From Sulfitobacter mediterraneus (GTDB lineage Bacteria > Pseudomonadota > Alphaproteobacteria > Rhodobacterales > Rhodobacteraceae): a stretch of DNA of 64,000 nt. The notes below the pieces were generated by a model. That model saw only the letters and a program-made list of their open reading frames with translations, was not told where the DNA came from and did not search any database. The stretch covers positions 124,001 to 188,000 of the forward strand of contig NZ_QBKU01000002.1 of NCBI RefSeq assembly GCF_003054325.1. The letters are read 5' to 3'. The position numbers and the translations under genes are program-made. Of the stretch, positions 1 to 64,000 are shown one piece after another (the first letter of the stretch is position 1; the number at the start of each line of letters is the position of its first letter).

Positions 1-153
1 CAATAGGATATGCACGCTTTTGACATCAAAGGAATCGTGATCTGCGGCGGTGTTCAATCCAAAACACCGCGCCCGCAAGGCCTGTGCCGCCGCGATATCC
101 ATAGGATCGCCGGATTGACGCGCTCTATATCTGCCTTTTTCAAGCAAGATCAT
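1..153 (-). CDS. olsB: Ornithine-acyl-ACP N-acyltransferase (OlsB-like), N-terminal part, runs off the window
   Basis: Reverse-strand frame of 51 codons opening at an ATG at 153 and still open at base 1. It begins MILLEKGRYRARQSGDP and contains AAAQALRARCFGLN, the N-terminal pattern of the GNAT-like hydroxyacyl-ACP:ornithine acyltransferase family that makes lyso-ornithine lipid. An in-frame TGA lies six codons upstream, so the start is well bounded. Ornithine lipids are common in this bacterial group. Only the first quarter or so of the protein is visible, so the call rests on a short motif; another GNAT acyltransferase remains possible. Confidence 0.6.
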   Translation of the reverse strand, partial: MILLEKGRYRARQSGDPMDIAAAQALRARCFGLNTAADHDSFDVKSVHILL

Positions 154-227
154 GCCGGCTTCTTTCGATCAGCGTTTTACCGCCCGATGTTAGACCACAA
201 AACGTAACCGGAACATGACCGAAAAAA

Positions 228-692
228 TCAGCCGTTGAACCCGGCAGGTGTGATCCGGCCAATGCTGCCCAAAAGCTGACGCAGGAAGGTTTTGTTGCTG
301 ACAGCGGAAGATGTCACCCGCCGTTCCAACGCAACCACGCGCCCGTCTTCGAGGCCGAACCGTTCGATGTTCTGCACGATGCCCGCCTCGGAAAAGCTGA
401 TAGCCAGGACTTCACGCTCAATCTCGCGGTTGGCGAGCGGGCCAAGCGCACGTTTGCGCGACCGGACATAGTAATAGCCCGAATTGGTCAAAACCCCCGC
501 AGAGGCCGGTGTGCCAATCTTGTCAGCGACCGAACTGCGGGTGTCCACACCCACTGTGATCTGATCCAGATCTTCCTTCGGGGGTATATATCCATGGTTC
601 TGATACTTGGCCGTACAGGCCCCGAGGGCAAAGATCAGGCCAAAGGATGCAGCCCGAATTGCCATAATGCTGGCGCGGCTCTTGTTACGCAT
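228..692 (-). CDS. bamE: Outer membrane assembly lipoprotein BamE (SmpA family)
   Basis: 154-aa protein starting MRNKSR, chosen because the signal peptide then ends in the lipobox LGAC with lipidated Cys at residue 26 (FALGACTAKYQNHG). The body has the BamE/SmpA pattern: an N-terminal GYIPPKEDLDQI stretch, the GVDTRSSVADKIGTP helix region and the YYYVRSRKRALG strand. The family is a periplasmic lipoprotein of the Bam machine that inserts beta-barrels in the outer membrane. It is divergent from the DUF177 gene with a 91-bp shared promoter region. The open frame extends further upstream, but that extension overlaps the divergent gene and lacks a signal sequence. Confidence 0.88.
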   Translation of the reverse strand: MRNKSRASIMAIRAASFGLIFALGACTAKYQNHGYIPPKEDLDQITVGVDTRSSVADKIGTPASAGVLTNSGYYYVRSRKRALGPLANREIEREVLAISFSEAGIVQNIERFGLEDGRVVALERRVTSSAVSNKTFLRQLLGSIGRITPAGFNG

Positions 693-783
693 GTGGTCTG
701 CCCTCTTGCCCTTGGATGTTCTGGCTTTTATTCCGCATACACCAAGGAGCCCCTTGGTTTCAAGAAACGAAAGAAGGCTTGCC

Positions 784-1335
784 ATGTCTCGCACCCCTCC
801 CAGTGACACCGCGTTTCGCGTTTCAGAGCTGTCGCATAGCTCTGACAACAGTTTTGCCCTGCGCCCAGAGGCGCCGCAACGCGAACTGATCGCACAGGAA
901 CTGGACCTCAGCGCCCTGCGCAAGCTGGCCTTTGAGGGCACCATCGCCCCTCAGGGCAAGACCGACTGGACCCTCACGGCCCGCCTTGGCGCGACTGTGG
1001 TGCAGCCCTGCGTCGTCACGCTGGAACCTGTGACTACCCGCATTGACGTAGATGTGACCCGGCATTTTGTCAGCGACTTCGAAGAAACCGATGAAGCCGA
1101 GGCAGAAATGCCCGAGGATGACAGCACCGAGGCACTTGGCCAGTGGATTGATCCCGCCGTGGTGATGATGGAGGCGCTGGCCCTTGCGGTGCCCGATTAT
1201 CCGCGCAAAACCGATGCAGAACTGGGCCAAATGGTGTATACCAAGCCCGGAGAGACCCCGATGACGGACGAAGACGCCCGGCCCTTTGCCGGTCTGGCCG
1301 CGCTGAAGGGAAAGCTGGAAAAGGATGAGGACTAG
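784..1335 (+). CDS. DUF177 (YceD-like) protein
   Basis: 183-aa protein beginning MSRTPPSDTAFRVSEL. It carries the DUF177 pattern: a strand-rich N-terminal half with LDLSALRKLAFEGTI and QPCVVTLEPVTTRID, an acidic middle (DFEETDEAEAEMPEDD) and the conserved IDPAVVMMEALALAVPDYPR segment. In bacteria this family sits directly before rpmF and is thought to act in 23S rRNA or ribosome assembly. The same order is seen here, with rpmF 196 bp downstream. The ATG at 784 was chosen over in-frame upstream codons because those would overlap the divergent bamE start. Molecular role is inferred from the family and context. Confidence 0.85.
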   Translation: MSRTPPSDTAFRVSELSHSSDNSFALRPEAPQRELIAQELDLSALRKLAFEGTIAPQGKTDWTLTARLGATVVQPCVVTLEPVTTRIDVDVTRHFVSDFEETDEAEAEMPEDDSTEALGQWIDPAVVMMEALALAVPDYPRKTDAELGQMVYTKPGETPMTDEDARPFAGLAALKGKLEKDED

Positions 1336-1531
1336 CGCAAGATCGCGCAGGCCGAATTACGGGCTTGCATCGTCACAGTTTCGCAGTATTTTGCCGCCCT
1401 CACCCCAATTAAGGTTGGACATTGCGGGGCCTTGGGCCTAAAGCGGCGTCACGCCCGATCAGGGGATAGATGAAACACGGGTCCGGCCAGCGCATTTTGG
1501 CTCCGACCCCCGAATGACAAAGGCACCAGAC

Positions 1532-1738
1532 ATGGCTGTCCAGCAGAATAAAGTTTCCAAGTCGCGCCGCAACAACCGCCGCGCACACGATTCGCTCTCC
1601 GCAGAGAATCCAAACGAATGCTCCAACTGTGGTGAGCTGAAACGCCCCCACCACGTTTGCGCATCTTGCGGTCACTACAACGACAACGAAGTTGTTGCCC
1701 TGACCGACGAGATCGATCTGGAAGACGACGCAGCTTAA
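1532..1738 (+). CDS. rpmF: Large ribosomal subunit protein bL32
   Basis: 68-aa basic protein beginning [20 protein letters not shown], the canonical L32 opening. It carries the paired cysteines CSNCG...CASCG that form the zinc ribbon in the zinc-type (C+) version. The start at 1532 gives the usual alphaproteobacterial length; an ATG six codons upstream is in frame but would add residues not seen in L32. The gene lies between DUF177 and plsX, a widely conserved cluster linking ribosome and membrane lipid synthesis. The acidic tail ([10 protein letters not shown]) is usual in this group. Confidence 0.97.
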
Positions 1739-1783
1739 GCGCGTTTATCCTCTGTTCGCAGATCATATAAGGCATTCGCAGTC

Positions 1784-2851
1784 ATGACGGCCCAGACCGA
1801 TCAGAACAACGCGAAAGCCAGACACACCCTCATATCCGTGGATGCCATGGGGGGTGATGAAGGCCCGGCAGCAGTGGTTGCCGGGTGTTCTTTGTCTGCG
1901 AAGTTGAATTCCGACATCGGGTTTATTTTGCACGGCGACGCGGCCGCATTGACCGCGTTGGTGGCGAAACGTCCCGAATTGTCTGGGCGCTGCGAAATTC
2001 GCGGCACCAGCGGCGTCGTCACGATGGATGACAAGCCCAGCCAAGTGGTGCGCACCGGCAAAGACACCTCGATGTGGTCGGCCATTGAATCTGTCCGTTC
2101 CGGCGAGGCAGCTGTGGCCGTGTCTTGCGGCAACACCGGCGCCCTGATGGCCATCTCAATGATCCGCCTGCGCAAATTGCCCGGCGTGAACCGCCCCGCA
2201 ATTGCTGTTCTTTACCCTTCCTCCAATCCGCATGGGTTCAACGTCATGCTGGACGTGGGTGCGGACGTGCGGGCAGATGCTGATGATCTGATGCGCTTTG
2301 CCTTGATGGGCATTTCCTATGCCCGCAACGGCATGGACCTGTCCCGCCCCCGCGTTGGCCTGCTGAACGTCGGCACCGAAGAACACAAAGGCCGGAGCGA
2401 GCTCAAAGAAGCCTATGATCTGATTCGGGAACGCGAAGCCGAAGCGGGCTTTGAATTTGTCGGCTTTGTCGAAGGCGGTGATATCTCGGGCAACGTGGCA
2501 GATGTCATTGTCACGGACGGATTTACCGGAAACGTCGCGATTAAGACGGGCGAAGGCACAGCAAACCTGGTCAGCCTGCGCCTGCGCGAGGCGTTCAACC
2601 ATTCGATTCTGTCCAAACTGGCCGCGCTGTTAGCCTATCCATCCCTGATGCGCCTGCGCAAGAAAATCGACCCACGCCGCGTCAATGGCGGCGTGTTTCT
2701 GGGCCTCAATGGCACAGTGGTCAAATCCCACGGCTCCGCCGATGCCACTGGTGTCTCGGCGGCAATAAAACTGGCGGCACAATTGTCAGAGAACCAGTTC
2801 AACGATAAGCTGGCAGCCCGTGTCGCTGCCACATTACCGACTGAGGAATAA
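1784..2851 (+). CDS. plsX: Phosphate acyltransferase PlsX
   Basis: 355-aa soluble enzyme that converts acyl-ACP to acyl-phosphate, feeding PlsY in phosphatidic acid synthesis. The signature ISVDAMGGDEGP is near residues 18-29, and VSCGNTGALMAIS, LLNVGTEEHKG and VTDGFTGNVAIKTGEG follow at the expected places. Length matches the family. It begins 45 bp after rpmF and is followed five bases later by fabH, so both lipid genes are almost certainly one transcript with rpmF. Confidence 0.96.
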   Translation: MTAQTDQNNAKARHTLISVDAMGGDEGPAAVVAGCSLSAKLNSDIGFILHGDAAALTALVAKRPELSGRCEIRGTSGVVTMDDKPSQVVRTGKDTSMWSAIESVRSGEAAVAVSCGNTGALMAISMIRLRKLPGVNRPAIAVLYPSSNPHGFNVMLDVGADVRADADDLMRFALMGISYARNGMDLSRPRVGLLNVGTEEHKGRSELKEAYDLIREREAEAGFEFVGFVEGGDISGNVADVIVTDGFTGNVAIKTGEGTANLVSLRLREAFNHSILSKLAALLAYPSLMRLRKKIDPRRVNGGVFLGLNGTVVKSHGSADATGVSAAIKLAAQLSENQFNDKLAARVAATLPTEE

Positions 2852-2856
2852 CCCAG

Positions 2857-3828
2857 ATGAGCCTGCGCGCTGTTGTGATCGGCTGTGGCCACTACCTGCC
2901 TGAACGTGTTGTCGAAAACAAAGAGTTTGAGGCCACACTGGACACCAATGACGAATGGATTCGCAGCCGCTCAGGGATCGAACGCCGCCATTTCGCAGCC
3001 GAGGGTGAAACCACCTCCAACATGGCCACAGCCGCCGCCACAGCCGCCCTCAAGGACGCTGGGCTGGCCGCGGATTACGTTGATGCCATCATCGTGGCCA
3101 CATCCACGCCCGATCTGACTTTCCCCAGCGCTGCGACCATGGTGCAGGCTGAATTGGGCATGACCCGCGGCTTTGCCTTTGACGTGCAGGCCGTCTGCGC
3201 CGGTTTTGTCTATGCGCTGAGCAACGCCAACGCCCTGATCATCTCGGGACAAGCCAAACGAGTGTTGGTGATTGGCGCCGAAACCTTCAGCCGCATCATG
3301 GACTGGACGGACAGATCAACATGCGTGCTGTTTGGCGATGGCGCAGGCGCATTGCTGCTCGAAGCGCAGGACGGTGCAGGAAGCCCCGCTGATCGCGGCA
3401 TCCTGTCCACAGACCTGAACTCAGACGGCCGTTACCGCGACCTGCTTTATGTGGATGGCGGCGTCAGCACGGGCACCACAGGCTATCTGCGGATGCAGGG
3501 CAATCAGGTGTTCCGCCACGCGGTCTCCAAACTGGCGGCCACAGCCACAACCGCGATGGAGCGTGCAGGCGTCAGCGCAAGCGAGATCGACTGGATCGTG
3601 CCCCATCAGGCCAATATCCGCATCATTCAAGGCACCGCAAAAAAGCTGGATCTGCCAATGGAACAGGTGGTCGTGACCGTTCAGGACCACGGCAACACCT
3701 CTGCCGCCTCGATCCCGCTGGCCCTGTCCGTGGGCCGCAACCGCGGCCAAATCAAACAGGGCGACCTGATTGTGACCGAGGCAATCGGCGGCGGCCTGGC
3801 CTGGGGCGCAGTGGTTCTGCGCTGGTAA
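2857..3828 (+). CDS. fabH: Beta-ketoacyl-ACP synthase III
   Basis: 323-aa condensing enzyme that starts fatty acid synthesis from acetyl-CoA and malonyl-ACP. The Cys-His-Asn triad is intact: Cys114 (QAVCAGF), His250 (VPHQANIR) and Asn280 (DHGNTSAAS). The GDGAGALLL glycine-rich loop and C-terminal [11 protein letters not shown] are present. It follows plsX by five bases. A short dyad (CCTGA-GA-TCAGG) lies just after the stop, before the separate ihfA promoter region. Confidence 0.97.
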
Positions 3829-3886
3829 ATACCTGAGATCAGGACCAAAAAAACGCAACTCAATCATGCGTTGCAAGCCATTGATA

Positions 3887-3916
3887 TTGACTCCGAATTT
3901 CCCAACGGCCTATGTT
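3887..3916 (+). promoter_or_regulatory. Candidate sigma-70 type promoter of ihfA
   Basis: TTGACT (3887-3892), an 18-base spacer and TATGTT (3911-3916) lie 22 bases before the ihfA start in an AT-rich 109-bp gap. The match is five of six and four of six to the consensus hexamers. It would give ihfA and the downstream merR gene their own transcription start, separate from plsX-fabH. Confidence 0.45.
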
Positions 3917-3937
3917 GATCAAAACATGGGGGATGGA

Positions 3938-4240
3938 ATGTCGAATAAGACTTTAACGCGTATGGACCTAAGCGAGGCGGTTTTCCGCGAGGTCGGTCTG
4001 TCACGCAACGAAAGCGCACAGCTGGTTGAAACCGTGCTGGACCATATGTCCGATGCATTGGTCGCCGGTGAACAGGTCAAGATCTCGTCCTTTGGCACCT
4101 TCTCCGTACGGGACAAAACCGCCCGCGTTGGACGCAACCCAAAGACCGGTGAAGAGGTGCCAATCAACCCGCGCCGCGTGCTGACCTTCCGTCCGTCGCA
4201 CCTGATGAAAGACCGTGTCGCAGACGGGAACAAGTCCTGA
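3938..4240 (+). CDS. ihfA: Integration host factor subunit alpha
   Basis: 100-aa HU/IHF-fold DNA-bending protein. The start [16 protein letters not shown] matches the IHF-alpha family, and an in-frame upstream extension does not. [13 protein letters not shown] (residues 48-60) and the DNA-intercalating arm GRNPKTGE (65-72) are intact. IHF alpha pairs with the beta subunit (not in this window) to bend DNA at promoters and recombination sites. A purine-rich GGGGGATGGA lies just before the ATG. The next gene starts four bases after its stop. Confidence 0.95.
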
Positions 4241-4244
4241 TCTG

Positions 4245-5435
4245 ATGGCCAAATCGCCCGACGCATTCCGCACCATTTCCGAGGTCGCAGACTGGCTGGG
4301 TATTCAGGCCCATGTGCTGCGCTTTTGGGAAAGCAAATTCACGCAAGTGAAGCCAATCAAACGTGCAGGCGGGCGCCGGTATTACCGGCCTGCGGATATG
4401 ATGCTTTTGGGCGGGATCAAGCAGCTTTTGCACGAGGATGGTCTAACCATCAAAGGCGTGCAAAAGATCCTGCGCGAAGAAGGCATGAGCCATGTCGCAG
4501 AGATGTCGCCGCCGCTGGATGAACTGACATTGCAGCAAATTGGCGAAGATACCAGCGTCTTGCAGCAGGCCGAAGTGCCCGTGACGATTGCCGAAGAACC
4601 CAAAGGTGTGGTGCTGAATTTTGAGGCGAAACCGGCCGAAGATGGCATCAAAAACGCCACAGAAGATACTGATAAAAAAGAAACATCTGATGAAGTTAAA
4701 GCGGTAGATGAAGTTGCAGACATTGCAGCCGATCCCATAAAAGCGCCAACAGATGACCATGCGGAAGCTCAAGAACCCGCGCAGCCAGCCGTATCTGCCG
4801 CGCCGACACCCCCTGTGGATAGCGCACCACCAGCGCCCGCAAAGCAAGACGCCGCAGGCATCCAGCCATCGCCATTATCCGCCGCGGCGCAAACGCCGCC
4901 TGCCGCTGAGCAGCCTGCCGCTGAGCAGCCTGCCGAGGAATCCCAAGCGCAATCAGAACCCGCTGCCGCATCCGATGGCACAGAGACCGCCGCACAGGAT
5001 GCCGCCGCACCAGACCGCCCCAAACCCACGGAAGAGCAAACCGCCGCGGCCGCCATACCAGATTTCCTGCGCCGGCCACTGACCCCGGAAACACCCGCGG
5101 CCCGTGACAACCCGCCGGCCGCAGAAGAGCCATCCGCGCCCGTGTCCGATGAGGCCCCGCAAGCACCCGAACCGCAGGCCGCAGACCCTGAGCCCACGCC
5201 AGAGCCGGAAGCACCGCCGCCTGCCCCGAAACCTCGGATCATTGACGGACCTGCAATCACGCCCGAAGACCAGATCGAAGCCAGCCCAGCCGTGCTCAGC
5301 GCGGCGTTCCGCGCCAAACGCCTCACGCCCGATCAGGCCCGTCTCGCCGCGCCGCTTTTGCAACGGCTCACAGCCCTGCGCGATTCGATGGCCGCAAGCC
5401 GGCGCGGCGGCGCAAGTGCCGGAACAAAAGACTAA
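4245..5435 (+). CDS. MerR-family regulator with long disordered Pro/Ala/Glu-rich tail
   Basis: 396-aa protein. Residues 8-80 form a MerR-type winged helix ([25 protein letters not shown], then [11 protein letters not shown] and [15 protein letters not shown]). From about residue 95 to 345 it is low-complexity, rich in Pro, Ala, Glu and Gln, and unlikely to fold. A conserved-looking end ([30 protein letters not shown]) follows. MerR effectors usually bind a short C-terminal region; here no metal-binding cysteines exist, so the signal sensed is unknown. It sits four bases behind ihfA, an arrangement common in Rhodobacterales. A 15-bp tandem repeat lies inside the tail. Confidence 0.85.
4899..4928 (+). 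repeat. 15-bp tandem repeat inside the MerR-protein tail
   Basis: CCTGCCGCTGAGCAG occurs twice head to tail (4899-4913, 4914-4928) and begins a third degraded copy. It encodes AAEQP repeats in frame, so copy-number change would lengthen or shorten the disordered tail without a frameshift. Confidence 0.8.
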
Positions 5436-5501
5436 ACCCATGCAATCGGTGGCAATTCCCTCTTGCACCAGCGGCAAGATCAGGTATGAACCGGCTCAAG
5501 T

Positions 5502-5578
5502 CGGGCTATGGCGCAGCCTGGTAGCGCGTCCGTCTGGGGGACGGAAGGTCGCAGGTTCGAGTCCTGCTAGCCCGACCA
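5502..5578 (+). tRNA. tRNA-Pro (anticodon GGG)
   Basis: 77-nt cloverleaf with encoded CCA (5576-5578). The acceptor stem pairs CGGGCTA with TAGCCCG, with A as discriminator base. The anticodon stem TCCGT/ACGGA encloses the loop CTGGGGG, giving anticodon GGG for proline codon CCC (and CCU). The T arm GCAGG-TTCGAGT-CCTGC is intact. The gene is followed by a strong intrinsic terminator and stands alone between merR and dcd. Confidence 0.97.
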
Positions 5579-5592
5579 ACACAACATCAAAC

Positions 5593-5630
5593 CGCCCGCG
5601 CCCTTGTTGGGACGCGGGCGTTTGTTTTTG
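5593..5630 (+). terminator. Intrinsic terminator after tRNA-Pro(GGG)
   Basis: CGCCCGCG (5593-5600) pairs with CGCGGGCG (5613-5620), with inner CCC/GGG pairing, followed by TTTGTTTTT. It is a textbook stem and T-tract 15 bases past the tRNA end. Confidence 0.9.
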
Positions 5631-5646
5631 AAGAAAGAGCGGCGCA

Positions 5647-6723
5647 ATGAACGGCGTGATCCCGAACCAGCATATCTCCGGCATGATCAAAAACGGCGCC
5701 ATCGCCGCATCTCCTGCGGTGATCCCCGAACAGATCCAGCCCGCCAGCCTTGATCTGCGTCTCGGCACCGTCGCCTACCGGGTGCGGGCCTCGTTTCTGG
5801 CCGGTGCAGGTAAAACCGTGGCCGAGCGGCTGGACGAATTCCAGATGCATCAGGTCAACCTGACCGACGGTGCCGTGCTTGAAAAAGGCTGTGTTTACGT
5901 TGTCCCTTTGATGGAATCGCTGGCCCTGCCCGATGATGTGGCGGCCGTCGCCAACGCCAAAAGCTCAACCGGGCGGCTGGATCTTCTGACCCGTACGATC
6001 ACTGACAGCGGTACAGAGTTTGACCGTGTCGCGCCGGGATACACCGGCCCGCTTTATGCCGAGATCTGCCCGCGCTCCTTTTCTGTTCTGGTCCGTCCGG
6101 GCATGCGCTTGAACCAAATCCGCTTTGGACGCGGTGATGCTGTGCTGGACGATGCCGCCCTGCGCGATCTGCACAGCGAAACACCGCTGGTGGATGGTGA
6201 GGCCGTCATTGACGAAGGTCTGGGCTTTTCCGTCGATCTGCGCCTGCCCGGCACAACCTTGGTCGGCTACCGCGCCAAGCCGCACACGGGCGTGATCGAT
6301 CTGGACAACATCGGCCATTACACACCAGCCGATTTCTGGGAAGAAGTGCACAGCGACAATGGCCAAATCATCCTCGACCCCGGTGCGTTCTACATCCTTG
6401 TCAGCCGCGAGGCGGTGACCATTCCGCCAGACTATGCCGCTGAAATGGCACCGTTTTTGGCGATGGTGGGTGAATTCCGTGTGCACTACGCGGGCTTTTT
6501 CGACCCCGGTTTTGGCTATGCCGATGCAGGCGGCGCAGGATCGCGCGGCGTGCTGGAGGTGCGCTGCCATGAGGCCCCCTTTGTGCTGGAGCATGGTCAG
6601 GTCGTGGGCCGCTTGGTCTATGAACGTATGGCCGAACCGCCGACCCAGCTTTACGGCGCGGATCTGGCGTCAAACTATCAGGGCCAAGGTCTGAAACTGT
6701 CCAAGCACTTCAAAAGCCCCTGA
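5647..6723 (+). CDS. dcd: 2'-deoxycytidine 5'-triphosphate deaminase, long tandem-domain form
   Basis: 358-aa protein, nearly twice the length of the common dCTP deaminase (about 190 aa). Two dUTPase/Dcd-like halves are visible: the first with QPASLDLRLG (31-40), ANAKSSTGRLDLLTRT and GPLYAEICPRSFSVLVRPGM, the second with YYILVSRE-like strands, FFDPGFG and GVLEVRCHEAPFVLEHGQ. The enzyme deaminates dCTP to dUTP, a source of dUMP for thymidylate synthesis. The long form is typical of alphaproteobacteria. It converges on the small gene at 6817 across a repeat element. Confidence 0.9.
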   Translation: MNGVIPNQHISGMIKNGAIAASPAVIPEQIQPASLDLRLGTVAYRVRASFLAGAGKTVAERLDEFQMHQVNLTDGAVLEKGCVYVVPLMESLALPDDVAAVANAKSSTGRLDLLTRTITDSGTEFDRVAPGYTGPLYAEICPRSFSVLVRPGMRLNQIRFGRGDAVLDDAALRDLHSETPLVDGEAVIDEGLGFSVDLRLPGTTLVGYRAKPHTGVIDLDNIGHYTPADFWEEVHSDNGQIILDPGAFYILVSREAVTIPPDYAAEMAPFLAMVGEFRVHYAGFFDPGFGYADAGGAGSRGVLEVRCHEAPFVLEHGQVVGRLVYERMAEPPTQLYGADLASNYQGQGLKLSKHFKSP

Positions 6724-6729
6724 GCCGCT

Positions 6730-6797
6730 GCCCTTTTTGGCCAAAAATAATCCGGGGGAGATCGCCCAATGGGCGGTCGGGGGCTGGCCCCCTTCTG
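6730..6797 (+). repeat. Interspersed repeat element, copy A
   Basis: Starts GCCCTTTTTGGCC and continues AAAAATAATCCGGGGG, then two GC-rich hairpins: GATCGCCC-AAT-GGGCGGTC and GGGGGC-TG-GCCCCC. The same head sequence recurs at 16571-16594 (reverse) and 45031-45052. Here it fills the gap between the convergent dcd and the 71-aa gene, where it could end transcription from both sides. Confidence 0.7.
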
Positions 6798-6816
6798 CAC
6801 CGCAAAAATCCGCAGA

Positions 6817-7032
6817 TCAGAACTTGCTGACCCGGCGCATTGCCTTCATCGACTGACGCGCCTGCCGCTGGGCGCGGCGCTCCGCACCTGTCATCTGCGG
6901 CCCGGCATCCGCATCCGCACGGGCGCTTTTGCCTTTGCCAAGCTTGCTGGCTTGATTGAAACCTGCGTTCACTCCGCGGTTGATAAGCTGGCGCATCACC
7001 TGCCGAATGATCATATTGATAATCTGGTTCAT
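6817..7032 (-). CDS. Small basic hypothetical protein (71 aa)
   Basis: 71-aa protein starting MNQIINMIIRQVMRQLINRG, with an N-terminal amphipathic or weakly hydrophobic helix followed by a Gly/Lys/Arg/Gln-rich basic tail (AERRAQRQARQSMKAMRR). The start at 7032 removes 11 unlikely residues of the longer frame. It lies 69 bp downstream of scpB on the same strand, so it may be the last gene of the argS-scpB transcript. I do not recognise a family; the helix plus basic tail suggests membrane-surface or nucleic-acid contact, which is inference only. Confidence 0.65.
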   Translation of the reverse strand: MNQIINMIIRQVMRQLINRGVNAGFNQASKLGKGKSARADADAGPQMTGAERRAQRQARQSMKAMRRVSKF

Positions 7033-7101
7033 GAACTGACCCTTTTCTGCCTCGCAGCTTAACATAGCGTTAAATCTGTCGTTTTTCGGGCAAAGCGGGG
7101 A

Positions 7102-7761
7102 TTAATCTTCAAAAAGTTCGCTCTGACCCTCGGTCGCTTCAGGATCTTCCTCCGCGTCCTCGCCCAGTGTTGGCAATGTGCCAAGCGGCGGACGGTTCTC
7201 AAGCAGCCCGGCAGAGCGGAGTTCCTTGAGTCCCGGCAGATCGCGGGCATTCTCAAGACCAAAGTGATCAAGGAAGGTCTGCGTAACCACAAATGTCACC
7301 GGCCGCCCCGGTGTCATCTTGCGGCGGCCAAAGCGGATCCATTCCAGTTCCAACAATTGATCCACGGTCCCGCGCGACACGGAAACGCCGCGAATTTCTT
7401 CGATCTCGGCCCGCGTCACAGGTTGATGATACGCAATGATCGCCAGTGTTTCGATCGCGGCGCGGCTCAGCTTGCGCACCTCAACCGTTTCTTTTTGCAT
7501 CAAAAATCCAAGATCCGGCGCCGTGCGCATGGCATAGCCGTCCCCGACACGCACCACCTGCACCCCCCGCCCCTCATAGCGTTCGCGCAGATGCACCATC
7601 GCTTCGGCCGGATCACAGCCATGCGGCATCCGCGCGGCCAGATCCTTGAGCGTGATCGGATCAGAGGTGGCAAAAAGCACCGCTTCGATCATGCGCTCCT
7701 GCTCGGCCATGGGCGGCGCTTCAAACAGGCTTTCTTCGATGTCTGGGCTGTCTTCGGCCAC
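7102..7761 (-). CDS. scpB: Segregation and condensation protein B
   Basis: 219-aa winged-helix subunit of the SMC-ScpAB condensin complex. The family pattern is clear: RMIEAVLFATSDPITLKDLAARMP at the start, LSRAAIETLAIIAYHQPVTRAEIEEIRG in the middle and GRPVTFVVTQTFLDHFGL towards the end. An acidic tail (EDAEEDPEATEG) follows. Its start is three bases after the scpA stop, so the partners are translationally coupled. Confidence 0.95.
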   Translation of the reverse strand: MAEDSPDIEESLFEAPPMAEQERMIEAVLFATSDPITLKDLAARMPHGCDPAEAMVHLRERYEGRGVQVVRVGDGYAMRTAPDLGFLMQKETVEVRKLSRAAIETLAIIAYHQPVTRAEIEEIRGVSVSRGTVDQLLELEWIRFGRRKMTPGRPVTFVVTQTFLDHFGLENARDLPGLKELRSAGLLENRPPLGTLPTLGEDAEEDPEATEGQSELFED

Positions 7762-7764
7762 GTT

Positions 7765-8550
7765 CTATTCCTTTTTGCGCAACTGGATCGGCGCAAACAG
7801 CTCTGTCTGCCGGATTTCCAGATGGCCTTCTTTTACCAGTTCCAGTGAGGCCGCAAAGGTTGATGCCGTGGCAGAGCGGCGGCGCACCGGGTCACTTTCC
7901 CAACCCTCGGGCAAATAACTGGTCAGATCCGACCAATCGCCGGCATAGCCGATCAGCCCGCGCATCCGGTCCAGCGCCTGTTCCATTGTAAAGACCGCAT
8001 CGCGATCCATCACAAAGGGGCGGAAATCATCGCGGGTGCGAATCCGGGCATAGCCCTGCATCAGGTCAAGCAATGTCGCAGTATAGGTCACCCGCCGCAC
8101 CTGCTTGACCTCATGGGTCTGCCCGCGGGCAAAGAAATCACGGCCCAATTGATCCCGCGCCATCAGGCGGGCAGCGGCATCGCGCATGGCCTGCAATCGC
8201 TCAAGCTGAAACGCCAAATGCGCGGCCAGTTCCTCGCCCGAGGGGCCTTCTTCGTCGGGGTCCGGCGGCAACAACAGACGGGATTTCAAAAACGCCAGCC
8301 AGGCGGCCATCACCAGATAATCCGCCGCCAGTTCCAGCCGCAGCGCCTTGGCCTTTTCCACAAAGGCCAGATATTGCCGCGCCAGTTGCAGCACCGAAAT
8401 TTTGCGCAGATCCACCTTTTGCGTCCGGCTCAGCGACAAGAGCAGATCCAGCGGCCCTTCATAGCCGTCAACATCCACAATCAGCGCTTCCGCCGCGAGG
8501 CGGTCCGCCACTGAAACGGCGTCTTCTTCGAATAGTGAGGTGTCAGCCAT
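7765..8550 (-). CDS. scpA: Segregation and condensation protein A
   Basis: 261-aa kleisin subunit that bridges SMC heads. YEGPLDLLLSLSRTQKVDLRKISVLQLARQYL, the N-terminal kleisin helix bundle, is followed by DYLVMAAWLAFLKSRLLLP and a C-terminal winged helix (EGHLEIRQTELFAPI). The start at 8550 (MADTSLFEED) was chosen because it overlaps the nagZ stop by eight bases, as usual in this operon. The longer frame would intrude deep into nagZ. Confidence 0.94.
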   Translation of the reverse strand: MADTSLFEEDAVSVADRLAAEALIVDVDGYEGPLDLLLSLSRTQKVDLRKISVLQLARQYLAFVEKAKALRLELAADYLVMAAWLAFLKSRLLLPPDPDEEGPSGEELAAHLAFQLERLQAMRDAAARLMARDQLGRDFFARGQTHEVKQVRRVTYTATLLDLMQGYARIRTRDDFRPFVMDRDAVFTMEQALDRMRGLIGYAGDWSDLTSYLPEGWESDPVRRRSATASTFAASLELVKEGHLEIRQTELFAPIQLRKKE

Positions 8551-9547
8551 GAGATGCCCCGCCCAGAAGCGTCTCAAGCTGCGCATCAAGGGCGGAAATG
8601 TCAATATCTTCGGGTGTTATGCGCATGCCAAGTGCCCGCTCTGCGCGGGTCTGGGCGGCGGGCGTCATCTCGCCTGCGGCCTCGGCCACGGCGATGCGGT
8701 CGGCCAGCGGCGCGTTGCAATAGAGGATCACATCACAGCCCGCCGCGACAGCAGCGGCGGCATTCTCGGGCGGTGTGCCACTGAGCGCTTTCATCGAGAT
8801 GTCATCAGTCATGATCAGGTTGTCAAAACCGATCTCTTCGCGGATCAGATGCATGACCTTGGGGGACAGGGTCGCCGGGCGATAGTCGAGCGCCTCATAG
8901 ACCAGATGCGCGGTCATTCCCATCGGCAAGTCATTGAGCGCCTTGAAGGGCGCAAAATCGCTGCGGCGCAAATCGGCAATCTGTGCCTCGACCAATGGCA
9001 GATCGAAATGGCTGTCCATCGTGGCGCGGCCATGGCCCGGCATATGTTTCATCACTGGCAACACTCCGCCATCCAGCAGCCCCTTGGCCGCCGCGCGGGC
9101 GACATTGATCACCCGCTCGGGGTCACTGCCGTAACAGCGGTTGCGCAAAAACGGATGGGTTTGCGGCCCGGCGATATCCACCATTGGCGCGCAGTTGCTA
9201 TCAACCCCGCAACTGCGCAGCTCATGCGCGATAGTGCGGTACATCAGGTACATCGCCTCTTCGGCGCGATCCCCGGCAAGCGCGACAAATTCCAGCGGCG
9301 CGGGCCATTCGCGCCAATGCGGGGCGCGCATGCGTTGTACGCGGCCGCCTTCTTGATCAATAGTGATCACCGCATCGCGGCCGACGGCCTCGCGCATGTC
9401 ACCGCAAAGCGCCCGAAGCTGATCCGGACTGTCGATGTTGCGGGCAAAGACAATAAATCCAAAGGGATCGGCATCACGGAAAAACGCCTTTTCCTCGGCC
9501 GTGAGCCGCAGACCTTCTGCATCAAGGATGGTAGCACCAAATCCCAT
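8543..9547 (-). CDS. nagZ: Beta-N-acetylhexosaminidase NagZ
   Basis: 334-aa glycoside hydrolase family 3 enzyme that removes GlcNAc from anhydromuropeptides in the cytoplasm during wall recycling. The signature KHMPGHG (VMKHMPGHGRATMDSHFDLP) and the catalytic aspartate region LIMTDDISMKALSG are present, as is ITIDQEGGRVQRM. The start MGFGATILDAEG at 9547 shares one base with the stop of the upstream SPOR gene (TGATG), so translation is coupled. It overlaps scpA by eight bases. Confidence 0.93.
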   Translation of the reverse strand: MGFGATILDAEGLRLTAEEKAFFRDADPFGFIVFARNIDSPDQLRALCGDMREAVGRDAVITIDQEGGRVQRMRAPHWREWPAPLEFVALAGDRAEEAMYLMYRTIAHELRSCGVDSNCAPMVDIAGPQTHPFLRNRCYGSDPERVINVARAAAKGLLDGGVLPVMKHMPGHGRATMDSHFDLPLVEAQIADLRRSDFAPFKALNDLPMGMTAHLVYEALDYRPATLSPKVMHLIREEIGFDNLIMTDDISMKALSGTPPENAAAAVAAGCDVILYCNAPLADRIAVAEAAGEMTPAAQTRAERALGMRITPEDIDISALDAQLETLLGGASHG

Positions 9548-10560
9548 CAGCGTGTCACCACGGGAATACAATCGGCGTTTTCGGCAACCAAAGCCGAACA
9601 GAACCGCCGCGCATCGGCAATGTCTTCAAACCCCATTGCCCGCAAGCGATAGAACACGCGTCCGCCGCTGGTGGCCTTTTGAACGATGCGGCTTTTGCCC
9701 TCAAGGTAAACGCCAAAGCGGCCCTTGATCTGGTCCCATTGTTCGCGGGCCACGTCTGCGCTGTCAAAGGCGCCAAGCTGGGCCAGACGAGTGCCAGCGG
9801 GCAAGGTCGCGGGATCAATGTCTTGCGTTTCCTGTGGCGTGGCCGGGGCCAACGAGGCAGGCACAATCACCGGCATGTTGGCGGGCCGTTTGCGCGGACG
9901 CAGTGAATGCCGCACACCGGGGGCATCCAGAACCGCGGCCAATTTCTTTTCGGCGGCCTGCACTTCGGCAACGGCCTGTTTTACGGCTGTCTTGGTCGGC
10001 TTGGCGGCGGTGTCATCCAGATCAGACAAGGGCGCAACGCCTTCGGTCAATTGCGCGACCAGATCATCCACATTCCCGGATTGCAGCGCGGCTGATACGT
10101 CCAAGGCAGGCTGCGCAGCATCAGGGCTCAGCGCAGCGGGGGCCTCGATCGGGGCCTGTGGCGCCTGTGCAACCATCGCCGCTGTGATCACCTGATCCTC
10201 ATCGGCAAGATCCAGCGCAGCGGGGGCCAGATGCAGTTCATCTGCGGGGCGGCCAGCGGTGCCTTCGGCGGCAACCTCATTGACCGAAAGGCCCTGGTGC
10301 TGGGCAAATACGCCGCCCGGCTCTTCGGGGCGCACGCGCATCTCACCGCTGACAGCACGGACCACAGGAATGCCGGACACATCACGCACAAGCAGTTTAT
10401 AGCCCCAAATCCCGATCCCTATCACAAGCGCCAAAGACACCACAGCGCCCGCCACATTGGTGAACGTTGTCAGTGCGTTAACGGGCTGTTCCGTCACGTA
10501 GATGGATGCGGATTCATCTGCGTAATCCCCCGAAACGGGAGAGGACGTAAAATCTGCCAT
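9547..10560 (-). CDS. SPOR-domain membrane protein
   Basis: 337-aa bitopic protein: cytoplasmic N-terminus, one membrane helix at about 35-57 (NVAGAVVSLALVIGIGIWGY), a long Ala/Pro/Asp-rich periplasmic linker and a C-terminal SPOR domain of about 75 residues (RLAQLGAFDSADVAREQW...FYRLRAMGF). SPOR domains bind glycan strands lacking stem peptides at the division septum. The start at 10560 (MADFTSSPVSG) gives a sensible N-terminus. It sits between argS and nagZ in a conserved Rhodobacterales order. Confidence 0.88.
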   Translation of the reverse strand: MADFTSSPVSGDYADESASIYVTEQPVNALTTFTNVAGAVVSLALVIGIGIWGYKLLVRDVSGIPVVRAVSGEMRVRPEEPGGVFAQHQGLSVNEVAAEGTAGRPADELHLAPAALDLADEDQVITAAMVAQAPQAPIEAPAALSPDAAQPALDVSAALQSGNVDDLVAQLTEGVAPLSDLDDTAAKPTKTAVKQAVAEVQAAEKKLAAVLDAPGVRHSLRPRKRPANMPVIVPASLAPATPQETQDIDPATLPAGTRLAQLGAFDSADVAREQWDQIKGRFGVYLEGKSRIVQKATSGGRVFYRLRAMGFEDIADARRFCSALVAENADCIPVVTR

Positions 10561-10636
10561 GTCTGCCTCACTGCCCGCAGAATACGATGCCCTGCGGGGC
10601 TGATCTTGGGTTGCCTGTGATCGGCGCGTTGGTGCG

Positions 10637-12382
10637 TTATCGCATCTCTTGCGCCGGATTAACCCCAAGAATACCAAGACCTGCCGCAATTACAATCGCC
10701 ACGGCCTGCGCAAGCGCGATTTTTGCCTGCGAGGTTTGTGCATCGCCCTCCTGAATGAACCGAAGCGAGGTCACATCATTGCCGCGGTTCCAGAGCCCGT
10801 GGAAATCACCGGCCAGTTCATAAAGGTAAAACGCAACACGGTGCGGTTCATTGGTGCGCGCAGCGGTTTCGACCAAACGCGGCCATTCCGCCAGCTTGCG
10901 CAACACGCCAATTTCGGCCTCATGGTCCAGCTTACCCAGATCAGCGCCCTTGATCGCGGCCTCGGACACATCAATGCCAGCCTCAGCCGCCTTGCGCAGC
11001 ACCGATGACACCCGCGCATGGGCGTATTGCACGTAAAACACCGGGTTTTCACGGCTTTGTTCCAGAACTTTGTCAAAATCAAAATCCAGCATCGCGTCAT
11101 TTTTACGGGTCAACATCACAAAACGGGTCACATCAGGGCCAACCTGATCCACCACATCGCGCAGGGTCACAAACGTCCCTGCCCGCTTGGACATCTTGAA
11201 CGGCTCACCATTTTTGAACAGCTTCACCAGTTGTGTCAGCTTGATATCCAATGGCACTTTGCCATCAGACAGCGCCGAAACCGCCGCCTTCATCCGTTTG
11301 ACATAGCCGCCGTGATCGGCGCCGAAGACGTCAATCAACGCATCAAAGCCGCGCTGTACCTTGTCGTAGTGGTACGCGATATCGGGCGCAAAATAGGTCC
11401 AGCCGCCATCAGATTTCATCACAGGACGGTCCACATCATCGCCATGTTCGGTGGATTTGAACAGGGTCTGAACCCGCGGCTCCCAGTCTTCGGGCTTTTT
11501 GCCTTTGGGCGGTTCAAGCACACCCTCGTAGATCAAACCTTTGGATTTCAGATCTTCCAAGGCGGCCTCGATCCGGCCCGTACCATAAAGCGATTTTTCC
11601 GAGTAAAAGACATCCATCTCGACGCCAAGCGCTTTGAGATCGGCGCGGATCAGATCCATCATCTGTTCCGTCGCAAATTCTCGCACCTCAGCCAGCCAGA
11701 CGCTTTCGTCCTGGCCCACATAGGCATCGCCAACCTTGGCCTTGAGAGTTTCACCAACCGGGATCAGGTAATCACCGGGGTACGTGCCTTCGGGAAAGGC
11801 AACCTCTTGCCCATGCGCCTCAAGATACCGCAGGTACACTGACCGGGCGAGCACATCGACCTGCGCACCGCCGTCATTGATGTAATATTCCCGCGTCACG
11901 TCATAACCGGCAAAATCCAGCAAGGACGCCAGCGCATCACCAAAAACCGCGCCGCGCGTGTGACCCACGTGCAAGGGGCCGGTCGGATTGGCCGATACAT
12001 ATTCAACGTTGACCTTCTGCCCTTGCCCCAGCGATCCCCGGCCAAAACCTGTACCGCTGTCCAGCACTGCTGCCGCCACCTGTTGCCAAACTGACGCCGC
12101 AAGCCGCAGGTTCAGGAAACCCGGCCCTGCCACTTCGGCGGAGGTGATCCGCGTATCATCCGCCAAACGTGCCGCAAGTGCCTCGGCAATATCGCGCGGT
12201 TTCATGCCAGCAGGTTTGGCCAGCACCATCGCGGCGTTGGTCGCCATATCACCATGGGCCGCATCGCGGGGCGGCTCTGCGGTGATCGGGTCAAAGTTCA
12301 GCCCCTCGGGCAGCGCCCCTTCGGCAACCATCTGGTCCAGTGTGGCAATGATCAAACCACGGATTTCGGCAAAGATATTCAT
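10637..12382 (-). CDS. argS: Arginyl-tRNA synthetase
   Basis: 581-aa class I synthetase that charges tRNA-Arg. The HIGH-type motif HVGHTRGAV, the KMSK-type [10 protein letters not shown] and the C-terminal DALR anticodon-binding domain ([16 protein letters not shown]...[22 protein letters not shown]) are all present. Length fits the family. It follows dgt by 51 bp on the same strand and probably shares its transcript. Confidence 0.97.
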
Positions 12383-12433
12383 GTCAGTTTTCCTTGTTCA
12401 CCGCCCATGTACCACTTGGGAAGGCGCAGTCAA

Positions 12434-13588
12434 TCAGGCGGTCTCTTGACGGCCAAAAAGACGTTGGTGTTCTCCAAGCGCAAAGCGGTCGGTCATGCCT
12501 GAGATATAGTCAGACACCATCCGCGCCAGTGCTGTCGGATCTCCGCCCGCATCGGCCACCTGCCGCGCCCAATGGGGCGGCAGCAATTCGGGCTGTGCCA
12601 GGAACAGCGGAAACAGATCCTCGACCACTTTGGTCACTTCGGCGCGTTTTTGCATCACAGACGGGGCACGGTACATGCGCTTGAACAAGAACGCCCGGAT
12701 TTGCCGCAGATCCGCCCAGACAGGATCCGAAAACCGGATCACCGGGCGGCCCAGATGGCGGATGTCACGCGCTGACGTGGCCGCCGAGGCCGCCAAAAGG
12801 CTCCGCGACGTGTCGATCACATCCGACACCATCACCCCGAACACCCGGCGCAACGCCTCGTGCCGCCGCCGGTAGCTGTCTGTGTCAGGATAAAGCTGAT
12901 CAACCGCCGCATAGGCCGGACCAACCATCGGCAGCTCGGCGATTTCCGCTTCGGTAAACAGACCGGCGCGCAGACCGTCATGTAGATCGTGGTTGTTATA
13001 AGCAATGTCATCAGACAAAGCCGCCACCTGCGCCTCGGCGCTGGCGTGGGTGTCCAGCTCTAGATCATGCAGGGCGTTGTAACCGGACAGGGCATGCGGC
13101 AATTCACCGACCACCGGACCGTTGTGTTTTGCAATGCCTTCAAGGGTTTCCCAAGTGAGGTTCAACCCATCAAATTCGGCATAATGCCGTTCAAGCGAGG
13201 TCACGATCTTGATCGCTTGCGCGTTGTGATCAAACCCGCCGTAAGGGGCCATCAACGCATGCAGCGCGTCTTCGCCCGTGTGGCCAAATGGGGTGTGACC
13301 CAGATCATGGGCCAGCGCGACCGCCTCAGTGAGTTCCCCATTCAGCCCTAAAGCGCCCGCAATGGTCCGTGCGACCTGCGCCACTTCGATGGAATGGGTC
13401 AGGCGGGTGCGATAATAGTCGCCTTCATGCTCCACAAAAACTTGCGTTTTGTGTTTCAGACGCCGAAAGGCGCTGGCATGGATGATCCTGTCCCGATCCC
13501 GCTGAAAGCAGGAACGAAATGTACTTTCCTCTTCCTGCACGCGCCGTCCCATGGTTTGTGCCGGATCAGAGGCAAATGACGCGCGCAT
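12434..13588 (-). CDS. dgt: Deoxyguanosinetriphosphate triphosphohydrolase-like HD protein
   Basis: 384-aa HD-domain hydrolase. FRRLKHKTQVFVEHEGDYYRTRLTHS precedes metal-ligand His65, and AHDLGHTPFGHTGEDAL supplies the HD pair at 94-95. DIAYNNHDLHDGLRAG is the later conserved aspartate region. The family splits dNTPs to deoxynucleoside plus tripolyphosphate; the short alphaproteobacterial type is usually labelled dGTPase-like because substrate range is not settled. It is divergent from the erpA-like gene across 83 bp. Confidence 0.92.
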   Translation of the reverse strand: MRASFASDPAQTMGRRVQEEESTFRSCFQRDRDRIIHASAFRRLKHKTQVFVEHEGDYYRTRLTHSIEVAQVARTIAGALGLNGELTEAVALAHDLGHTPFGHTGEDALHALMAPYGGFDHNAQAIKIVTSLERHYAEFDGLNLTWETLEGIAKHNGPVVGELPHALSGYNALHDLELDTHASAEAQVAALSDDIAYNNHDLHDGLRAGLFTEAEIAELPMVGPAYAAVDQLYPDTDSYRRRHEALRRVFGVMVSDVIDTSRSLLAASAATSARDIRHLGRPVIRFSDPVWADLRQIRAFLFKRMYRAPSVMQKRAEVTKVVEDLFPLFLAQPELLPPHWARQVADAGGDPTALARMVSDYISGMTDRFALGEHQRLFGRQETA

Positions 13589-13671
13589 AGCGGCTGGTCC
13601 TTGTCGCCTGTCTTTGGGCTTTCTATATTACAGGCAACCACAGATGAAAACCGACCCTTCGGAGCACCGCA

Positions 13672-13995
13672 ATGAACCTGCCGCCTAAAGTGACCTCCCG
13701 CGCCTTTGAACGCCTCGCCGAGATTGGCGCCGCTGGTGAGGGCAAGGCCCTGCGCGTTGCCGTTGAAGGCGGCGGATGTTCAGGATTTCAGTATGAAATT
13801 GCGCTGGATGAACCAAAAGAGGACGATCTGATCCTCGAAGGCGGCGGGCAAAAGGTGGTTGTAGACAGCATCTCACTGCCCTTCCTGACCGACGCCGTGA
13901 TTGATTTCAGCGAAGAATTGATCGGGGCACGGTTCACCATCGAAAACCCCAATGCCACCTCGGCCTGCGGCTGCGGCACATCGTTCTCGATGTAG
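13672..13995 (+). CDS. erpA: A-type iron-sulfur carrier (ErpA/IscA family)
   Basis: 107-aa HesB-fold protein. The three cluster-ligand cysteines are at 36 (GGGCSGFQY), 99 and 101 (SACGCGTSF), the arrangement of A-type carriers that hand Fe-S clusters to apo-proteins. The start is preceded by a purine-rich GGAGCACCGCA. It stands alone, divergent from dgt and convergent with the 365-aa gene. Whether it is ErpA, IscA or SufA cannot be decided from one copy. Confidence 0.9.
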   Translation: MNLPPKVTSRAFERLAEIGAAGEGKALRVAVEGGGCSGFQYEIALDEPKEDDLILEGGGQKVVVDSISLPFLTDAVIDFSEELIGARFTIENPNATSACGCGTSFSM

Positions 13996-14010
13996 GGAGC
14001 CGCGCGGCCA

Positions 14011-15108
14011 TCAGGCCCCGGAACGCACGGATCTAGGCATTGGACCTGCGGCAAAAGTTGCGCGGGAAAAACATTCAAAAAACGTTTCGAAATAAGGCGT
14101 TGCGCCCTCTGCATCTGCCAAAATGACCTGTGCCTCTGGCGCCAGATAGGCCAGGACATGCCCGCGCATCCTTTGCCAATCACTTTGCCGCGCGGCGCCC
14201 ATATCATGCAGGCTTTCTGACATGCCATGCAGTGGGCGAACCGCAAGATCCGGCAGCGAAAACCGCAACTGCCCTGCGGGGATCTGTGCCAATTCAGGCT
14301 GCGCCCCCATCAAACCCAAGGCCCATCTGGTGACCAAAAACAGATGGTATCCATCGCTCAGCGAAGCATTTTGATCCGCAAAGAGATCAATCTGGCGATA
14401 ACTCTCGGTGATGGCGCGGGTCCAGACCTCCGGCACTAGTGCCTTGACCAAGGTTAACGCGGCACAGACCTCGGCCAAGAGATCCATATCCTGATCGAGA
14501 TGCGCCAGTATGCCCGCGTAATGCAGCCCCAAAAGCGCGTCATCTGACACTACCGCTTTGCGGCGGCCATAATCAGACAGGTAAAATACAACATGGGTCA
14601 GCTCATAAGCGGCCTTTTTGTTCGGCAATGCAAAGGTGGCGGGACGGGACATAAAGCGATGTAAACGCGCCCCCAATTGGCCCGCATCAACTGGCGCACC
14701 AACACCACGCCGGCAAAGCAACCGCCGGGCCTCGGCACGTTGCAAATCCGACATCTCGGCTTGGGCAGATTTATGTTGGGCCACCCAATCGCACAGGGCT
14801 TGGCCGCGCCGCCCGTTGATGCCAAGATCCTCTAGATCTAGACAGATCGACAGCAAGAACCGGTAATACTGAGGAAAGAAGTGCAGCCGATCTTCGATGC
14901 GGTCGTAGAACTCCTGCAACGGGTCAAGCGCACCGGATTGCAGGCTCGCCCCCGAGGAGGCCAAAATGCCAAGCAATTCAGCAACTTCCTTGAGCCAATA
15001 GACGTCATTTGCGCCATGTCGCTCCTCCACAATCGCGGTGATCAGGGCTGACAGACGGGCCTCCTGATTTTGCTGCATCAGGGGTTGAAAGGTGACAATA
15101 TTTGACAT
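14011..15108 (-). CDS. Unrecognised 365-aa protein linked to the repeat-peptide gene
   Basis: 365-aa protein starting MSNIVTFQPLMQQNQEARLS, with an AGGAG ribosome site seven bases upstream of the ATG at 15108. It has no signal peptide or membrane helix and looks almost wholly alpha-helical. Aromatic and acidic clusters such as DRLHFFPQYYRFLLSICLD and LEDLGINGRRGQ (about 70-105) are the most distinctive parts. Five scattered cysteines form no CxxC pair, and I see no radical-SAM, YcaO, protease, kinase or ATP-grasp motif. It lies 67 bp after the repeat-peptide gene on the same strand, across a strong hairpin, which suggests a shared function. I do not recognise a family. Confidence 0.8.
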   Translation of the reverse strand: MSNIVTFQPLMQQNQEARLSALITAIVEERHGANDVYWLKEVAELLGILASSGASLQSGALDPLQEFYDRIEDRLHFFPQYYRFLLSICLDLEDLGINGRRGQALCDWVAQHKSAQAEMSDLQRAEARRLLCRRGVGAPVDAGQLGARLHRFMSRPATFALPNKKAAYELTHVVFYLSDYGRRKAVVSDDALLGLHYAGILAHLDQDMDLLAEVCAALTLVKALVPEVWTRAITESYRQIDLFADQNASLSDGYHLFLVTRWALGLMGAQPELAQIPAGQLRFSLPDLAVRPLHGMSESLHDMGAARQSDWQRMRGHVLAYLAPEAQVILADAEGATPYFETFFECFSRATFAAGPMPRSVRSGA

Positions 15109-15138
15109 GCGAACGCTCCTGCTGGGGGATGAAAGCCA

Positions 15139-15164
15139 AGGGCCCGCAATTGGATGCGGGCCCT
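15139..15164 (-). terminator. Hairpin between repeat-peptide gene and 365-aa gene (leaky terminator or mRNA stabiliser)
   Basis: AGGGCCCGCA (15139-15148) pairs perfectly with TGCGGGCCCT (15155-15164) around a six-base loop. In the direction of transcription it is followed by TGGCTTTCATC rather than a T-run, so full termination is unlikely. Placed 11 bases past the peptide stop and 30 bases before the next ATG, it could give more peptide mRNA than partner mRNA. Confidence 0.7.
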
Positions 15165-15175
15165 GACAGGACGGA

Positions 15176-15397
15176 TCAGCAACTGGTGGTAAAAAGGTCC
15201 AGCCCGTGACCCGATGTTGCCAGCCGCCCCGATGGCGCAGAGCCGGTGGTGAACAGATCAAGACCGCCGCCGGTCAACAGATCCGCAGCACCAGGCGCAG
15301 ACCCTGTGGTGAACAGTTCAAGGCCGTGACCGCTGTCCATTTGTGCGGTTGAGGATGGGCGGGCTGGCGTTGGGATCGCAAGTGCAAGTGATGTCAT
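15176..15397 (-). CDS. 73-aa peptide with three 20-residue repeats of GxGL(D/E)LFTT
   Basis: Starts MTSLALAIPTPARPSST, then three repeats at an exact 20-residue period: GHGLELFTTGSAP from 23, GGGLDLFTTGSAP from 43 and GHGLDLFTTSC from 63, the last ending in a terminal Cys73. A strong AGGAG (15406-15410) lies eight bases before the ATG. The copies use different codons (for LF: CTG TTC, CTG TTC, CTT TTT; for the Asp/Glu: GAA, GAT, GAC), so the amino acids, not the DNA, are being kept. No signal peptide is evident. It resembles a multi-core precursor peptide or a repetitive assembly protein; the function is unknown. The 365-aa gene follows. Confidence 0.8.
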   Translation of the reverse strand: MTSLALAIPTPARPSSTAQMDSGHGLELFTTGSAPGAADLLTGGGLDLFTTGSAPSGRLATSGHGLDLFTTSC

Positions 15398-15432
15398 GGG
15401 ACAATCTCCTTTTTGGGATGAATGAAAGTTTT

Positions 15433-15442
15433 GATTGCAATC
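15433..15442. promoter_or_regulatory. GATTGCAATC palindrome, candidate operator
   Basis: A perfect 10-bp palindrome 35 bases upstream of the repeat-peptide start, in the likely promoter or untranslated leader. Its size and position fit a dimeric repressor or activator site, but no regulator can be named. Confidence 0.35.
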
Positions 15443-15476
15443 TCAATAAGCAATGCTCGTTTAGGTTGTTTTGCCA

Positions 15477-15490
15477 ATGATCCAAATCAA
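15477..15490 (-). promoter_or_regulatory. FNR/CRP-type box upstream of the repeat-peptide gene
   Basis: Read towards the peptide gene the site is TTGAT-TTGG-ATCAT, nine of ten matches to the FNR/FnrL consensus TTGAT-N4-ATCAA. It centres about 86 bases before the peptide start codon. FnrL of Rhodobacterales activates genes at low oxygen; other CRP/FNR-family factors use similar half sites. Confidence 0.5.
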
Positions 15491-15510
15491 CTTTTAGGAG
15501 AGCCGCACAG

Positions 15511-15573
15511 TTATCCACATTAAGAACGCTTCACAAATTTTTCTGCGTGGCAGATTACTGGATTTTGTCCACA
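15511..15573 (+). promoter_or_regulatory. DnaA-box pair in the spacer before xth
   Basis: TTATCCACA (15511-15519) is a perfect DnaA box and TTGTCCACA (15565-15573) differs at one base, both on the plus strand in an AT-rich spacer. The 340-bp spacer 15398-15737 also holds the FNR-type box and palindrome of the divergent peptide gene; I see no further gene in it. Confidence 0.4.
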
Positions 15574-15737
15574 ATCAGGGCTTTTTGAAAATATCGCACG
15601 GCGGCGTGCCCATTCGGCGAAGATCAGCAAATGGCCAATCCCGTCAAAGGCGGCAAAAGCGAATCAAACTCGGCGCTCTCCCCTTGTCCGAACCTCTGGT
15701 TTGCGGCATTCCAAAGAGAAGCAGTGAGGACAACAAG

Positions 15738-16520
15738 ATGAAAATCGCCACATTCAACATCAACGGGATCAAAGCACGAGCCGAAGCCCTGCCGGCATGG
15801 CTTGATGAAGCGCAGCCGGATGTGGTTTTGCTGCAGGAAATCAAATCGGTTGATGAAAACTTCCCCCGCGAATTGTTTGAAGACCGTGGATACAATGTCG
15901 AAACCCATGGCCAAAAGTCGTTTAACGGCGTGGCGATCCTGTCCAAACACCCTTTGGAAGATGTCACACGCGGCCTGCCCGGCGATGACGATGATGAACA
16001 AGCCCGCTGGATCGAAGCCACGGTGATGGGGGAGCGCGACGCCTTGCGGGTGTGCGGGCTTTACCTGCCCAACGGCAATCCCGCGCCGGGGCCAAAGTTT
16101 GACTACAAGCTGGCGTGGATGCAACGGCTGGAGGCGCGGGCCAAGGCCCTGCTTGCCGATGAGATGCCGTTTTTGATGGCCGGAGATTACAACATCATTC
16201 CGCAGGCCGAAGATGCCGCCAAACCGGAGGGCTGGCGCGAGGATGCGCTGTTCCGCCCGGAATCTCGCGCAGCCTGGAGGCGGCTGTTGAACCTTGGATT
16301 GACCGAAGCCTTCCGTGCCCGCACGCAGGGGCCGGGGCATTACAGTTTCTGGGATTACCAAGCCGGCGCATGGAACCGCAACAATGGCATCCGCATTGAT
16401 CATTTCCTGCTGAGCCCGGTTTGCGCGGACATGCTGCGCGATTGCCAGATTGACCGCGATGTGCGCGGGCGCGAAAAGCCGTCCGATCACGTTCCGGTCT
16501 GGGTCGATCTGGATTTCTGA
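15738..16520 (+). CDS. xth: Exodeoxyribonuclease III (AP endonuclease)
   Basis: 260-aa enzyme of the exonuclease-endonuclease-phosphatase fold acting on abasic sites and 3' blocks. MKIATFNINGIKAR at the start, LLQEIKSVDENFP with the metal-binding Glu, LYLPNGNP, MAGDYNIIPQ and the C-terminal KPSDHVPVWVDLD with the catalytic Asp-His are all present. The ATG at 15738 is the family start; the frame upstream of it is unlike the family. It converges on the HNH gene across repeat copy B. Confidence 0.95.
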   Translation: MKIATFNINGIKARAEALPAWLDEAQPDVVLLQEIKSVDENFPRELFEDRGYNVETHGQKSFNGVAILSKHPLEDVTRGLPGDDDDEQARWIEATVMGERDALRVCGLYLPNGNPAPGPKFDYKLAWMQRLEARAKALLADEMPFLMAGDYNIIPQAEDAAKPEGWREDALFRPESRAAWRRLLNLGLTEAFRARTQGPGHYSFWDYQAGAWNRNNGIRIDHFLLSPVCADMLRDCQIDRDVRGREKPSDHVPVWVDLDF

Positions 16521-16543
16521 GCCTAGCGCTGCTTGGCGGATCG

Positions 16544-16594
16544 CCGGGGGCTGTCTGCCCCCGGACCCCCGAGATTATTTAAGGCCAAAAAGGC
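16544..16594 (-). repeat. Interspersed repeat element, copy B, with terminator-like hairpin
   Basis: Reverse strand 16594-16571 reads GCCTTTTTGGCC then TTAAATAATCTC, matching the head of copy A. It leads into GGGGG and the perfect hairpin CCGGGGGC-loop-GCCCCCGG (16544-16551 with 16557-16564). The element lies between convergent xth and HNH genes, as copy A lies between convergent genes. Confidence 0.7.
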
Positions 16595-16599
16595 AGGGC

Positions 16600-17184
16600 T
16601 CAGGCTTCGAGCTCGGCGTCCCAATAGAGGTAGTCGAGCCAGCTGTCATGCAGGTGATTGGGCGGAAATTTGCGCCCCGTGTTGCGCAGCTCTTCCGCGC
16701 CCGGTTGGCGCGGCGGTTTGCGCAGGGAAAGCCCGGTGTGGTGCAGCGGTTTGGAGCCTTTGCGCAAGTTGCAAGGCGAACAGGCCGCCACCACGTTTTG
16801 CCAAGAGGTCACACCGCCCGCTGCACGGGGCACCACGTGATCAAAGGTCAGATCTCCCTTTGCGCCGCAGTATTGGCAGCGAAATTCATCCCTCAAAAAT
16901 AAATTAAAGCGCGTGAAGGCCACGCGCTTTTGAGGTTTTACATAGTCTTTGAGCACAACAACCGACGGTATCCTGATCACCGTGGAAGGGCTGCGCACCA
17001 CATCTTCGTATTCGGCGACGATATCGACCCTGTCCAGCCATTTGGCCTTGATCGCATCCTGCCAGGGCCAAAGTGATAGTGGATAATAGCTGAGCGGCCG
17101 GCAGTCCGCGTTCAGCACAAGCGCTGGCTTGTGTTTCAGGCCCGCTGGTGCGCGGGTGAATTCGGTTCTGAAATCGCCGTCCAT
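16600..17184 (-). CDS. HNH endonuclease family protein
   Basis: 194-aa protein starting MDGDFRTEFTRAP. The N-terminal part (PALVLNADCRPLSYYPLSLWPWQDAIKAKWL) is followed by a zinc-stabilised HNH module: CQYCG (about 113-117), DLTFDHVVPRAAGG with the catalytic His, and NVVAACSPCNLRKG completing the Cys4 site. This single-domain type is widespread in alphaproteobacterial chromosomes and is probably a housekeeping nuclease; its target is not known. It follows the esterase gene by 131 bp on the same strand. Confidence 0.88.
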   Translation of the reverse strand: MDGDFRTEFTRAPAGLKHKPALVLNADCRPLSYYPLSLWPWQDAIKAKWLDRVDIVAEYEDVVRSPSTVIRIPSVVVLKDYVKPQKRVAFTRFNLFLRDEFRCQYCGAKGDLTFDHVVPRAAGGVTSWQNVVAACSPCNLRKGSKPLHHTGLSLRKPPRQPGAEELRNTGRKFPPNHLHDSWLDYLYWDAELEA

Positions 17185-17315
17185 TTCTGGTGTCGCCCCC
17201 TGCCCGTTTCCATCAACTATATCTCGTGGTTTTCCTCTGGCAAGCCCTAGGTTTTGCACAAGATGTCGCGGAACATATAGGCGGGGATTACGACAGTTTC
17301 ATAACATGCGCCCGC

Positions 17316-17981
17316 TCAGAGCCCCAGTTTGTCACGCATAAAGGCCAAAGCCACGCTCAGACCATCAGGCGCGATGCCGTGGCCGGTGCCTTTCATGATA
17401 TGAGCATAGACGTCTTGCCATCCGGCCTCTTGTAGCGCTTCGGCGGCTTGCGGCAAGGATTGCGGCGGCACCACGTCATCTTCGTCGCCATGCACCAACA
17501 GAACCGCCGGTCTGACCACGGCCTCATCCGCAAGCGTTTCGGGGGACAGCAAACGCCCAGAGAACGCGACAATGCCCGCGACCTCATCCTCGCGGCGCGG
17601 GGCCACATGCAGGGCCATCATTGTGCCTTGGGAAAACCCAAACAGAACGACCTGTTCGGGCAGCACGTCTTCATCCACCATCAGCGCGTCGAGAAAGGCA
17701 TTGAGATCCGCAACCGCCTGCGTCATGCCGCGTTCGGATTCTTCTTCGGAAGAATTGTCGATCCAGGGGATTGGAAACCACTGGAAGCCCATCGGCGCAC
17801 CGGCGCAAGCCTCTGGCGCATCGGGCGCGACAAAAAGCGTATCCGGCAAGTGGTCGGCCAATGGATCAGCCAGCCCCAGCAGATCCGCCCCGTTGGCGCC
17901 ATAGCCGTGCAGAAACACCACAACCGATCGTGTTTCGCCTGATTTTGGCGCCCGGCGCCCCGCGTTGAGTACCCGTGTCAT
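17316..17981 (-). CDS. Alpha/beta-hydrolase, phospholipase/carboxylesterase family
   Basis: 221-aa serine esterase. VVVFLHGYGANGADLLGLA carries the oxyanion-hole region, LFGFSQGTMMALHV the nucleophilic serine elbow, VHGDEDDVVPPQS the aspartate and TGHGIAPDG the histidine. Short-chain esters or acyl-thioesters are typical substrates of this family; the actual one is not evident. Its ATG overlaps the stop of the upstream glycosylase gene by ATGA, so the two are co-translated. Confidence 0.9.
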   Translation of the reverse strand: MTRVLNAGRRAPKSGETRSVVVFLHGYGANGADLLGLADPLADHLPDTLFVAPDAPEACAGAPMGFQWFPIPWIDNSSEEESERGMTQAVADLNAFLDALMVDEDVLPEQVVLFGFSQGTMMALHVAPRREDEVAGIVAFSGRLLSPETLADEAVVRPAVLLVHGDEDDVVPPQSLPQAAEALQEAGWQDVYAHIMKGTGHGIAPDGLSVALAFMRDKLGL

Positions 17982-18628
17982 CCCAGACCTTCCCGTTGTT
18001 TGATAATGCGGTAGTAGGCAAAGAGCGCCCGCGCCGCAACCGACCGCCATGGCGACCATTGCTGTGCCATGAGTGCAAGTGCCTCTGGCGTGGGCCGCGC
18101 GTCGAGGTCAAACAGCACCCGCGCGGCCTCTTGCAAAGCCAGATCGCCGGGCGGGAACATATCGGCCCGGCCCAGACAGAACATGACATAAATCTGTGCG
18201 GTCCAGGGGCCGATGCCCAAAAGACCGGTGAGCGCGGCAATCGCATCGCCGTCCGGCAAGCGCTCAAGCGCGGCATAGTCCAGATCTGACAGCGCCAATG
18301 CGTGCACATAGCGGGCCTTGGGTTTGCTCAAACCTGCCGCGCGTAGCCCGTCTTGACCAGCCGTTCGCACCTTGGAGGGGTGAAACAGTCCGGCCTCGGC
18401 CATGCGCAACCGGATCGCATCGGCGGAGGCAACGCTGACCTGTTGGCTAATGATAATCTCGACCAGACCTTTGAAACCCGGCGGTTTCAGGCGCAGGGGC
18501 AAATCCCCGACCTGATCCAGCACCGGGGCAAATCGCGGCTCTGCTCGCGCCAGCCACGCGGCCCCTTCGGTGAGGTCATCATGGCTTTGGATCAGACGGA
18601 ATGGCGCGCTCAAAGCTCCGCCACCCAA
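17978..18628 (-). CDS. DNA-3-methyladenine glycosylase II-like (HhH-GPD)
   Basis: 216-aa base-excision glycosylase. PPGFKGLVEIIISQQVSVASADAI, LGIGPWTAQIYVMFCLG (helix-hairpin-helix) and PPGDLALQEA with the catalytic Asp fit the AlkA/Mag family that removes alkylated purines. It lacks the AlkA N-terminal extra domain, as usual for short forms. The ATG at 18628 overlaps the cobK end by 19 bases; a TTG at 18613 is an alternative start with no large overlap. Confidence 0.88.
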   Translation of the reverse strand: MGGGALSAPFRLIQSHDDLTEGAAWLARAEPRFAPVLDQVGDLPLRLKPPGFKGLVEIIISQQVSVASADAIRLRMAEAGLFHPSKVRTAGQDGLRAAGLSKPKARYVHALALSDLDYAALERLPDGDAIAALTGLLGIGPWTAQIYVMFCLGRADMFPPGDLALQEAARVLFDLDARPTPEALALMAQQWSPWRSVAARALFAYYRIIKQREGLG

Positions 18629-19347
18629 TCAAGGATTGCCCCGACATCACGCACCACCAATGCGCCCTGCGGCGGCGCAGGCCGGTCGATCAGGATCGTG
18701 GTCAAACCAAGCGCCTCTGCGGCGTCCACCTTGGGGCGGCTGGGAAGGCCGCCAAGGTTCCGGCAAATCAGAACATCCACCGCCAGCCGCTCAAACAGCG
18801 CAATCTCATTGGCCACGGTAAAGGGTGGTTCGCCAAAAACCAGCTCAACAAAATCATAAGGTGCCCTGCGGTCATGGCGACCGGTTTGGCGCAGGAACAG
18901 TTGCGCCCCTTCAAAGGGCAGATAGTCGGGCAAACTGGCCCAGCCGGTTGCCGAAAACACCCGCGCACCCGCCGGGATCATTGCATTGGCGCTGCGCACA
19001 TCTGCGGCGGCGTGCAGATTGCGCCCTGCCCCGACATCCCACGTTGGCCGCGAGAGGCTGACAAAAGGCAGGCCTGCCTGCCGCGCCGCAAGATGACCTT
19101 GCTGCGTCATGATCCCGTCAAAGCCGTGGCTTGCATCCACCACCGCCCGGCAGCCCTCCATCTGGGCGGTCAATCCGCACAGATCGTCAAAATCATGCAG
19201 TTCATAGGGCATCGGCATTGGATTCGATCCGCGCGGCGGCTCTGACATCAAGGCCCGCACGCCTATGCCCTGATTGCGCAGTGCTGCGCCGATCTGCCGC
19301 GCCTCGGCGCTGCCGGCCAATAGCATTATGTCTGATCCGCCTGTCAT
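18610..19347 (-). CDS. cobK: Precorrin-6A (cobalt-precorrin-6A) reductase
   Basis: 245-aa NADPH-dependent reductase of corrin-ring synthesis. IMLLAGSAEARQIGAAL near the start, AVVDASHGFDGIMTQQ (the DASH region) and LICRNLGGLPSRPKVDAAEALGLTTILIDRP near the end match CobK/CbiJ. The start at 19347 (MTGGSDIM) is chosen; a second ATG seven codons on is possible. The frame stays open about 1.3 kb further upstream, but that is antisense to the MFS gene. No other cobalamin genes are adjacent. It is divergent from the MFS gene. Confidence 0.88.
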   Translation of the reverse strand: MTGGSDIMLLAGSAEARQIGAALRNQGIGVRALMSEPPRGSNPMPMPYELHDFDDLCGLTAQMEGCRAVVDASHGFDGIMTQQGHLAARQAGLPFVSLSRPTWDVGAGRNLHAAADVRSANAMIPAGARVFSATGWASLPDYLPFEGAQLFLRQTGRHDRRAPYDFVELVFGEPPFTVANEIALFERLAVDVLICRNLGGLPSRPKVDAAEALGLTTILIDRPAPPQGALVVRDVGAILDWVAEL

Positions 19348-19437
19348 GGTCGCGACATTAGGCCCCTGATCGGCGTGTGCAAGGGGTTGCTCCTGCCCAA
19401 TCGCGGCGCTACGCCTTGGCGCAGAAGTGGATTTACG

Positions 19438-20637
19438 ATGATTGATGATAGACGCGCCAAACGCAATGTGGCGGTATTGGTCGGGGCGCAAGCCATTCTG
19501 GGCAGCCAGATGCCAATGATGTTTGTTGTGGCGGGGCTGGCTGGGCAAATGCTGGCCAGCAACGTGTGTTTCGCGACCCTGCCCATTTCGATGATTGTCC
19601 TTGGCTCGATGTTGTCGGCGACGCCGGTGTCGGCGATCATGCAGCGCTACGGACGGCGGGCCGGTTTTTTCCTGGGCACCTTTGGCGGCGCAACCGGGGC
19701 GGTTGTATCGGCCTATGGGCTTTATACCGCGTCTTTCACATTGTTCCTCGTCGGCTCGTTCATCTCGGGCATCTATATGTCTGCTCAGGGCTTTTACCGC
19801 TTTGCCGCGACCGACACGGCCTCTGATGATTTCCGGCCCAAGGCGATTTCTTATGTGATGGCCGGTGGTCTGATCTCCGCGGTGATCGGGCCGCAGCTCG
19901 CCACGGCCACCTCCACAGCCTTTGTTGTGCCGTTTCTGGGCACCTATTTTGCAGTTGTCTCGGTCAATGTGATCGGATCGCTGCTGTTTTTGTTCCTCGA
20001 CATCCCCAAGCCTGAACCTATCAGCCCCAACGCCCCGCGCGGGCGCACCCGGTGGGAGCTGCTGACCACTCCGCGCATCGCGGTTGCGGTGATCTGTGCG
20101 ATGGTCTCTTACGCGTTGATGAACCTGGTAATGACCTCCACACCTTTGGCGGTGGTTGGGTGCGGGTACACCGAAAAAACCGCTGGCTATGTTGTCACGG
20201 GCCATGTTCTGGCGATGTTTGCGCCGTCCTTTTTCACCGGTCACCTGATCAACCGCTTTGGCGTGGAAAAGATCATGGGGCTGGGCATCGCGATCCTCGC
20301 AGCGGCGGGCATCGTTGGCCTGCAAGGCGTTGATCTTGAAAACTTCTTTGTCGCTTTGATCCTGCTTGGGCTCGGCTGGAACTTTGGCTTTATCGGGGCG
20401 ACGACCATGCTCACTGGCGCACATGAGCCGCATGAGCGTGGCCGGATGCAGGGGTTGAACGATCTGCTGGTGTTTGGCGGTGTGACCGTGGCATCGCTGG
20501 CCTCTGGCGGGCTGATGAATTGCTCTGGTGGGTCGGCGGTCGAAGGTTGGACGGCGGTAAATATGGCGATGGTGCCGTTTCTGGCGCTGGCTGGCGGGTC
20601 GTTGATCTGGCTGGTGATGCGCGGCGAAGACGCCTGA
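19438..20637 (+). CDS. MFS transporter
   Basis: 399-aa integral membrane protein with about 12 hydrophobic helices. AIMQRYGRRAGFFLGTFGG is the loop 2-3 motif of the major facilitator superfamily, and HLINRFGVEKIMGLG is its repeat in the second half. Substrate is not evident. The start MIDDRRAKRNVAVLVG puts a short basic N-terminus before helix 1. It is divergent from cobK (90 bp between starts), so a corrinoid link is possible but unproven, and it ends seven bases before the convergent squalene/phytoene synthase gene. Confidence 0.85.
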   Translation: MIDDRRAKRNVAVLVGAQAILGSQMPMMFVVAGLAGQMLASNVCFATLPISMIVLGSMLSATPVSAIMQRYGRRAGFFLGTFGGATGAVVSAYGLYTASFTLFLVGSFISGIYMSAQGFYRFAATDTASDDFRPKAISYVMAGGLISAVIGPQLATATSTAFVVPFLGTYFAVVSVNVIGSLLFLFLDIPKPEPISPNAPRGRTRWELLTTPRIAVAVICAMVSYALMNLVMTSTPLAVVGCGYTEKTAGYVVTGHVLAMFAPSFFTGHLINRFGVEKIMGLGIAILAAAGIVGLQGVDLENFFVALILLGLGWNFGFIGATTMLTGAHEPHERGRMQGLNDLLVFGGVTVASLASGGLMNCSGGSAVEGWTAVNMAMVPFLALAGGSLIWLVMRGEDA

Positions 20638-20644
20638 TCTGCGG

Positions 20645-21421
20645 CTACCAGCGCCCGGTGAGACTGCGCACAGCGAGGCGCAGCTGATCTTGCGCCGCAA
20701 CATCGGGCAAACGCCCGTCAGCGACCCGTGCAGGATCTGCCATTGCAGCCTTCAACGTGCTTTCCGCCTGCCCAACGTGGAGCAGTGCCGAGCGGGCAGC
20801 TTTTGAAACCGATGCACGGGATTTGCGGGCCTTCTGCAGCCGCGCAAACGCATCTGCGGCCAAGGTTTTCACCCCACCTGCCGTGCCATCCAGCAAGGGA
20901 ATGCGCCCCTTCGCCTCAAGCTCGGGTATGGCCCGCAGCCATGTCGCAACCCCCGCGGCAAACGCCGCATCGCGCACGACAGTTTCATCTGCCGCCCCCA
21001 ATGACCGCGCCGCAACCCAAGTGAGATGGCCGGAGGTCTTGTTCAGGTAGTCGGCAAAATGCGCTGCATCCTCAAACGGATCTTTGTAGATGTCCCAACG
21101 CCTTGCCGCGACCAGCTCATCCAACAGATTGGCATCTTCTGAAGTGATCACTTGCGCCAATGGCGTGGCGACCTCGTGCCGGCGCACCGGGCCGCCCTTG
21201 TCGATCTCTTCGCAAACATCGCGCCACCATTGCAGGCGCATTTCCGCGATCATCGGTTCCTGCGTGACCCACGGCGCGCGCGCCACTTCAACGTTGAAGG
21301 CATAGAGCGGGAACAGCACACGGCGGGCCGCTACCGGCGCTGCCATCACCGCGCGAAACCGCAGCGGATCGCCCCGCTCCACCAATGCCGCGCAGGCGTT
21401 TAGATCAGCGTCAAAGCTCAT
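20645..21421 (-). CDS. Squalene/phytoene synthase family protein
   Basis: 258-aa protein. LYAFNVEVARAPWVTQEPMIAEMRLQWWRD carries the first helix pattern of the squalene/phytoene synthase fold, but the two DxxxD Mg-diphosphate motifs of true prenyl condensing enzymes are not clearly kept. In alphaproteobacteria and mitochondria such members (NDUFAF6-like) can serve in respiratory complex assembly instead of carotenoid synthesis. No carotenoid genes are nearby. It overlaps the upstream methyltransferase by ATGA. Confidence 0.78.
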   Translation of the reverse strand: MSFDADLNACAALVERGDPLRFRAVMAAPVAARRVLFPLYAFNVEVARAPWVTQEPMIAEMRLQWWRDVCEEIDKGGPVRRHEVATPLAQVITSEDANLLDELVAARRWDIYKDPFEDAAHFADYLNKTSGHLTWVAARSLGAADETVVRDAAFAAGVATWLRAIPELEAKGRIPLLDGTAGGVKTLAADAFARLQKARKSRASVSKAARSALLHVGQAESTLKAAMADPARVADGRLPDVAAQDQLRLAVRSLTGRW

Positions 21422-22140
21422 TTGAGGCGCACAACACTCAGCAGATAACCGCATTCATCACGGTGCGCGCGCCACGTCGCTGCCTCTTCCTCGGCCTCAT
21501 CGAGCACCGCAGTCAAAGCCGCATCAGCCCCCGGACGCAAAACTGCGATCCGCTTGTCGATGGGGGCAAAATACCCCTCCCATGCCGCATCAGACAGTTT
21601 GCGCGTGGCCAGTGTTTCAAACCCTGCGGCCCCAACCCGCGCCGCGATACCATTCGCATCCGTCATCGGCGGATATTCCGCCCACATCTTTTGTGCCCGT
21701 TCTGAGCGGTCATCGGTGAACCAACACGGCTCTGTAAAGGCGACAACCCCGCCCGGGCGAAGCGATTTGCGCCAAGCCGTCAACGCCTCGGTCACGCCCA
21801 GAAAATAGACCGCACCAGCGCACCAGATCATGTCATAGCTGTTCATGATCCGCGCCATATCAGCCTTGAGCACGGTCACGCGGCTGTCACTTTGCCACAC
21901 ATCGCGGGCGGCCTCGACAAAATGTGCGGTCTTGTCCAGCGCGGTCACGTGGCCCTCAGGCGCAGCTTCCAGCAGGCTGGCAATATCGCCGCCCGGCCCG
22001 CAGGCCACATCAGCAATCTCGGCACTGGCGGGCAAACCCGCAATTGCTGCGGCCCAAGCCACATCCGCGGCCTCGCCCGGCCCCTCGCGGGGCAGATCGC
22101 GGTGCAGCTCAAAAAAGGCTTTCATCGGGTCAGATGTCAT
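21418..22140 (-). CDS. Class I SAM-dependent methyltransferase
   Basis: 240-aa methyltransferase. ADVACGPGGDIASLL is the glycine-rich SAM loop (motif I), HVTALDKTAHFVEAA the acidic strand-2 end and YDMIWCAGAVYFLG motif II; SLRPGGVVAFTEPCWF is motif III. The substrate is unknown. It overlaps the hydrolase upstream by 11 bases and the squalene/phytoene synthase gene downstream by four, so the three are one translational unit. Confidence 0.88.
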   Translation of the reverse strand: MTSDPMKAFFELHRDLPREGPGEAADVAWAAAIAGLPASAEIADVACGPGGDIASLLEAAPEGHVTALDKTAHFVEAARDVWQSDSRVTVLKADMARIMNSYDMIWCAGAVYFLGVTEALTAWRKSLRPGGVVAFTEPCWFTDDRSERAQKMWAEYPPMTDANGIAARVGAAGFETLATRKLSDAAWEGYFAPIDKRIAVLRPGADAALTAVLDEAEEEAATWRAHRDECGYLLSVVRLK

Positions 22141-23113
22141 TGAGAAATTCCTTTATGGCCGTGGCGGTTTGCGGGGCGCTCACGATGTCCAGATGGCCCA
22201 CATCCGGAACAATCTCATACCGGCCCTTTTGGGTGGCTTCGGCCAGGGTCGGCTCATACTTATCTGCATAAAACGCTTCATCCTCCGATCCTGCAATCAA
22301 CAAGAAAGGCGGCAGCGCTGCGGCGTCTTTGAGGTATTCGCTGCGCGGGGCAAAGGAGGTGTTGAGCCGGAAAGAATAGGCAGTTGTCGCCGTATCGCCC
22401 AGCGGCCCGTTCAGCACCGCGGCGGGCATGTGAAACTGCATGATTGTCAGATGGTTGAGGGCTGTAATGCGGAAAGTGTTGAGCATCGAAAGCCCGATAA
22501 TCCGGCGCAAAAGCGGCTCTGCCCAGCCGCCGGAATTGGGGCGCGTGGTTGGCGCGTTATGTTTGAGAAAAGGCGCCATCAGCACCGCAGCATCCAGCAG
22601 CGCGGCATGATCACCGCCTGCGAACCGCACCACCAGACCGCCACCTGACGAATGGCCGGCCAGCACAACCTTTTGTCCTGCCTTGCGCTCTGCGGTGATC
22701 AGATCGGCAAGGTCATCTTCGAACTGGCCGATGTAATCGAGATCGCCGCGCCGTCCGGGTTTGGGTCCGTGACCACGCAGATCGGGCGCCAGCACATCGG
22801 CCTGCGCCGACAACTGCCGCGCCAGCCCATCAAACTGAAGCCCATGCCAGCCAGAGCCATGCACCAGCACCACAAGCGGCGCATCGGGCCTCGCCGCGGC
22901 ATATCGGCGGACCTGCAAATCAAATCCATCACGCATTTTCACAGGCTCCAGCGCAGCAGGTTCTGCGCGCTCCGCCGCAAGGGTCTGATCAAAATCAAGC
23001 CCACCCTCAACGGGTTTCAACGGGCCGGGGCGTTGTGACAGGATCAAACCCACTGCGATCACCAATGTGATGCAGAGCGAAATGGCCGCAAACGAAAGAA
23101 CTTTAAAAATCAA
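22130..23113 (-). CDS. Alpha/beta hydrolase with N-terminal membrane anchor
   Basis: 327-aa protein if started at TTG 23113, which has AAGGA eight bases upstream and lies five bases after the cimA stop. ATG codons at 23158 and 23182 are in frame but inside cimA. Residues about 3-24 form a hydrophobic anchor (FAAISLCITLVIAVGLIL). The hydrolase body has LVVLVHGSGWHG, the serine elbow AGHSSGGGLV and LLIAGSEDEAFYADKY; VPDVGHLDIVS gives the histidine. Lysophospholipase-like in shape, substrate unknown. Confidence 0.82.
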   Translation of the reverse strand: MIFKVLSFAAISLCITLVIAVGLILSQRPGPLKPVEGGLDFDQTLAAERAEPAALEPVKMRDGFDLQVRRYAAARPDAPLVVLVHGSGWHGLQFDGLARQLSAQADVLAPDLRGHGPKPGRRGDLDYIGQFEDDLADLITAERKAGQKVVLAGHSSGGGLVVRFAGGDHAALLDAAVLMAPFLKHNAPTTRPNSGGWAEPLLRRIIGLSMLNTFRITALNHLTIMQFHMPAAVLNGPLGDTATTAYSFRLNTSFAPRSEYLKDAAALPPFLLIAGSEDEAFYADKYEPTLAEATQKGRYEIVPDVGHLDIVSAPQTATAIKEFLNDI

Positions 23114-23117
23114 AACC

Positions 23118-24731
23118 TTATTCCTTTGTGTCGCGCACCAGCTTCCACCGGATCGCATCCAAAAGCGCCTCAAAACTGGCATCGACTATGTTGGCGCTGA
23201 CCCCCACGGTTGACCAACGGCGGCCCTGCCCGTCTTCGCTGTCGATGATAACGCGGGTCACGGCTTCGGTGCCGCCTTGGGTGATGCGCACTTTGAAATC
23301 CACCAGCCGCATATCTTCGATCAGGGCGGAATATTTGCCGAGATCCTTGGCCAAGGCCTTCGCCAGCGCGTTCACCGGGCCGCGATCACCGCCGATCTCG
23401 TCCATGGAATCGCTGACCGACATGCGTTTTTCGCCATCGACCTTTACGACCACCACCGCCTCTGACAGGCTGACCATCTGGTTGTGTTTGTTTTTGCGCC
23501 GCTCGACGGTCACGCGGTACCGTTTGACCTCAAACAGTTCCGGCATCTGCCCCAAGGCATCCCGCGCCAGCAGCTCAAAACTGGCCTGCGCGGTGTCATA
23601 GGCATAGCCCATCGCCTCGCGGGCTTTGACCTCTTCCAGAATGCGACCCAGCGCAGGATCGCCCTTTGGCACCTCTAGCCCCGCCTCGGTCAGTCGGCGG
23701 CGCAGATTGGATTGCCCGGCCTGATTGGACATCGGAATGATCCGGGTGTTGCCGACCAATGCGGGATCGACATGCTCATAGGTACTGGGATCTTTGAGGA
23801 TCGCGCTGGCATGCAAGCCGGCCTTGTGCGCAAAGGCCGAAGACCCGACAAAGCCCGCCTGTTTCTTGGGTACGCGGTTGAGGATTTCATCCAGCATCCG
23901 GCTGGTGCGGGTCAGACCCTTGAGAGCATTCTTACTGACCCCAATGTCATAGGTACTGGCATAGGGTTCTTTCAGCAGCAAAATCGGGATCAGCGCCGTC
24001 AGATTGGCATTGCCGCAACGCTCGCCCAGCCCATTCAGCGTGCCTTGGATCTGCCGCGCCCCGGCATCGACGGCGGCCAAGGTACAGGCGACCGCGTTTT
24101 CGGTATCATCATGGGTGTGAATGCCAAGGCTCTCACCCGGAATGCCCGCCGCGATGACCTCACCCGTGATCCGCCCTACCTCGGCAGGCAATGTGCCACC
24201 GTTGGTGTCGCACAGCACGATCCAACGCGCACCGGCGTCCCGCACGGTTTGCAGGCAGGCGATCGCGTAGTCGGGATTGGCCTTGTAGCCATCAAAGAAG
24301 TGTTCCGCATCAAACAGCGCCTCACGCCCGCTGGCGACGATATGCGCGATGCTGTCGCGCAGCAGGACGAGGTTTTCATCAAGCGTGATGCCAAGGGCGG
24401 TTTTTACATGAAATTCATGGGTTTTGCCGACGATACAGACCGAATTTGTGCCTGCATTCAGCACGGCGGCCAAAACATCATCGTTTTGCGCCGACATGCC
24501 GGGGCGTTTGGTCATGCCAAAGGCGGTCATCTTGGCTGTGGTTTTTGGGGCGGCATCAAAAAAGGCATTGTCGGTCGGATTGGCACCGGGCCAGCCGCCT
24601 TCGATGTAATCCACACCCAGATCATCAAGCGCACGGGCGATCTGTTGCTTTTCTTCGGTGGAGAATTGCACGTCCTGGGTCTGCTGACCGTCGCGCAGGG
24701 TGGTGTCATAGAGGCACAGACGGGTTTTCAT
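23118..24731 (-). CDS. cimA: Citramalate synthase
   Basis: 537-aa enzyme of the isopropylmalate synthase superfamily. LYDTTLRDGQQTQDV is the catalytic TIM-barrel start, LGIHTHDDTENAVA the metal-binding HTH motif and LNGLGERCGNANL the third signature; a C-terminal LeuA-type regulatory domain follows from about residue 400. It condenses pyruvate with acetyl-CoA to citramalate, the threonine-independent entry to isoleucine. The specific N-terminus and 537-aa length separate it from LeuA. Cotranscription with cysS upstream is likely, across a 115-bp gap holding a dyad (24793-24828). Confidence 0.92.
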   Translation of the reverse strand: MKTRLCLYDTTLRDGQQTQDVQFSTEEKQQIARALDDLGVDYIEGGWPGANPTDNAFFDAAPKTTAKMTAFGMTKRPGMSAQNDDVLAAVLNAGTNSVCIVGKTHEFHVKTALGITLDENLVLLRDSIAHIVASGREALFDAEHFFDGYKANPDYAIACLQTVRDAGARWIVLCDTNGGTLPAEVGRITGEVIAAGIPGESLGIHTHDDTENAVACTLAAVDAGARQIQGTLNGLGERCGNANLTALIPILLLKEPYASTYDIGVSKNALKGLTRTSRMLDEILNRVPKKQAGFVGSSAFAHKAGLHASAILKDPSTYEHVDPALVGNTRIIPMSNQAGQSNLRRRLTEAGLEVPKGDPALGRILEEVKAREAMGYAYDTAQASFELLARDALGQMPELFEVKRYRVTVERRKNKHNQMVSLSEAVVVVKVDGEKRMSVSDSMDEIGGDRGPVNALAKALAKDLGKYSALIEDMRLVDFKVRITQGGTEAVTRVIIDSEDGQGRRWSTVGVSANIVDASFEALLDAIRWKLVRDTKE

Positions 24732-24846
24732 GACTGCGCTCCTTGTAGGCAGGAGACATCAGTTCCAAACACGGGTTCGTGCCCGTGGCAAGAACAGTCC
24801 CCGACCGTCCGCGAACTGGGACAGTTCTGAATATTGCCATCAAACA

Positions 24847-26232
<1,386 letters not shown>

Positions 26233-26454
26233 GGGTTCGTCCTCGCGCAGGTCTGGCGCGGGCTTGCCACATATTTCTCAGAATGAAAACGACATGAACA
26301 CGCCCGCGAGAAGTCTCAGCAGGTAATAATGCAGCAGATAATGCAGGTCATCTTGTTCATACCCCTGCCTAGCCTGCGCCGCGTCCTTTGGTCAAGGGCA
26401 ATTGACGAATCAAATGACCTCTGCGCCCCTGCGGTCAAAGCATGGGAGAAAGTT

Positions 26455-27630
26455 ATGCAGGTATCGCAGCGCATTGGCGGCATTCTGGGTGGTGGATCGG
26501 ACGGTTGGGATGTGTTCAACCGCGCCCGCGATATGATCGCGGATGGCGTGGCCGTGACAGAGCTGACCATCGGGGAACATGACATCCGCACCGCCGCGCC
26601 GATTTTGCAAGACATGCACCGCGCCGCGATGGCGGGTCACACAGGCTATGCCGCTGTGCCTGGCACCAATGCGCTGCGTGACACTGTGGCGCAGCGGGTT
26701 CAGGACCGCACCGGCGTAAAAACCACCCGCGACAATGTGTTGATCACCCCCGGCGGACAGTCGGCGCTTTATGCCGCGCATATGGTGACCTGTGATGCGG
26801 GCGATACCGCGCTTTATCTTGATCCGTTCTATGCCACCTACCCCGGCACCATTCGCGGGGTCAGTTGCACACCGCGCCGCATTGCCACCCGCGCCGAAGA
26901 TGCGTTTCAGCCCCGCGCCGCAGACATCGCGGCGGCCGCCGAAGGTGCCAAATCCCTGTTGATCAATTCGCCCAACAACCCAACCGGCGTGGTCTATTCC
27001 CGCGCCACGCTCGAAGGCATCGCGCAGGTCTGCACCGATCACGATCTGTGGCTGATCTCGGACGAGGTGTATGACACTCAGATTTGGGAAGGCGAACATA
27101 TCTCGCCCCGTGCCCTGCCCGGTATGGCAGAGCGTACATTGGTGGTCGGGTCGATGTCGAAATCCCACGCCATGACCGGATCGCGCTGCGGCTGGATCAT
27201 CGGGCCTGAGGATGTGATTGGTGATCTGATCAATCTGGCCACCCACACAACCTATGGCGTGCCGGGGTTTATTCAGGACGCGTCTGTTTACGCGCTGGAA
27301 CAAGGCACTGCGTTTGAAGAAGAAATTGCCGATCCGTTCCGCCGCCGCCGCGCCATTGCGCGGCGGGTTCTGGCCGGACAGAACACAGTTTCTTTGGTGC
27401 CGTCGCAGGGGGCAATGTATCTGATGCTGGATCTGCGCAGCACCGGAATGAGCGGCGAAGAGTTTGCCAATGCGCTGCTCGATGCCCATCAGATCGCCAC
27501 CATGCCCGGCGAAAGTTTTGGCGAGGCGGCGGCGGGCCATCTGCGTGTGGCGATGACGATTGAGGATGATGCTTTTGAGGCGGCGCTTAAGACCCTTTGC
27601 GCCTTTGCCCAAACCTGCGCGCAAGGCTAA
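26455..27630 (+). CDS. Pyridoxal-phosphate aminotransferase, class I/II
   Basis: 391-aa fold-type I aminotransferase starting MQVSQRIGGILGGGSDGWD, with GGGAGAAAG ribosome site in front. NSPNNPTGVVYSRATL, ISDEVYDTQIW and SMSKSHAMTGSRCGW (PLP-binding lysine) are present, then the substrate-binding arginine in GHLRVAMTIEDD. Aspartate/aromatic-type family; the exact amino acid is not clear. It ends at a bidirectional terminator shared with the convergent outer-membrane gene. Confidence 0.88.
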   Translation: MQVSQRIGGILGGGSDGWDVFNRARDMIADGVAVTELTIGEHDIRTAAPILQDMHRAAMAGHTGYAAVPGTNALRDTVAQRVQDRTGVKTTRDNVLITPGGQSALYAAHMVTCDAGDTALYLDPFYATYPGTIRGVSCTPRRIATRAEDAFQPRAADIAAAAEGAKSLLINSPNNPTGVVYSRATLEGIAQVCTDHDLWLISDEVYDTQIWEGEHISPRALPGMAERTLVVGSMSKSHAMTGSRCGWIIGPEDVIGDLINLATHTTYGVPGFIQDASVYALEQGTAFEEEIADPFRRRRAIARRVLAGQNTVSLVPSQGAMYLMLDLRSTGMSGEEFANALLDAHQIATMPGESFGEAAAGHLRVAMTIEDDAFEAALKTLCAFAQTCAQG

Positions 27631-27631
27631 G

Positions 27632-27670
27632 AAAAAGGGCCGGGGCACATCTGCACCCCGGCCCGTTTTG
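27632..27670. terminator. Bidirectional terminator between aminotransferase and outer-membrane gene
   Basis: GGGCCGGGG (27637-27645) pairs with CCCCGGCCC (27656-27664). It is flanked by AAAAA on the left and GTTTT on the right, so it has a T-run for both converging transcripts. Confidence 0.85.
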
Positions 27671-27689
27671 GGTGTTTCCCAGTCCGCGT

Positions 27690-28289
27690 TTAGAACCGCA
27701 GCGAGCCGCGCAAGCTGAAGGTTGTAGCATCCACATCGTTGCCAGCCACACCGCCAACATCGCTGAACCGATGTTCGAGCAGTTCGGCCCCGACGGTAAA
27801 CCGCTCGGTCACTTTATGCGCCACACCGATCCCCGCAAACGGGCCGGTCTCATTGCCCACGGAGGTGTCCGCACGGGCCACACCGCCCGTTGCATAGATC
27901 AAGGTGTTGCCCAGATCATAGCCACCCTTCAACTTGAGACGTGCAACGGAATCCACCGATGCCGCGCCGCCGCCAAGGCTGACGTCTGTTTTGTCATAGT
28001 CCAGCTCACCGCCCAGAACAAAATCGCCGAAGTCATAGTCGTAACCTGCGTGGAAACCATAGGAATTGTCATTGCCGTCCAGCGCCCCGCTACCATCCAC
28101 ATCGGCATAGCCAAGCTGCAAACCGGTGTAGAACCCTGTCCAGTCACCGGAGGCAGCGATCACAGGGGCTGGCGCGGCCACTGGGGCTTCAACGGCTGGG
28201 TCTTGCAGGCTGCCTGCCTGAGCGATGCCGGTAAAGGCGGTGGCAGACAACAGCGCGGCGGCGGCGGTCAGTTTGGTAAAATAGGTCAT
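27690..28289 (-). CDS. Small outer-membrane beta-barrel protein
   Basis: 199-aa protein with a signal peptide (MTYFTKLTAAAALLSATAFTG, predicted cut after AQA at 25). A short Pro/Ala/Val linker precedes an eight-stranded porin-like barrel: GDWTGFYTGLQLGYADV, YGFHAGYDYDFGDFVLGGELDYD, RLKLKGGYDLGNTLIYATGG and a C-terminal FSLRGSLRF ending in Phe, the Bam recognition signal. It resembles Omp25/Omp31-type proteins of alphaproteobacteria. A cluster of regulatory-looking repeats lies upstream, shared with mttB. Confidence 0.88.
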   Translation of the reverse strand: MTYFTKLTAAAALLSATAFTGIAQAGSLQDPAVEAPVAAPAPVIAASGDWTGFYTGLQLGYADVDGSGALDGNDNSYGFHAGYDYDFGDFVLGGELDYDKTDVSLGGGAASVDSVARLKLKGGYDLGNTLIYATGGVARADTSVGNETGPFAGIGVAHKVTERFTVGAELLEHRFSDVGGVAGNDVDATTFSLRGSLRF

Positions 28290-28503
28290 ATCTCTGCTCC
28301 TTGTTAACAACAGCCCCGCCCATACGGCGGGATCATCTGTTAACGCGGCAAATAGGAACGGGTTGCCTCCTCCGCATCCCCCGCGCCATGCATGGGCGAA
28401 ATACTGCCCGATCCGCATCTGACATCGGCCAGCTTTGGCGCATGGGCGTGAAACCCGCACAATCGCGCCTGTCCGGCCCTTGAAACCCCAATGCCTTCGC
28501 CAA

Positions 28504-28538
28504 GTCGCAAACGGAACAGCCGGTCGCAAACGGGACAG
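28504..28538 (+). promoter_or_regulatory. Tandem direct repeat, candidate operator between outer-membrane gene and mttB
   Basis: GTCGCAAACGGAACAG (28504-28519) and GTCGCAAACGGGACAG (28523-28538) differ at one base and start 19 bases apart, near two helical turns. They sit in the 426-bp divergent spacer 28290-28715. Two same-face sites of this kind often bind a regulator cooperatively; which of the two genes is served is unclear. Confidence 0.45.
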
Positions 28539-28586
28539 AACCGCGATCCGGGATTTCCCAAACTTTTCAAAAGGACCAAAGCACAG

Positions 28587-28679
28587 ATGAAAAGAGACCT
28601 CTGCATTATTTCCCGTGTGATCCGCACCATCGGTGCGGAACGGGGGCGTGCGGCGCGGGGGGCACCGGCCAAGGGGTAA
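28587..28679 (+). CDS. Possible 30-aa leader peptide upstream of mttB
   Basis: ATG at 28587 opens a 30-codon frame, MKRDLCIISRVIRTIGAERG then RAARGAPAKG, with AAGGA ten bases upstream. It ends 36 bases before mttB. Within it is a hairpin CCGCACC-ATC-GGTGCGG (28622-28637), and its stop overlaps AAGGGG (28671-28676), which can pair with CCCCTT (28689-28694) ahead of a short T-run. The basic C-terminus and layout could be a leader peptide with attenuation, but it may also be a chance frame. Confidence 0.3.
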   Translation: MKRDLCIISRVIRTIGAERGRAARGAPAKG

Positions 28680-28715
28680 TCCGCCCTTCCCCTTCTTTTC
28701 ATAACGGATCTTGCC

Positions 28716-30257
28716 ATGTCAGATATCTCTCCCTCACGCAGCGGTGGCCGTGCCGCCCGCCGTGCTGCGCGCAATGCGCCCCTTGCCCAACACCTGCGCC
28801 CCATTCGTCCCGGCCTTGAGGGCGGCACCTATAAACCGCTCAGCGAGGCGGATATGCAGGCCATACACCGCGCCGCACTTGAAGCACTTGAAGAGATCGG
28901 GCTGGCCGATGCGCCGCCCAGCGGCGTGGCTTATCTGACGGGTGCGGGCGCGATTTTGGGCGATGATGGACGCATCCGCTTTCCCCGCGCCTTGGTCGAA
29001 GATACGCTGGCCAAAGCCAACCGCGAGATCACCCTATGCGCCCGCGATCCGGCCCATGATCTGGAACTGGGCGGCAACCGCGTGCATTTCGGCACGGCGG
29101 GGGCTGCGGTGCATATGGTCGATGCGCAGGGGCGCAATTACCGGGAATGCGGTGTGCAGGATCTGCATGATGCAGCGCGGATTTGTGACACTCTGGACAA
29201 CATCCATTTTGTGCAGCGCCCCATGGTTTGCCGCGATATTCCCGACAATCAGGAAATGGACCTCAACACCATTTTTGCCTGCTGCTCTGGCACGACCAAG
29301 CATATCGGCACCTCTTTCACCGAACCATCCTTTGTGCCTAAGGCTTTGGAAATGCTTCATATGATTGCAGGCGGCGAGGACAAATGGCGCGAACGCCCCT
29401 TCATGTCCAACAGCAATTGTTTTGTGGTCCCGCCGATGAAATTCGCCACTGAATCCTGCGAGGTGATGGAGGCGGTGATCGAGGGCGGGATGCCGGTGCT
29501 TCTGCTTTCGGCTGGCATGGCCGGGGCCACGGCCCCCTCCACCATCGCGGGCGCGATTGTGCAGGCGGTGGCAGAATGTCTGGCCGGTTTGGTCTATGTC
29601 AACGCGGTGAAACCGGGGCATCCGGCGATCTTTGGCACTTGGCCCTTTGGCCTTGATCTGCGGTCGGGCGCGATGACGGGCGGATCGGGTGAACAGGCGC
29701 TGCTGACCGCAGGTTGCGCGCAGATGCACAAATTCTACGGCGTGCCCGGCGGCGCGGCGGCGGGAATCGCAGACAGCAAACTGCCCGATATGCAAGCCGG
29801 ATGGGAACAGATGTGTTCCAACGTCATGGCCGGATTGTCCGGCTGCAATATGATCTACGAATCCGCCGGGATGCATGCCTCCCTGCTCGGGTTTTGTCAT
29901 GAATCCCTGATCCTTGGGGATGATCTGATCGGTCAGGCGCTGCGCTGTGTGCGCGGGATCGAGGTGAATGACGAAACGCTGGCGCTGGATCAGATGCGGC
30001 AAGTCTGCATGGGCGGGCCGGGTCATTACCTTGGCACCGAACAAACGCTGAGCCGGATGGAGCAGGACCATGTTTACCCCGCGCTTGGCGATCGGTCGTC
30101 GCCGAAAGAATGGGACGAATTGGGCAAACCGGACCTGATCGAGAAAGCCAAAGCCCGCAAAGAGCAGATTTTGGGGCAAAGATCCGCCGCCAGCTTTGAT
30201 CCGATGCTGGAGAAGGCCTTGCGAGAAGCGTTTCCGATCCATCTACCGGTGCAATAG
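28716..30257 (+). CDS. Trimethylamine methyltransferase family protein (MttB superfamily, non-pyrrolysine)
   Basis: 513-aa TIM-barrel methyltransferase. The family is recognised by GGTYKPLSEADMQAIHRAALE, HFGTAGAAVHMVD, SNSNCFVVPPMKFATES and GTWPFGLDLRSGAMTGGSGE. The reading frame has no internal amber codon, so it is the non-pyrrolysine branch, whose studied members demethylate quaternary amines such as glycine betaine or related betaines onto a corrinoid protein. No corrinoid protein gene (MttC-like) is adjacent, so the partner and substrate are unknown. It fits a marine organism using methylated amines. Confidence 0.85.
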   Translation: MSDISPSRSGGRAARRAARNAPLAQHLRPIRPGLEGGTYKPLSEADMQAIHRAALEALEEIGLADAPPSGVAYLTGAGAILGDDGRIRFPRALVEDTLAKANREITLCARDPAHDLELGGNRVHFGTAGAAVHMVDAQGRNYRECGVQDLHDAARICDTLDNIHFVQRPMVCRDIPDNQEMDLNTIFACCSGTTKHIGTSFTEPSFVPKALEMLHMIAGGEDKWRERPFMSNSNCFVVPPMKFATESCEVMEAVIEGGMPVLLLSAGMAGATAPSTIAGAIVQAVAECLAGLVYVNAVKPGHPAIFGTWPFGLDLRSGAMTGGSGEQALLTAGCAQMHKFYGVPGGAAAGIADSKLPDMQAGWEQMCSNVMAGLSGCNMIYESAGMHASLLGFCHESLILGDDLIGQALRCVRGIEVNDETLALDQMRQVCMGGPGHYLGTEQTLSRMEQDHVYPALGDRSSPKEWDELGKPDLIEKAKARKEQILGQRSAASFDPMLEKALREAFPIHLPVQ

Positions 30258-30282
30258 CGTCGCTTCTAAGCCACGGCAGTTC

Positions 30283-30316
30283 CTGCCCGGACACTAGGGC
30301 TTTGCCCGCCGGGCAG
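30283..30316. repeat. Nested stem-loop after mttB
   Basis: CTGCCCGG (30283-30290) pairs with CCGGGCAG (30309-30316), enclosing a smaller GGGC-TTT-GCCC stem. It begins the run of hairpins that fills the 391-bp spacer between mttB and the convergent nrdJ. There is no T-run. Confidence 0.7.
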
Positions 30317-30369
30317 CGCCCCAAAAGAAGAAAGGGAGAACCGGAGTTCTCCCTAAGTTTCGCCGTTCA
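30317..30369. repeat. 53-bp direct repeat with hairpin, copy 1
   Basis: Begins CGCCCCAAAAGAAG and ends TTTCGCCGTTCA. In its centre AGGGAGAAC (30333-30341) pairs with GTTCTCCCT (30346-30354) around CGGA, a nine-bp stem with four-base loop. Copy 2 at 30445-30498 differs by one inserted C and two substitutions. Confidence 0.85.
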
Positions 30370-30373
30370 CGGG

Positions 30374-30427
30374 GGCGTTCTTCAGAACGCACACTCCCCT
30401 GACAGAACCTTTGGCGCAGACAAAGGT
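30374..30427. repeat. Two further stem-loops between the direct repeats
   Basis: GCGTTC-TTCA-GAACGC (30374-30389) and ACCTTTG-GCGCAGA-CAAAGGT (30407-30427) are perfect hairpins lying between the two copies of the 53-bp repeat, so four to five stem-loops follow one another within about 220 bp. Confidence 0.7.
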
Positions 30428-30444
30428 GGAGTCAGCCCGCGTCA

Positions 30445-30498
30445 CGCCCCCAAAAGAAGAAAGGGAGAACCGAAGTTCTCCCTGAGTTTCGCCGTTCA
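30445..30498. repeat. 53-bp direct repeat with hairpin, copy 2
   Basis: Near-identical to 30317-30369, 128 bases downstream, same orientation. The nine-bp stem is kept, and the base change lies in the loop (CGAA for CGGA), so the structure is conserved. No coding frame is supported across the array. Confidence 0.85.
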
Positions 30499-30618
30499 AG
30501 CTCAATATGTTAACCGCTCGAGATTTATTTTTGCCTGCGGCCTGAACGTCGTCCGGGGCGAGCGCACCCGCCCCTTGTGAGGTGGGGGGACGTAACGTAC
30601 CGCCCCACCCATCGCAAA

Positions 30619-30642
30619 GGGGCACCGGATCACCGATGCCCC
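30619..30642 (-). terminator. Probable terminator of nrdJ
   Basis: On the reverse strand GGGGCATCGG pairs with CCGGTGCCCC around TGAT (one G-T wobble), seven bases past the nrdJ stop. The following CTTTGCG is only a weak T-run. Confidence 0.6.
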
Positions 30643-30648
30643 AATTCC

Positions 30649-33600
30649 TTAACTACAGCCGCTTGTGCCGCCGCAGGTGTTGCATTTCATGCAGGTGCCA
30701 TTGCGCACCAAGGTGTAGTTGCCGCATTCACCGCAGGCCTCACCCTCATAACCCTGCATCTTTGCCTTGGTCCGGGCATCCAGACTGGTGACAGAGCCGG
30801 ACGCCACAGCGGTGGTGGTCGACATCGCCACCGCGACACCGCCACCACTGGCGACCTCGGGTGCCAAAACTTCGATGGACGACGCAGCAACTTCCTGCCC
30901 GCCTTGCAGGACAACCAGTTCCTGCGGCAAACGGTTGCGCAGATACCCGGTTGAGCTGATCTGCTTGAGCACTTCCAAAGACCGCGTTGCGGCGGTTTCG
31001 GACAGTTCAGACACATTGGCCACGTTTTCTTCGGCCTCGCCCTTGCCCAGATCATCAAATGTCGCGCCTTCCGGCTTTACATGGGCCAGATCGGTGCGAT
31101 CCAGATAGCTCACCGCCAGTTCGCGGAAGATATAATCGAGGATCGAGGTCGCATTGCGGATGGTTTCGTTGCCCTGCACCATGCCCGCTGGCTCAAACTT
31201 GGTGAAGGTGAAGGCATCAACAAATTCCTCAAGCGGCACGCCGTATTGCAGGCCAACGGACACCGCGATGGCAAAGTTGTTCATCATCGCGCGGAAGCCA
31301 GCACCCTCTTTGTGCATATCGATGAAGATCTCGCCCAGTTTGCCGTCTTCGTACTCGCCAGTGCGCAGATAGACCTTATGCCCTCCAACAACCGCCTTTT
31401 GGGTATAGCCCTTGCGGCGTTCCGGCATTTTCTCGCGGTGGGATTTGATGATCTCTTTGACGATCACCTTTTCCACAACTTTTTCGGCCAGCACGGCGGC
31501 TTTTTCCTGAATGGAACCGCTTTCCAGCACCTCTGCCGCCTCGTCGTCATCCTCAACCAGCGCTGCCGCCAGAGGTTGCGACAGTTTGGAGCCGTCACGA
31601 TAGAGCGCGTTGGCCTTGATGCCCAAGGACCAGCTCAGCTCATAGGCTTTTTGGCAATCCTCGATGGTGGCATCGTTTGGCATGTTGATGGTCTTGGAGA
31701 TCGCACCGGAGATAAAGCTTTGTGCGGCTGCCATCATGTAGATGTGGCTGTTGACGCTCAGGTAACGTTTGCCCTTTTTGCCGCAAGGGTTGGCGCAATC
31801 GAAGATGCCGTAATGCTCTTCTTTCAGATGCGGCGCACCCTCAAGGGTCATGGTGCCGCAAACATGATCGTTGGCCGCGTCCACATCCTTGCGGGAGAAA
31901 CCCAGGGATTTCAGCAGGTCAAACGTCGGATCGTTCAGCTTTTCTGCGGGAATACCAAGGACTTGCGTGCAGAACTCTTCGCCCAAGGTCCACTGGTTGA
32001 ACACAAAGCGGATGTCAAAAGCCTGCGCCAATGCCGCGTCAACCTTGGCCAGTTCATTGGGGCCAAAGCCGTGACCGGCCAAGGACGTGTGGTTGATCCC
32101 CGGCGCATTGCCAATGGTGCCGTGGCCCACTGCGTACGATACAATCTCTTCGATCTGGGCAGAGCCATAACCCAGCTTTTCCAGGGCGCCCGGCACCGAT
32201 TGGTTGATGATCTTGAAATAACCGCCACCGGCCAGTTTCTTGAACTTTACCAGCGCAAAGTCAGGCTCGATGCCCGTGGTGTCGCAATCCATCACCAGAC
32301 CGATGGTGCCGGTTGGCGCGATCACAGAAACCTGCGCATTGCGGTAGCCATGGACCTCGCCCAGCTTGAGCGCCTCATCCCAGCAGGACATCGCCACATC
32401 AACCAGACCCGGCTGTGGGCAGTTGCCATGATCCAGCGCCACAGGCTTGACCGCCAGCTTTTCATAGCCGGTGTCATTACCGTATGCCGCGTTGCGGTGA
32501 TTGCGGATCACCCGCAGCATGTGTTTGTCGTTCTTAGCATAGCCCGGAAACGCGCCCAACTCGCCCGCCATTTCGGCAGAGGTGGCATAAGACACACCTG
32601 TCAGGATCGCGGTCAGCGCACCACAAAGGGCACGGCCCTCATCACTGTCATAGGAGTAACCCATGTTCATCAGCAAGCCGCCGATGTTGGCGTAACCCAG
32701 ACCCAAGGTGCGGAAGTCATAGGACCGCTGCGCAATCTCCTTGGACGGGAACTGCGCCATCATCACCGAGATTTCCAGTGTCACCGTCCACAGACGCGAG
32801 GCATGCATGTAGTCTTCGACCTGAAACTCGCCATCCTTGAGGAAGGTCAGCAGGTTCATCGAGGCAAGGTTACAGGCCGTGTCATCAAGGAACATGTATT
32901 CAGAACAAGGGTTTGAGCCGCGAATGGCGCCGTCTTCGGGGCATGTGTGCCATTCATTGACCGTGTCGTGGTACTGGATGCCTGGATCGGCGCAGGCCCA
33001 TGCCGCGTGGCCCACCTGTTCCCACAGATCGCGGGCGCGGATGGTTTTGGACACTTTGCCGTTCACCCGGTCGATCAGCTCCCAATCGGCATCTTTCTCA
33101 ACAGCGGTGAGGAAAGCGTTGGTGACACGGATCGAGTTGTTGGAGTTTTGGCCGGACACGGAGTTATAGGCTTCGGAATCCCAGTCGGTGTCATAGGTCG
33201 GGAATTCGATGCTGGTGTGGCCCTGCTTGGCATAATCCAGCACTCGCTTGACATAAGTCTCTGGGATCGCGACCTTTTTGGCATCGCGCACAGCTGTTTT
33301 GAGCTGATCGTTCTTGGCTGGATCATAGGCATCCGCCTCTGCCCCGTCCCATGCTTTGATCGCGTCAAAGATCTGGTTCAGCTTCTGCTCGTGCATTTTG
33401 GAGCCTGCGACGATGGACGCCACTTTCTGCTCTTCCAGCACCTTCCAGTTGATGAATTCTTCGATATCGGGGTGATCGGCATCGACAATCACCATCTTGG
33501 CCGCACGGCGGGTTGTCCCGCCCGATTTGATCGCGCCCGCAGCACGGTCACCGATTTTCAGGAAACCCATCAGGCCCGAGGATTTGCCGCCACCAGACAG

Positions 33601-34308
33601 GCTTTCTCCTGCGGCCCGCAAGGACGAGAAGTTGGTGCCAGTGCCGGAACCGTATTTGAACAGACGCGCCTCACGCACCCACAGATCCATGATGCCGCCA
33701 TCACCCACCAGATCATCGGCAACCGACTGGATAAAGCAGGCGTGCGGCTGGGGGTGCTCGTATGAGGATTTGGAGCGGGTCAGCTTGCCGGATTTGTGAT
33801 CGACATAATAGTGGCCCTGTGCCGGACCATCGATGCCGTAAGCCCAATGCAGGCCGGTGTTAAACCACTGAGGCGAGTTCGGCGCGGCGCGTTGACTGGC
33901 CAGCATGTGGCGCATTTCGTCATAATAGGCGCGGGCATCGTCTTCGGTGGTGAAATAGCCACCTTTCCAGCCCCAATAGGCCCAAGCGCCCGCCAGACGA
34001 TCGAACACCTGCTTGGACGAGGTCTCGCCGCCCATTTCGGCGCCATCCACAGCAACGGAGCGCCACAGGAACTCAGGCACGCCCTTTTCTTTGACCTTCT
34101 TGAGCTTGCTCGGCACACCCGCCTTGCGGAAATACTTCTGCGCGATCACATCGCTGGCAACCTGGCTCCAGCTTGACGGAACTTCGACATCGTCCAGTTT
34201 GAACACCACCGATCCATCGGGGTTTCGGATTTCCGATACCGTGGTGATAAAATCCAGGTCCGCATAGGCGTCCTGCCCGGCTTTGGTGAAATTCCGTTCA
34301 ATCTTCAT
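30649..34308 (-). CDS. nrdJ: Adenosylcobalamin-dependent (class II) ribonucleotide reductase
   Basis: 1219-aa enzyme that makes deoxyribonucleotides with B12 rather than oxygen. The N-terminal [14 protein letters not shown] and the barrel motifs [20 protein letters not shown] (about 464-484) with the active cysteine region are clear; [20 protein letters not shown] lies further on. The C-terminus has a regulatory-looking extension and a zinc ribbon [20 protein letters not shown] near 1193-1212, usual for the long NrdJ type. A long leader (about 200 bases) and candidate NrdR sites lie upstream. B12 supply ties it to cobK in the same window. Confidence 0.97.
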
Positions 34309-34412
34309 TGTCGCTGCCTCATATCCAGCTGTTCACATCAAGAGCCGCACCCGTCATTGCAGGTCGCCTCCACCCCTTTGTATCCGCCGGTTTGGCGCAG
34401 TCGTTTTTTGGC

Positions 34413-34434
34413 CCGGCCAATAATATTTGGCCGG
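34413..34434. other. Hairpin in the nrdJ leader
   Basis: CCGGCCAA (34413-34420) pairs with TTGGCCGG (34427-34434) around TAATAT. It lies about 105 bases before the nrdJ start, inside the probable untranslated leader. No T-run follows in the nrdJ direction, so it is more likely structural than a terminator. Confidence 0.5.
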
Positions 34435-34508
34435 CTGTAACGCAGCATCTGACTTTGGTATTTAGTCCTAAACCTGCCTGCACCTGCGATGCGCCCCTGT
34501 GGTTTCAT

Positions 34509-34555
34509 CCACTACATATTGTGGCATCATCGTCGGCCTCCACAAACTGGCGTAT
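34509..34555 (-). promoter_or_regulatory. Candidate NrdR box pair upstream of nrdJ
   Basis: Read towards nrdJ, CCACAATATGTAGTGG (34509-34524) closely fits the NrdR box ACAC-ATATAT-GTGT pattern. A weaker second site ATACGCCAGTTTGTGG (34540-34555) keeps one half. Their centres are 31 bases apart, the spacing typical of NrdR box pairs. NrdR is the ATP/dATP-sensing repressor of ribonucleotide reductase genes. Confidence 0.5.
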
Positions 34556-34759
34556 TCACCCCTAATGGGTCAACGGAAATATTGTAAAAATTTCCAAAAG
34601 AATTTGTTGACCAGAGATATTCCATCCGGACCAAACCGGCCAAAGTGATTCAATGCCAATCTATCCCCAGCCTCTTGCATCTGCACAGGTCCGCACAGCA
34701 TCCTAATTAACCGAAGTTTCCGGCAGGCTTAGCCAAAACTGCTCATCTGTTGGGTGAAG

Positions 34760-34768
34760 TTATCCACA
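34760..34768 (+). promoter_or_regulatory. DnaA box
   Basis: Perfect TTATCCACA about 450 bases upstream of nrdJ. Ribonucleotide reductase genes in other bacteria are known DnaA targets, so a cell-cycle link is plausible; single boxes also occur by chance. Confidence 0.35.
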
Positions 34769-35183
34769 AAAACTAGTTACAAAAATCGAAGGCCTGACCA
34801 TCGCTAACCCCGCGTTAACCTTTGCGCTTTTCTGCGCCGCGCAGTGCCCGTTTTCCCGCCGCGCCAAAAGAATCGGCACCGAATCTCTCTGAGAGCCAGT
34901 TCCGCCAATCACTTCATCTAGGATGGTTTTACGCCTCCTCCCACCATATATAGGGGGCGCGGTAAATGCGGCTCTTTGACCAAATGTTGCCTCCTCAAAG
35001 CAAGGCCTGCCGAATTTCCACTTGGCCCCACTTGCGGTCTGGGTCTAGGGTACGCCACTTTGTGCAGCAGCGGTTCAGGACAAATTGCACCTCCAAATCA
35101 AATAGATCTGCCCCTGACCCGGATCATCTAGCTGCAAAGCGCCAACCATGGCCTGCCCTACGACATTTGAGAAAGCCAATTAA

Positions 35184-35386
35184 ATGCCTGACGATTTTGC
35201 CGACACCATTCTGACCACCGGTGCAATCACCCCCGGCACAGCCGTCACTGGCGAGATCGAAGTCATTGGCGATGCAGATTGGTTTGAGGTCACGCTGATC
35301 GCCGGGCGCGTCTATGCGATTGAAATGCGCGGAGTGGATACCGCAGACGGCACTTTGGCCGATCCAGAATTCGCAGGTGTCTTTTG
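35184..35386 (+). pseudogene. 5' part of the RTX/DUF4214 protein, separated by a frameshift
   Basis: ATG at 35184 opens MPDDFADTILTTGAITPGTA and runs in frame for 67 sensible residues through GDADWFEVTLIAGRVYAIEM to LADPEFAGVF, the first half of a bacterial pre-peptidase (PPC-like) beta domain. After TTT at 35382 this frame turns into low-quality sequence and stops at 35507, while the continuation of the domain appears one base back in the next frame. Restoring one T in the TTTT run at 35382-35385 joins both into a single protein of 1188 aa. Confidence 0.8.
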
Positions 35387-38300
35387 TCCGATGGCACGGC
35401 GACGGTGGATACCGGCAATGATGATGCCGGCCCTGACACAGCCAATAGCGCGGCGACATTTTATGCACCTTACAGCGGGGTCTATTACCTGTCTGCAACC
35501 GGGCTGACCGGCATCGGCACTTATACCCTGGAAATCACGGATCTGGTGAACAGCGTCAGCGGCACCTCGCCCGACAACCTGATCGTCGGCACGGAGGCGG
35601 ATGAAACGCTGCTCGGCCTCGCGGGCAATGACACGATCTATGGATTGGGCGGTGATGACCTGATTGAGGGCGGCGACAACGACGACAGCATCATCGGCGG
35701 CCTCGGCGCGGATACCATCCGGGGCGGCGACGGCAATGACACCATCGTCAGCTCGAACGGTCCGGACCCAGACCATGACGGAGCAAACCTTGGGGTGGCC
35801 GAAGCCGATCTAACGGTCACCGATGAAATCTATGGCGGCGATGGCGACGACCGGATCAACATGGGCGACGACCTGCCGGCCGGGAACAACTCTATCTCTT
35901 ATGGCGAGGCGGGCAACGACAGCATCACCGGGCGCGGCGCGGTGCAGTATATCGACGGCGGCACCGGCGCAGATTACATGCAAGGCAGCGGCGGCGCGAC
36001 GGTCTATATCGTCGACAACTTTGGTGATCAGACGGTCGAGCTGTCCTCAGATGTGATGGGCCCCGGCAACACGGCGACGGGCGACATTGATGAGGTACGC
36101 TCCAGTGTAAGTTGGGCCTTGTTGTCCTGGACGGCAGCGGGTGGCGAGAACCAGATCGAGAACCTGACGCTGACCGGAGGTGGGAACGCGAGCGCGACCG
36201 GCAATGAGGTGGGCAATGTCATCATCGGCAACGCGGGCAGCAACCGGATCAACGGCATGGGCGGCGATGACACCCTGACCGGCGGCGGCAGCGCCGACAT
36301 CTTTCAGTTCTCCCCTGGCGGCGGCCATGACGTCATCACAGATTTTCAGGTCGGCATTGATCAATTCGGCTCTGTCGGGTTTGGAAGCGAACCCGTGGTG
36401 GTCGAAACTGTTGATGCCGATGGATACCGCGTGTTTACCTTTGATGGCGACACATCGGTCACCCTACTCGGGGTGTTTGCCAACCGTGCCCCTGAATTCA
36501 CCAGCGTGCCGCCCCTGACCATCAACGAGGACGAGGTGTTCTCTTACCGCGTTACGGCAGATGACCCCGATGACGACAACCTCAGCTTTGTCAGCTCTTC
36601 ATGGCCGTCCTGGCTGACGCCGGTGGGCGGTGTCCTGACAGGCACCCCGACCCAAGAGAATGTCGGCACCGACGGTAACGCATTCAGCTTTGTCATTTCG
36701 GATGCGGGTGGCCTGACAGCCACGCAGGAATTTGTCATCGAGGTGCTGAACGTCAATGATGACCCGGTCTTTGAGACCTCCCCGATCCTCACCGGCACCG
36801 AAGACACCGTCTATAGCTACACCCCGACCTTTGATGATGAGGACGGCGACACCGCAACCATCGACGCAGAAAACACCGTCTTGCCGAACTGGCTGTTCCT
36901 TGATCCGACAAGCGGCACCATCAGCGGCACACCAACGCAGGCAGACGTTGGAACCCATGCGATCACCATTGCCATTACGGATGGAAACGGCGGCACCGCA
37001 ACGCAAACCTTTGATCTGGCCATCGACGCAGTGAACGACCCGCCTGTGGCGCAGGATGACACCGTAGTCGGCACCGAAGACGCAGCGCTTGTCATCGCGA
37101 ACCTGTTGGACAATGACAGCGACGCAGAGGACGATCCATTGACCATCCTCTCGGTGACCGATGGCAGTACTGGCGATGCAGCCCTGAATGCGGATGGCAC
37201 GGTCACCTACACGCCCGACCCTGATTTCTACGGCACCGACACATTCACCTATACCGCAACGGATCAAAGCGGCGGCACCGACACCGCGACCGTCACTGTA
37301 ACGATAAACAACGTGAATGATGCGCCAACCGGCGACGTTGAGATCACCGGCGCTGCGGTTGTCGGGCAAACCCTATCGGCCAACCTGTCTCAGCTGGAGG
37401 ATCCGGACACCATCAACGCCAGCACACTATCCTATCAATGGTTGCGCGGTGAAACCGCAATTGCCGGTGCCACGGCCAATACCCTGACCCTTGGTGCGGC
37501 AGACGTCGGCGCGGCGATCTCGGTTGCGGTGTCTTATACCGATGAGGGCGGCACAGCGGAGGCAGTGAACAGCCTTGCCACCGGTCCGGTTGCGGCCGAG
37601 GCAACGCCGGTGACGGGATCGCTTGGCATCAGCGGCACTGCCGGATTGTTCGAGGTGTTGCAGGTTTCCAAAGACCAGTTGATTGATCCGGACGGTCTCG
37701 CCTTGAGCAGCGAGAACTACCAATGGCTCAGCGACGGACTGCCCATCACCGGCGCGACCGAGGCCATGTTGCAAATCACGCCAGAGCTGATGGGCCGTGA
37801 AATCACCGTGCAACTGCAATATGTTGACAGCACCGGTGCGGCAGCGACCCTCGCCAGTGCGGCCCTTGCCATGCCAGACCCGATCATCGGGACAAGTTCC
37901 GCTGATCAACTGGACGGCACCTCTGGCAACGATCTGATTGATGGTTTGGAGGATTACGACACGCTGACCTTGACCGCGGATCGGGCAAGCTACTCCATCA
38001 CCCTCAGCCAGCAAGGTATCATCGTGGACGACCGCCGGGCCGATGGTGATGGTACCGACCAGATCGCAAATATCGAAACCTTGGCCTTTTTGGACAACGA
38101 TTGGCCGCTGCATGTCTTTTCTGACGTGACGACGCTGAGCGAGGCGGAGTTTTCGACCTTCATCGAGATGTATATCGCCTATTTCAACCGCGCTCCCGAT
38201 GCCGAGGGCCTGTTTTTCTGGGCAAATGCCTTGTCCAACGGTACCCCATTGGAAACCATCGCGGGCCTGTTCTTTGATCAGGACGAAACCCGCAGCATCT

Positions 38301-38749
38301 ATGGCGAAGAGATCACAGACCTGCAGGGATTTGCCCAACAGGTCTATCAAAACGTTCTGGGCCGCCAATTTGATCGAGCTGGCCTGGATTTCTGGGTGTC
38401 GGTTCTGCAAAGCGGCGCTGTTGCCCTGCCAACCTTCATGCTTGAAATCATCTATGGCGCCAAGGCCCCCGCCCCCGATGACGCAAGCCAGGCCTTCAAG
38501 GATCAAAAGGCCGCCGATGTGGCTTATCTGTCAAACAAGGGCGATCTGGGCACTTATTTCTCTGCCATCAAAGGTATGAGCGATGTGGAAAATGCCCGTG
38601 CTGCCATGTCATTGTTCGACGGAAGTGCAGACAGCATCACCGAGGCAAAAGCGGCCATCGACGGATACTTTGCAGATGCAGTGGACGCCCAGAACGGCGA
38701 ATTCCTGATCTCTGTTGTGGGTGTGGTGGATGATCCGTTCGCGATCTAG
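35384..38749 (+). CDS. Large secreted RTX/cadherin-like protein with C-terminal DUF4214 (main frame, 5' end frameshifted)
   Basis: 1121 codons from TTG 35384. Residues 1-52 finish the PPC-like domain (GNDDAGPDTANSAATFYAPY). RTX calcium-binding nonapeptides (GNDTIYGLGGDDLIEGG) occur near 79-121, 148-200 and 277-322. From about 368 two Ig/cadherin-like domains (NRAPEFTSVPPLTINEDEVF; VNDPPVAQDDTVVGTEDAAL) and two more beta domains follow, then a second RTX-like stretch and DUF4214 (about 919-1075; EMYIAYFNRAPDAEGLFFW). The protein is acidic and cysteine-free in appearance, typical of type I secreted adhesins. TTG 35384 is unlikely to be the natural start. Confidence 0.85.
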   Translation: MSDGTATVDTGNDDAGPDTANSAATFYAPYSGVYYLSATGLTGIGTYTLEITDLVNSVSGTSPDNLIVGTEADETLLGLAGNDTIYGLGGDDLIEGGDNDDSIIGGLGADTIRGGDGNDTIVSSNGPDPDHDGANLGVAEADLTVTDEIYGGDGDDRINMGDDLPAGNNSISYGEAGNDSITGRGAVQYIDGGTGADYMQGSGGATVYIVDNFGDQTVELSSDVMGPGNTATGDIDEVRSSVSWALLSWTAAGGENQIENLTLTGGGNASATGNEVGNVIIGNAGSNRINGMGGDDTLTGGGSADIFQFSPGGGHDVITDFQVGIDQFGSVGFGSEPVVVETVDADGYRVFTFDGDTSVTLLGVFANRAPEFTSVPPLTINEDEVFSYRVTADDPDDDNLSFVSSSWPSWLTPVGGVLTGTPTQENVGTDGNAFSFVISDAGGLTATQEFVIEVLNVNDDPVFETSPILTGTEDTVYSYTPTFDDEDGDTATIDAENTVLPNWLFLDPTSGTISGTPTQADVGTHAITIAITDGNGGTATQTFDLAIDAVNDPPVAQDDTVVGTEDAALVIANLLDNDSDAEDDPLTILSVTDGSTGDAALNADGTVTYTPDPDFYGTDTFTYTATDQSGGTDTATVTVTINNVNDAPTGDVEITGAAVVGQTLSANLSQLEDPDTINASTLSYQWLRGETAIAGATANTLTLGAADVGAAISVAVSYTDEGGTAEAVNSLATGPVAAEATPVTGSLGISGTAGLFEVLQVSKDQLIDPDGLALSSENYQWLSDGLPITGATEAMLQITPELMGREITVQLQYVDSTGAAATLASAALAMPDPIIGTSSADQLDGTSGNDLIDGLEDYDTLTLTADRASYSITLSQQGIIVDDRRADGDGTDQIANIETLAFLDNDWPLHVFSDVTTLSEAEFSTFIEMYIAYFNRAPDAEGLFFWANALSNGTPLETIAGLFFDQDETRSIYGEEITDLQGFAQQVYQNVLGRQFDRAGLDFWVSVLQSGAVALPTFMLEIIYGAKAPAPDDASQAFKDQKAADVAYLSNKGDLGTYFSAIKGMSDVENARAAMSLFDGSADSITEAKAAIDGYFADAVDAQNGEFLISVVGVVDDPFAI

Positions 38750-38751
38750 GC

Positions 38752-40155
38752 TCAGGCCACGGCAAATAGATCATCCAAAATGCCCGTCACCGGCACCAGG
38801 AATGCCCCATCAACCGGATCAAGCGCGGCAAAATGCGCCTGATCAATGGTTGCAATCGCTGCGACAAGACCATCGCCGCTGCCATCAAACTGAGCCATCG
38901 CCGAGGCCGCGCTTTGCACGTCAGACATGCCAAGTTGCACAGCAAAATACGCGCCAATATCAGTCTTGGTTCTGAGAAACGCCACGTCCGCCAGTTGCTG
39001 ATCCATAAAGTCCTGCCCCAAATCTTCGGGCGGCTCGGCCTTGGCACCTTCGAGCACCCGCAGGATGAATGCATCGCGTTGCACTTGCCCGCTGTTCAGC
39101 AGCCCCAGCCAAAAGTTTAACCCATCCGGATCGGGCGCACGCCCCAGAACATTGTCGTAAACCGCAGACGCAAAATCTGCCGTGCTGGTGCCGGCGGGAT
39201 AGGTGGCAATCGTTTCAGCCTGATCGGAAAACGCCTGTGACATCTGATCCAGCGATACCCCGCCCGCGAACGCCCCGGCCCAAAAGTGCAGGCCTTCTGC
39301 GTCTGGTGCCCGGTCGAAATAGGCCACGTAAAGCTCGATGATAAGCCTCAGATCAGCCTCTGCGATCTTCGGCAGCGCCATCAGGCCCGATAGATAAACC
39401 CCGGCATCGGCAGGTGCGCCGCTGAACTGCAGATGTTCGATCTGGATCAAGGTATCTGCGCCCTCGCCGCCCGGCCTGCGATCCAGCAGCACTACATCTT
39501 CGGGGCCAATGCTCAATGTATAGCTGCCCTTTGCTCCCGAAATGACAGCAGTATCAATACCTTGACCGCCATCCAATAGGTCGTCACCAGCACCGCCAGA
39601 CAGCCTGTCATCCCCTCCAGCGCCAAATATCTCTTGGTCAAATCCACGGGACTGGATGATATCCGCCTCCGGCGTACCAACGATTGAATACGGGAATTGG
39701 ATCAACGTGTCCCGCGCCACAAAACCAAGCCAGCCCACACCGGACGGATTGGGCAGCACATCATCCACGTCAATCCCGACCAGATCCAACAACGTCCCGA
39801 TCACAGAGTTGCTGTTTTGGTCAAACACTTCGTAGCTGAGGGTCTGACCATTCATCGCCAGCGCAAACTGGTCAATCAGCATGGCCACAGCCGCAGGCGA
39901 TCTGGCCCCCAGATCCAGCGTCACGCGGTCAATCCGGTGCTCTGCAATGTTGTTTTCTGATGACAACGCACGCGGCACCCATGCGCTTTGCCCATAGATC
40001 TCAATGAATAACTCCCCTGAAAACAGGGTGTTGTCCGTATAGGCCGAAAGAATAAACTCCGCCCCCAGATCATCGGTCAGGATCAATGCAAGATGGCCGG
40101 CGCCGGTCGATACGTCCTGTCCAACCCTGCGTCCGGCAATTTCGATAGATGCCAT
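38752..40155 (-). CDS. RTX/DUF4214 protein, convergent partner
   Basis: 467-aa protein. Residues 1-160 form an unrecognised N-terminal domain (MASIEIAGRRVGQDVSTGAG...). A short RTX block GGDDRLSGGAGDDLLDGGQG lies at 180-199, then a TAVISGAKGSYTLSI strand region and DUF4214 from about 268 (IIELYVAYFDRAPDAEGLHF; VYDNVLGRAPDPDGLNFWLG). The C-terminal ends of this and the preceding protein are alike (DGAFLVPVTGILDDLFA versus the same pattern). Stops lie two bases apart tail to tail. No classical signal peptide, as expected for type I secretion. An AGGAACGGAG lies before the ATG. Confidence 0.85.
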   Translation of the reverse strand: MASIEIAGRRVGQDVSTGAGHLALILTDDLGAEFILSAYTDNTLFSGELFIEIYGQSAWVPRALSSENNIAEHRIDRVTLDLGARSPAAVAMLIDQFALAMNGQTLSYEVFDQNSNSVIGTLLDLVGIDVDDVLPNPSGVGWLGFVARDTLIQFPYSIVGTPEADIIQSRGFDQEIFGAGGDDRLSGGAGDDLLDGGQGIDTAVISGAKGSYTLSIGPEDVVLLDRRPGGEGADTLIQIEHLQFSGAPADAGVYLSGLMALPKIAEADLRLIIELYVAYFDRAPDAEGLHFWAGAFAGGVSLDQMSQAFSDQAETIATYPAGTSTADFASAVYDNVLGRAPDPDGLNFWLGLLNSGQVQRDAFILRVLEGAKAEPPEDLGQDFMDQQLADVAFLRTKTDIGAYFAVQLGMSDVQSAASAMAQFDGSGDGLVAAIATIDQAHFAALDPVDGAFLVPVTGILDDLFAVA

Positions 40156-40329
40156 ATCTCCGTTCCTTCACAGGCAGATGTCTATTGGCCTCAATCGCAA
40201 AAGAGTGCCTTGCCGTGGGCCGCAGTTCAACCGGGATTCGCCCAGGCCGGATCGGTTTGCAGCCCTGCAGATCAAATGCGGCTTGCGCAGGAAACTATCC
40301 GAGAAACGCTAAGAAAGGTGAAAAATGCC

Positions 40330-40343
40330 TCCGCCATGGCGGA
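40330..40343. promoter_or_regulatory. Perfect 14-bp palindrome TCCGCCATGGCGGA
   Basis: Lies in the 250-bp spacer between the RTX/DUF4214 gene start (40155) and the tRNA-Pro(TGG) 3' end. Could be an operator for the RTX gene, 175 bases downstream; nothing else supports a role. Confidence 0.25.
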
Positions 40344-40361
40344 TGAAAACTTTCACGCACC

Positions 40362-40384
40362 AAACACTCCGCAAAAGCGGAAGT
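40362..40384 (-). terminator. Probable terminator of tRNA-Pro(TGG)
   Basis: On the reverse strand ACTTCCGC-TTTT-GCGGAGT (one mismatch) forms a stem 22 bases past the tRNA end, followed by GTTTGG. Weak T-run, but its position fits. Confidence 0.5.
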
Positions 40385-40405
40385 CTTTGATGATGTTAGT
40401 GAAAG

Positions 40406-40482
40406 TGGTCGGAGCGAGAGGATTCGAACCTCCGACCCCCTGTACCCAAAACAGGTGCGCTACCAGGCTGCGCCACGCTCCG
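40406..40482 (-). tRNA. tRNA-Pro (anticodon TGG)
   Basis: 77-nt reverse-strand cloverleaf with encoded CCA. Acceptor CGGAGCG pairs with CGCTCCG. The anticodon stem CCTGT/ACAGG encloses TTTGGGT, giving anticodon TGG, which reads CCA and CCG by wobble. The T arm TCGGAGGTTCGAATCCTCT is intact. Together with the GGG tRNA at 5502 it covers most proline codons. Confidence 0.97.
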
Positions 40483-40542
40483 ACGTGGCCTCTTTAGCCA
40501 CAGTTGATCTGAATGAAAAGCCCTGATTTCGAGTTTCTGAGA

Positions 40543-41043
40543 TCAATTGCAAGGCCAGGCCGGATCATGCGGTCCAAAGGCCGGATGCCGCAGGGCGCTG
40601 CCCTCGGTGATCCCCAGTTTTTTCGCCATTCCTCCGTTGATCTCAAGCACCGCCAGCACCTGATCACCGCCAAAGATCGGCGTTTCATCAAGGGGAATCG
40701 CCTGATGGTGAATGTGCTGCACGACGCCGTGCGCATCGGCAAACAGCATATCGAGGGGAATCAGCGTGTTGCGCATCCAATATTGGGCAACCTGCGGCGC
40801 GGGATAGACAAAGAGCATCCCGGCGCTGGCCGCCAGTTCCTCGCGGTGCATCAACCCTTGTGCCTGTTCGTCGGGATCATCGGCAATTTCAACGTTGAAC
40901 CGCGCCTGCCCCCAATCGCCGCGCAGGCTGACCGTATCGTCTTGGCAGATGTCCTGAGCGACCGCTCCCAATGGCAAGAACGACAGTGCCGCCGCTCCGC
41001 CTAGGTGCCGCCACCCTCGTCTGCCCCAATTGCTGCTTCCCAT
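40543..41043 (-). CDS. DUF192 family exported protein
   Basis: 166-aa protein with an N-terminal signal peptide (WRHLGGAAALSFLPLGAVAQ) and a compact DUF192 domain: FNVEIADDPDEQAQGLMHRE, GMLFVYPAPQVAQYWMRNTL, IPLDMLFADAHGVVQHIHH and VLEINGGMAKKLGI. Family function is not established, though some members are found near cold-shock genes. Its ATG lies inside the end of the cold-shock gene (43-base overlap) behind GAGGTG, indicating coupled translation. Confidence 0.88.
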   Translation of the reverse strand: MGSSNWGRRGWRHLGGAAALSFLPLGAVAQDICQDDTVSLRGDWGQARFNVEIADDPDEQAQGLMHREELAASAGMLFVYPAPQVAQYWMRNTLIPLDMLFADAHGVVQHIHHQAIPLDETPIFGGDQVLAVLEINGGMAKKLGITEGSALRHPAFGPHDPAWPCN

Positions 41044-41561
41044 GCCTGCACCTCTGCGGCCATAACGCCGCGTTTACCGTTGATCACCCGCATCGCCAAA
41101 GCTTCGCCCGGTTGCAGATCGGACAAGCCCGACTGGCGCAACACTTCGACATGCAAAAACACATCTTCGTCCTTGCCAAAGACATTGGCAAATCCAAATC
41201 CCTTGGCCTTATCAAACCATTTGACACGCGCCGGTTGCAACGGCGTATCTGCCATCGCGCCTGCATCCAATTCACCAATGTCCGTCAGCACCGCCGCCTG
41301 CGCACCCTCAGGTGGAATGATCTCGGTAATGCTTGCCGCCTGAACGCCGCGATCTGTCTGATGGGCATGAAACGTAATCTTGGCCCCGTCCGCGACAGAG
41401 CTTTGCCCAAAATTCCGCAACACGTTGACATGCAACAAAATATCAGGTCCGCCATGATCCGACACAACAAACCCGAAGCCTTTGACTGGGTCAAACCATT
41501 TGACCACACCAGTCAGTGGCTGCGGATCAACCTGGGGTATTTCAGGATTGTCTTGTGACAC
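41001..41561 (-). CDS. Two-domain cold-shock protein
   Basis: 186-aa protein with two cold-shock domains, GVVKWFDPVKGFGFVVSDHGGPDILLH (18-44) and ARVKWFDKAKGFGFANVFGKDEDVFLH (about 111-137), each with intact RNP1 (KGFGF) and RNP2-like (D-LLH/VFLH) motifs, joined by a Thr/Ala/Glu linker. Tandem CSD proteins are typical of alphaproteobacteria and act as RNA chaperones. The 107-bp gap before pdxH could hold a structured leader. It overlaps DUF192 downstream. Confidence 0.92.
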   Translation of the reverse strand: MSQDNPEIPQVDPQPLTGVVKWFDPVKGFGFVVSDHGGPDILLHVNVLRNFGQSSVADGAKITFHAHQTDRGVQAASITEIIPPEGAQAAVLTDIGELDAGAMADTPLQPARVKWFDKAKGFGFANVFGKDEDVFLHVEVLRQSGLSDLQPGEALAMRVINGKRGVMAAEVQAWEAAIGADEGGGT

Positions 41562-41668
41562 ATCTCAACCATTACTGTTTTGCCGATCACGGCTTCGTTA
41601 TCATCACGACCTTAGACATTTTTTCGGGTTTTGCATCAAATTTAGCCCGCGATCTATGTCATATCACA

Positions 41669-42274
41669 TCACGGATTTAGACGCGTCACGCTCCATGGTG
41701 CATCAGGGCTGTCGCGGCGCCACTGAAATCGGTCATGCAGACGAAAATCACCATCTGCCCAAAGCTCGATCTCAAGCGGCCTCAAACGGTAGCCGCCCCA
41801 AAACGGTGGACGGGGGGGATTCGGCCCTTTGCTGGCGGTGATCTTGGCCACTTCCGCCATCAAAGTGGTGCGGCTGCTTAGTGGCCGCGACTGGGCAGAG
41901 GCCCAGGCCCCCAGCCGGCTTTTGAGGGACCGCGACGCGTAATATGCATCGGCCTGCGGTCCGTCCTCACGGGTGATCAGCCCCCGCGCCCGCACCTGCC
42001 GGCGCAGGGATTTCCAATGCATCACAAAGGCCGCCTTGCCCGCACCATCCAGTTCCTGTGCTTTGGCGCTTTCGTAATTGGTATAAAAAACAAAGGCATC
42101 CGCCTCAATTTCCTTAAGCAGAACCATCCGCGCATTGGGCAAACCATCCGCATCCACTGTCGACAGAGCAATCGCGTTGGGGTCATTCACCTCGGCCGGT
42201 TCGGCCTCTGCCAACCAACGGCGGGCAATCTCAAAAGGGTCATCACCCGCAAACAGACCTGTACGTTTTTCCAT
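41669..42274 (-). CDS. pdxH: Pyridoxamine 5'-phosphate oxidase
   Basis: 201-aa FMN enzyme that makes pyridoxal phosphate. [20 protein letters not shown] and [19 protein letters not shown] are FMN-binding regions, and the C-terminal [17 protein letters not shown] is the family ending (RLxP). The ATG at 42274 ([14 protein letters not shown]) gives the usual 201-aa length and has GGATGAG upstream; an ATG four codons earlier is an alternative. It is divergent from fabI and feeds the PLP enzymes nearby only in a general sense. Confidence 0.93.
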
Positions 42275-42451
42275 TGTGATACTCATCCATGCTTTGTTCC
42301 GACAGCGCCGGGATTTCCAAATCGCTAACGCAATAGACATATGGCGGCAACGCAAAGGTCAATTGGACATATGCGCCGCGCGGCGCTTGATGGCATGGTC
42401 ACAATCCCCTAAACGTGGCTCTGTTAATGACTTTCAGGGTGAGGCAGCACT

Positions 42452-43258
42452 ATGGCGAACGACTTGATGCAGGGCAAACGCGGGCTGATTATGGGCCTCG
42501 CCAACGACAAATCCATCGCTTGGGGCGTCGCACGCGCACTGGCCGATGCCGGGGCAGAACTGGCGTTTTCTTATCAGGGCGATGCGCTGAAGAAACGCGT
42601 TGATCCGCTGGCCGCGCAACTGGGCAGTGACATTGTTTTGCCTTGCGATGTGGGCGATGAGGCCTCACTGGATGCACTGTTTGCCGATCTCAAAGAACGC
42701 TGGGGCGAACTGGATTTTGTGGTTCATGCCATCGGGTTCTCCGACAAAAACGAATTGCGCGGGCGCTATGTCGACACCAGCCGCGGCAACTTTGCCATGT
42801 CGATGGACATCTCTGTCTATTCTTTCACCGCAGTGATGCAACGCGCAGAAAAGATGATGTCGCCCGGCGGCAGCGCTGTCACGCTTACCTATTACGGCGC
42901 GGAAAAGGTCATGCCGCACTATAATGTCATGGGTGTGGCCAAGGCTGCGCTTGAGGCATCGGTGAAATATCTGGCCGAGGATCTGGGCAAAGACGGCATT
43001 CGCGTCAACGCGATCTCTGCCGGTCCGATCAAAACGCTGGCCGCCTCCGGCATTGGCGACTTCCGCTACATCATGAAGTGGAACGAATACAATTCGCCCC
43101 TGCGCCGCAACGTGACCATTGATGATGTGGGCAAGGCGGCACTGTTCCTTGTCTCCGATCTGGGCTCCGGCACCACGGGCGAGAACCTGCACGTCGATGC
43201 AGGCTATCACGTTGTCGGTATGAAAGCCGTAGACGCACCGGACATGAGCAAGGAATGA
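42452..43258 (+). CDS. fabI: Enoyl-ACP reductase (NADH), FabI
   Basis: 268-aa short-chain dehydrogenase-type reductase completing each fatty acid elongation cycle; the triclosan target in many bacteria. GLANDKSIAWG (15-25) binds the nucleotide. The FabI catalytic set is visible: Tyr147 (TYYGAEK), Tyr157 and Lys164 (HYNVMGVAKAALE). Its TGA overlaps the ATG of the following LysE exporter (ATGA). Confidence 0.95.
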   Translation: MANDLMQGKRGLIMGLANDKSIAWGVARALADAGAELAFSYQGDALKKRVDPLAAQLGSDIVLPCDVGDEASLDALFADLKERWGELDFVVHAIGFSDKNELRGRYVDTSRGNFAMSMDISVYSFTAVMQRAEKMMSPGGSAVTLTYYGAEKVMPHYNVMGVAKAALEASVKYLAEDLGKDGIRVNAISAGPIKTLAASGIGDFRYIMKWNEYNSPLRRNVTIDDVGKAALFLVSDLGSGTTGENLHVDAGYHVVGMKAVDAPDMSKE

Positions 43259-43866
43259 CGGCAACCGCACTCGCCAGCCTTGCTCTTGTGCAGCTTTTGA
43301 TCGCGATGAGCCCCGGCCCAGCCGCGGTTCTGACGATCCGCACGGCGGCGGTTGACGGTGTGAAACCCGCGCTGACCCTTAGCGTCGGCCTCGCGGTTGG
43401 CGTGCTGCTTTGGGCCGCGGCAGCCCTACTTGGCCTGTCGCTGGTGTTTGAGATCATGCCATGGCTGCAAACCGGTTTGCGGGTTATCGGTGGGCTGTTT
43501 TTGATTTGGATCGCCCTCTCGCTCTGGCGCAACGCCGCGGCCCCCCTGCCCGAGACCCGCATGCAAGTTCCACGCAGCACCGCTTCCATCCTGCGGCTTG
43601 GGATCTGGACCAACCTCGCCAACCCCAAGGCTCTCGCCTATTTCGCCGCCGTATTCACCGGTGTGCTGCCCGCCGATCTGACATGGGTGCAGGCGCTGAT
43701 CGTGCTTGCCATGATCTTTGCCATCGAAACCGGCTGGTATGCCGCGCTCTCGCTGCTGTTTTCCCGCACAGGACCGCGCCGTGTCTATGTGCGGATCAAG
43801 ACTGGCGCAGAGCGGGTCTTTGGCGTGCTGCTGGGCCTCTTTGGTGTCCGGATTGCCCTGTCATGA
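43255..43866 (+). CDS. LysE family exporter (first of two)
   Basis: 203-aa six-helix membrane protein. LLIAMSPGPAAVLTIRTAAVDG at the start has the LysE SPGP motif, and WTNLANPKALAYFAAVFTG the NPK motif. The family exports basic or small amino acids and homoserine lactones; the substrate is unknown. It is translationally coupled to fabI and followed 21 bases later by a second LysE gene; the two are only distantly alike. Confidence 0.88.
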   Translation: MTATALASLALVQLLIAMSPGPAAVLTIRTAAVDGVKPALTLSVGLAVGVLLWAAAALLGLSLVFEIMPWLQTGLRVIGGLFLIWIALSLWRNAAAPLPETRMQVPRSTASILRLGIWTNLANPKALAYFAAVFTGVLPADLTWVQALIVLAMIFAIETGWYAALSLLFSRTGPRRVYVRIKTGAERVFGVLLGLFGVRIALS

Positions 43867-43887
43867 CCGCCGCGAAGGATCTGCTGA

Positions 43888-44490
43888 ATGTCTATTGAAG
43901 CCCTGATTGCATTCAATCTGGTCCTGCTGGCCGCGCTGGCCAGCCCCGGCGCTGCCATGCTCTACACCGTCAAGAAAACCGTCAGCGCAGGCCGCCGCGC
44001 TGGTGTGATGACCGGTATAGGCCTCGGCACGGCGGCCGCCTGCTGGACCCTTGCAGCCTTTCTGGGGCTCGAAAGTGTTTTTGCACTGTTTCCATGGGCT
44101 TACGGTGCGCTAAAAGCTGGCGGAGCTCTCTATCTCATCTGGATTGCCGTGCAGACATGGCGCCACGCCCGCGCCCCGCTCAACGATGCCCCAACCCCAT
44201 CCGCCCGCAGCTTTGCAGGCGGATTGCTGGTCAACTTCGGCAACCCCAAATCCATGCTCTTCGCCGCCGCTGTGATCCTCGTGGTCTTTCCCAAGGATCT
44301 GAGCGCCGGACAGATCGCCTTTGTTGTGCTCAACCACCTTGTGCTGGAATGGCTGTTCTACGGCGTTTTGGCCACCGCCCTCAGCGCCCCTGCCGCCCGT
44401 GCAGGCTATCTGCGCCTGAAACCCATTTTTGACCGCATCGCCGCCTCGCTGCTGGGCGCGTTTGGATTGCGGCTGCTTCTTGAAAGGTAA
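43888..44490 (+). CDS. LysE family exporter (second of two)
   Basis: 200-aa six-helix protein. LAALASPGAAMLYTVKKTVSAG has a degenerate SPG motif (SPGAA), and LVNFGNPKSMLFAAAVILV the NPK motif. It lies between the first LysE gene and gpt (six-base gap), so the block fabI-lysE-lysE-gpt is one transcript. Its substrate and any pairing with the first exporter are unknown. Confidence 0.87.
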   Translation: MSIEALIAFNLVLLAALASPGAAMLYTVKKTVSAGRRAGVMTGIGLGTAAACWTLAAFLGLESVFALFPWAYGALKAGGALYLIWIAVQTWRHARAPLNDAPTPSARSFAGGLLVNFGNPKSMLFAAAVILVVFPKDLSAGQIAFVVLNHLVLEWLFYGVLATALSAPAARAGYLRLKPIFDRIAASLLGAFGLRLLLER

Positions 44491-44496
44491 CACCCG

Positions 44497-45018
44497 ATGA
44501 CTGACAACAGACTGCCCCACGAAAAAGGGTTCCACATCAGCTGGGACCAGATCCACCGCGACAGCCGCGCCTTGGCGTGGCGGCTTGATGGCAAAGGCCC
44601 CGACGATGGTGCATGGCGGGCGGTTGTGGCGATCACCCGTGGCGGCATGGCCCCCGCGATGATTGTCGCGCGGGAGCTGGACATCCGCACGGTCGATACG
44701 ATCTCGGTGGTCTCCTACCATTCGGGCGGCGGCAAAGCCGACCAGCGCCGCGAAGCCAAGGTGCTCAAAGCGCCTGATGCAGACATGATGGGCGACGGCA
44801 CCGGTATCCTGATCATCGACGATCTGGTGGACAGCGGCAAAACCCTCGAACTGGTGCGCAGCCTTTATCCGCAGGCGCATTTCGCCACGGTCTATGCCAA
44901 GCCCGAAGGCGAGCCGCAGGTTGATACCTTTATCACCGGCGTCAGCCAGGACACCTGGATTTTCTTCCCATGGGACATGGCCTTGCAATATGTCGAACCC
45001 TATCGCGGCAAGGACTGA
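44497..45018 (+). CDS. gpt: Xanthine phosphoribosyltransferase
   Basis: 173-aa type I phosphoribosyltransferase of purine salvage (xanthine/guanine plus PRPP). [18 protein letters not shown] near the start, [17 protein letters not shown], the PRPP loop [13 protein letters not shown] (about 103-115) and the C-terminal [10 protein letters not shown] match Gpt. Repeat copy C lies just after the stop. Confidence 0.93.
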
Positions 45019-45030
45019 CCCCTCTGCGCC

Positions 45031-45052
45031 GCCTTTTTGGCCTTAAATACTC
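45031..45052 (+). repeat. Interspersed repeat element, copy C (head only)
   Basis: GCCTTTTTGGCCTTAAATACTC matches 20 of 22 bases of copy B. The GC-rich hairpin tail of copies A and B is missing here. It sits between gpt and the aminotransferase on the same strand. Confidence 0.6.
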
Positions 45053-45079
45053 TTCCGAACTCTCACCCATGAGCCGCAC

Positions 45080-46258
45080 ATGACCCTGACACGCACCGCC
45101 GCCACCTTTCCGCCGCCCGTGATGGAGGCCCGCCGTTGGCTGGAGGGCGTAACGTTTACCGCAGATCGCCCGCTGATCAACGTCAGCCAGGCCGCGCCCG
45201 TCGATCCGCCCCCGGCGCCCATGCGTCAGGCAATGGCAGATGTCGCACTTGGCAATGATGGGGCGCATCTTTACGGCCCGGTGCTGGGCCTGCCTGAATT
45301 GCGGGCCGAATTGGCCGCACAAACCGCAGCGCACTACGCAGGCACCATCAACGCAGATCAGGTCTGCATCACCTCTGGCTGCAATCAGGCCTTTGCCGCC
45401 GCGATTGCCATGCTCTGCAGCGAAGCGGATGAAGTGATCCTGCCAACCCCATGGTATTTCAACCACAAAATGTGGCTCGATATGTCCGGTGTTACCTCGG
45501 TGCCACTGGCCACCGGTCCGGATTTGTTGCCCGATCCGGCGGCCGCCGCGGCCTTGATCACCCCGCGCACCCGCGCCATCGCGCTGGTCACACCAAATAA
45601 CCCCGGCGGCGTCGAATACCCCGCCGAACTGGTGCAGGCCTTCTTTGATCTGGCCCGCGACAAGGGCATTGCCCTGATCCTTGATGAAACCTACCGCGAT
45701 TTCGACAGCCGCAGCGGCCCGCCCCATGCGCTGTTCCAAGACCCGGATTGGCAAGACACGCTGATCCATCTTTATTCCTTTTCCAAAGCCTACCGCCTGA
45801 CCGGGCACCGGGTGGGCGCGATGATCTCAAGCGCGGCCCGTCTGGCAGAGGTGGAAAAGTTCCTTGATACGGTCGCGATCTGCCCCGCGCAGCTGGGCCA
45901 GCATGCCGCGCTTTGGGGGATGCAGAACCTCAAACAATGGCTGGCCGGGGAACGCGATGAGATCCTCGCCCGCCGCGCCGCGATCACCGCCAATATGCAC
46001 AAGCTCGAACCGCTGGGCTGGAAACTGCTGGGGCTGGGAGGCTATTTTGCCTATATGCAGCATCCCTTTGCAGAAAGCTCCGCCGATCTGGCGCCGCGCC
46101 TGGTGCGCGATGCGGGTATCCTTACCCTGCCCGGCACCATGTTTTGCCCCGAAAGTGACCCAAGCGGCGCAAGCCAGCTGCGGATCGCCTTTGCAAATCT
46201 CGACGCGGACGGCATCGGTGTGCTGTTTGACAGGCTGGCCGCGGTGCCACAGGCGTAA
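45080..46258 (+). CDS. Pyridoxal-phosphate aminotransferase, class I/II (second)
   Basis: 392-aa fold-type I aminotransferase. GAHLYGPVLGLPELRAELA is the N-terminal family pattern, then LVTPNNPGGVEYPAE, LILDETYRDF and SFSKAYRLTGHRVG with the PLP lysine. The C-terminal arginine region QLRIAFANL is present. It is only distantly like the one at 26455 and is not obviously ordered with a pathway; its substrate is unknown. The unusual DETYRDF and HRVGAM sequences suggest the MocR-free stand-alone branch. Confidence 0.85.
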   Translation: MTLTRTAATFPPPVMEARRWLEGVTFTADRPLINVSQAAPVDPPPAPMRQAMADVALGNDGAHLYGPVLGLPELRAELAAQTAAHYAGTINADQVCITSGCNQAFAAAIAMLCSEADEVILPTPWYFNHKMWLDMSGVTSVPLATGPDLLPDPAAAAALITPRTRAIALVTPNNPGGVEYPAELVQAFFDLARDKGIALILDETYRDFDSRSGPPHALFQDPDWQDTLIHLYSFSKAYRLTGHRVGAMISSAARLAEVEKFLDTVAICPAQLGQHAALWGMQNLKQWLAGERDEILARRAAITANMHKLEPLGWKLLGLGGYFAYMQHPFAESSADLAPRLVRDAGILTLPGTMFCPESDPSGASQLRIAFANLDADGIGVLFDRLAAVPQA

Positions 46259-46324
46259 CCGCCTCTTGCCCCCCTGCCACGCAGGGCATAGACAATCGAC
46301 AAACAAAATTACGGGTGCGCTGAC

Positions 46325-48169
46325 ATGGCCAAAGGTTCTAGCCTTTCAAAAACTGCAATCTGGATCCTGATGGGTCTGCTGATGTTGGGCCTTGGCGGCT
46401 TTGGCGCGGTGAACCTCAGCGGCAACATCCGCTCCATCGGTACTGTGGGGGACAAGGCGATCCCTGTTGATGCCTACGCCCGGCAAATCCAGAACGAAAT
46501 CCGTGCATTGGAACAACAAACCGGACAGGCACTGCCCTTTGCCCGCGCACAGGAAATGGGTCTGGATCGCGCCGTTTTGCAACGCGTGGTGCGCAACCGT
46601 GCCCAAGACCACGAGACAGGGCAGCTTGGCCTCTCCGTCGGTGATGAAACCCTGCGCGATGAGATCCTGCAAATTCCCGCGTTTCAGGGCGTGAATGGCG
46701 AGTTTGACCGCGAGGGATACCGTTTTGCCCTGCAACAGGGCGGCATCAGTGAGGCGGAATTTGAAACCTCCCTGCGCGAAGAGGCGGCGCGCACCTTGCT
46801 TCAGGGTGCGATTGTTGGCGGCGTGCAGATGCCCGACACCTATGCCAAAACCCTCGTCAGCTATCTGACCGAGACCCGCAGCTTTACCTGGTCGCAGCTG
46901 GGGCGCGATGATCTGGCCGCGCCGCTGGAAACCCCGGCGGAGGATGTTTTGCAGGCCTATTACGATGAAAACACAGACCTGTTCATGCTGCCCGCCAGCA
47001 AACAGATCACCTATGTGATGCTGTCGCCAGACGATCTCACAGACGAGGTTGTTGTCCCCGAAGAAGAGCTTCAGGCCGAATATGACGCCCGCGCCGATCA
47101 ATACAATCAGCCCGAGCGGCGTTTGGTCGAACGTTTGGTGTTCTCGGACGGTGACGCCGCCGACAGCGCCGCCGCCATGCTTGAGGTGAGCGGCACCACC
47201 TTCAATGCCTTGGTCGAAGACCGCGGTTTGCAGCTGGCTGATGTGGATTTGGGCGATGTCAGCCGACTGGAGCTGGACGCCGCTGGCGAGGCTGTCTTTG
47301 ACGCCGAAGTCGGCGCAGTGGTTGGCCCCCTGCCCAGCGATCTTGGCCCGGCCCTGTTCCGTGTGAACGCTGTTCTGCCTGCACAGAATACCAGCCTTGA
47401 AGAGGCTAAGCCGGCCCTGCGCCAAGAACTGGCCCTGACCCGCGCCGTACGCGCGGTCGAGGCCCGCGCGCAGGATCTTGATGACCAACTGGCGGGCGGC
47501 GCAACGCTCGAACAACTGGCCGAAGAAACCGAAATGAGCCTTGGCACCATCGAATGGACCGAGGATAGCTCTGACGGCATCGCCGCTTACGGTGAGTTCC
47601 GCCAATCCGCCGCCGCACTTGGCGAAGGCGATTTTCCCAAGATCGAACAGCTTGAGGATGGTGGTATTTATGCGATGCGTCTCGACACTGCGCTGGACGC
47701 CCGGCCGGAGCCGTTTGAGAGCGCCCGCGTGGCCGTACTGCAAAGCTGGCAAGCCCAGCAAACGGTCAGCCTCCTGACCGCGCAGGCCACAACGCAGATC
47801 GCCACATTGGGCGGCGAGGCCTCCTTTGAGGCCGCAGGCCTGGATGCCACTGTTGAGATTGACCAGAACCGCAACGCCTTTATCGACGGGGCACCTGCGG
47901 GTTTCATGGACGAGGTGTTCGGCATGAACGTCGGCGATGTTGCCGTGCTGCCCGGCGAGGACTCAGTGACCATCCTGCGGCTCGACGGTATCACCGCCGC
48001 CGCGCAGGACGATGACCGCTCCAACGCGCTTGTTGCCCAGATCGGCGAGCAGTTAAACCAGACCCTTGCGCAGGATCTCTACGGGATCTTTGCCGACGAG
48101 GTGGTCAGCCGCGCAGGCCCGCAAATCGACCAACGGGCCTTGCAGGCCGTTCACGTCAACTTTCCCTAA
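46325..48169 (+). CDS. ppiD: Periplasmic folding factor PpiD (peptidyl-prolyl isomerase, SurA-N type)
   Basis: 614-aa protein with a cytoplasmic start, one membrane helix (about 9-30; AIWILMGLLMLGLGGFGAV), a SurA-like N-terminal chaperone region (VGDKAIPVDAYARQIQNE onward) and a parvulin-like domain around 250-360. The parvulin part is degenerate, as in many alphaproteobacterial PpiD. It helps newly exported proteins at the Sec exit. It ends 11 bases before trpE; this neighbour order is conserved in Rhodobacterales. Confidence 0.88.
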   Translation: MAKGSSLSKTAIWILMGLLMLGLGGFGAVNLSGNIRSIGTVGDKAIPVDAYARQIQNEIRALEQQTGQALPFARAQEMGLDRAVLQRVVRNRAQDHETGQLGLSVGDETLRDEILQIPAFQGVNGEFDREGYRFALQQGGISEAEFETSLREEAARTLLQGAIVGGVQMPDTYAKTLVSYLTETRSFTWSQLGRDDLAAPLETPAEDVLQAYYDENTDLFMLPASKQITYVMLSPDDLTDEVVVPEEELQAEYDARADQYNQPERRLVERLVFSDGDAADSAAAMLEVSGTTFNALVEDRGLQLADVDLGDVSRLELDAAGEAVFDAEVGAVVGPLPSDLGPALFRVNAVLPAQNTSLEEAKPALRQELALTRAVRAVEARAQDLDDQLAGGATLEQLAEETEMSLGTIEWTEDSSDGIAAYGEFRQSAAALGEGDFPKIEQLEDGGIYAMRLDTALDARPEPFESARVAVLQSWQAQQTVSLLTAQATTQIATLGGEASFEAAGLDATVEIDQNRNAFIDGAPAGFMDEVFGMNVGDVAVLPGEDSVTILRLDGITAAAQDDDRSNALVAQIGEQLNQTLAQDLYGIFADEVVSRAGPQIDQRALQAVHVNFP

Positions 48170-48180
48170 GGCACTGATAC

Positions 48181-49692
48181 ATGGCACTGACCCCGGAATT
48201 TGATGACTTTGCCAAGGCCTATTCCGCCGGCCAAAATCAGATTGTCTACACCCGTTTGGCTGCTGATCTGGACACGCCGGTTTCCTTGATGCTCAAGCTG
48301 ACGGGCGCAGCTGAGAATGCATTTGTGCTGGAATCGGTCACTGGCGGCGAAGTGCGCGGACGCTATTCGATCATCGGCATGAAGCCTGATCTGATCTGGC
48401 GCTGCCGCGGCGAAAGCTCTGCCATCAACCGCGCTGCCCGCTATGATGCGGAGGCGTATGAGCACATCGATGGCGATCCTTTGGATGTTCTGCGCGGGGT
48501 AATTGCAGAATCCAAAATCGACTTGCCTGATGATCTGCCGCAAGCGGCAGCGGGTCTTTTTGGCTATCTCGGCTATGACACCATCCGCCTTGTTGAACAT
48601 CTGCCCAATGTGAACCCTGATCCGCTGGGTCTGCCCGATGCGCTGATGCTGCGCCCGTCGGTGATTGCGGTTCTGGATGGGGTCAAAGGCGAGGTGACGA
48701 TTGTCTCTCCTGCTTGGGCCTCTGACGGGCAATCGGCGCGCGCGGCCTACGCCCAAGCTGCCGAACGGGTGATGGATGCGGTGCGCGATCTGGAACGCGC
48801 CATGCCCGGCGCCTCCCGCGATCTGGGCGATGCGGGCGAGGATGCAGCGCCAGTGTCCAACTTCACCCGCGAGGGATATAAATCCGCCGTCGAAAAGGCC
48901 CGTGAATACATCGTCGCTGGCGATATTTTTCAGGTAGTGCCAAGCCAACGCTGGGCCCAAGGGTTCACCCAGCCGCCCTTCTCTCTCTATCGGTCTTTGC
49001 GGCGCACCAACCCGTCACCTTTCATGTTCTACTTCAACTTCGGCGGCTTCCATGTCGTTGGCGCTTCGCCGGAAATCCTTGTGCGGGTCTTCGGCAACGA
49101 GGTCACGATCCGCCCCATCGCAGGCACACGCCGCCGCGGCGAAACCCCCGAAGAGGACCGCGCACTAGAGGCCGAATTGCTGGCCGACGAAAAGGAACTG
49201 GCAGAGCATCTGATGCTGCTGGATCTGGGCCGCAATGACGTGGGCCGGGTCGCCAAGATCGGCACCGTGCGCCCCACCGAAGAGTTCATCGTTGAGCGTT
49301 ACAGCCATGTGATGCACATCGTCTCCAATGTGGTCGGTGAATTGAAAGAGGGCTGTGATGCGCTGGATGCCTTCTTTGCCGGAATGCCCGCAGGCACCGT
49401 ATCCGGCGCACCCAAGGTCCGCGCGATGGAGATCATTGACGAGCTGGAGCCGGAAAAGCGCGGCGTCTATGGCGGCGGTGTCGGCTATTTCAGCGCGGGC
49501 GGCGATATGGACATGTGTATTGCCCTGCGCACAGCCGTGATCAAGGACGAAACGCTGTACATCCAAGCCGGAGGCGGCGTGGTCTATGACAGCGACGCAG
49601 AGGCCGAATTCATGGAAACCGTACACAAATCCGGTGCCATCCGCCGCGCAGCGGCAGATGCCGCACGCTTTGATGGCAAGGGGCGGAATTGA
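48181..49692 (+). CDS. trpE: Anthranilate synthase component I
   Basis: 503-aa chorismate-using enzyme: chorismate plus ammonia (from TrpG) gives anthranilate. The C-terminal chorismate-binding core has FYFNFGGFHVVGASPEILV, RPIAGTRRRGETPEED and MPAGTVSGAPKVRAMEIIDE. The N-terminal LESVTGGEVRGRYSIIGM holds the LES-type tryptophan feedback region. It follows ppiD with an 11-base gap and is separated from trpGDC by three unrelated genes. Confidence 0.96.
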   Translation: MALTPEFDDFAKAYSAGQNQIVYTRLAADLDTPVSLMLKLTGAAENAFVLESVTGGEVRGRYSIIGMKPDLIWRCRGESSAINRAARYDAEAYEHIDGDPLDVLRGVIAESKIDLPDDLPQAAAGLFGYLGYDTIRLVEHLPNVNPDPLGLPDALMLRPSVIAVLDGVKGEVTIVSPAWASDGQSARAAYAQAAERVMDAVRDLERAMPGASRDLGDAGEDAAPVSNFTREGYKSAVEKAREYIVAGDIFQVVPSQRWAQGFTQPPFSLYRSLRRTNPSPFMFYFNFGGFHVVGASPEILVRVFGNEVTIRPIAGTRRRGETPEEDRALEAELLADEKELAEHLMLLDLGRNDVGRVAKIGTVRPTEEFIVERYSHVMHIVSNVVGELKEGCDALDAFFAGMPAGTVSGAPKVRAMEIIDELEPEKRGVYGGGVGYFSAGGDMDMCIALRTAVIKDETLYIQAGGGVVYDSDAEAEFMETVHKSGAIRRAAADAARFDGKGRN

Positions 49693-49928
49693 CGCCTTGA
49701 TCTTGCGGCACCGCACATGGAACACCGCAAGGTTCGCGCCCGATCACGAGGGCGGTTCTCAGTCTGGCACGGCCCTTGATGTAGGCATCAAGGTTGCAAG
49801 AATTTCTACCGTGGCACATTCGCGCCCGCCCTGGGGGGCGGGGTCGGACGCGAACCGGATCGCCGGGCGATCCGGGGCCCAATTTGTGCAACAGCGCAAT
49901 CCAGTTTCAGGTAAATAGGACAAAAACG
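49693..49928. other. Hairpin-rich spacer after trpE
   Basis: Three stem-loops follow one another: CTTGCGG/CCGCAAG (49702-49708 with 49725-49731), CCTTGATG-TAGG-CATCAAGG (49774-49793) and CCGGATCGC-CGG-GCGATCCGG (49855-49875). The middle one is followed by an AT-rich stretch (TTGCAAGAATTTCT) and could end the ppiD-trpE transcript. No gene is supported here. Confidence 0.6.
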
Positions 49929-50969
49929 ATGGCGGCACGTGCACCCTTTTCTATAGGCGACATCTCAGTTGCCCCCGGCACCTCGCAATCTGTCACCCTG
50001 CCCGTCTCGATCCTGCCCGATCACACCCCTGTTGGTCTTGCGGTGCAGGTCCATCACGGCAAACGCCCCGGCCCCACCATGTGTGTGAGTGCGGCGGTGC
50101 ACGGCGATGAAGTGATTGGCGTTGAGATCGTGCGCCGCCTGCTGCGCGCACCGCAGCTCAAATCCCTGCGCGGCACCCTTTTGGTGGTGCCGGTGGTCAA
50201 CTCCTACGGGTTTTTGTCCCGCTCGCGGTATCTGCCCGACCGGCGCGATCTGAACCGGTGTTTTCCGGGCCATCCTTCGGGCTCGCTTGGATCACGTCTG
50301 GCGCATATCTTTTTGCAAGAGGTGGTCCTGCGCTGCGATTTCGGGATTGATCTGCATTCCGCTGCGATCCACCGCACCAACCTGCCGCAGGTGCGGGTCT
50401 CCCCTTCGGACAAGGTGACCGCTGCAATGGCGCTGGATTTTGGCGCCCCCGTGGTGCTGACCTCCCCTCTGCGGGACGGGTCATTGCGGGCGGTGGCCGC
50501 GAAAAATGGCACGCCAATCCTGCTGTATGAAGCGGGTGAAGGGCTGCGGTTTGATGAGATGGCCGTGCGGGCCGGGGTGGCCGGTATCCTGCGGGTCATG
50601 CGCGGGCGCGATATGCTACCTGCCAAGGGCATCGCCAAGGCCAAAAGCGCACCGCATATCTGCACCTCTTCCACATGGCTGCGCGCCCCGGCGGGCGGTC
50701 TGCTGCGCACCTTCCGCGCCGAGGGTGAAACCGTGGCCGAAGGTGATGTGCTCGCCACGGTGTCCGATCCTTTCGGCGATGTGGAGGCTGATCTGATCGC
50801 ACCCACCGCTGGCATCCTGATCGGCCGTGCGATCCTGCCGGTGGTGAATGAAGGCGATGCCGTGTTTCATTTGGCGCAGCTTAGCCCCCGTGCCAATGCA
50901 GACACGGTTGAGGATCTTGCAGAACAATTGGAAAGTGATCCGTTGTTTGATGAAGATGAGATTATCTAG
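49929..50969 (+). CDS. Succinylglutamate desuccinylase/aspartoacylase family protein
   Basis: 346-aa zinc hydrolase. His58 and Glu61 (AAVHGDEVIG) and His143 (DLHSAAIHR) are the metal ligands, and RRDLNRCFPG (105-113) the substrate-binding arginine region. Beyond about residue 250 a small lipoyl-like barrel follows (RAPAGGLLRTFRAEGETVAE ... AGILIGRAILPVVNEGD). The family removes acyl groups from amino acids or related amides; the substrate is not evident. The upstream frame opens earlier, but MAARAPFSIG at 49929 has a good start. Confidence 0.87.
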   Translation: MAARAPFSIGDISVAPGTSQSVTLPVSILPDHTPVGLAVQVHHGKRPGPTMCVSAAVHGDEVIGVEIVRRLLRAPQLKSLRGTLLVVPVVNSYGFLSRSRYLPDRRDLNRCFPGHPSGSLGSRLAHIFLQEVVLRCDFGIDLHSAAIHRTNLPQVRVSPSDKVTAAMALDFGAPVVLTSPLRDGSLRAVAAKNGTPILLYEAGEGLRFDEMAVRAGVAGILRVMRGRDMLPAKGIAKAKSAPHICTSSTWLRAPAGGLLRTFRAEGETVAEGDVLATVSDPFGDVEADLIAPTAGILIGRAILPVVNEGDAVFHLAQLSPRANADTVEDLAEQLESDPLFDEDEII

Positions 50970-51065
50970 CCAGATCAACACACAATTGCTGCATCAGCAA
51001 CCAAACCCGCCACATGCCGCTATTTCTGCTAGACTCTGTGCAGCAATCCGCAAGGGAGGGCCAAG

Positions 51066-51848
51066 ATGCTCCGGTTTGACGCCGAAACCACCAGGATTCT
51101 TGAAAACGCCTATCAAGGGGCCGATATCACGGCGCGGCGTCTGGCGTCTTACAGCGCCCTATCACCACAACCGGGCGAGACGCTTCTGGATATCGGGTGC
51201 GGTAATGGCTTGCTGACGCTGGACCTTGCCCGCGCCACTGGCCCGGCCGGACGGGTCATTGGCATTGATCCGAGCCAGGATATGCTCAAGGCCGCCTCCG
51301 TGCGATGTGCCGGACAACCTCATGTGACGTTTCTCGATGGTTTGGCGGGTGCATTGCCTGTTGATGACGGGTCAGCGGACGGAGCGGTCGCGCTGCAAGT
51401 CTTTGAATATGTGGAAGATCTAGACGCCGCCATGCAGGACGCAATGCGCTGTCTCAGGCCCGCCGGCCGTCTGGTGATCGGCGATCTGCATTTCGGCAGC
51501 TTGATCTGGCACTGTGAACATCCCGAACGTATGGACCGTATGCGGGCCGCATGGGATCAGCATTTTGTTCACGGTGATCTGCCAAACAAGATGCTGCCTT
51601 TGCTGAAAAACGCCGGTCATAGGATCGAAGCGGTTCATCCCTTCACCACCACCGACCATTGCCTCAAACCGGACGGGCTGGCGCGCATGATGATGCATCT
51701 GATGACACGCTACGCCGTTGAAAACGGTCATGTTTCACAGGGCGTAGCAGACGATTGGTTTGCCGAGCAAGAAGAACTGGCCCGCAGGGGGCATTTCTTT
51801 TTCTCAATCAGCCAGTTCGTGATCACCGCCCGCAAGGCGGCCGCATAG
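51066..51848 (+). CDS. Class I SAM-dependent methyltransferase
   Basis: 260-aa protein. LLDIGCGNGLLTLDLA (motif I), RVIGIDPSQDMLKAAS (motif post-I), DGAVALQVFEYVEDLDAA and CLRPAGRLVIGDL (motif III) are a clear UbiE/COQ5-type fold. The substrate is unknown. It has AGGGAGGG just upstream. It lies between the desuccinylase gene and the convergent deacetylase, with a seven-base gap to the latter. Confidence 0.9.
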   Translation: MLRFDAETTRILENAYQGADITARRLASYSALSPQPGETLLDIGCGNGLLTLDLARATGPAGRVIGIDPSQDMLKAASVRCAGQPHVTFLDGLAGALPVDDGSADGAVALQVFEYVEDLDAAMQDAMRCLRPAGRLVIGDLHFGSLIWHCEHPERMDRMRAAWDQHFVHGDLPNKMLPLLKNAGHRIEAVHPFTTTDHCLKPDGLARMMMHLMTRYAVENGHVSQGVADDWFAEQEELARRGHFFFSISQFVITARKAAA

Positions 51849-51855
51849 ACCGCGT

Positions 51856-53367
51856 TTATTGTTCGCGGCTCAGCACCGCAGATATGGGCGCCAATGCCAC
51901 TTTGCCCGCGCGGTCTTGCAAGCCCCACAACAAAAGCGCCGAGATCGTATCAGCCCGCAAGCGGCCCAGCATGATCACGCCGCCATCCTGCCCCGCACGA
52001 AACGCCGCCTGATCCAGAAAACGCCGGATCACAGTGGCGGTCTGTCCCTTGCTGTCAAAATCGCGGAAGATCGGATCAGCAGCCACACCAGCCTTGCGGG
52101 CCAGTTTTGGCATTGTGTTCAAGCCCTTGTCCTGCGTCACCAGCCCGTGCCCGGTCTGGCCAAGGATCGCAGTGACCTGATCGGACAGATCCTTGGACCC
52201 TTGCACACCGGTTTCGGACCCTTCAAGCACGGCCACCGCCCCCGGCAAACCAGCCAGCGCAGTTCCAAGCAGGGTCTCGGCATCTGTCGGAGTGGCGGCC
52301 TCGGGCAGGTCCACCTCGATCAACACTTCAAGCCCCTCGGCCCGATACAGCGCGATCCGTTCGGCAGCGTCAGGGGCATTTGCATTGACCGCAAAGCTCA
52401 GCGGGTAGGGAAAACTGCGCAACGCGGCGATGCCTGCGGCGCCGGTGACTGGCGCCGCGCCATCATCAATCAGGACAATCGCCATCAAGGGTTTGTTTTC
52501 AGAATTTTCAAAGGCTTCTGCGTTGATCTCTAGCGCAGGCCCAACATCCGCCACGACCTCGGGTTTGACCTCATCGGTTTCCGCCGCCGCCGCATCCGCC
52601 GCCGGTCCGCGATTGATGGTCACGCCGCTGTCGCGATCTGTCAAAGAGATCGCGGGCTTGCCGATGCTAGGGCGGCCATTGTTGTCATCCGCCGGTTCGG
52701 TGTCTTCGGTTTGCGGCTGGGTTGGTTCTGCCGCAGGTGCCTGCGCTTCGGGCAGGCTCGCCGTTTGGGGTGCTTCGGGCGCTTGATCCGCTTCGGCGTT
52801 GCCAGCCAATGCCGGTTTGGCAGGCTCCGCTGGGGCATCGCCAATCTGCACCGGTGCCTCTATGCCATCTTCGGCATCAGGGGCCGTGGACAGCGCAGGA
52901 TCGTCGCTTTGGGTGACAGGTTGTTGCGGCAGGCCGGGATCGGTGTTGATCGCCACATCATCAGTTGCAGGCGGCGCCATTGGTGCCAAAGCCTGCGGAT
53001 TGGGCAGAACTGGCGCATCGGGCGCAACCGCCACGCCGCCTGTATCCTCGGCACCGGCGGGCGCTTGCAAACCATCCGCAGTGCCGGTTTCGGGCCGCAC
53101 GGCAGAGGACTGCGCCTCAGCGTCAAGCGCCGCCTCACTGTCGGGCGCTGTGGCCAACGGCGCGGTGCCAAGAGATGCGGGCGCTGTATCTGTCTGGGTC
53201 TGGGTGTCTGGCGCGGCGGGATCCGCCACTGGGGCATCAACCGCACTGGGGGCCATATCATCCACCACAGGTGATTGCGGCACAGGCATCATCACCGAGG
53301 CCACACCGGCCACGGCGACGCTCAATACGCCGCCCCAAAGCACACCGCTAAGAAATCCCCGTGCCAT
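51856..53367 (-). CDS. Divergent polysaccharide deacetylase family protein with long disordered linker
   Basis: 503-aa protein with an N-terminal membrane/signal helix (FLSGVLWGGVLSVAVAGVAS, residues 4-23), an approximately 250-residue Pro/Ala/Asp/Glu-rich linker (27-280) and a C-terminal polysaccharide-deacetylase-like domain (KPLMAIVLIDDGAAPVTGAA, LPGAVAVLEGSETGVQGSKD, AGQDGGVIMLGRLRADTISA). This divergent family (YibQ-type) often lacks the catalytic metal set, so enzyme activity is uncertain. The linker probably spans the periplasm to the wall. It is divergent from trpG. Confidence 0.88.
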   Translation of the reverse strand: MARGFLSGVLWGGVLSVAVAGVASVMMPVPQSPVVDDMAPSAVDAPVADPAAPDTQTQTDTAPASLGTAPLATAPDSEAALDAEAQSSAVRPETGTADGLQAPAGAEDTGGVAVAPDAPVLPNPQALAPMAPPATDDVAINTDPGLPQQPVTQSDDPALSTAPDAEDGIEAPVQIGDAPAEPAKPALAGNAEADQAPEAPQTASLPEAQAPAAEPTQPQTEDTEPADDNNGRPSIGKPAISLTDRDSGVTINRGPAADAAAAETDEVKPEVVADVGPALEINAEAFENSENKPLMAIVLIDDGAAPVTGAAGIAALRSFPYPLSFAVNANAPDAAERIALYRAEGLEVLIEVDLPEAATPTDAETLLGTALAGLPGAVAVLEGSETGVQGSKDLSDQVTAILGQTGHGLVTQDKGLNTMPKLARKAGVAADPIFRDFDSKGQTATVIRRFLDQAAFRAGQDGGVIMLGRLRADTISALLLWGLQDRAGKVALAPISAVLSREQ

Positions 53368-53537
53368 CGCGCACTCTCCTGCTCAAACGACCACATGCTA
53401 TGCGGTCTCTGTCCTCAACTGGCTGCCCCGCTCTTGACGCCAGCGGACAAGCCTGAACATGTATGGCACCGTGTATACTCCGTCTCGGCGGGGTTACTCT
53501 AGCCCTAATGCCCGGCCCCAATACAAAGAGTTGTCCA

Positions 53538-54119
53538 TTGTTGCTGCTTATCGATAACTACGACAGTTTCACCTATAATCTTGTGCACTATCTCGGCGCT
53601 TTGGGCGCGGATGTGCATGTGGTGCGCAATGACCAGATCACTGTGGACAAAGCCATGGCGATGAACCCCGCGGGGATCTTGCTGTCTCCCGGACCATGTG
53701 ACCCCGATCAGGCAGGTATTTGCCTTGACCTGACACGCGCCGCGGCTGAGGCGGAATTGCCCCTGCTGGGTGTTTGTCTTGGCCATCAAACACTTGGTCA
53801 AGCATTTGGCGGCAAAGTGGTGAGGGCCAAAGACATTGTGCACGGCAAAATGGGCCAGATGCACCATACGAATAAGGGCATGTTTGCAGGCCTGCCCAGC
53901 CCCTTTGCCGCGACCCGCTATCATTCGCTGGTGGTGGACCGAGACAGCCTGCCTGACACGTTGGAAATCACCGCAGAGCTGGAGGACGGGACAATCATGG
54001 GCCTGCAACACCGCAGCCTGCCCTTGCACGGCGTGCAGTTTCACCCTGAATCGATCCGATCCGAACATGGGCATGCCATGCTCCAGAACTTCCTGAATGA
54101 AATGAAGGTGCCCGCATGA
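53538..54119 (+). CDS. trpG: Anthranilate synthase component II (glutamine amidotransferase)
   Basis: 193-aa class I glutamine amidotransferase that supplies ammonia to Trp[20 protein letters not shown] is the family start; TTG 53538 is chosen because AAGAG lies seven bases upstream and the protein then begins at the usual residue, while ATG 53508 would add ten odd residues and lacks a ribosome site. Cys80 (LLGVCLGHQ), His169 and Glu171 (FHPES) form the triad. It overlaps trpD by ATGA. Confidence 0.93.
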
Positions 54120-55132
54120 GTGACGCGCTGAAACCGCTGATTGACGCCGCGGCCAATGGCCCCCTGACCCGCGCACAGGCCGCCGAAGCCTTTGAAATCC
54201 TGTTTGATGGCGAGGCCACGCCAAGCCAGATGGGCGGGTTTTTGATGGCACTGCGCACACGCGGCGAAACTGTGGATGAATATGCCGCCGCCGCCAGCGT
54301 CATGCGGGCCAAATGCAACGCGGTAACCGCACCTGAGGGCGCGATGGACATTGTCGGCACCGGCGGTGATGGCAAAGGCACCCTGAACATCTCGACCGCG
54401 ACGGCCTTTGTGGTCGCGGGCGCAGGTGTGACCGTGGCCAAACACGGCAACCGCAACCTCAGCTCTAAATCCGGCGCGGCGGATGCACTGACCCAAATGG
54501 GTATCAACGTGATGGTTGGTCCCAAGGTGGTGGAACGCGAACTCGCAGGCGCGGGTATCGGATTTATGATGGCGCCGATGCACCACCCTGCGATTGCCCA
54601 TGTGATGCCCACACGCTCCGAACTGGGCACCCGCACGATCTTTAACATCCTCGGCCCGCTGACCAACCCGGCCAGCGTCAAACGGCAGTTGACCGGCGCC
54701 TATCGCCGCGATCTGATCCGCCCGATGGCCGAAACCCTGCAAGCCTTGGGGTCTGAAAAAGCATGGCTCGTGCATGGATCGGACGGGACCGATGAATTGA
54801 CCATCACCGGGGTCAGCTGGGTGTCAGCCTTGGCCGATGACACAGTGACCGATTTTGAACTGCACCCCGAAGAGGCAGGCCTGCCGGTGCATCCCTTTGA
54901 GGCGATCATTGGTGGCACACCCGAAGAAAATGCGCGTGATTTCAATGCCCTGCTTGACGGTGCGCAGACGGCCTACCGTGATGCGGTCTTGCTGAATTCT
55001 GCGGCTGCGCTGGTGGTGGCCGATGCCGCAACAGATTTGAAAACCGGCGCAGAGATGGCCCGCGCCAGCATCGATTCTGGTGCCGCCCGCGACCGGTTGA
55101 CCCAATGCGCGGCCCTGTCGCACCAGAAATGA
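54116..55132 (+). CDS. trpD: Anthranilate phosphoribosyltransferase
   Basis: 338-aa enzyme transferring phosphoribosyl from PRPP to anthranilate. [19 protein letters not shown] carries the PRPP-binding GTGGDG loop (81-86), followed by [17 protein letters not shown] and [17 protein letters not shown]. Its start overlaps trpG (ATGA) and its stop overlaps ung (ATGA), so three genes are translationally coupled. Confidence 0.96.
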
Positions 55133-55788
55133 CCGCCCTCGACCTCAGCCGCCTTGGGGGTTGGGCTGATCTGCCGTTCTTTGAGACCACACTGCCACAG
55201 ATCCAAGCCACCCTCGCAGCAGAAGAGCGCCCGGTCTTCCCGCCCGCCAATGCGGTCTTTAACGCGTTGAAACGTTGCCAACCGGAGGACACCCGCGTCG
55301 TGATCCTTGGCCAAGACCCATATCACACACCGGGCAAAGCCGACGGTCTGGCGTTTTCCATCCCCCAGAACTTTGGCGGACGCCTCGACAGTCTTGGCAA
55401 TATATTCAAAGAGATAGAGACCGATCTTGGACAGATCCGCACCAAGACCGATCTGCAAGATTGGGCCGATCAGGGTGTTTTGCTGCTCAATACCGCGCTC
55501 ACTGTGCCGCAGGGCGCGGCCAAGGCGCATGCCAAACTGGGCTGGTCCGTGCTGGTTCAGGAAGTTTTGGCCAAACTCGCAGATCGCCCGCGCGTCTATC
55601 TGCTTTGGGGTGGTCCGGCGCAAAAGATCGGACGCACCATCGACCCGGATCAGAACCTCAAGATCGAAACGGCCCACCCGTCGCCCCTGTCCGTTTATCG
55701 CGGTTTTTTTGGCGCCCGCCCCTTTAGCCGCAGCAATGCATGGTTGCAGGCCCGCGGCATGGGGGTCATAAACTGGGCCAACCCATGA
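55129..55788 (+). CDS. ung: Uracil-DNA glycosylase, family 1
   Basis: 219-aa enzyme that removes uracil from [20 protein letters not shown] holds the catalytic Asp63 (GQDPYH, 61-66), LLLNTALTV is motif for uracil recognition and HPSPLS (183-188) the DNA-binding loop. The ATG at 55129 overlaps the trpD stop. The gene sits inside the trp run, between trpD and trpC, where it is not usually found. Neighbouring dcd and dgt functions also bear on dUTP/dNTP quality. Confidence 0.95.
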
Positions 55789-55798
55789 GAAAGCTGCC

Positions 55799-56611
55799 AT
55801 GACCGATACAATTCTCGACAAGATCAAAGCCTACAAGCTGGAAGAAGTTGCCGCCGACAAGGCCGCAAAACCGCTCAGCGACGTCGAAGCCGAAGCGCAG
55901 GCCGCGAGCCCCGTGCGCCCCTTTGCCGAGGCGCTTTTTGATGCCTCGCGGCAGGGCTACGGCCTGATCGCCGAGATTAAGAAAGCCAGCCCGTCCAAAG
56001 GGTTGATCCGCGCCGATTTCGATCCCTCCGCATTGGCGCAGGCCTATGCCGCGGGGGGCGCAACCTGTTTGTCGGTTCTGACCGACACGCCTAGCTTTCA
56101 GGGGGCCAAGGACTATCTCGTCGAGGCACGCGCAGCTTGCAACCTACCAGCGCTCCGCAAGGATTTCATGTATGACACTTATCAAGTCGCCGAGGCGCGG
56201 GCGCTGGGGGCCGATTGTATCTTGATCATCATGGCGTCTGTGTCTGACGAACAGGCGGCTGAGCTTGAAGACGCCGCCGCCCATTGGGGCATGGATGCGC
56301 TGATCGAAGTGCATGATGCCGAAGAGCTGGAACGCGCCACTCGCCTCAAAAGCCGGATGATCGGCATAAACAACCGGAATCTCAAGACCTTCGAAACCTC
56401 TCTTGATGTGACCCGCACCTTGTCCAAACAGGTGCCGGGGGACCGCATGATGGTCTCGGAATCAGGCCTGAACACCCCGGACGATCTGGCCGATATGGCG
56501 CGCTATGGTGCACGGGTGTTCCTGATTGGAGAAAGCCTGATGCGGCAAGAGAATGTTGAGATCGCGACCCGCGATTTGCTCGCCAATCCCCTGACCGCCG
56601 GAGGCATGTGA
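55799..56611 (+). CDS. trpC: Indole-3-glycerol-phosphate synthase
   Basis: 270-aa TIM-barrel enzyme of tryptophan synthesis. [21 protein letters not shown] (57-77) has the catalytic lysines, [18 protein letters not shown] and [18 protein letters not shown] follow, with [11 protein letters not shown] near the end. It starts ten bases after ung and ends overlapping the moaC start by one base. The bifunctional trpC-trpF fusion seen in enterobacteria is absent. Confidence 0.96.
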
Positions 56612-57087
56612 TGGCCCTGACCCATTTTGACGCCAAGGGTGACGCCCATATGGTGGATGTCTCGGACAAGGACATCACATCGCGGATCGCCGTGGCCGAA
56701 GGCCACATCAAGATGCAGCGCGAAACCTTTGATATCATTGCCGAAGGCCGCGCCAAAAAGGGCGATGTGCTGGGCGTGGCCCGGCTGGCAGGCATCATGG
56801 CGGCCAAACGCACCGCCGATCTGATCCCTCTGTGCCATCCCTTGCCGATTACCAAGGTTAGCGTCGATCTGGAGCCCGATGAAACCCTGCCCGGCATCCG
56901 CATCACCGCCACTGTGAAAACCACCGGCCAAACCGGGGTTGAGATGGAGGCGCTTACCGCGGCCTCCACCGCCGCGCTCACGGTTTATGACATGTCCAAG
57001 GCCGTCGACAAATCCATGGAGATCGGCGGCATCCGGGTAATGTTGAAAGATGGCGGAAAATCAGGGCGTTACGAGGCATCCGAATGA
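56611..57087 (+). CDS. moaC: Cyclic pyranopterin monophosphate synthase MoaC
   Basis: 158-aa enzyme of molybdenum-cofactor synthesis, step two. [31 protein letters not shown] (72-84) and [19 protein letters not shown] are the family signatures. The ATG at 56611 shares a base with the trpC stop (TGATG); a GTG one codon earlier is possible. It overlaps moeA downstream by ATGA. Confidence 0.95.
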
Positions 57088-58256
57088 TCCCTGTCGCCGA
57101 GGCGCTGCAACAGGTGTTGGATCTGGTTGCGCCGCTTGAGGTGGAAGAGGTGCCGTTGCGCCAAGCCGCTGGCCGGGTTCTGGCCCGCGATGTGACCGCA
57201 ACCCGCACGCAGCCACCTTTTGCAGCAGCTTCAATGGATGGCTATGCACTGCGCCGCGCCGAGGTAGAGCCAGACGCGATGTTCAAGGTCGTGGGCGAAG
57301 CGGCAGCCGGCCATCGGTTCCGGGGCACATTGAAAGCCGGGCAAGCGGTGCGAATTTTCACCGGAGCCCCCATCCCTGACGGCGCAGATTTTGTTGTTAT
57401 TCAAGAGGATACAACGCGGCGCGGTGATCTGATCACCTTGGGGCACAAGATCGGAACCAAAGACAACATCCGCCCCGCTGGTGGCGATTTTGCCAAGGGT
57501 CAAAAGATCTCTGCCCCCCTGTTGCTGCGCCCTGCGGATATTGCCTTGCTGGCCGCCATGAACATCGCCCGTGTGCCAGTGGCCCGCAAACCCATCATTG
57601 CAATCCTCGCCACAGGTGATGAATTGGTGCAGCCCGGAGAAACCCCGGCAGAAGATCAGATTGTCGCCTCCAACAGCTTTGGTCTGGCCGCGATGTTTGA
57701 AGGCAAAGGCGCGGACGTGCGCATGCTGCCCGTGGCCCGCGACAATGCGGCTTCTCTCAAACAGGCCTTCACACTTGCCAAAGGGGTGGATCTGATCATC
57801 ACGATTGGCGGCGCGTCCGTTGGGGATCACGACCTGGTCGCGCCAGTGGCCGCAGAAATTGGCATGGAGCAGAGCTTTTACAAGGTTGCGATGCGCCCCG
57901 GCAAACCGTTGATGGCCGGCAGATTAGGCGACGCGGTGATGCTGGGCCTGCCGGGCAATCCTGTGTCCGCAATGGTGTGCGGCACGGTCTTTGGGGTGCC
58001 GCTTTTGCGTAAAATGCTGGGGCTTGGCTCCGAACCCTTGCCAATGCAAGAGGCGCCGCTGGGCGTGGATCTGCCACAGAACGGCCCGCGCACCCATTAT
58101 ATGCGGGCGCATCTGCGTGACGGGCAATTGTTCCCCGATGACAGGCAAGACAGCTCTCTTTTGTCGGTATTGGCCACGGCAAATGCCCTGATGGTGCGGC
58201 CCGTGGACGACGCGCCGCGCAAGGCCGGTGATACGGCGCATTTCATCGCGATTTAG
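57084..58256 (+). CDS. moeA: Molybdopterin molybdenumtransferase
   Basis: 390-aa enzyme inserting molybdate into molybdopterin. [51 protein letters not shown] and [28 protein letters not shown] are present. It overlaps moaC (ATGA) and ends before the lexA promoter. The trp-moa-moe-lexA order is characteristic of Rhodobacterales. Confidence 0.96.
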
Positions 58257-58306
58257 CACCCGCGGCCCGCATTCCCCGCCCAGACGATCCAATTCTCGAT
58301 GAATTG

Positions 58307-58335
58307 TTGACACAAAACGGGAACATCCCTAGAAC
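58307..58335 (+). promoter_or_regulatory. lexA promoter with SOS box
   Basis: TTGACA (58307-58312) and TAGAAC (58330-58335) are spaced by 17 bases, a good promoter. Over the -10 region lies GAAC-ATCCCTA-GAAC (58321-58335), the reverse complement of the alphaproteobacterial LexA box GTTC-N7-GTTC. LexA bound here would block its own promoter, giving the usual SOS autoregulation. Confidence 0.9.
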
Positions 58336-58366
58336 AAAACAAAACCGATGTTCGAAGGGACGGCAC

Positions 58367-59068
58367 ATGTTGACCAAAAAACAACTCGATCTGTTGGCTT
58401 TCATCCACAAACGGGTGCAGCGCGATGGCGTACCGCCCAGCTTTGACGAAATGAAGCTGGCGTTGGATCTGCGGTCGAAATCGGGCATTCACCGGTTGAT
58501 CACAGCCCTTGAAGAACGCGGATTTATCCGGCGTCTGGCGCACCGCGCCCGTGCGATCGAGGTTGTCAAACTGCCCGAAAGCCTTGGCGGCACACCCAAT
58601 GCAGGGTTCACGCCCAAGGTTATCGATGGCGACCGGCCCGATGGCCCGCCCCCGGCGGCCGCCATACAAACCCAAGCTGCCCAAGCGGTTGATTTGCCTG
58701 TTATGGGCCGGATTGCGGCGGGTGTACCGATTGAGGCGATCAATCAGATGACCCATTCCGTGGCCGTGCCCGGCGGGATGCTTGCCGGAAGCGGGCAACA
58801 CTATGCCCTTGAGGTCAAAGGCGATTCGATGATCGAGGCTGGTATCAACGACGGTGATGTGGTGGTGATCCGCGAAACCAACGTGGCCGATGATGGCGAT
58901 ATCGTCGTGGCATTGGTCGAAGACAGCGAAGCCACGCTGAAACGCTTCAAACGCTCTGGCAGCTCCATCGCGCTTGAAGCCGCCAATCCGGCGTATGAAA
59001 CGCGGGTGTTGCCCTCTGACATGGTCAAAGTGCAGGGGCGTTTGGTCGGGTTGATCCGCACCTATTAA
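58367..59068 (+). CDS. lexA: SOS-response repressor LexA
   Basis: 233-aa repressor-protease. The N-terminal winged helix ([20 protein letters not shown]...PSFDEMK) binds the SOS box. The self-cleavage site is Ala118-Gly119 ([11 protein letters not shown]), with Ser154 (KGDSM) and Lys192 (EATLKRF) as catalytic dyad. A linker of about 45 residues is slightly longer than enterobacterial LexA, as usual in alphaproteobacteria. Its TAA overlaps the stop of comEC on the other strand. The ATG at 58367 follows GAAGGGACGG. Confidence 0.97.
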
Positions 59069-61116
59069 GGATTGCGTTCCGCTTTGGGCCAATTGGTCCA
59101 AAGCCGGTCCCCCGCACGGGACCGCGCGGTTGTAATGTGCCAATCCTGCGCCCCCTTGCGCAGCGCCAATGCACCGGTTTTCCGCAATGTAGCGGGATCA
59201 AAAATCAGGCATTCTGCATCCGCGATCTCAGATGCATCCACTGATGCCACGATGATCTGCTGCGCCGAACATCCGTTGAACTTCGCCAGCGCCCGCTTGC
59301 CCGACAGATGCACCACCGGCCCTTTTTGCCAACGCGCAGCCGCCTCATCCTGTTGTGATCCGTCCCCGTCGTTTTCGAGCCAGATCTGGGCCACGAACCC
59401 GGCGCCCTTGGCCTTGCTCAACGCGCGGGCATTTGGCCCCATGACCCCGACCAAGGTACCCTGTTCTGCGATCAACACATCTGGCCGGTCCGCGCCCTGC
59501 CACAGGGCCACCGCCGCCGCCATCATCAGCGCCCCACCCCAGCGCAGGCGCCCCTGCCACAACACCAACATCAAAAATCCCAATGCCAGCACCGGCAGCA
59601 CCAATTGCCCCGGCGCCATAACGTAGCCGCGCGCGCCCTCCAACCCCGCCACCTGATGCGCCACCCAAAGAATCCAGGACAATCCCCAACCCATCGGCCA
59701 GAGCCCCAGCGCCTCAAGCCCGAAGGGCGACAGGACCAACGCCAGAACCGCCGCCGGGATCACCAAAACCCCCATAAGCGGCACCGACAGCAAATTGGCC
59801 ACCAATCCATAGTGGGCGATAGTGTTGAAATGCGCCGCCGCAATCGGCGCAGTGGCAAAGCCCGCCACTGCTGATGACAGCACCGTGGCCAGAACCGCCC
59901 TGCCCCATCGCGGCATCTGCGGCAGTGGCGCATCACGCAACCAGCCGAAGACTACGACCAAGGCCACCGTTGCGGCAAAGGACATTTGAAATCCCGGCCC
60001 GGTCAGTGCCTCGGGTCGCAGCAACAAGACAATCGTCGCCGCCACCGCCACCGCCCGCAGCGATATCGCCCGCCGCCCGATCAACAACGCCCCCAGCGCT
60101 GTACCCACCATGATAAATGCCCGTTCTGTTGCAACATTGCCCCCGGAGAGCGCCAGATAACCGGCTGCCGCGACCAACGCACAGATCGCGGCGATCTTTT
60201 TGGTAGGCCAATGCAGCGCGGTATAGGGAATCGCGCTCAGCAGGACGCGCAATGCGCCAAGCACCACGGCGGCGAGCAATCCCATGTGCAGGCCCGAGAT
60301 CGCCAACAGATGCGCCAGATTGCTGGCCCGCAAGTCCTCCAGCGTGCTGCGGGGAATGGCGCTGCGATCACCAGTGGTCAGCGCCGCAGCAAAGCCGCCA
60401 ACCTCTCCGGGCAAAATGTTGCGAATATGCGCCGAAATCGTCATGCCCATGCGAAACAGCAGCAGATCCAGTTGCCCGCGTTCCGGCCAGGCCGTCCCCA
60501 TCAACGGGACACGGGTGTAGCCAACCGCGCCAAGTTGGGCAAACCACGCATGGCGCTGAAAATCAAAACCATCCGGCTCCACCGGGCCGGATGGCGGCGA
60601 CAGATGCGCCGTGGTCATCACCCGCAACCCCGGTTCAGGCGTGATGCCTTGAGTTTTGCTGTGCAGGGAAATACGGACACGCGCGGGCGTGCGGGCGGGC
60701 GGTACGCGTTCCAGCTGCACCTGATCCAGCGTCAGGCGCAGTGCGTCTGACTGGCTGCGATCCATCGCGACGATCCGCCCCTCCACCGCCCCGTAATAGC
60801 GCCAACCCAAAACCGGATTGGACAGGCTGTGCGCCCGCAGACCCGCAACGGAAAACCCGACCACAATCAGCGCCGCCGCAATGGCAAGCGGCGCCAATGC
60901 CTCGGACAGAAAGGCCGCCGACACGGCCAAGCCGACCACGCCAAGCAGCAAGACAGGGTAGAACACCAATGCAGGTTCAAATCGCAGGCTGAAATAACCG
61001 CCAATACCGATGGCAAGGCAGACCGGCACCCAGCCCAACATCATGCCCCGTTGCGCCAGCATCATCCGGCTCAGGACCGATTTCACCCAAATGGACAGCG
61101 CCGCAGCCCGCCCCAT
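59065..61116 (-). CDS. comEC: ComEC/Rec2 family DNA-uptake channel protein
   Basis: 683-aa polytopic membrane protein. An N-terminal hydrophobic region and an OB-like soluble domain ([22 protein letters not shown]) precede the competence domain ([38 protein letters not shown]). Unlike full ComEC it has no metallo-beta-lactamase HxHxDH region; the C-terminus is a short unfamiliar soluble part. The start at 61116 ([12 protein letters not shown]) is preferred; the frame remains open to 61206. Convergent with lexA, divergent from gltX. Confidence 0.88.
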
Positions 61117-61240
61117 GCTTGCCCCCGTTCCCCGCACTGGATAGACAGACGGGAAATCTACGGCGCGGATGGTTAGCAAATGGTAAACACCAGCAGCTCC
61201 CGCCACCGCGCCGCCTTATCCAGTTAAGAAAGACACTGTC

Positions 61241-62641
61241 ATGTCCGCACCTGTTGTGACCCGTTTTGCCCCGTCCCCAACCGGCTTTTTGCACATCGGG
61301 GGGGCCCGTACAGCCCTGTTCAACTGGCTTTATGCCCGTGGCCGGGGTGGCAAGTTCCTGTTGCGGATCGAAGACACGGATCGGGCGCGATCAACCCCCG
61401 AGGCAACCGCCGCCATTTTGCAGGGCATGGCATGGCTTGGCCTTGATCATGACGGGGACATCGTCAGCCAGTTTGACAACGCCCCGCGCCATGCCGAAGT
61501 GGCGCTGGATTTGTTGGCGCAGGGCAAGGCGTACAAATGTTTTGCCACGCAAGACGAGATCACCGCCTTCCGCGAGGCAGCACGCGCCGAAGGGCGCAGC
61601 ACGCTCTATCATTCGCCATGGCGCGATGCCGCCCCCGAAACCCACCCCGATGCGCCATATGTCGTGCGGATCAAGGCCCCTCAAAGCGGTGAAACCGTGA
61701 TACGCGATCAGGTGCAGGGTGATGTGACCATCCGCAACGATCAACTCGATGACATGGTATTGTTACGCTCTGACGGTACGCCGGTTTATATGCTGGCTGT
61801 GGTGGTGGATGATCATGATATGGGCGTGACACATGTGGTGCGGGGCGACGACCACCTCAACAATGCCGCGCGGCAGATGATGATCTACGATGCGATGGGC
61901 TGGGACGTGCCTGTCTGGGCGCATATTCCCCTGATTCACGGGCCGGACGGCAAGAAATTGTCAAAACGTCACGGCGCATTGGGTGCGCAGGAATATCAGG
62001 CCATGGGCTATCCCGCCGCCGGGATGCGCAATTATCTGGCCCGTCTGGGCTGGAGCCATGGTGATGATGAGTTCTTCACAGACGCGCAGGCGCAGGAGTG
62101 GTTTGATCTCAGCGGCATCCGCAAAAGCCCCGCGCAGTTTGATCTCAAGAAACTTGAGAACATCTGCGGGCAACATATTGCGGTGACGGATGATGCTGCA
62201 CTGCGGCGTGAAACCGAAGAATATTTGCAAGCAGCAGGCGAACCGGCGTTTTCTGCCGCACAATCATCCGCTTTTGAAGCTGCGCTTTATTGTCTCAAGG
62301 AGCGGGCCAAGACTTTCCCGGAACTTGTTGAAAAGGCTCACTTTGCCCTCGCGTCCCGCCCGATTGAACCGGATGAGAAAGCGGCAAAAAACCTTGATAC
62401 GGTATCCCGTGGTATACTGACGGAATTGACGCCGCATCTGCAAAATGCTAGCTGGGACAGAGAAACGCTAGAAGAGGTTCTGAACGGCTTTGCCGCCGCG
62501 AAAGACACCAAGTTTGGCAAGTTGGCAGGGCCGCTCCGCGCGGCCCTTGCTGGACGGGCCGTCACACCATCTGTTTTTGACATGATGCTTGTGTTGGGAC
62601 GTGACGAAACCCTGGCCCGATTGACCGAGGCCTCTGCCTGA
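61241..62641 (+). CDS. gltX: Glutamyl-tRNA synthetase
   Basis: 466-aa class I synthetase. HIGH-type HIGG (18-21; [20 protein letters not shown]), [12 protein letters not shown] and KLSKRHGA (about 239-246) are intact. The C-terminal anticodon-binding region is helical. Length and the GGR/KLSKR pair fit the discriminating or standard GluRS. It is divergent from comEC over 124 bp and followed by gltA. Confidence 0.96.
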
Positions 62642-62754
62642 GAACTGGTTAACCGTTTCTCAAGGCGGGACGGGATAACAGACAAGGCAGCCCTTTGCGG
62701 GGCTGACTAAGACGGCGGTCACCTGCACCGCAACAACATTCGGGAAGGGACCAT

Positions 62755-64000
62755 ATGACTGAAACAAAGAAATCCGCAACGCTGACAATTGATGGCAAGA
62801 GCTACGATCTGCCCATCTTTTCGCCAACGGCTGGTCCTGATGTGCTCGATATTCGCAAGCTTTATGCCCAAGCGGATGTGTTCACTTATGACCCCGGCTT
62901 CACTTCAACCGCGTCTTGCGACAGCACCATCACCTTTATTGATGGCGAAGAAGGCGTTCTGCTGCACCGTGGCTATCCGATTGATCAACTGGCGGGCAAA
63001 TCGCATTATCTCGAAGTGTGCTATTTGCTGCTCTATGGTGAGCTGCCCTCCCCTGCAGAACTGGAAGATTTTGAATCGCGTGTGACCAACCACACGATGC
63101 TGCACGAACAGATGATGTATCTGTTCCGCGGCTTCCGCCGGGATGCGCATCCAATGGCCATCATGGTTGGTGTCGTGGGCGCGATGTCCGCGTTCTATCA
63201 CGACAGTACCGACATCTCTGATCCGTGGCAGCGCGAGGTTGCTTCGATCCGTATGATTGCCAAGATGCCAACCATTGCCGCGATGGCCTATAAATACACC
63301 ATCGGTCAGCCATTTGAGTATCCGCGCAATGATCTGGACTATGCGTCCAACTTCCTGCGCATGTGCTTTGCTGTGCCTGCACAGGACTATGAGGTAAACC
63401 CGATCCTGAGCCGTGCGATGGACCGTATCTTTACCCTGCACGCCGATCACGAACAGAACGCGTCAACCTCGACCGTGCGTTTGGCCTCCTCTTCGGGCGC
63501 CAACCCGTTTGCCTGTATCGCGGCGGGCATTGCCTGTCTTTGGGGTCCGGCACATGGTGGCGCCAATCAGGCCTGCCTTGAGATGCTCAAGGAGATCGGC
63601 ACGCCTGATCGCATTCCTGAGTTCATCGCCCGCGCCAAAGACAAGGACGATCCGTTCCGTCTGATGGGCTTTGGTCACCGCGTTTACAAAAACTTTGATC
63701 CACGGGCCACCGTGATGAAAGAAAGCGCGGACGAGGTTCTTGAACTGCTGGGTGTTGAGAACAATCCAGTGCTTCAGGTCGCCAAGGAGCTTGAGCGTCA
63801 GGCGCTCGAAGATCCGTATTTCGCGGAAAAGAAACTGTTCCCGAACGTCGATTTCTATTCCGGCATCATCCTGGAGGCCATGGGCTTCCCCACTTCGATG
63901 TTCACCCCGATCTTTGCCTTGTCGCGGACCGTGGGCTGGATTTCGCAGTGGAAAGAGATGATCGGCGATCCGCAAAACAAGATCGGCCGTCCACGCCAGC
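62755..64000 (+). CDS. gltA: Citrate synthase, C-terminus beyond the window
   Basis: ATG at 62755 with GGGAAGGG upstream opens a frame ([20 protein letters not shown]...) that is still open at 64000, 415 codons on; the family is about 430 aa, so only the last 15 or so residues are missing. The catalytic triad is present: His267 (GPAHGGAN), His308 (GFGHRVY) and Asp366 (NVDFYSG). It commits acetyl-CoA to the TCA cycle. A short stem CAGCCC-TTTGCG-GGGCTG (62688-62705) lies between gltX and gltA. Confidence 0.97.

Follow-up and report, generated by a model that had tools for sequence, protein, structure and literature searches.

Multi-core RiPPs, among them graspetides and those of plants and fungi, have precursors with a short leader and repeated cores, and the enzyme gene lies beside that of the precursor. 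A dedicated protease and exporter near RiPP genes are common, not universal, and a leader peptidase of the Transglut_core3 type (PF13471) is linked to lasso clusters. The epimerase MslH has a metallophosphatase fold. By its title, Shi et al., ACS Catal 2026, a paper cited in PMC13352647, reports an epimerase of the DUF6895 family that acts in lasso peptide modification. Portions of PMC10406935 present MslH as a lasso peptide epimerase, and portions of PMC10373908 present PoyD and YydG as radical SAM RiPP epimerases, PoyD setting several D-residues per ribosomal peptide.

The window analyzed here is a stretch of 64,000 nucleotides from Sulfitobacter mediterraneus (contig NZ_QBKU01000002.1). The locus of interest has the following features, listed along the minus strand.

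15565-15573, minus strand: second DnaA-box-like element, one mismatch, TGTGGACAA, from sequence
15511-15519, minus strand (read on it): DnaA-box-like element, exact TGTGGATAA
15406-15410, minus strand: ribosome-binding site AGGAG, from sequence
15176-15397, minus strand: putative precursor peptide gene, 73 aa, three repeats
15299-15331, minus strand: repeat 1, residues 23-33, ending in FTTGS, from sequence and family repeat profile
15239-15271, minus strand: repeat 2, residues 43-53, ending in FTTGS, from sequence and family repeat profile
15179-15211, minus strand: repeat 3, residues 63-73, ending in FTTSC, the C-terminus of the peptide
15139-15164, minus strand: intergenic hairpin with a perfect 10-bp stem, from sequence
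14011-15108, minus strand: DUF6902 protein (PF21843), candidate peptide-modifying enzyme, 365 aa from ATG

This layout agrees with the original prediction, which had reported a 73-aa peptide with three repeats at an exact 20-residue period and a final Cys, a ribosome site ahead of it and, across a 67-bp gap with a perfect 10-bp stem, a 365-aa ORF on the same strand. The repeats are set at G23, G43 and G63, and the gap spans 15109-15175. The prediction was mistaken in calling the partner a protein without known motif and hence of a new type. It matches the whole profile of Pfam family PF21843, DUF6902 (1-351 of 351; E 2.4e-130, 435 bits against a cut-off of 27), and part of the profile of the related PF21836, DUF6895 (20-235 of 289; E 2.2e-22, 80.2 bits against a cut-off of 23.8). 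NCBIfam gave nothing above cut-off for this protein, no radical SAM domain was found in either the Pfam or the NCBIfam scan, neither LanC nor any other modifying enzyme already known was matched in Pfam, and a sequence search for solved relatives returned none below E 0.68. The closest named homologue is from S. mediterraneus (76% identity). The peptide has no family match in Pfam or NCBIfam scans.

The two genes had been proposed to form a unit of precursor and dedicated partner, and their distribution agrees with this: they occur together, lie side by side and go missing as a pair, and purifying selection acts on the peptide. DUF6902 scores above cut-off in 41 of 58 genus genomes, our own included, and all 41 carry the peptide (38 by search, three by inspection). 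A weak peptide match, G020:C10 (E 4.3e-4), does not adjoin DUF6902; another locus, L149 (weak match in G060), was left out of the analysis. In a broader sample of 198 family genomes from 197 genera, DUF6902 was present in 55 and the peptide was found by search in 47, all of them within the 55 and with the peptide just upstream (tables compared by eye). Inspection added divergent repeat peptides in six further genomes with DUF6902 (G207, G331, G361, G386, G402 and G461), while the DUF6902 of G426 is a contig-edge fragment and so not testable; the peptide is present in 53 of the 54 testable genomes. The 143 family genomes without DUF6902 gave no peptide match by search, which was the sole means applied to these. 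The co-occurrence has a Fisher p of about 1e-47, ignoring relatedness. Relatives that keep the 365-aa gene and lack the peptide had been named as the observation that would speak against such a unit; one was found, G329, in which no repeat peptide is visible on inspection and whose enzyme has also lost conserved residues, and there was no other. In G317 and G343 an extra peptide match at a contig end near xth is interpreted as the remainder of an array that the assembly broke in two.

The repeat peptide lies upstream of DUF6902 on the same strand in all 80 named loci, which were fetched by DUF6902 similarity and are the best 80 of 289; 13 of these peptides, including that of L140 with its short frame, were recognized with looser criteria. 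In 79 of the best 80 loci the peptide ends 38-123 nt before DUF6902, and in L093 the distance is 342 nt. A contig end truncates L072 and L127, and in L140 a stop follows after just two repeats. Judged from these sequences, the peptide and the DUF6902 gene are one cassette, inherited together in marine roseobacters. As separate observations, in L051, L027, L028 and L140 the peptide frame is broken or stops after two repeats beside a full-length DUF6902, which may reflect sequencing error or early decay, and in L103 and L134 the DUF6902 frames end early (140 and 44 aa) beside peptides that finish on a repeat.

Across the best 80 of 289 loci we counted 542 repeat units, with two to 20 units per peptide; 404 of the 462 intervals measure 20 or 21 residues (one pattern-based tagging was wrong for some repeats of L079 and L082). 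The unit consensus is G(94%)-[DE]-[AG]-[VT]-E-[ML]-F(96%)-[TS]-[ST]-[GS]-[S/L/M/C/V/A], or roughly G-D-A-V-E-M-F-T-S-G-S, and the chain finishes exactly on a repeat in 77 of these 80 homologues. A unit can close on S, L, M, C, V or A, so that the terminal Cys singled out in the window is no feature of the family; its Thr-Thr pair, too, varies among units. The last five residues of the units form 37 distinct core tags in the same 80 loci, with an identity of 0.80 within a peptide versus 0.15 between peptides, as expected for cores homogenized within a genome. The expected purifying selection on the peptide frame is borne out by a dN/dS of 0.137 against G022, the nearest homologue used, and values of 0.045-0.26 in four other pairs. 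The number of similar units together with the dN/dS of the window peptide indicates that the peptide is more than a chance frame. AGGA, GGAG or GAGG precedes the chosen ATG in 59 of 77 homologues from the best 80 of 289 loci; starts were set by a script rule in 77 of the 80, and at least one (L139) looks wrong.

The hairpin between the genes is conserved only partly. The 101-nt stretch around it in the window has a folding z of -2.87. Among the spacers of the best 80 of 289 loci, perfect stems of at least 8 bp occur in 14 (0.9 expected) and of at least 10 bp in seven (0.0 expected), whereas most show nothing unusual in folding energy (median z -0.39; -2 or below in eight of 80). The weak folding energy speaks against a conserved attenuator, the excess of perfect stems for one.

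Conserved residues of the DUF6902 protein are shared with its relatives. W38, Y168, H172, G181, D209 and E213 are invariant across 16 DUF6902 and DUF6895 proteins at about 20% identity. H172, Y176, D209, E213 and H255 are kept in 85 of 86 aligned DUF6902 proteins and Y168 in 84 of 86, a count that leaves out L103 and L134. At Y168, H172, Y176, D209, E213 and H255 the DUF6902 of G329 has V, Q, Q, L, R and T; the sole enzyme of the 86 without H172, D209, E213 and H255 is the one without a visible peptide. The structure model of DUF6902 is an all-helical alpha/alpha toroid (pLDDT 92.3), and Foldseek returned no match for it at E 1e-3 or better. The DUF6895 model, among other toroids, matches sugar 2-epimerases and a lanthipeptide synthetase, the latter being matched by the DUF6895 model only.

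The six DUF6895 loci read outside the family also have a small ORF, directly upstream in five (Rhizobium sp. CF122, G278, Kitasatospora, Pseudalkalibacillus and Streptomyces NBC_00857) and, in S. fungicidicus, one gene away from two tandem DUF6895 genes. The two paralogous peptides of Rhizobium sp. CF122 have ends around GPWFV, the 143-aa ORF of G278 (same phylum) has two GxEL-GPW copies, and a weak leader pattern, about SG[LI][IVL][DN], is seen by eye. Taken together, these ORFs suggest that a small precursor upstream may be general for the DUF6902/DUF6895 superfamily. The Rhizobium locus (L147, 1490-6576) further contains an O-methyltransferase, a C39/C70-type peptidase and a second protein without Pfam match along with the two small peptides and DUF6895. 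On the S. fungicidicus plasmid p1 (L192, 5833-9688), a 62-aa ORF and a beta-lactamase-like hydrolase accompany the tandem DUF6895 genes.

Among known systems the locus is closest to the DUF6895 family, with which it shares the PF21836 match, common invariant residues, the same fold class and the small upstream ORF; it differs in that DUF6902 is a Pfam family of its own, in the multi-core precursor and in one fixed core-genome site. Unlike the lasso-linked DUF6895 epimerase, it is found in a genome without the lasso leader peptidase: PF13471 had no match in the whole genome, while two of 14 control genomes were positive. Like MslH, DUF6902 would use acid/base chemistry to set a D-residue in a ribosomally made peptide, yet no Pfam match links the two proteins and DUF6902 models as an alpha/alpha toroid. 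With PoyD and YydG it would share the placing of D-residues in a ribosomal peptide, but it has no radical SAM domain. A short leader, repeated cores and a dedicated enzyme gene adjoining the precursor are held in common with graspetides and the multi-core RiPPs of plants and fungi; the enzyme family is different, and no clear protease or exporter lies beside the pair in the window.

A RiPP is recognized by a short gene-encoded precursor beside a dedicated enzyme gene, the two being co-inherited, and the pair has this arrangement. We consider it very probable that the two genes are a precursor and its dedicated enzyme, and the pair probably makes a family of modified peptides. The peptide would be a multi-core precursor in which a short N-terminal leader is followed by tandem cores, each some 20 residues long and having about G-x-x-[VTL]-x-[ML]-F-x-x-[GS]-x. 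DUF6902, with its predicted alpha/alpha toroid fold, would be the dedicated modifying enzyme; it would bind each repeat and, through acid/base chemistry of the conserved Y168/H172/D209/E213/H255 at the alpha carbon, epimerize one residue of the F-x-x-[GS]-x segment; the cores would presumably be cleaved apart afterwards. We infer the modification itself, the epimerization, its target residue and the later cleavage. Given a precursor and dedicated enzyme, the chance of epimerization is somewhat over one half. Three points favor it: the closest family for which an activity is reported is (by title) an epimerase; the last core residue is variable in side chain and fixed in position, which suits alpha-carbon chemistry; and acid/base pairs could be formed by the conserved residues. 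For the complete proposal, a two-gene RiPP-like cassette in which a multi-core precursor is most likely epimerized by its dedicated enzyme, we see an even chance.

The near-invariant Phe and the S, T or C at core position +3 could instead be sites of dehydration, ester or thioether formation or hydroxylation, in which case the peptide would still be a multi-core RiPP. This we judge unlikely, though the most serious alternative, given that Pfam links DUF6902 neither to LanC nor to any other modifying enzyme already known and that the closest family with a reported reaction is, by title, an epimerase. Tandem repeats with homogenized tags (0.80 within versus 0.15 between peptides), together with a high-confidence all-helical toroid model that could bind them, also fit a peptide that is a structural or binding ligand, with DUF6902 as chaperone or receptor and no covalent change. 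A pure binder, however, need not keep the ionizable residues that are common to DUF6902 and DUF6895 at about 20% identity and lost in the sole peptide-less enzyme, and we regard such a role as improbable. A chance ORF beside an unrelated conserved gene can practically be dismissed: the peptide has no Pfam or NCBIfam family and a database search with a homologous peptide, using a tool that requires shared words and similar length, gave just six matches at E 1e-6, but dN/dS is 0.045-0.26 in five pairs and none of the 198 genomes has a peptide match without DUF6902.

The pair under discussion, for which a precursor and its modifying enzyme are the favored identities, occupies a constant position. 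Of 71 loci tested, 70 have the xth gene upstream in divergent orientation and 70 have hesB downstream. The wider neighborhood is shared as well: all 63 loci compared have xth, and 61 of them have an ArgRS-like gene (names by eye). Pfam identifies the window neighbors as SPOR, ArgRS, HD phosphohydrolase, Fe-S assembly, Exo_endo_phos, HNH, carboxylesterase, HhH-GPD and MFS proteins. No clear protease or peptide exporter is among these nine, though they include the carboxylesterase, which has weak S9/S33 matches, and the MFS transporter, at a distance of about 4 kb. Of the 78 loci whose sequence runs far enough downstream, 36 have an EamA-like permease frame directly after DUF6902 in the same orientation (L073, L083, L139 and others; 38 of 75 loci by a gap-size estimate), its identity being confirmed by Pfam in both frames scanned; the window does not have it. 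Seventeen genus genomes have no DUF6902, and hesB and xth are adjacent in 15 of the 16 examined, the contig of the sixteenth (G007) ending at this position and G004 (64% complete) being left out of the set. In these empty sites hesB and xth are separated by 67-507 nt (429-507 nt in four of the 15). The divergent DUF6902 without the conserved polar residues (L182, 2331-3428, in G329) sits at the same xth-hesB site. A defense system and plasmid carriage were also considered and set aside, PADLOC and, for DUF6902, PLSDB giving no match. That the cassette sits at one fixed place in the core genome speaks for a housekeeping function.

Upstream of the peptide, a box recurs that we take to be the DnaA-box sequence. 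Of 78 upstream regions, 50 contain exact TGTGGATAA in their 300 nt (shuffle mean 0.1) and the other 28 do not; the exact box occurs 76 times in 23 kb of upstream sequence versus seven times in 1.46 Mb elsewhere in the same loci. It is not rare genome-wide, since our own genome has 18 copies against 13 of a reversed control pattern. Two exact boxes are present in 25 of 77 loci, 76 nt apart in 16 of these. The possibility that the box belongs to xth was considered and is unlikely: its orientation is identical in 71 of 74 cases, it is in none of the 15 empty sites, and the distance from the first box has a standard deviation of 33 nt to the peptide start versus 884 nt to xth, although outliers inflate the second value and the medians of both distances are alike. 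From this pattern we infer that DnaA may control the cassette. Control by low oxygen (FNR) was rejected. An imperfect FNR-like site, TTGATTTGGATCAT, is present in the window at 15477-15490, but TTGATN4ATCAA is in none of the 78 upstream regions and TTGAN6TCAA is in two (shuffle mean 0.8).

None of the papers found in the open-access PMC library describes the pair, and this enzyme family, the multi-core format and the upstream element are not described together in the open-access literature searched. Many roseobacters might carry a core-genome, DnaA-linked RiPP cassette in which a toroid epimerase makes D-residue peptides, with expression tied to replication and a role in housekeeping or the cell cycle and not in warfare; as a whole, this wider picture is speculative and rather doubtful. 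For a widespread marine bacterial family, the finding adds a peptide system that is small, easily expressed and available in many natural variants. A possible function for DUF6902 would follow from it, and it would extend DUF6895-type chemistry to multi-core substrates, and the conserved TGTGGATAA boxes make a link between RiPP production and replication control directly testable.
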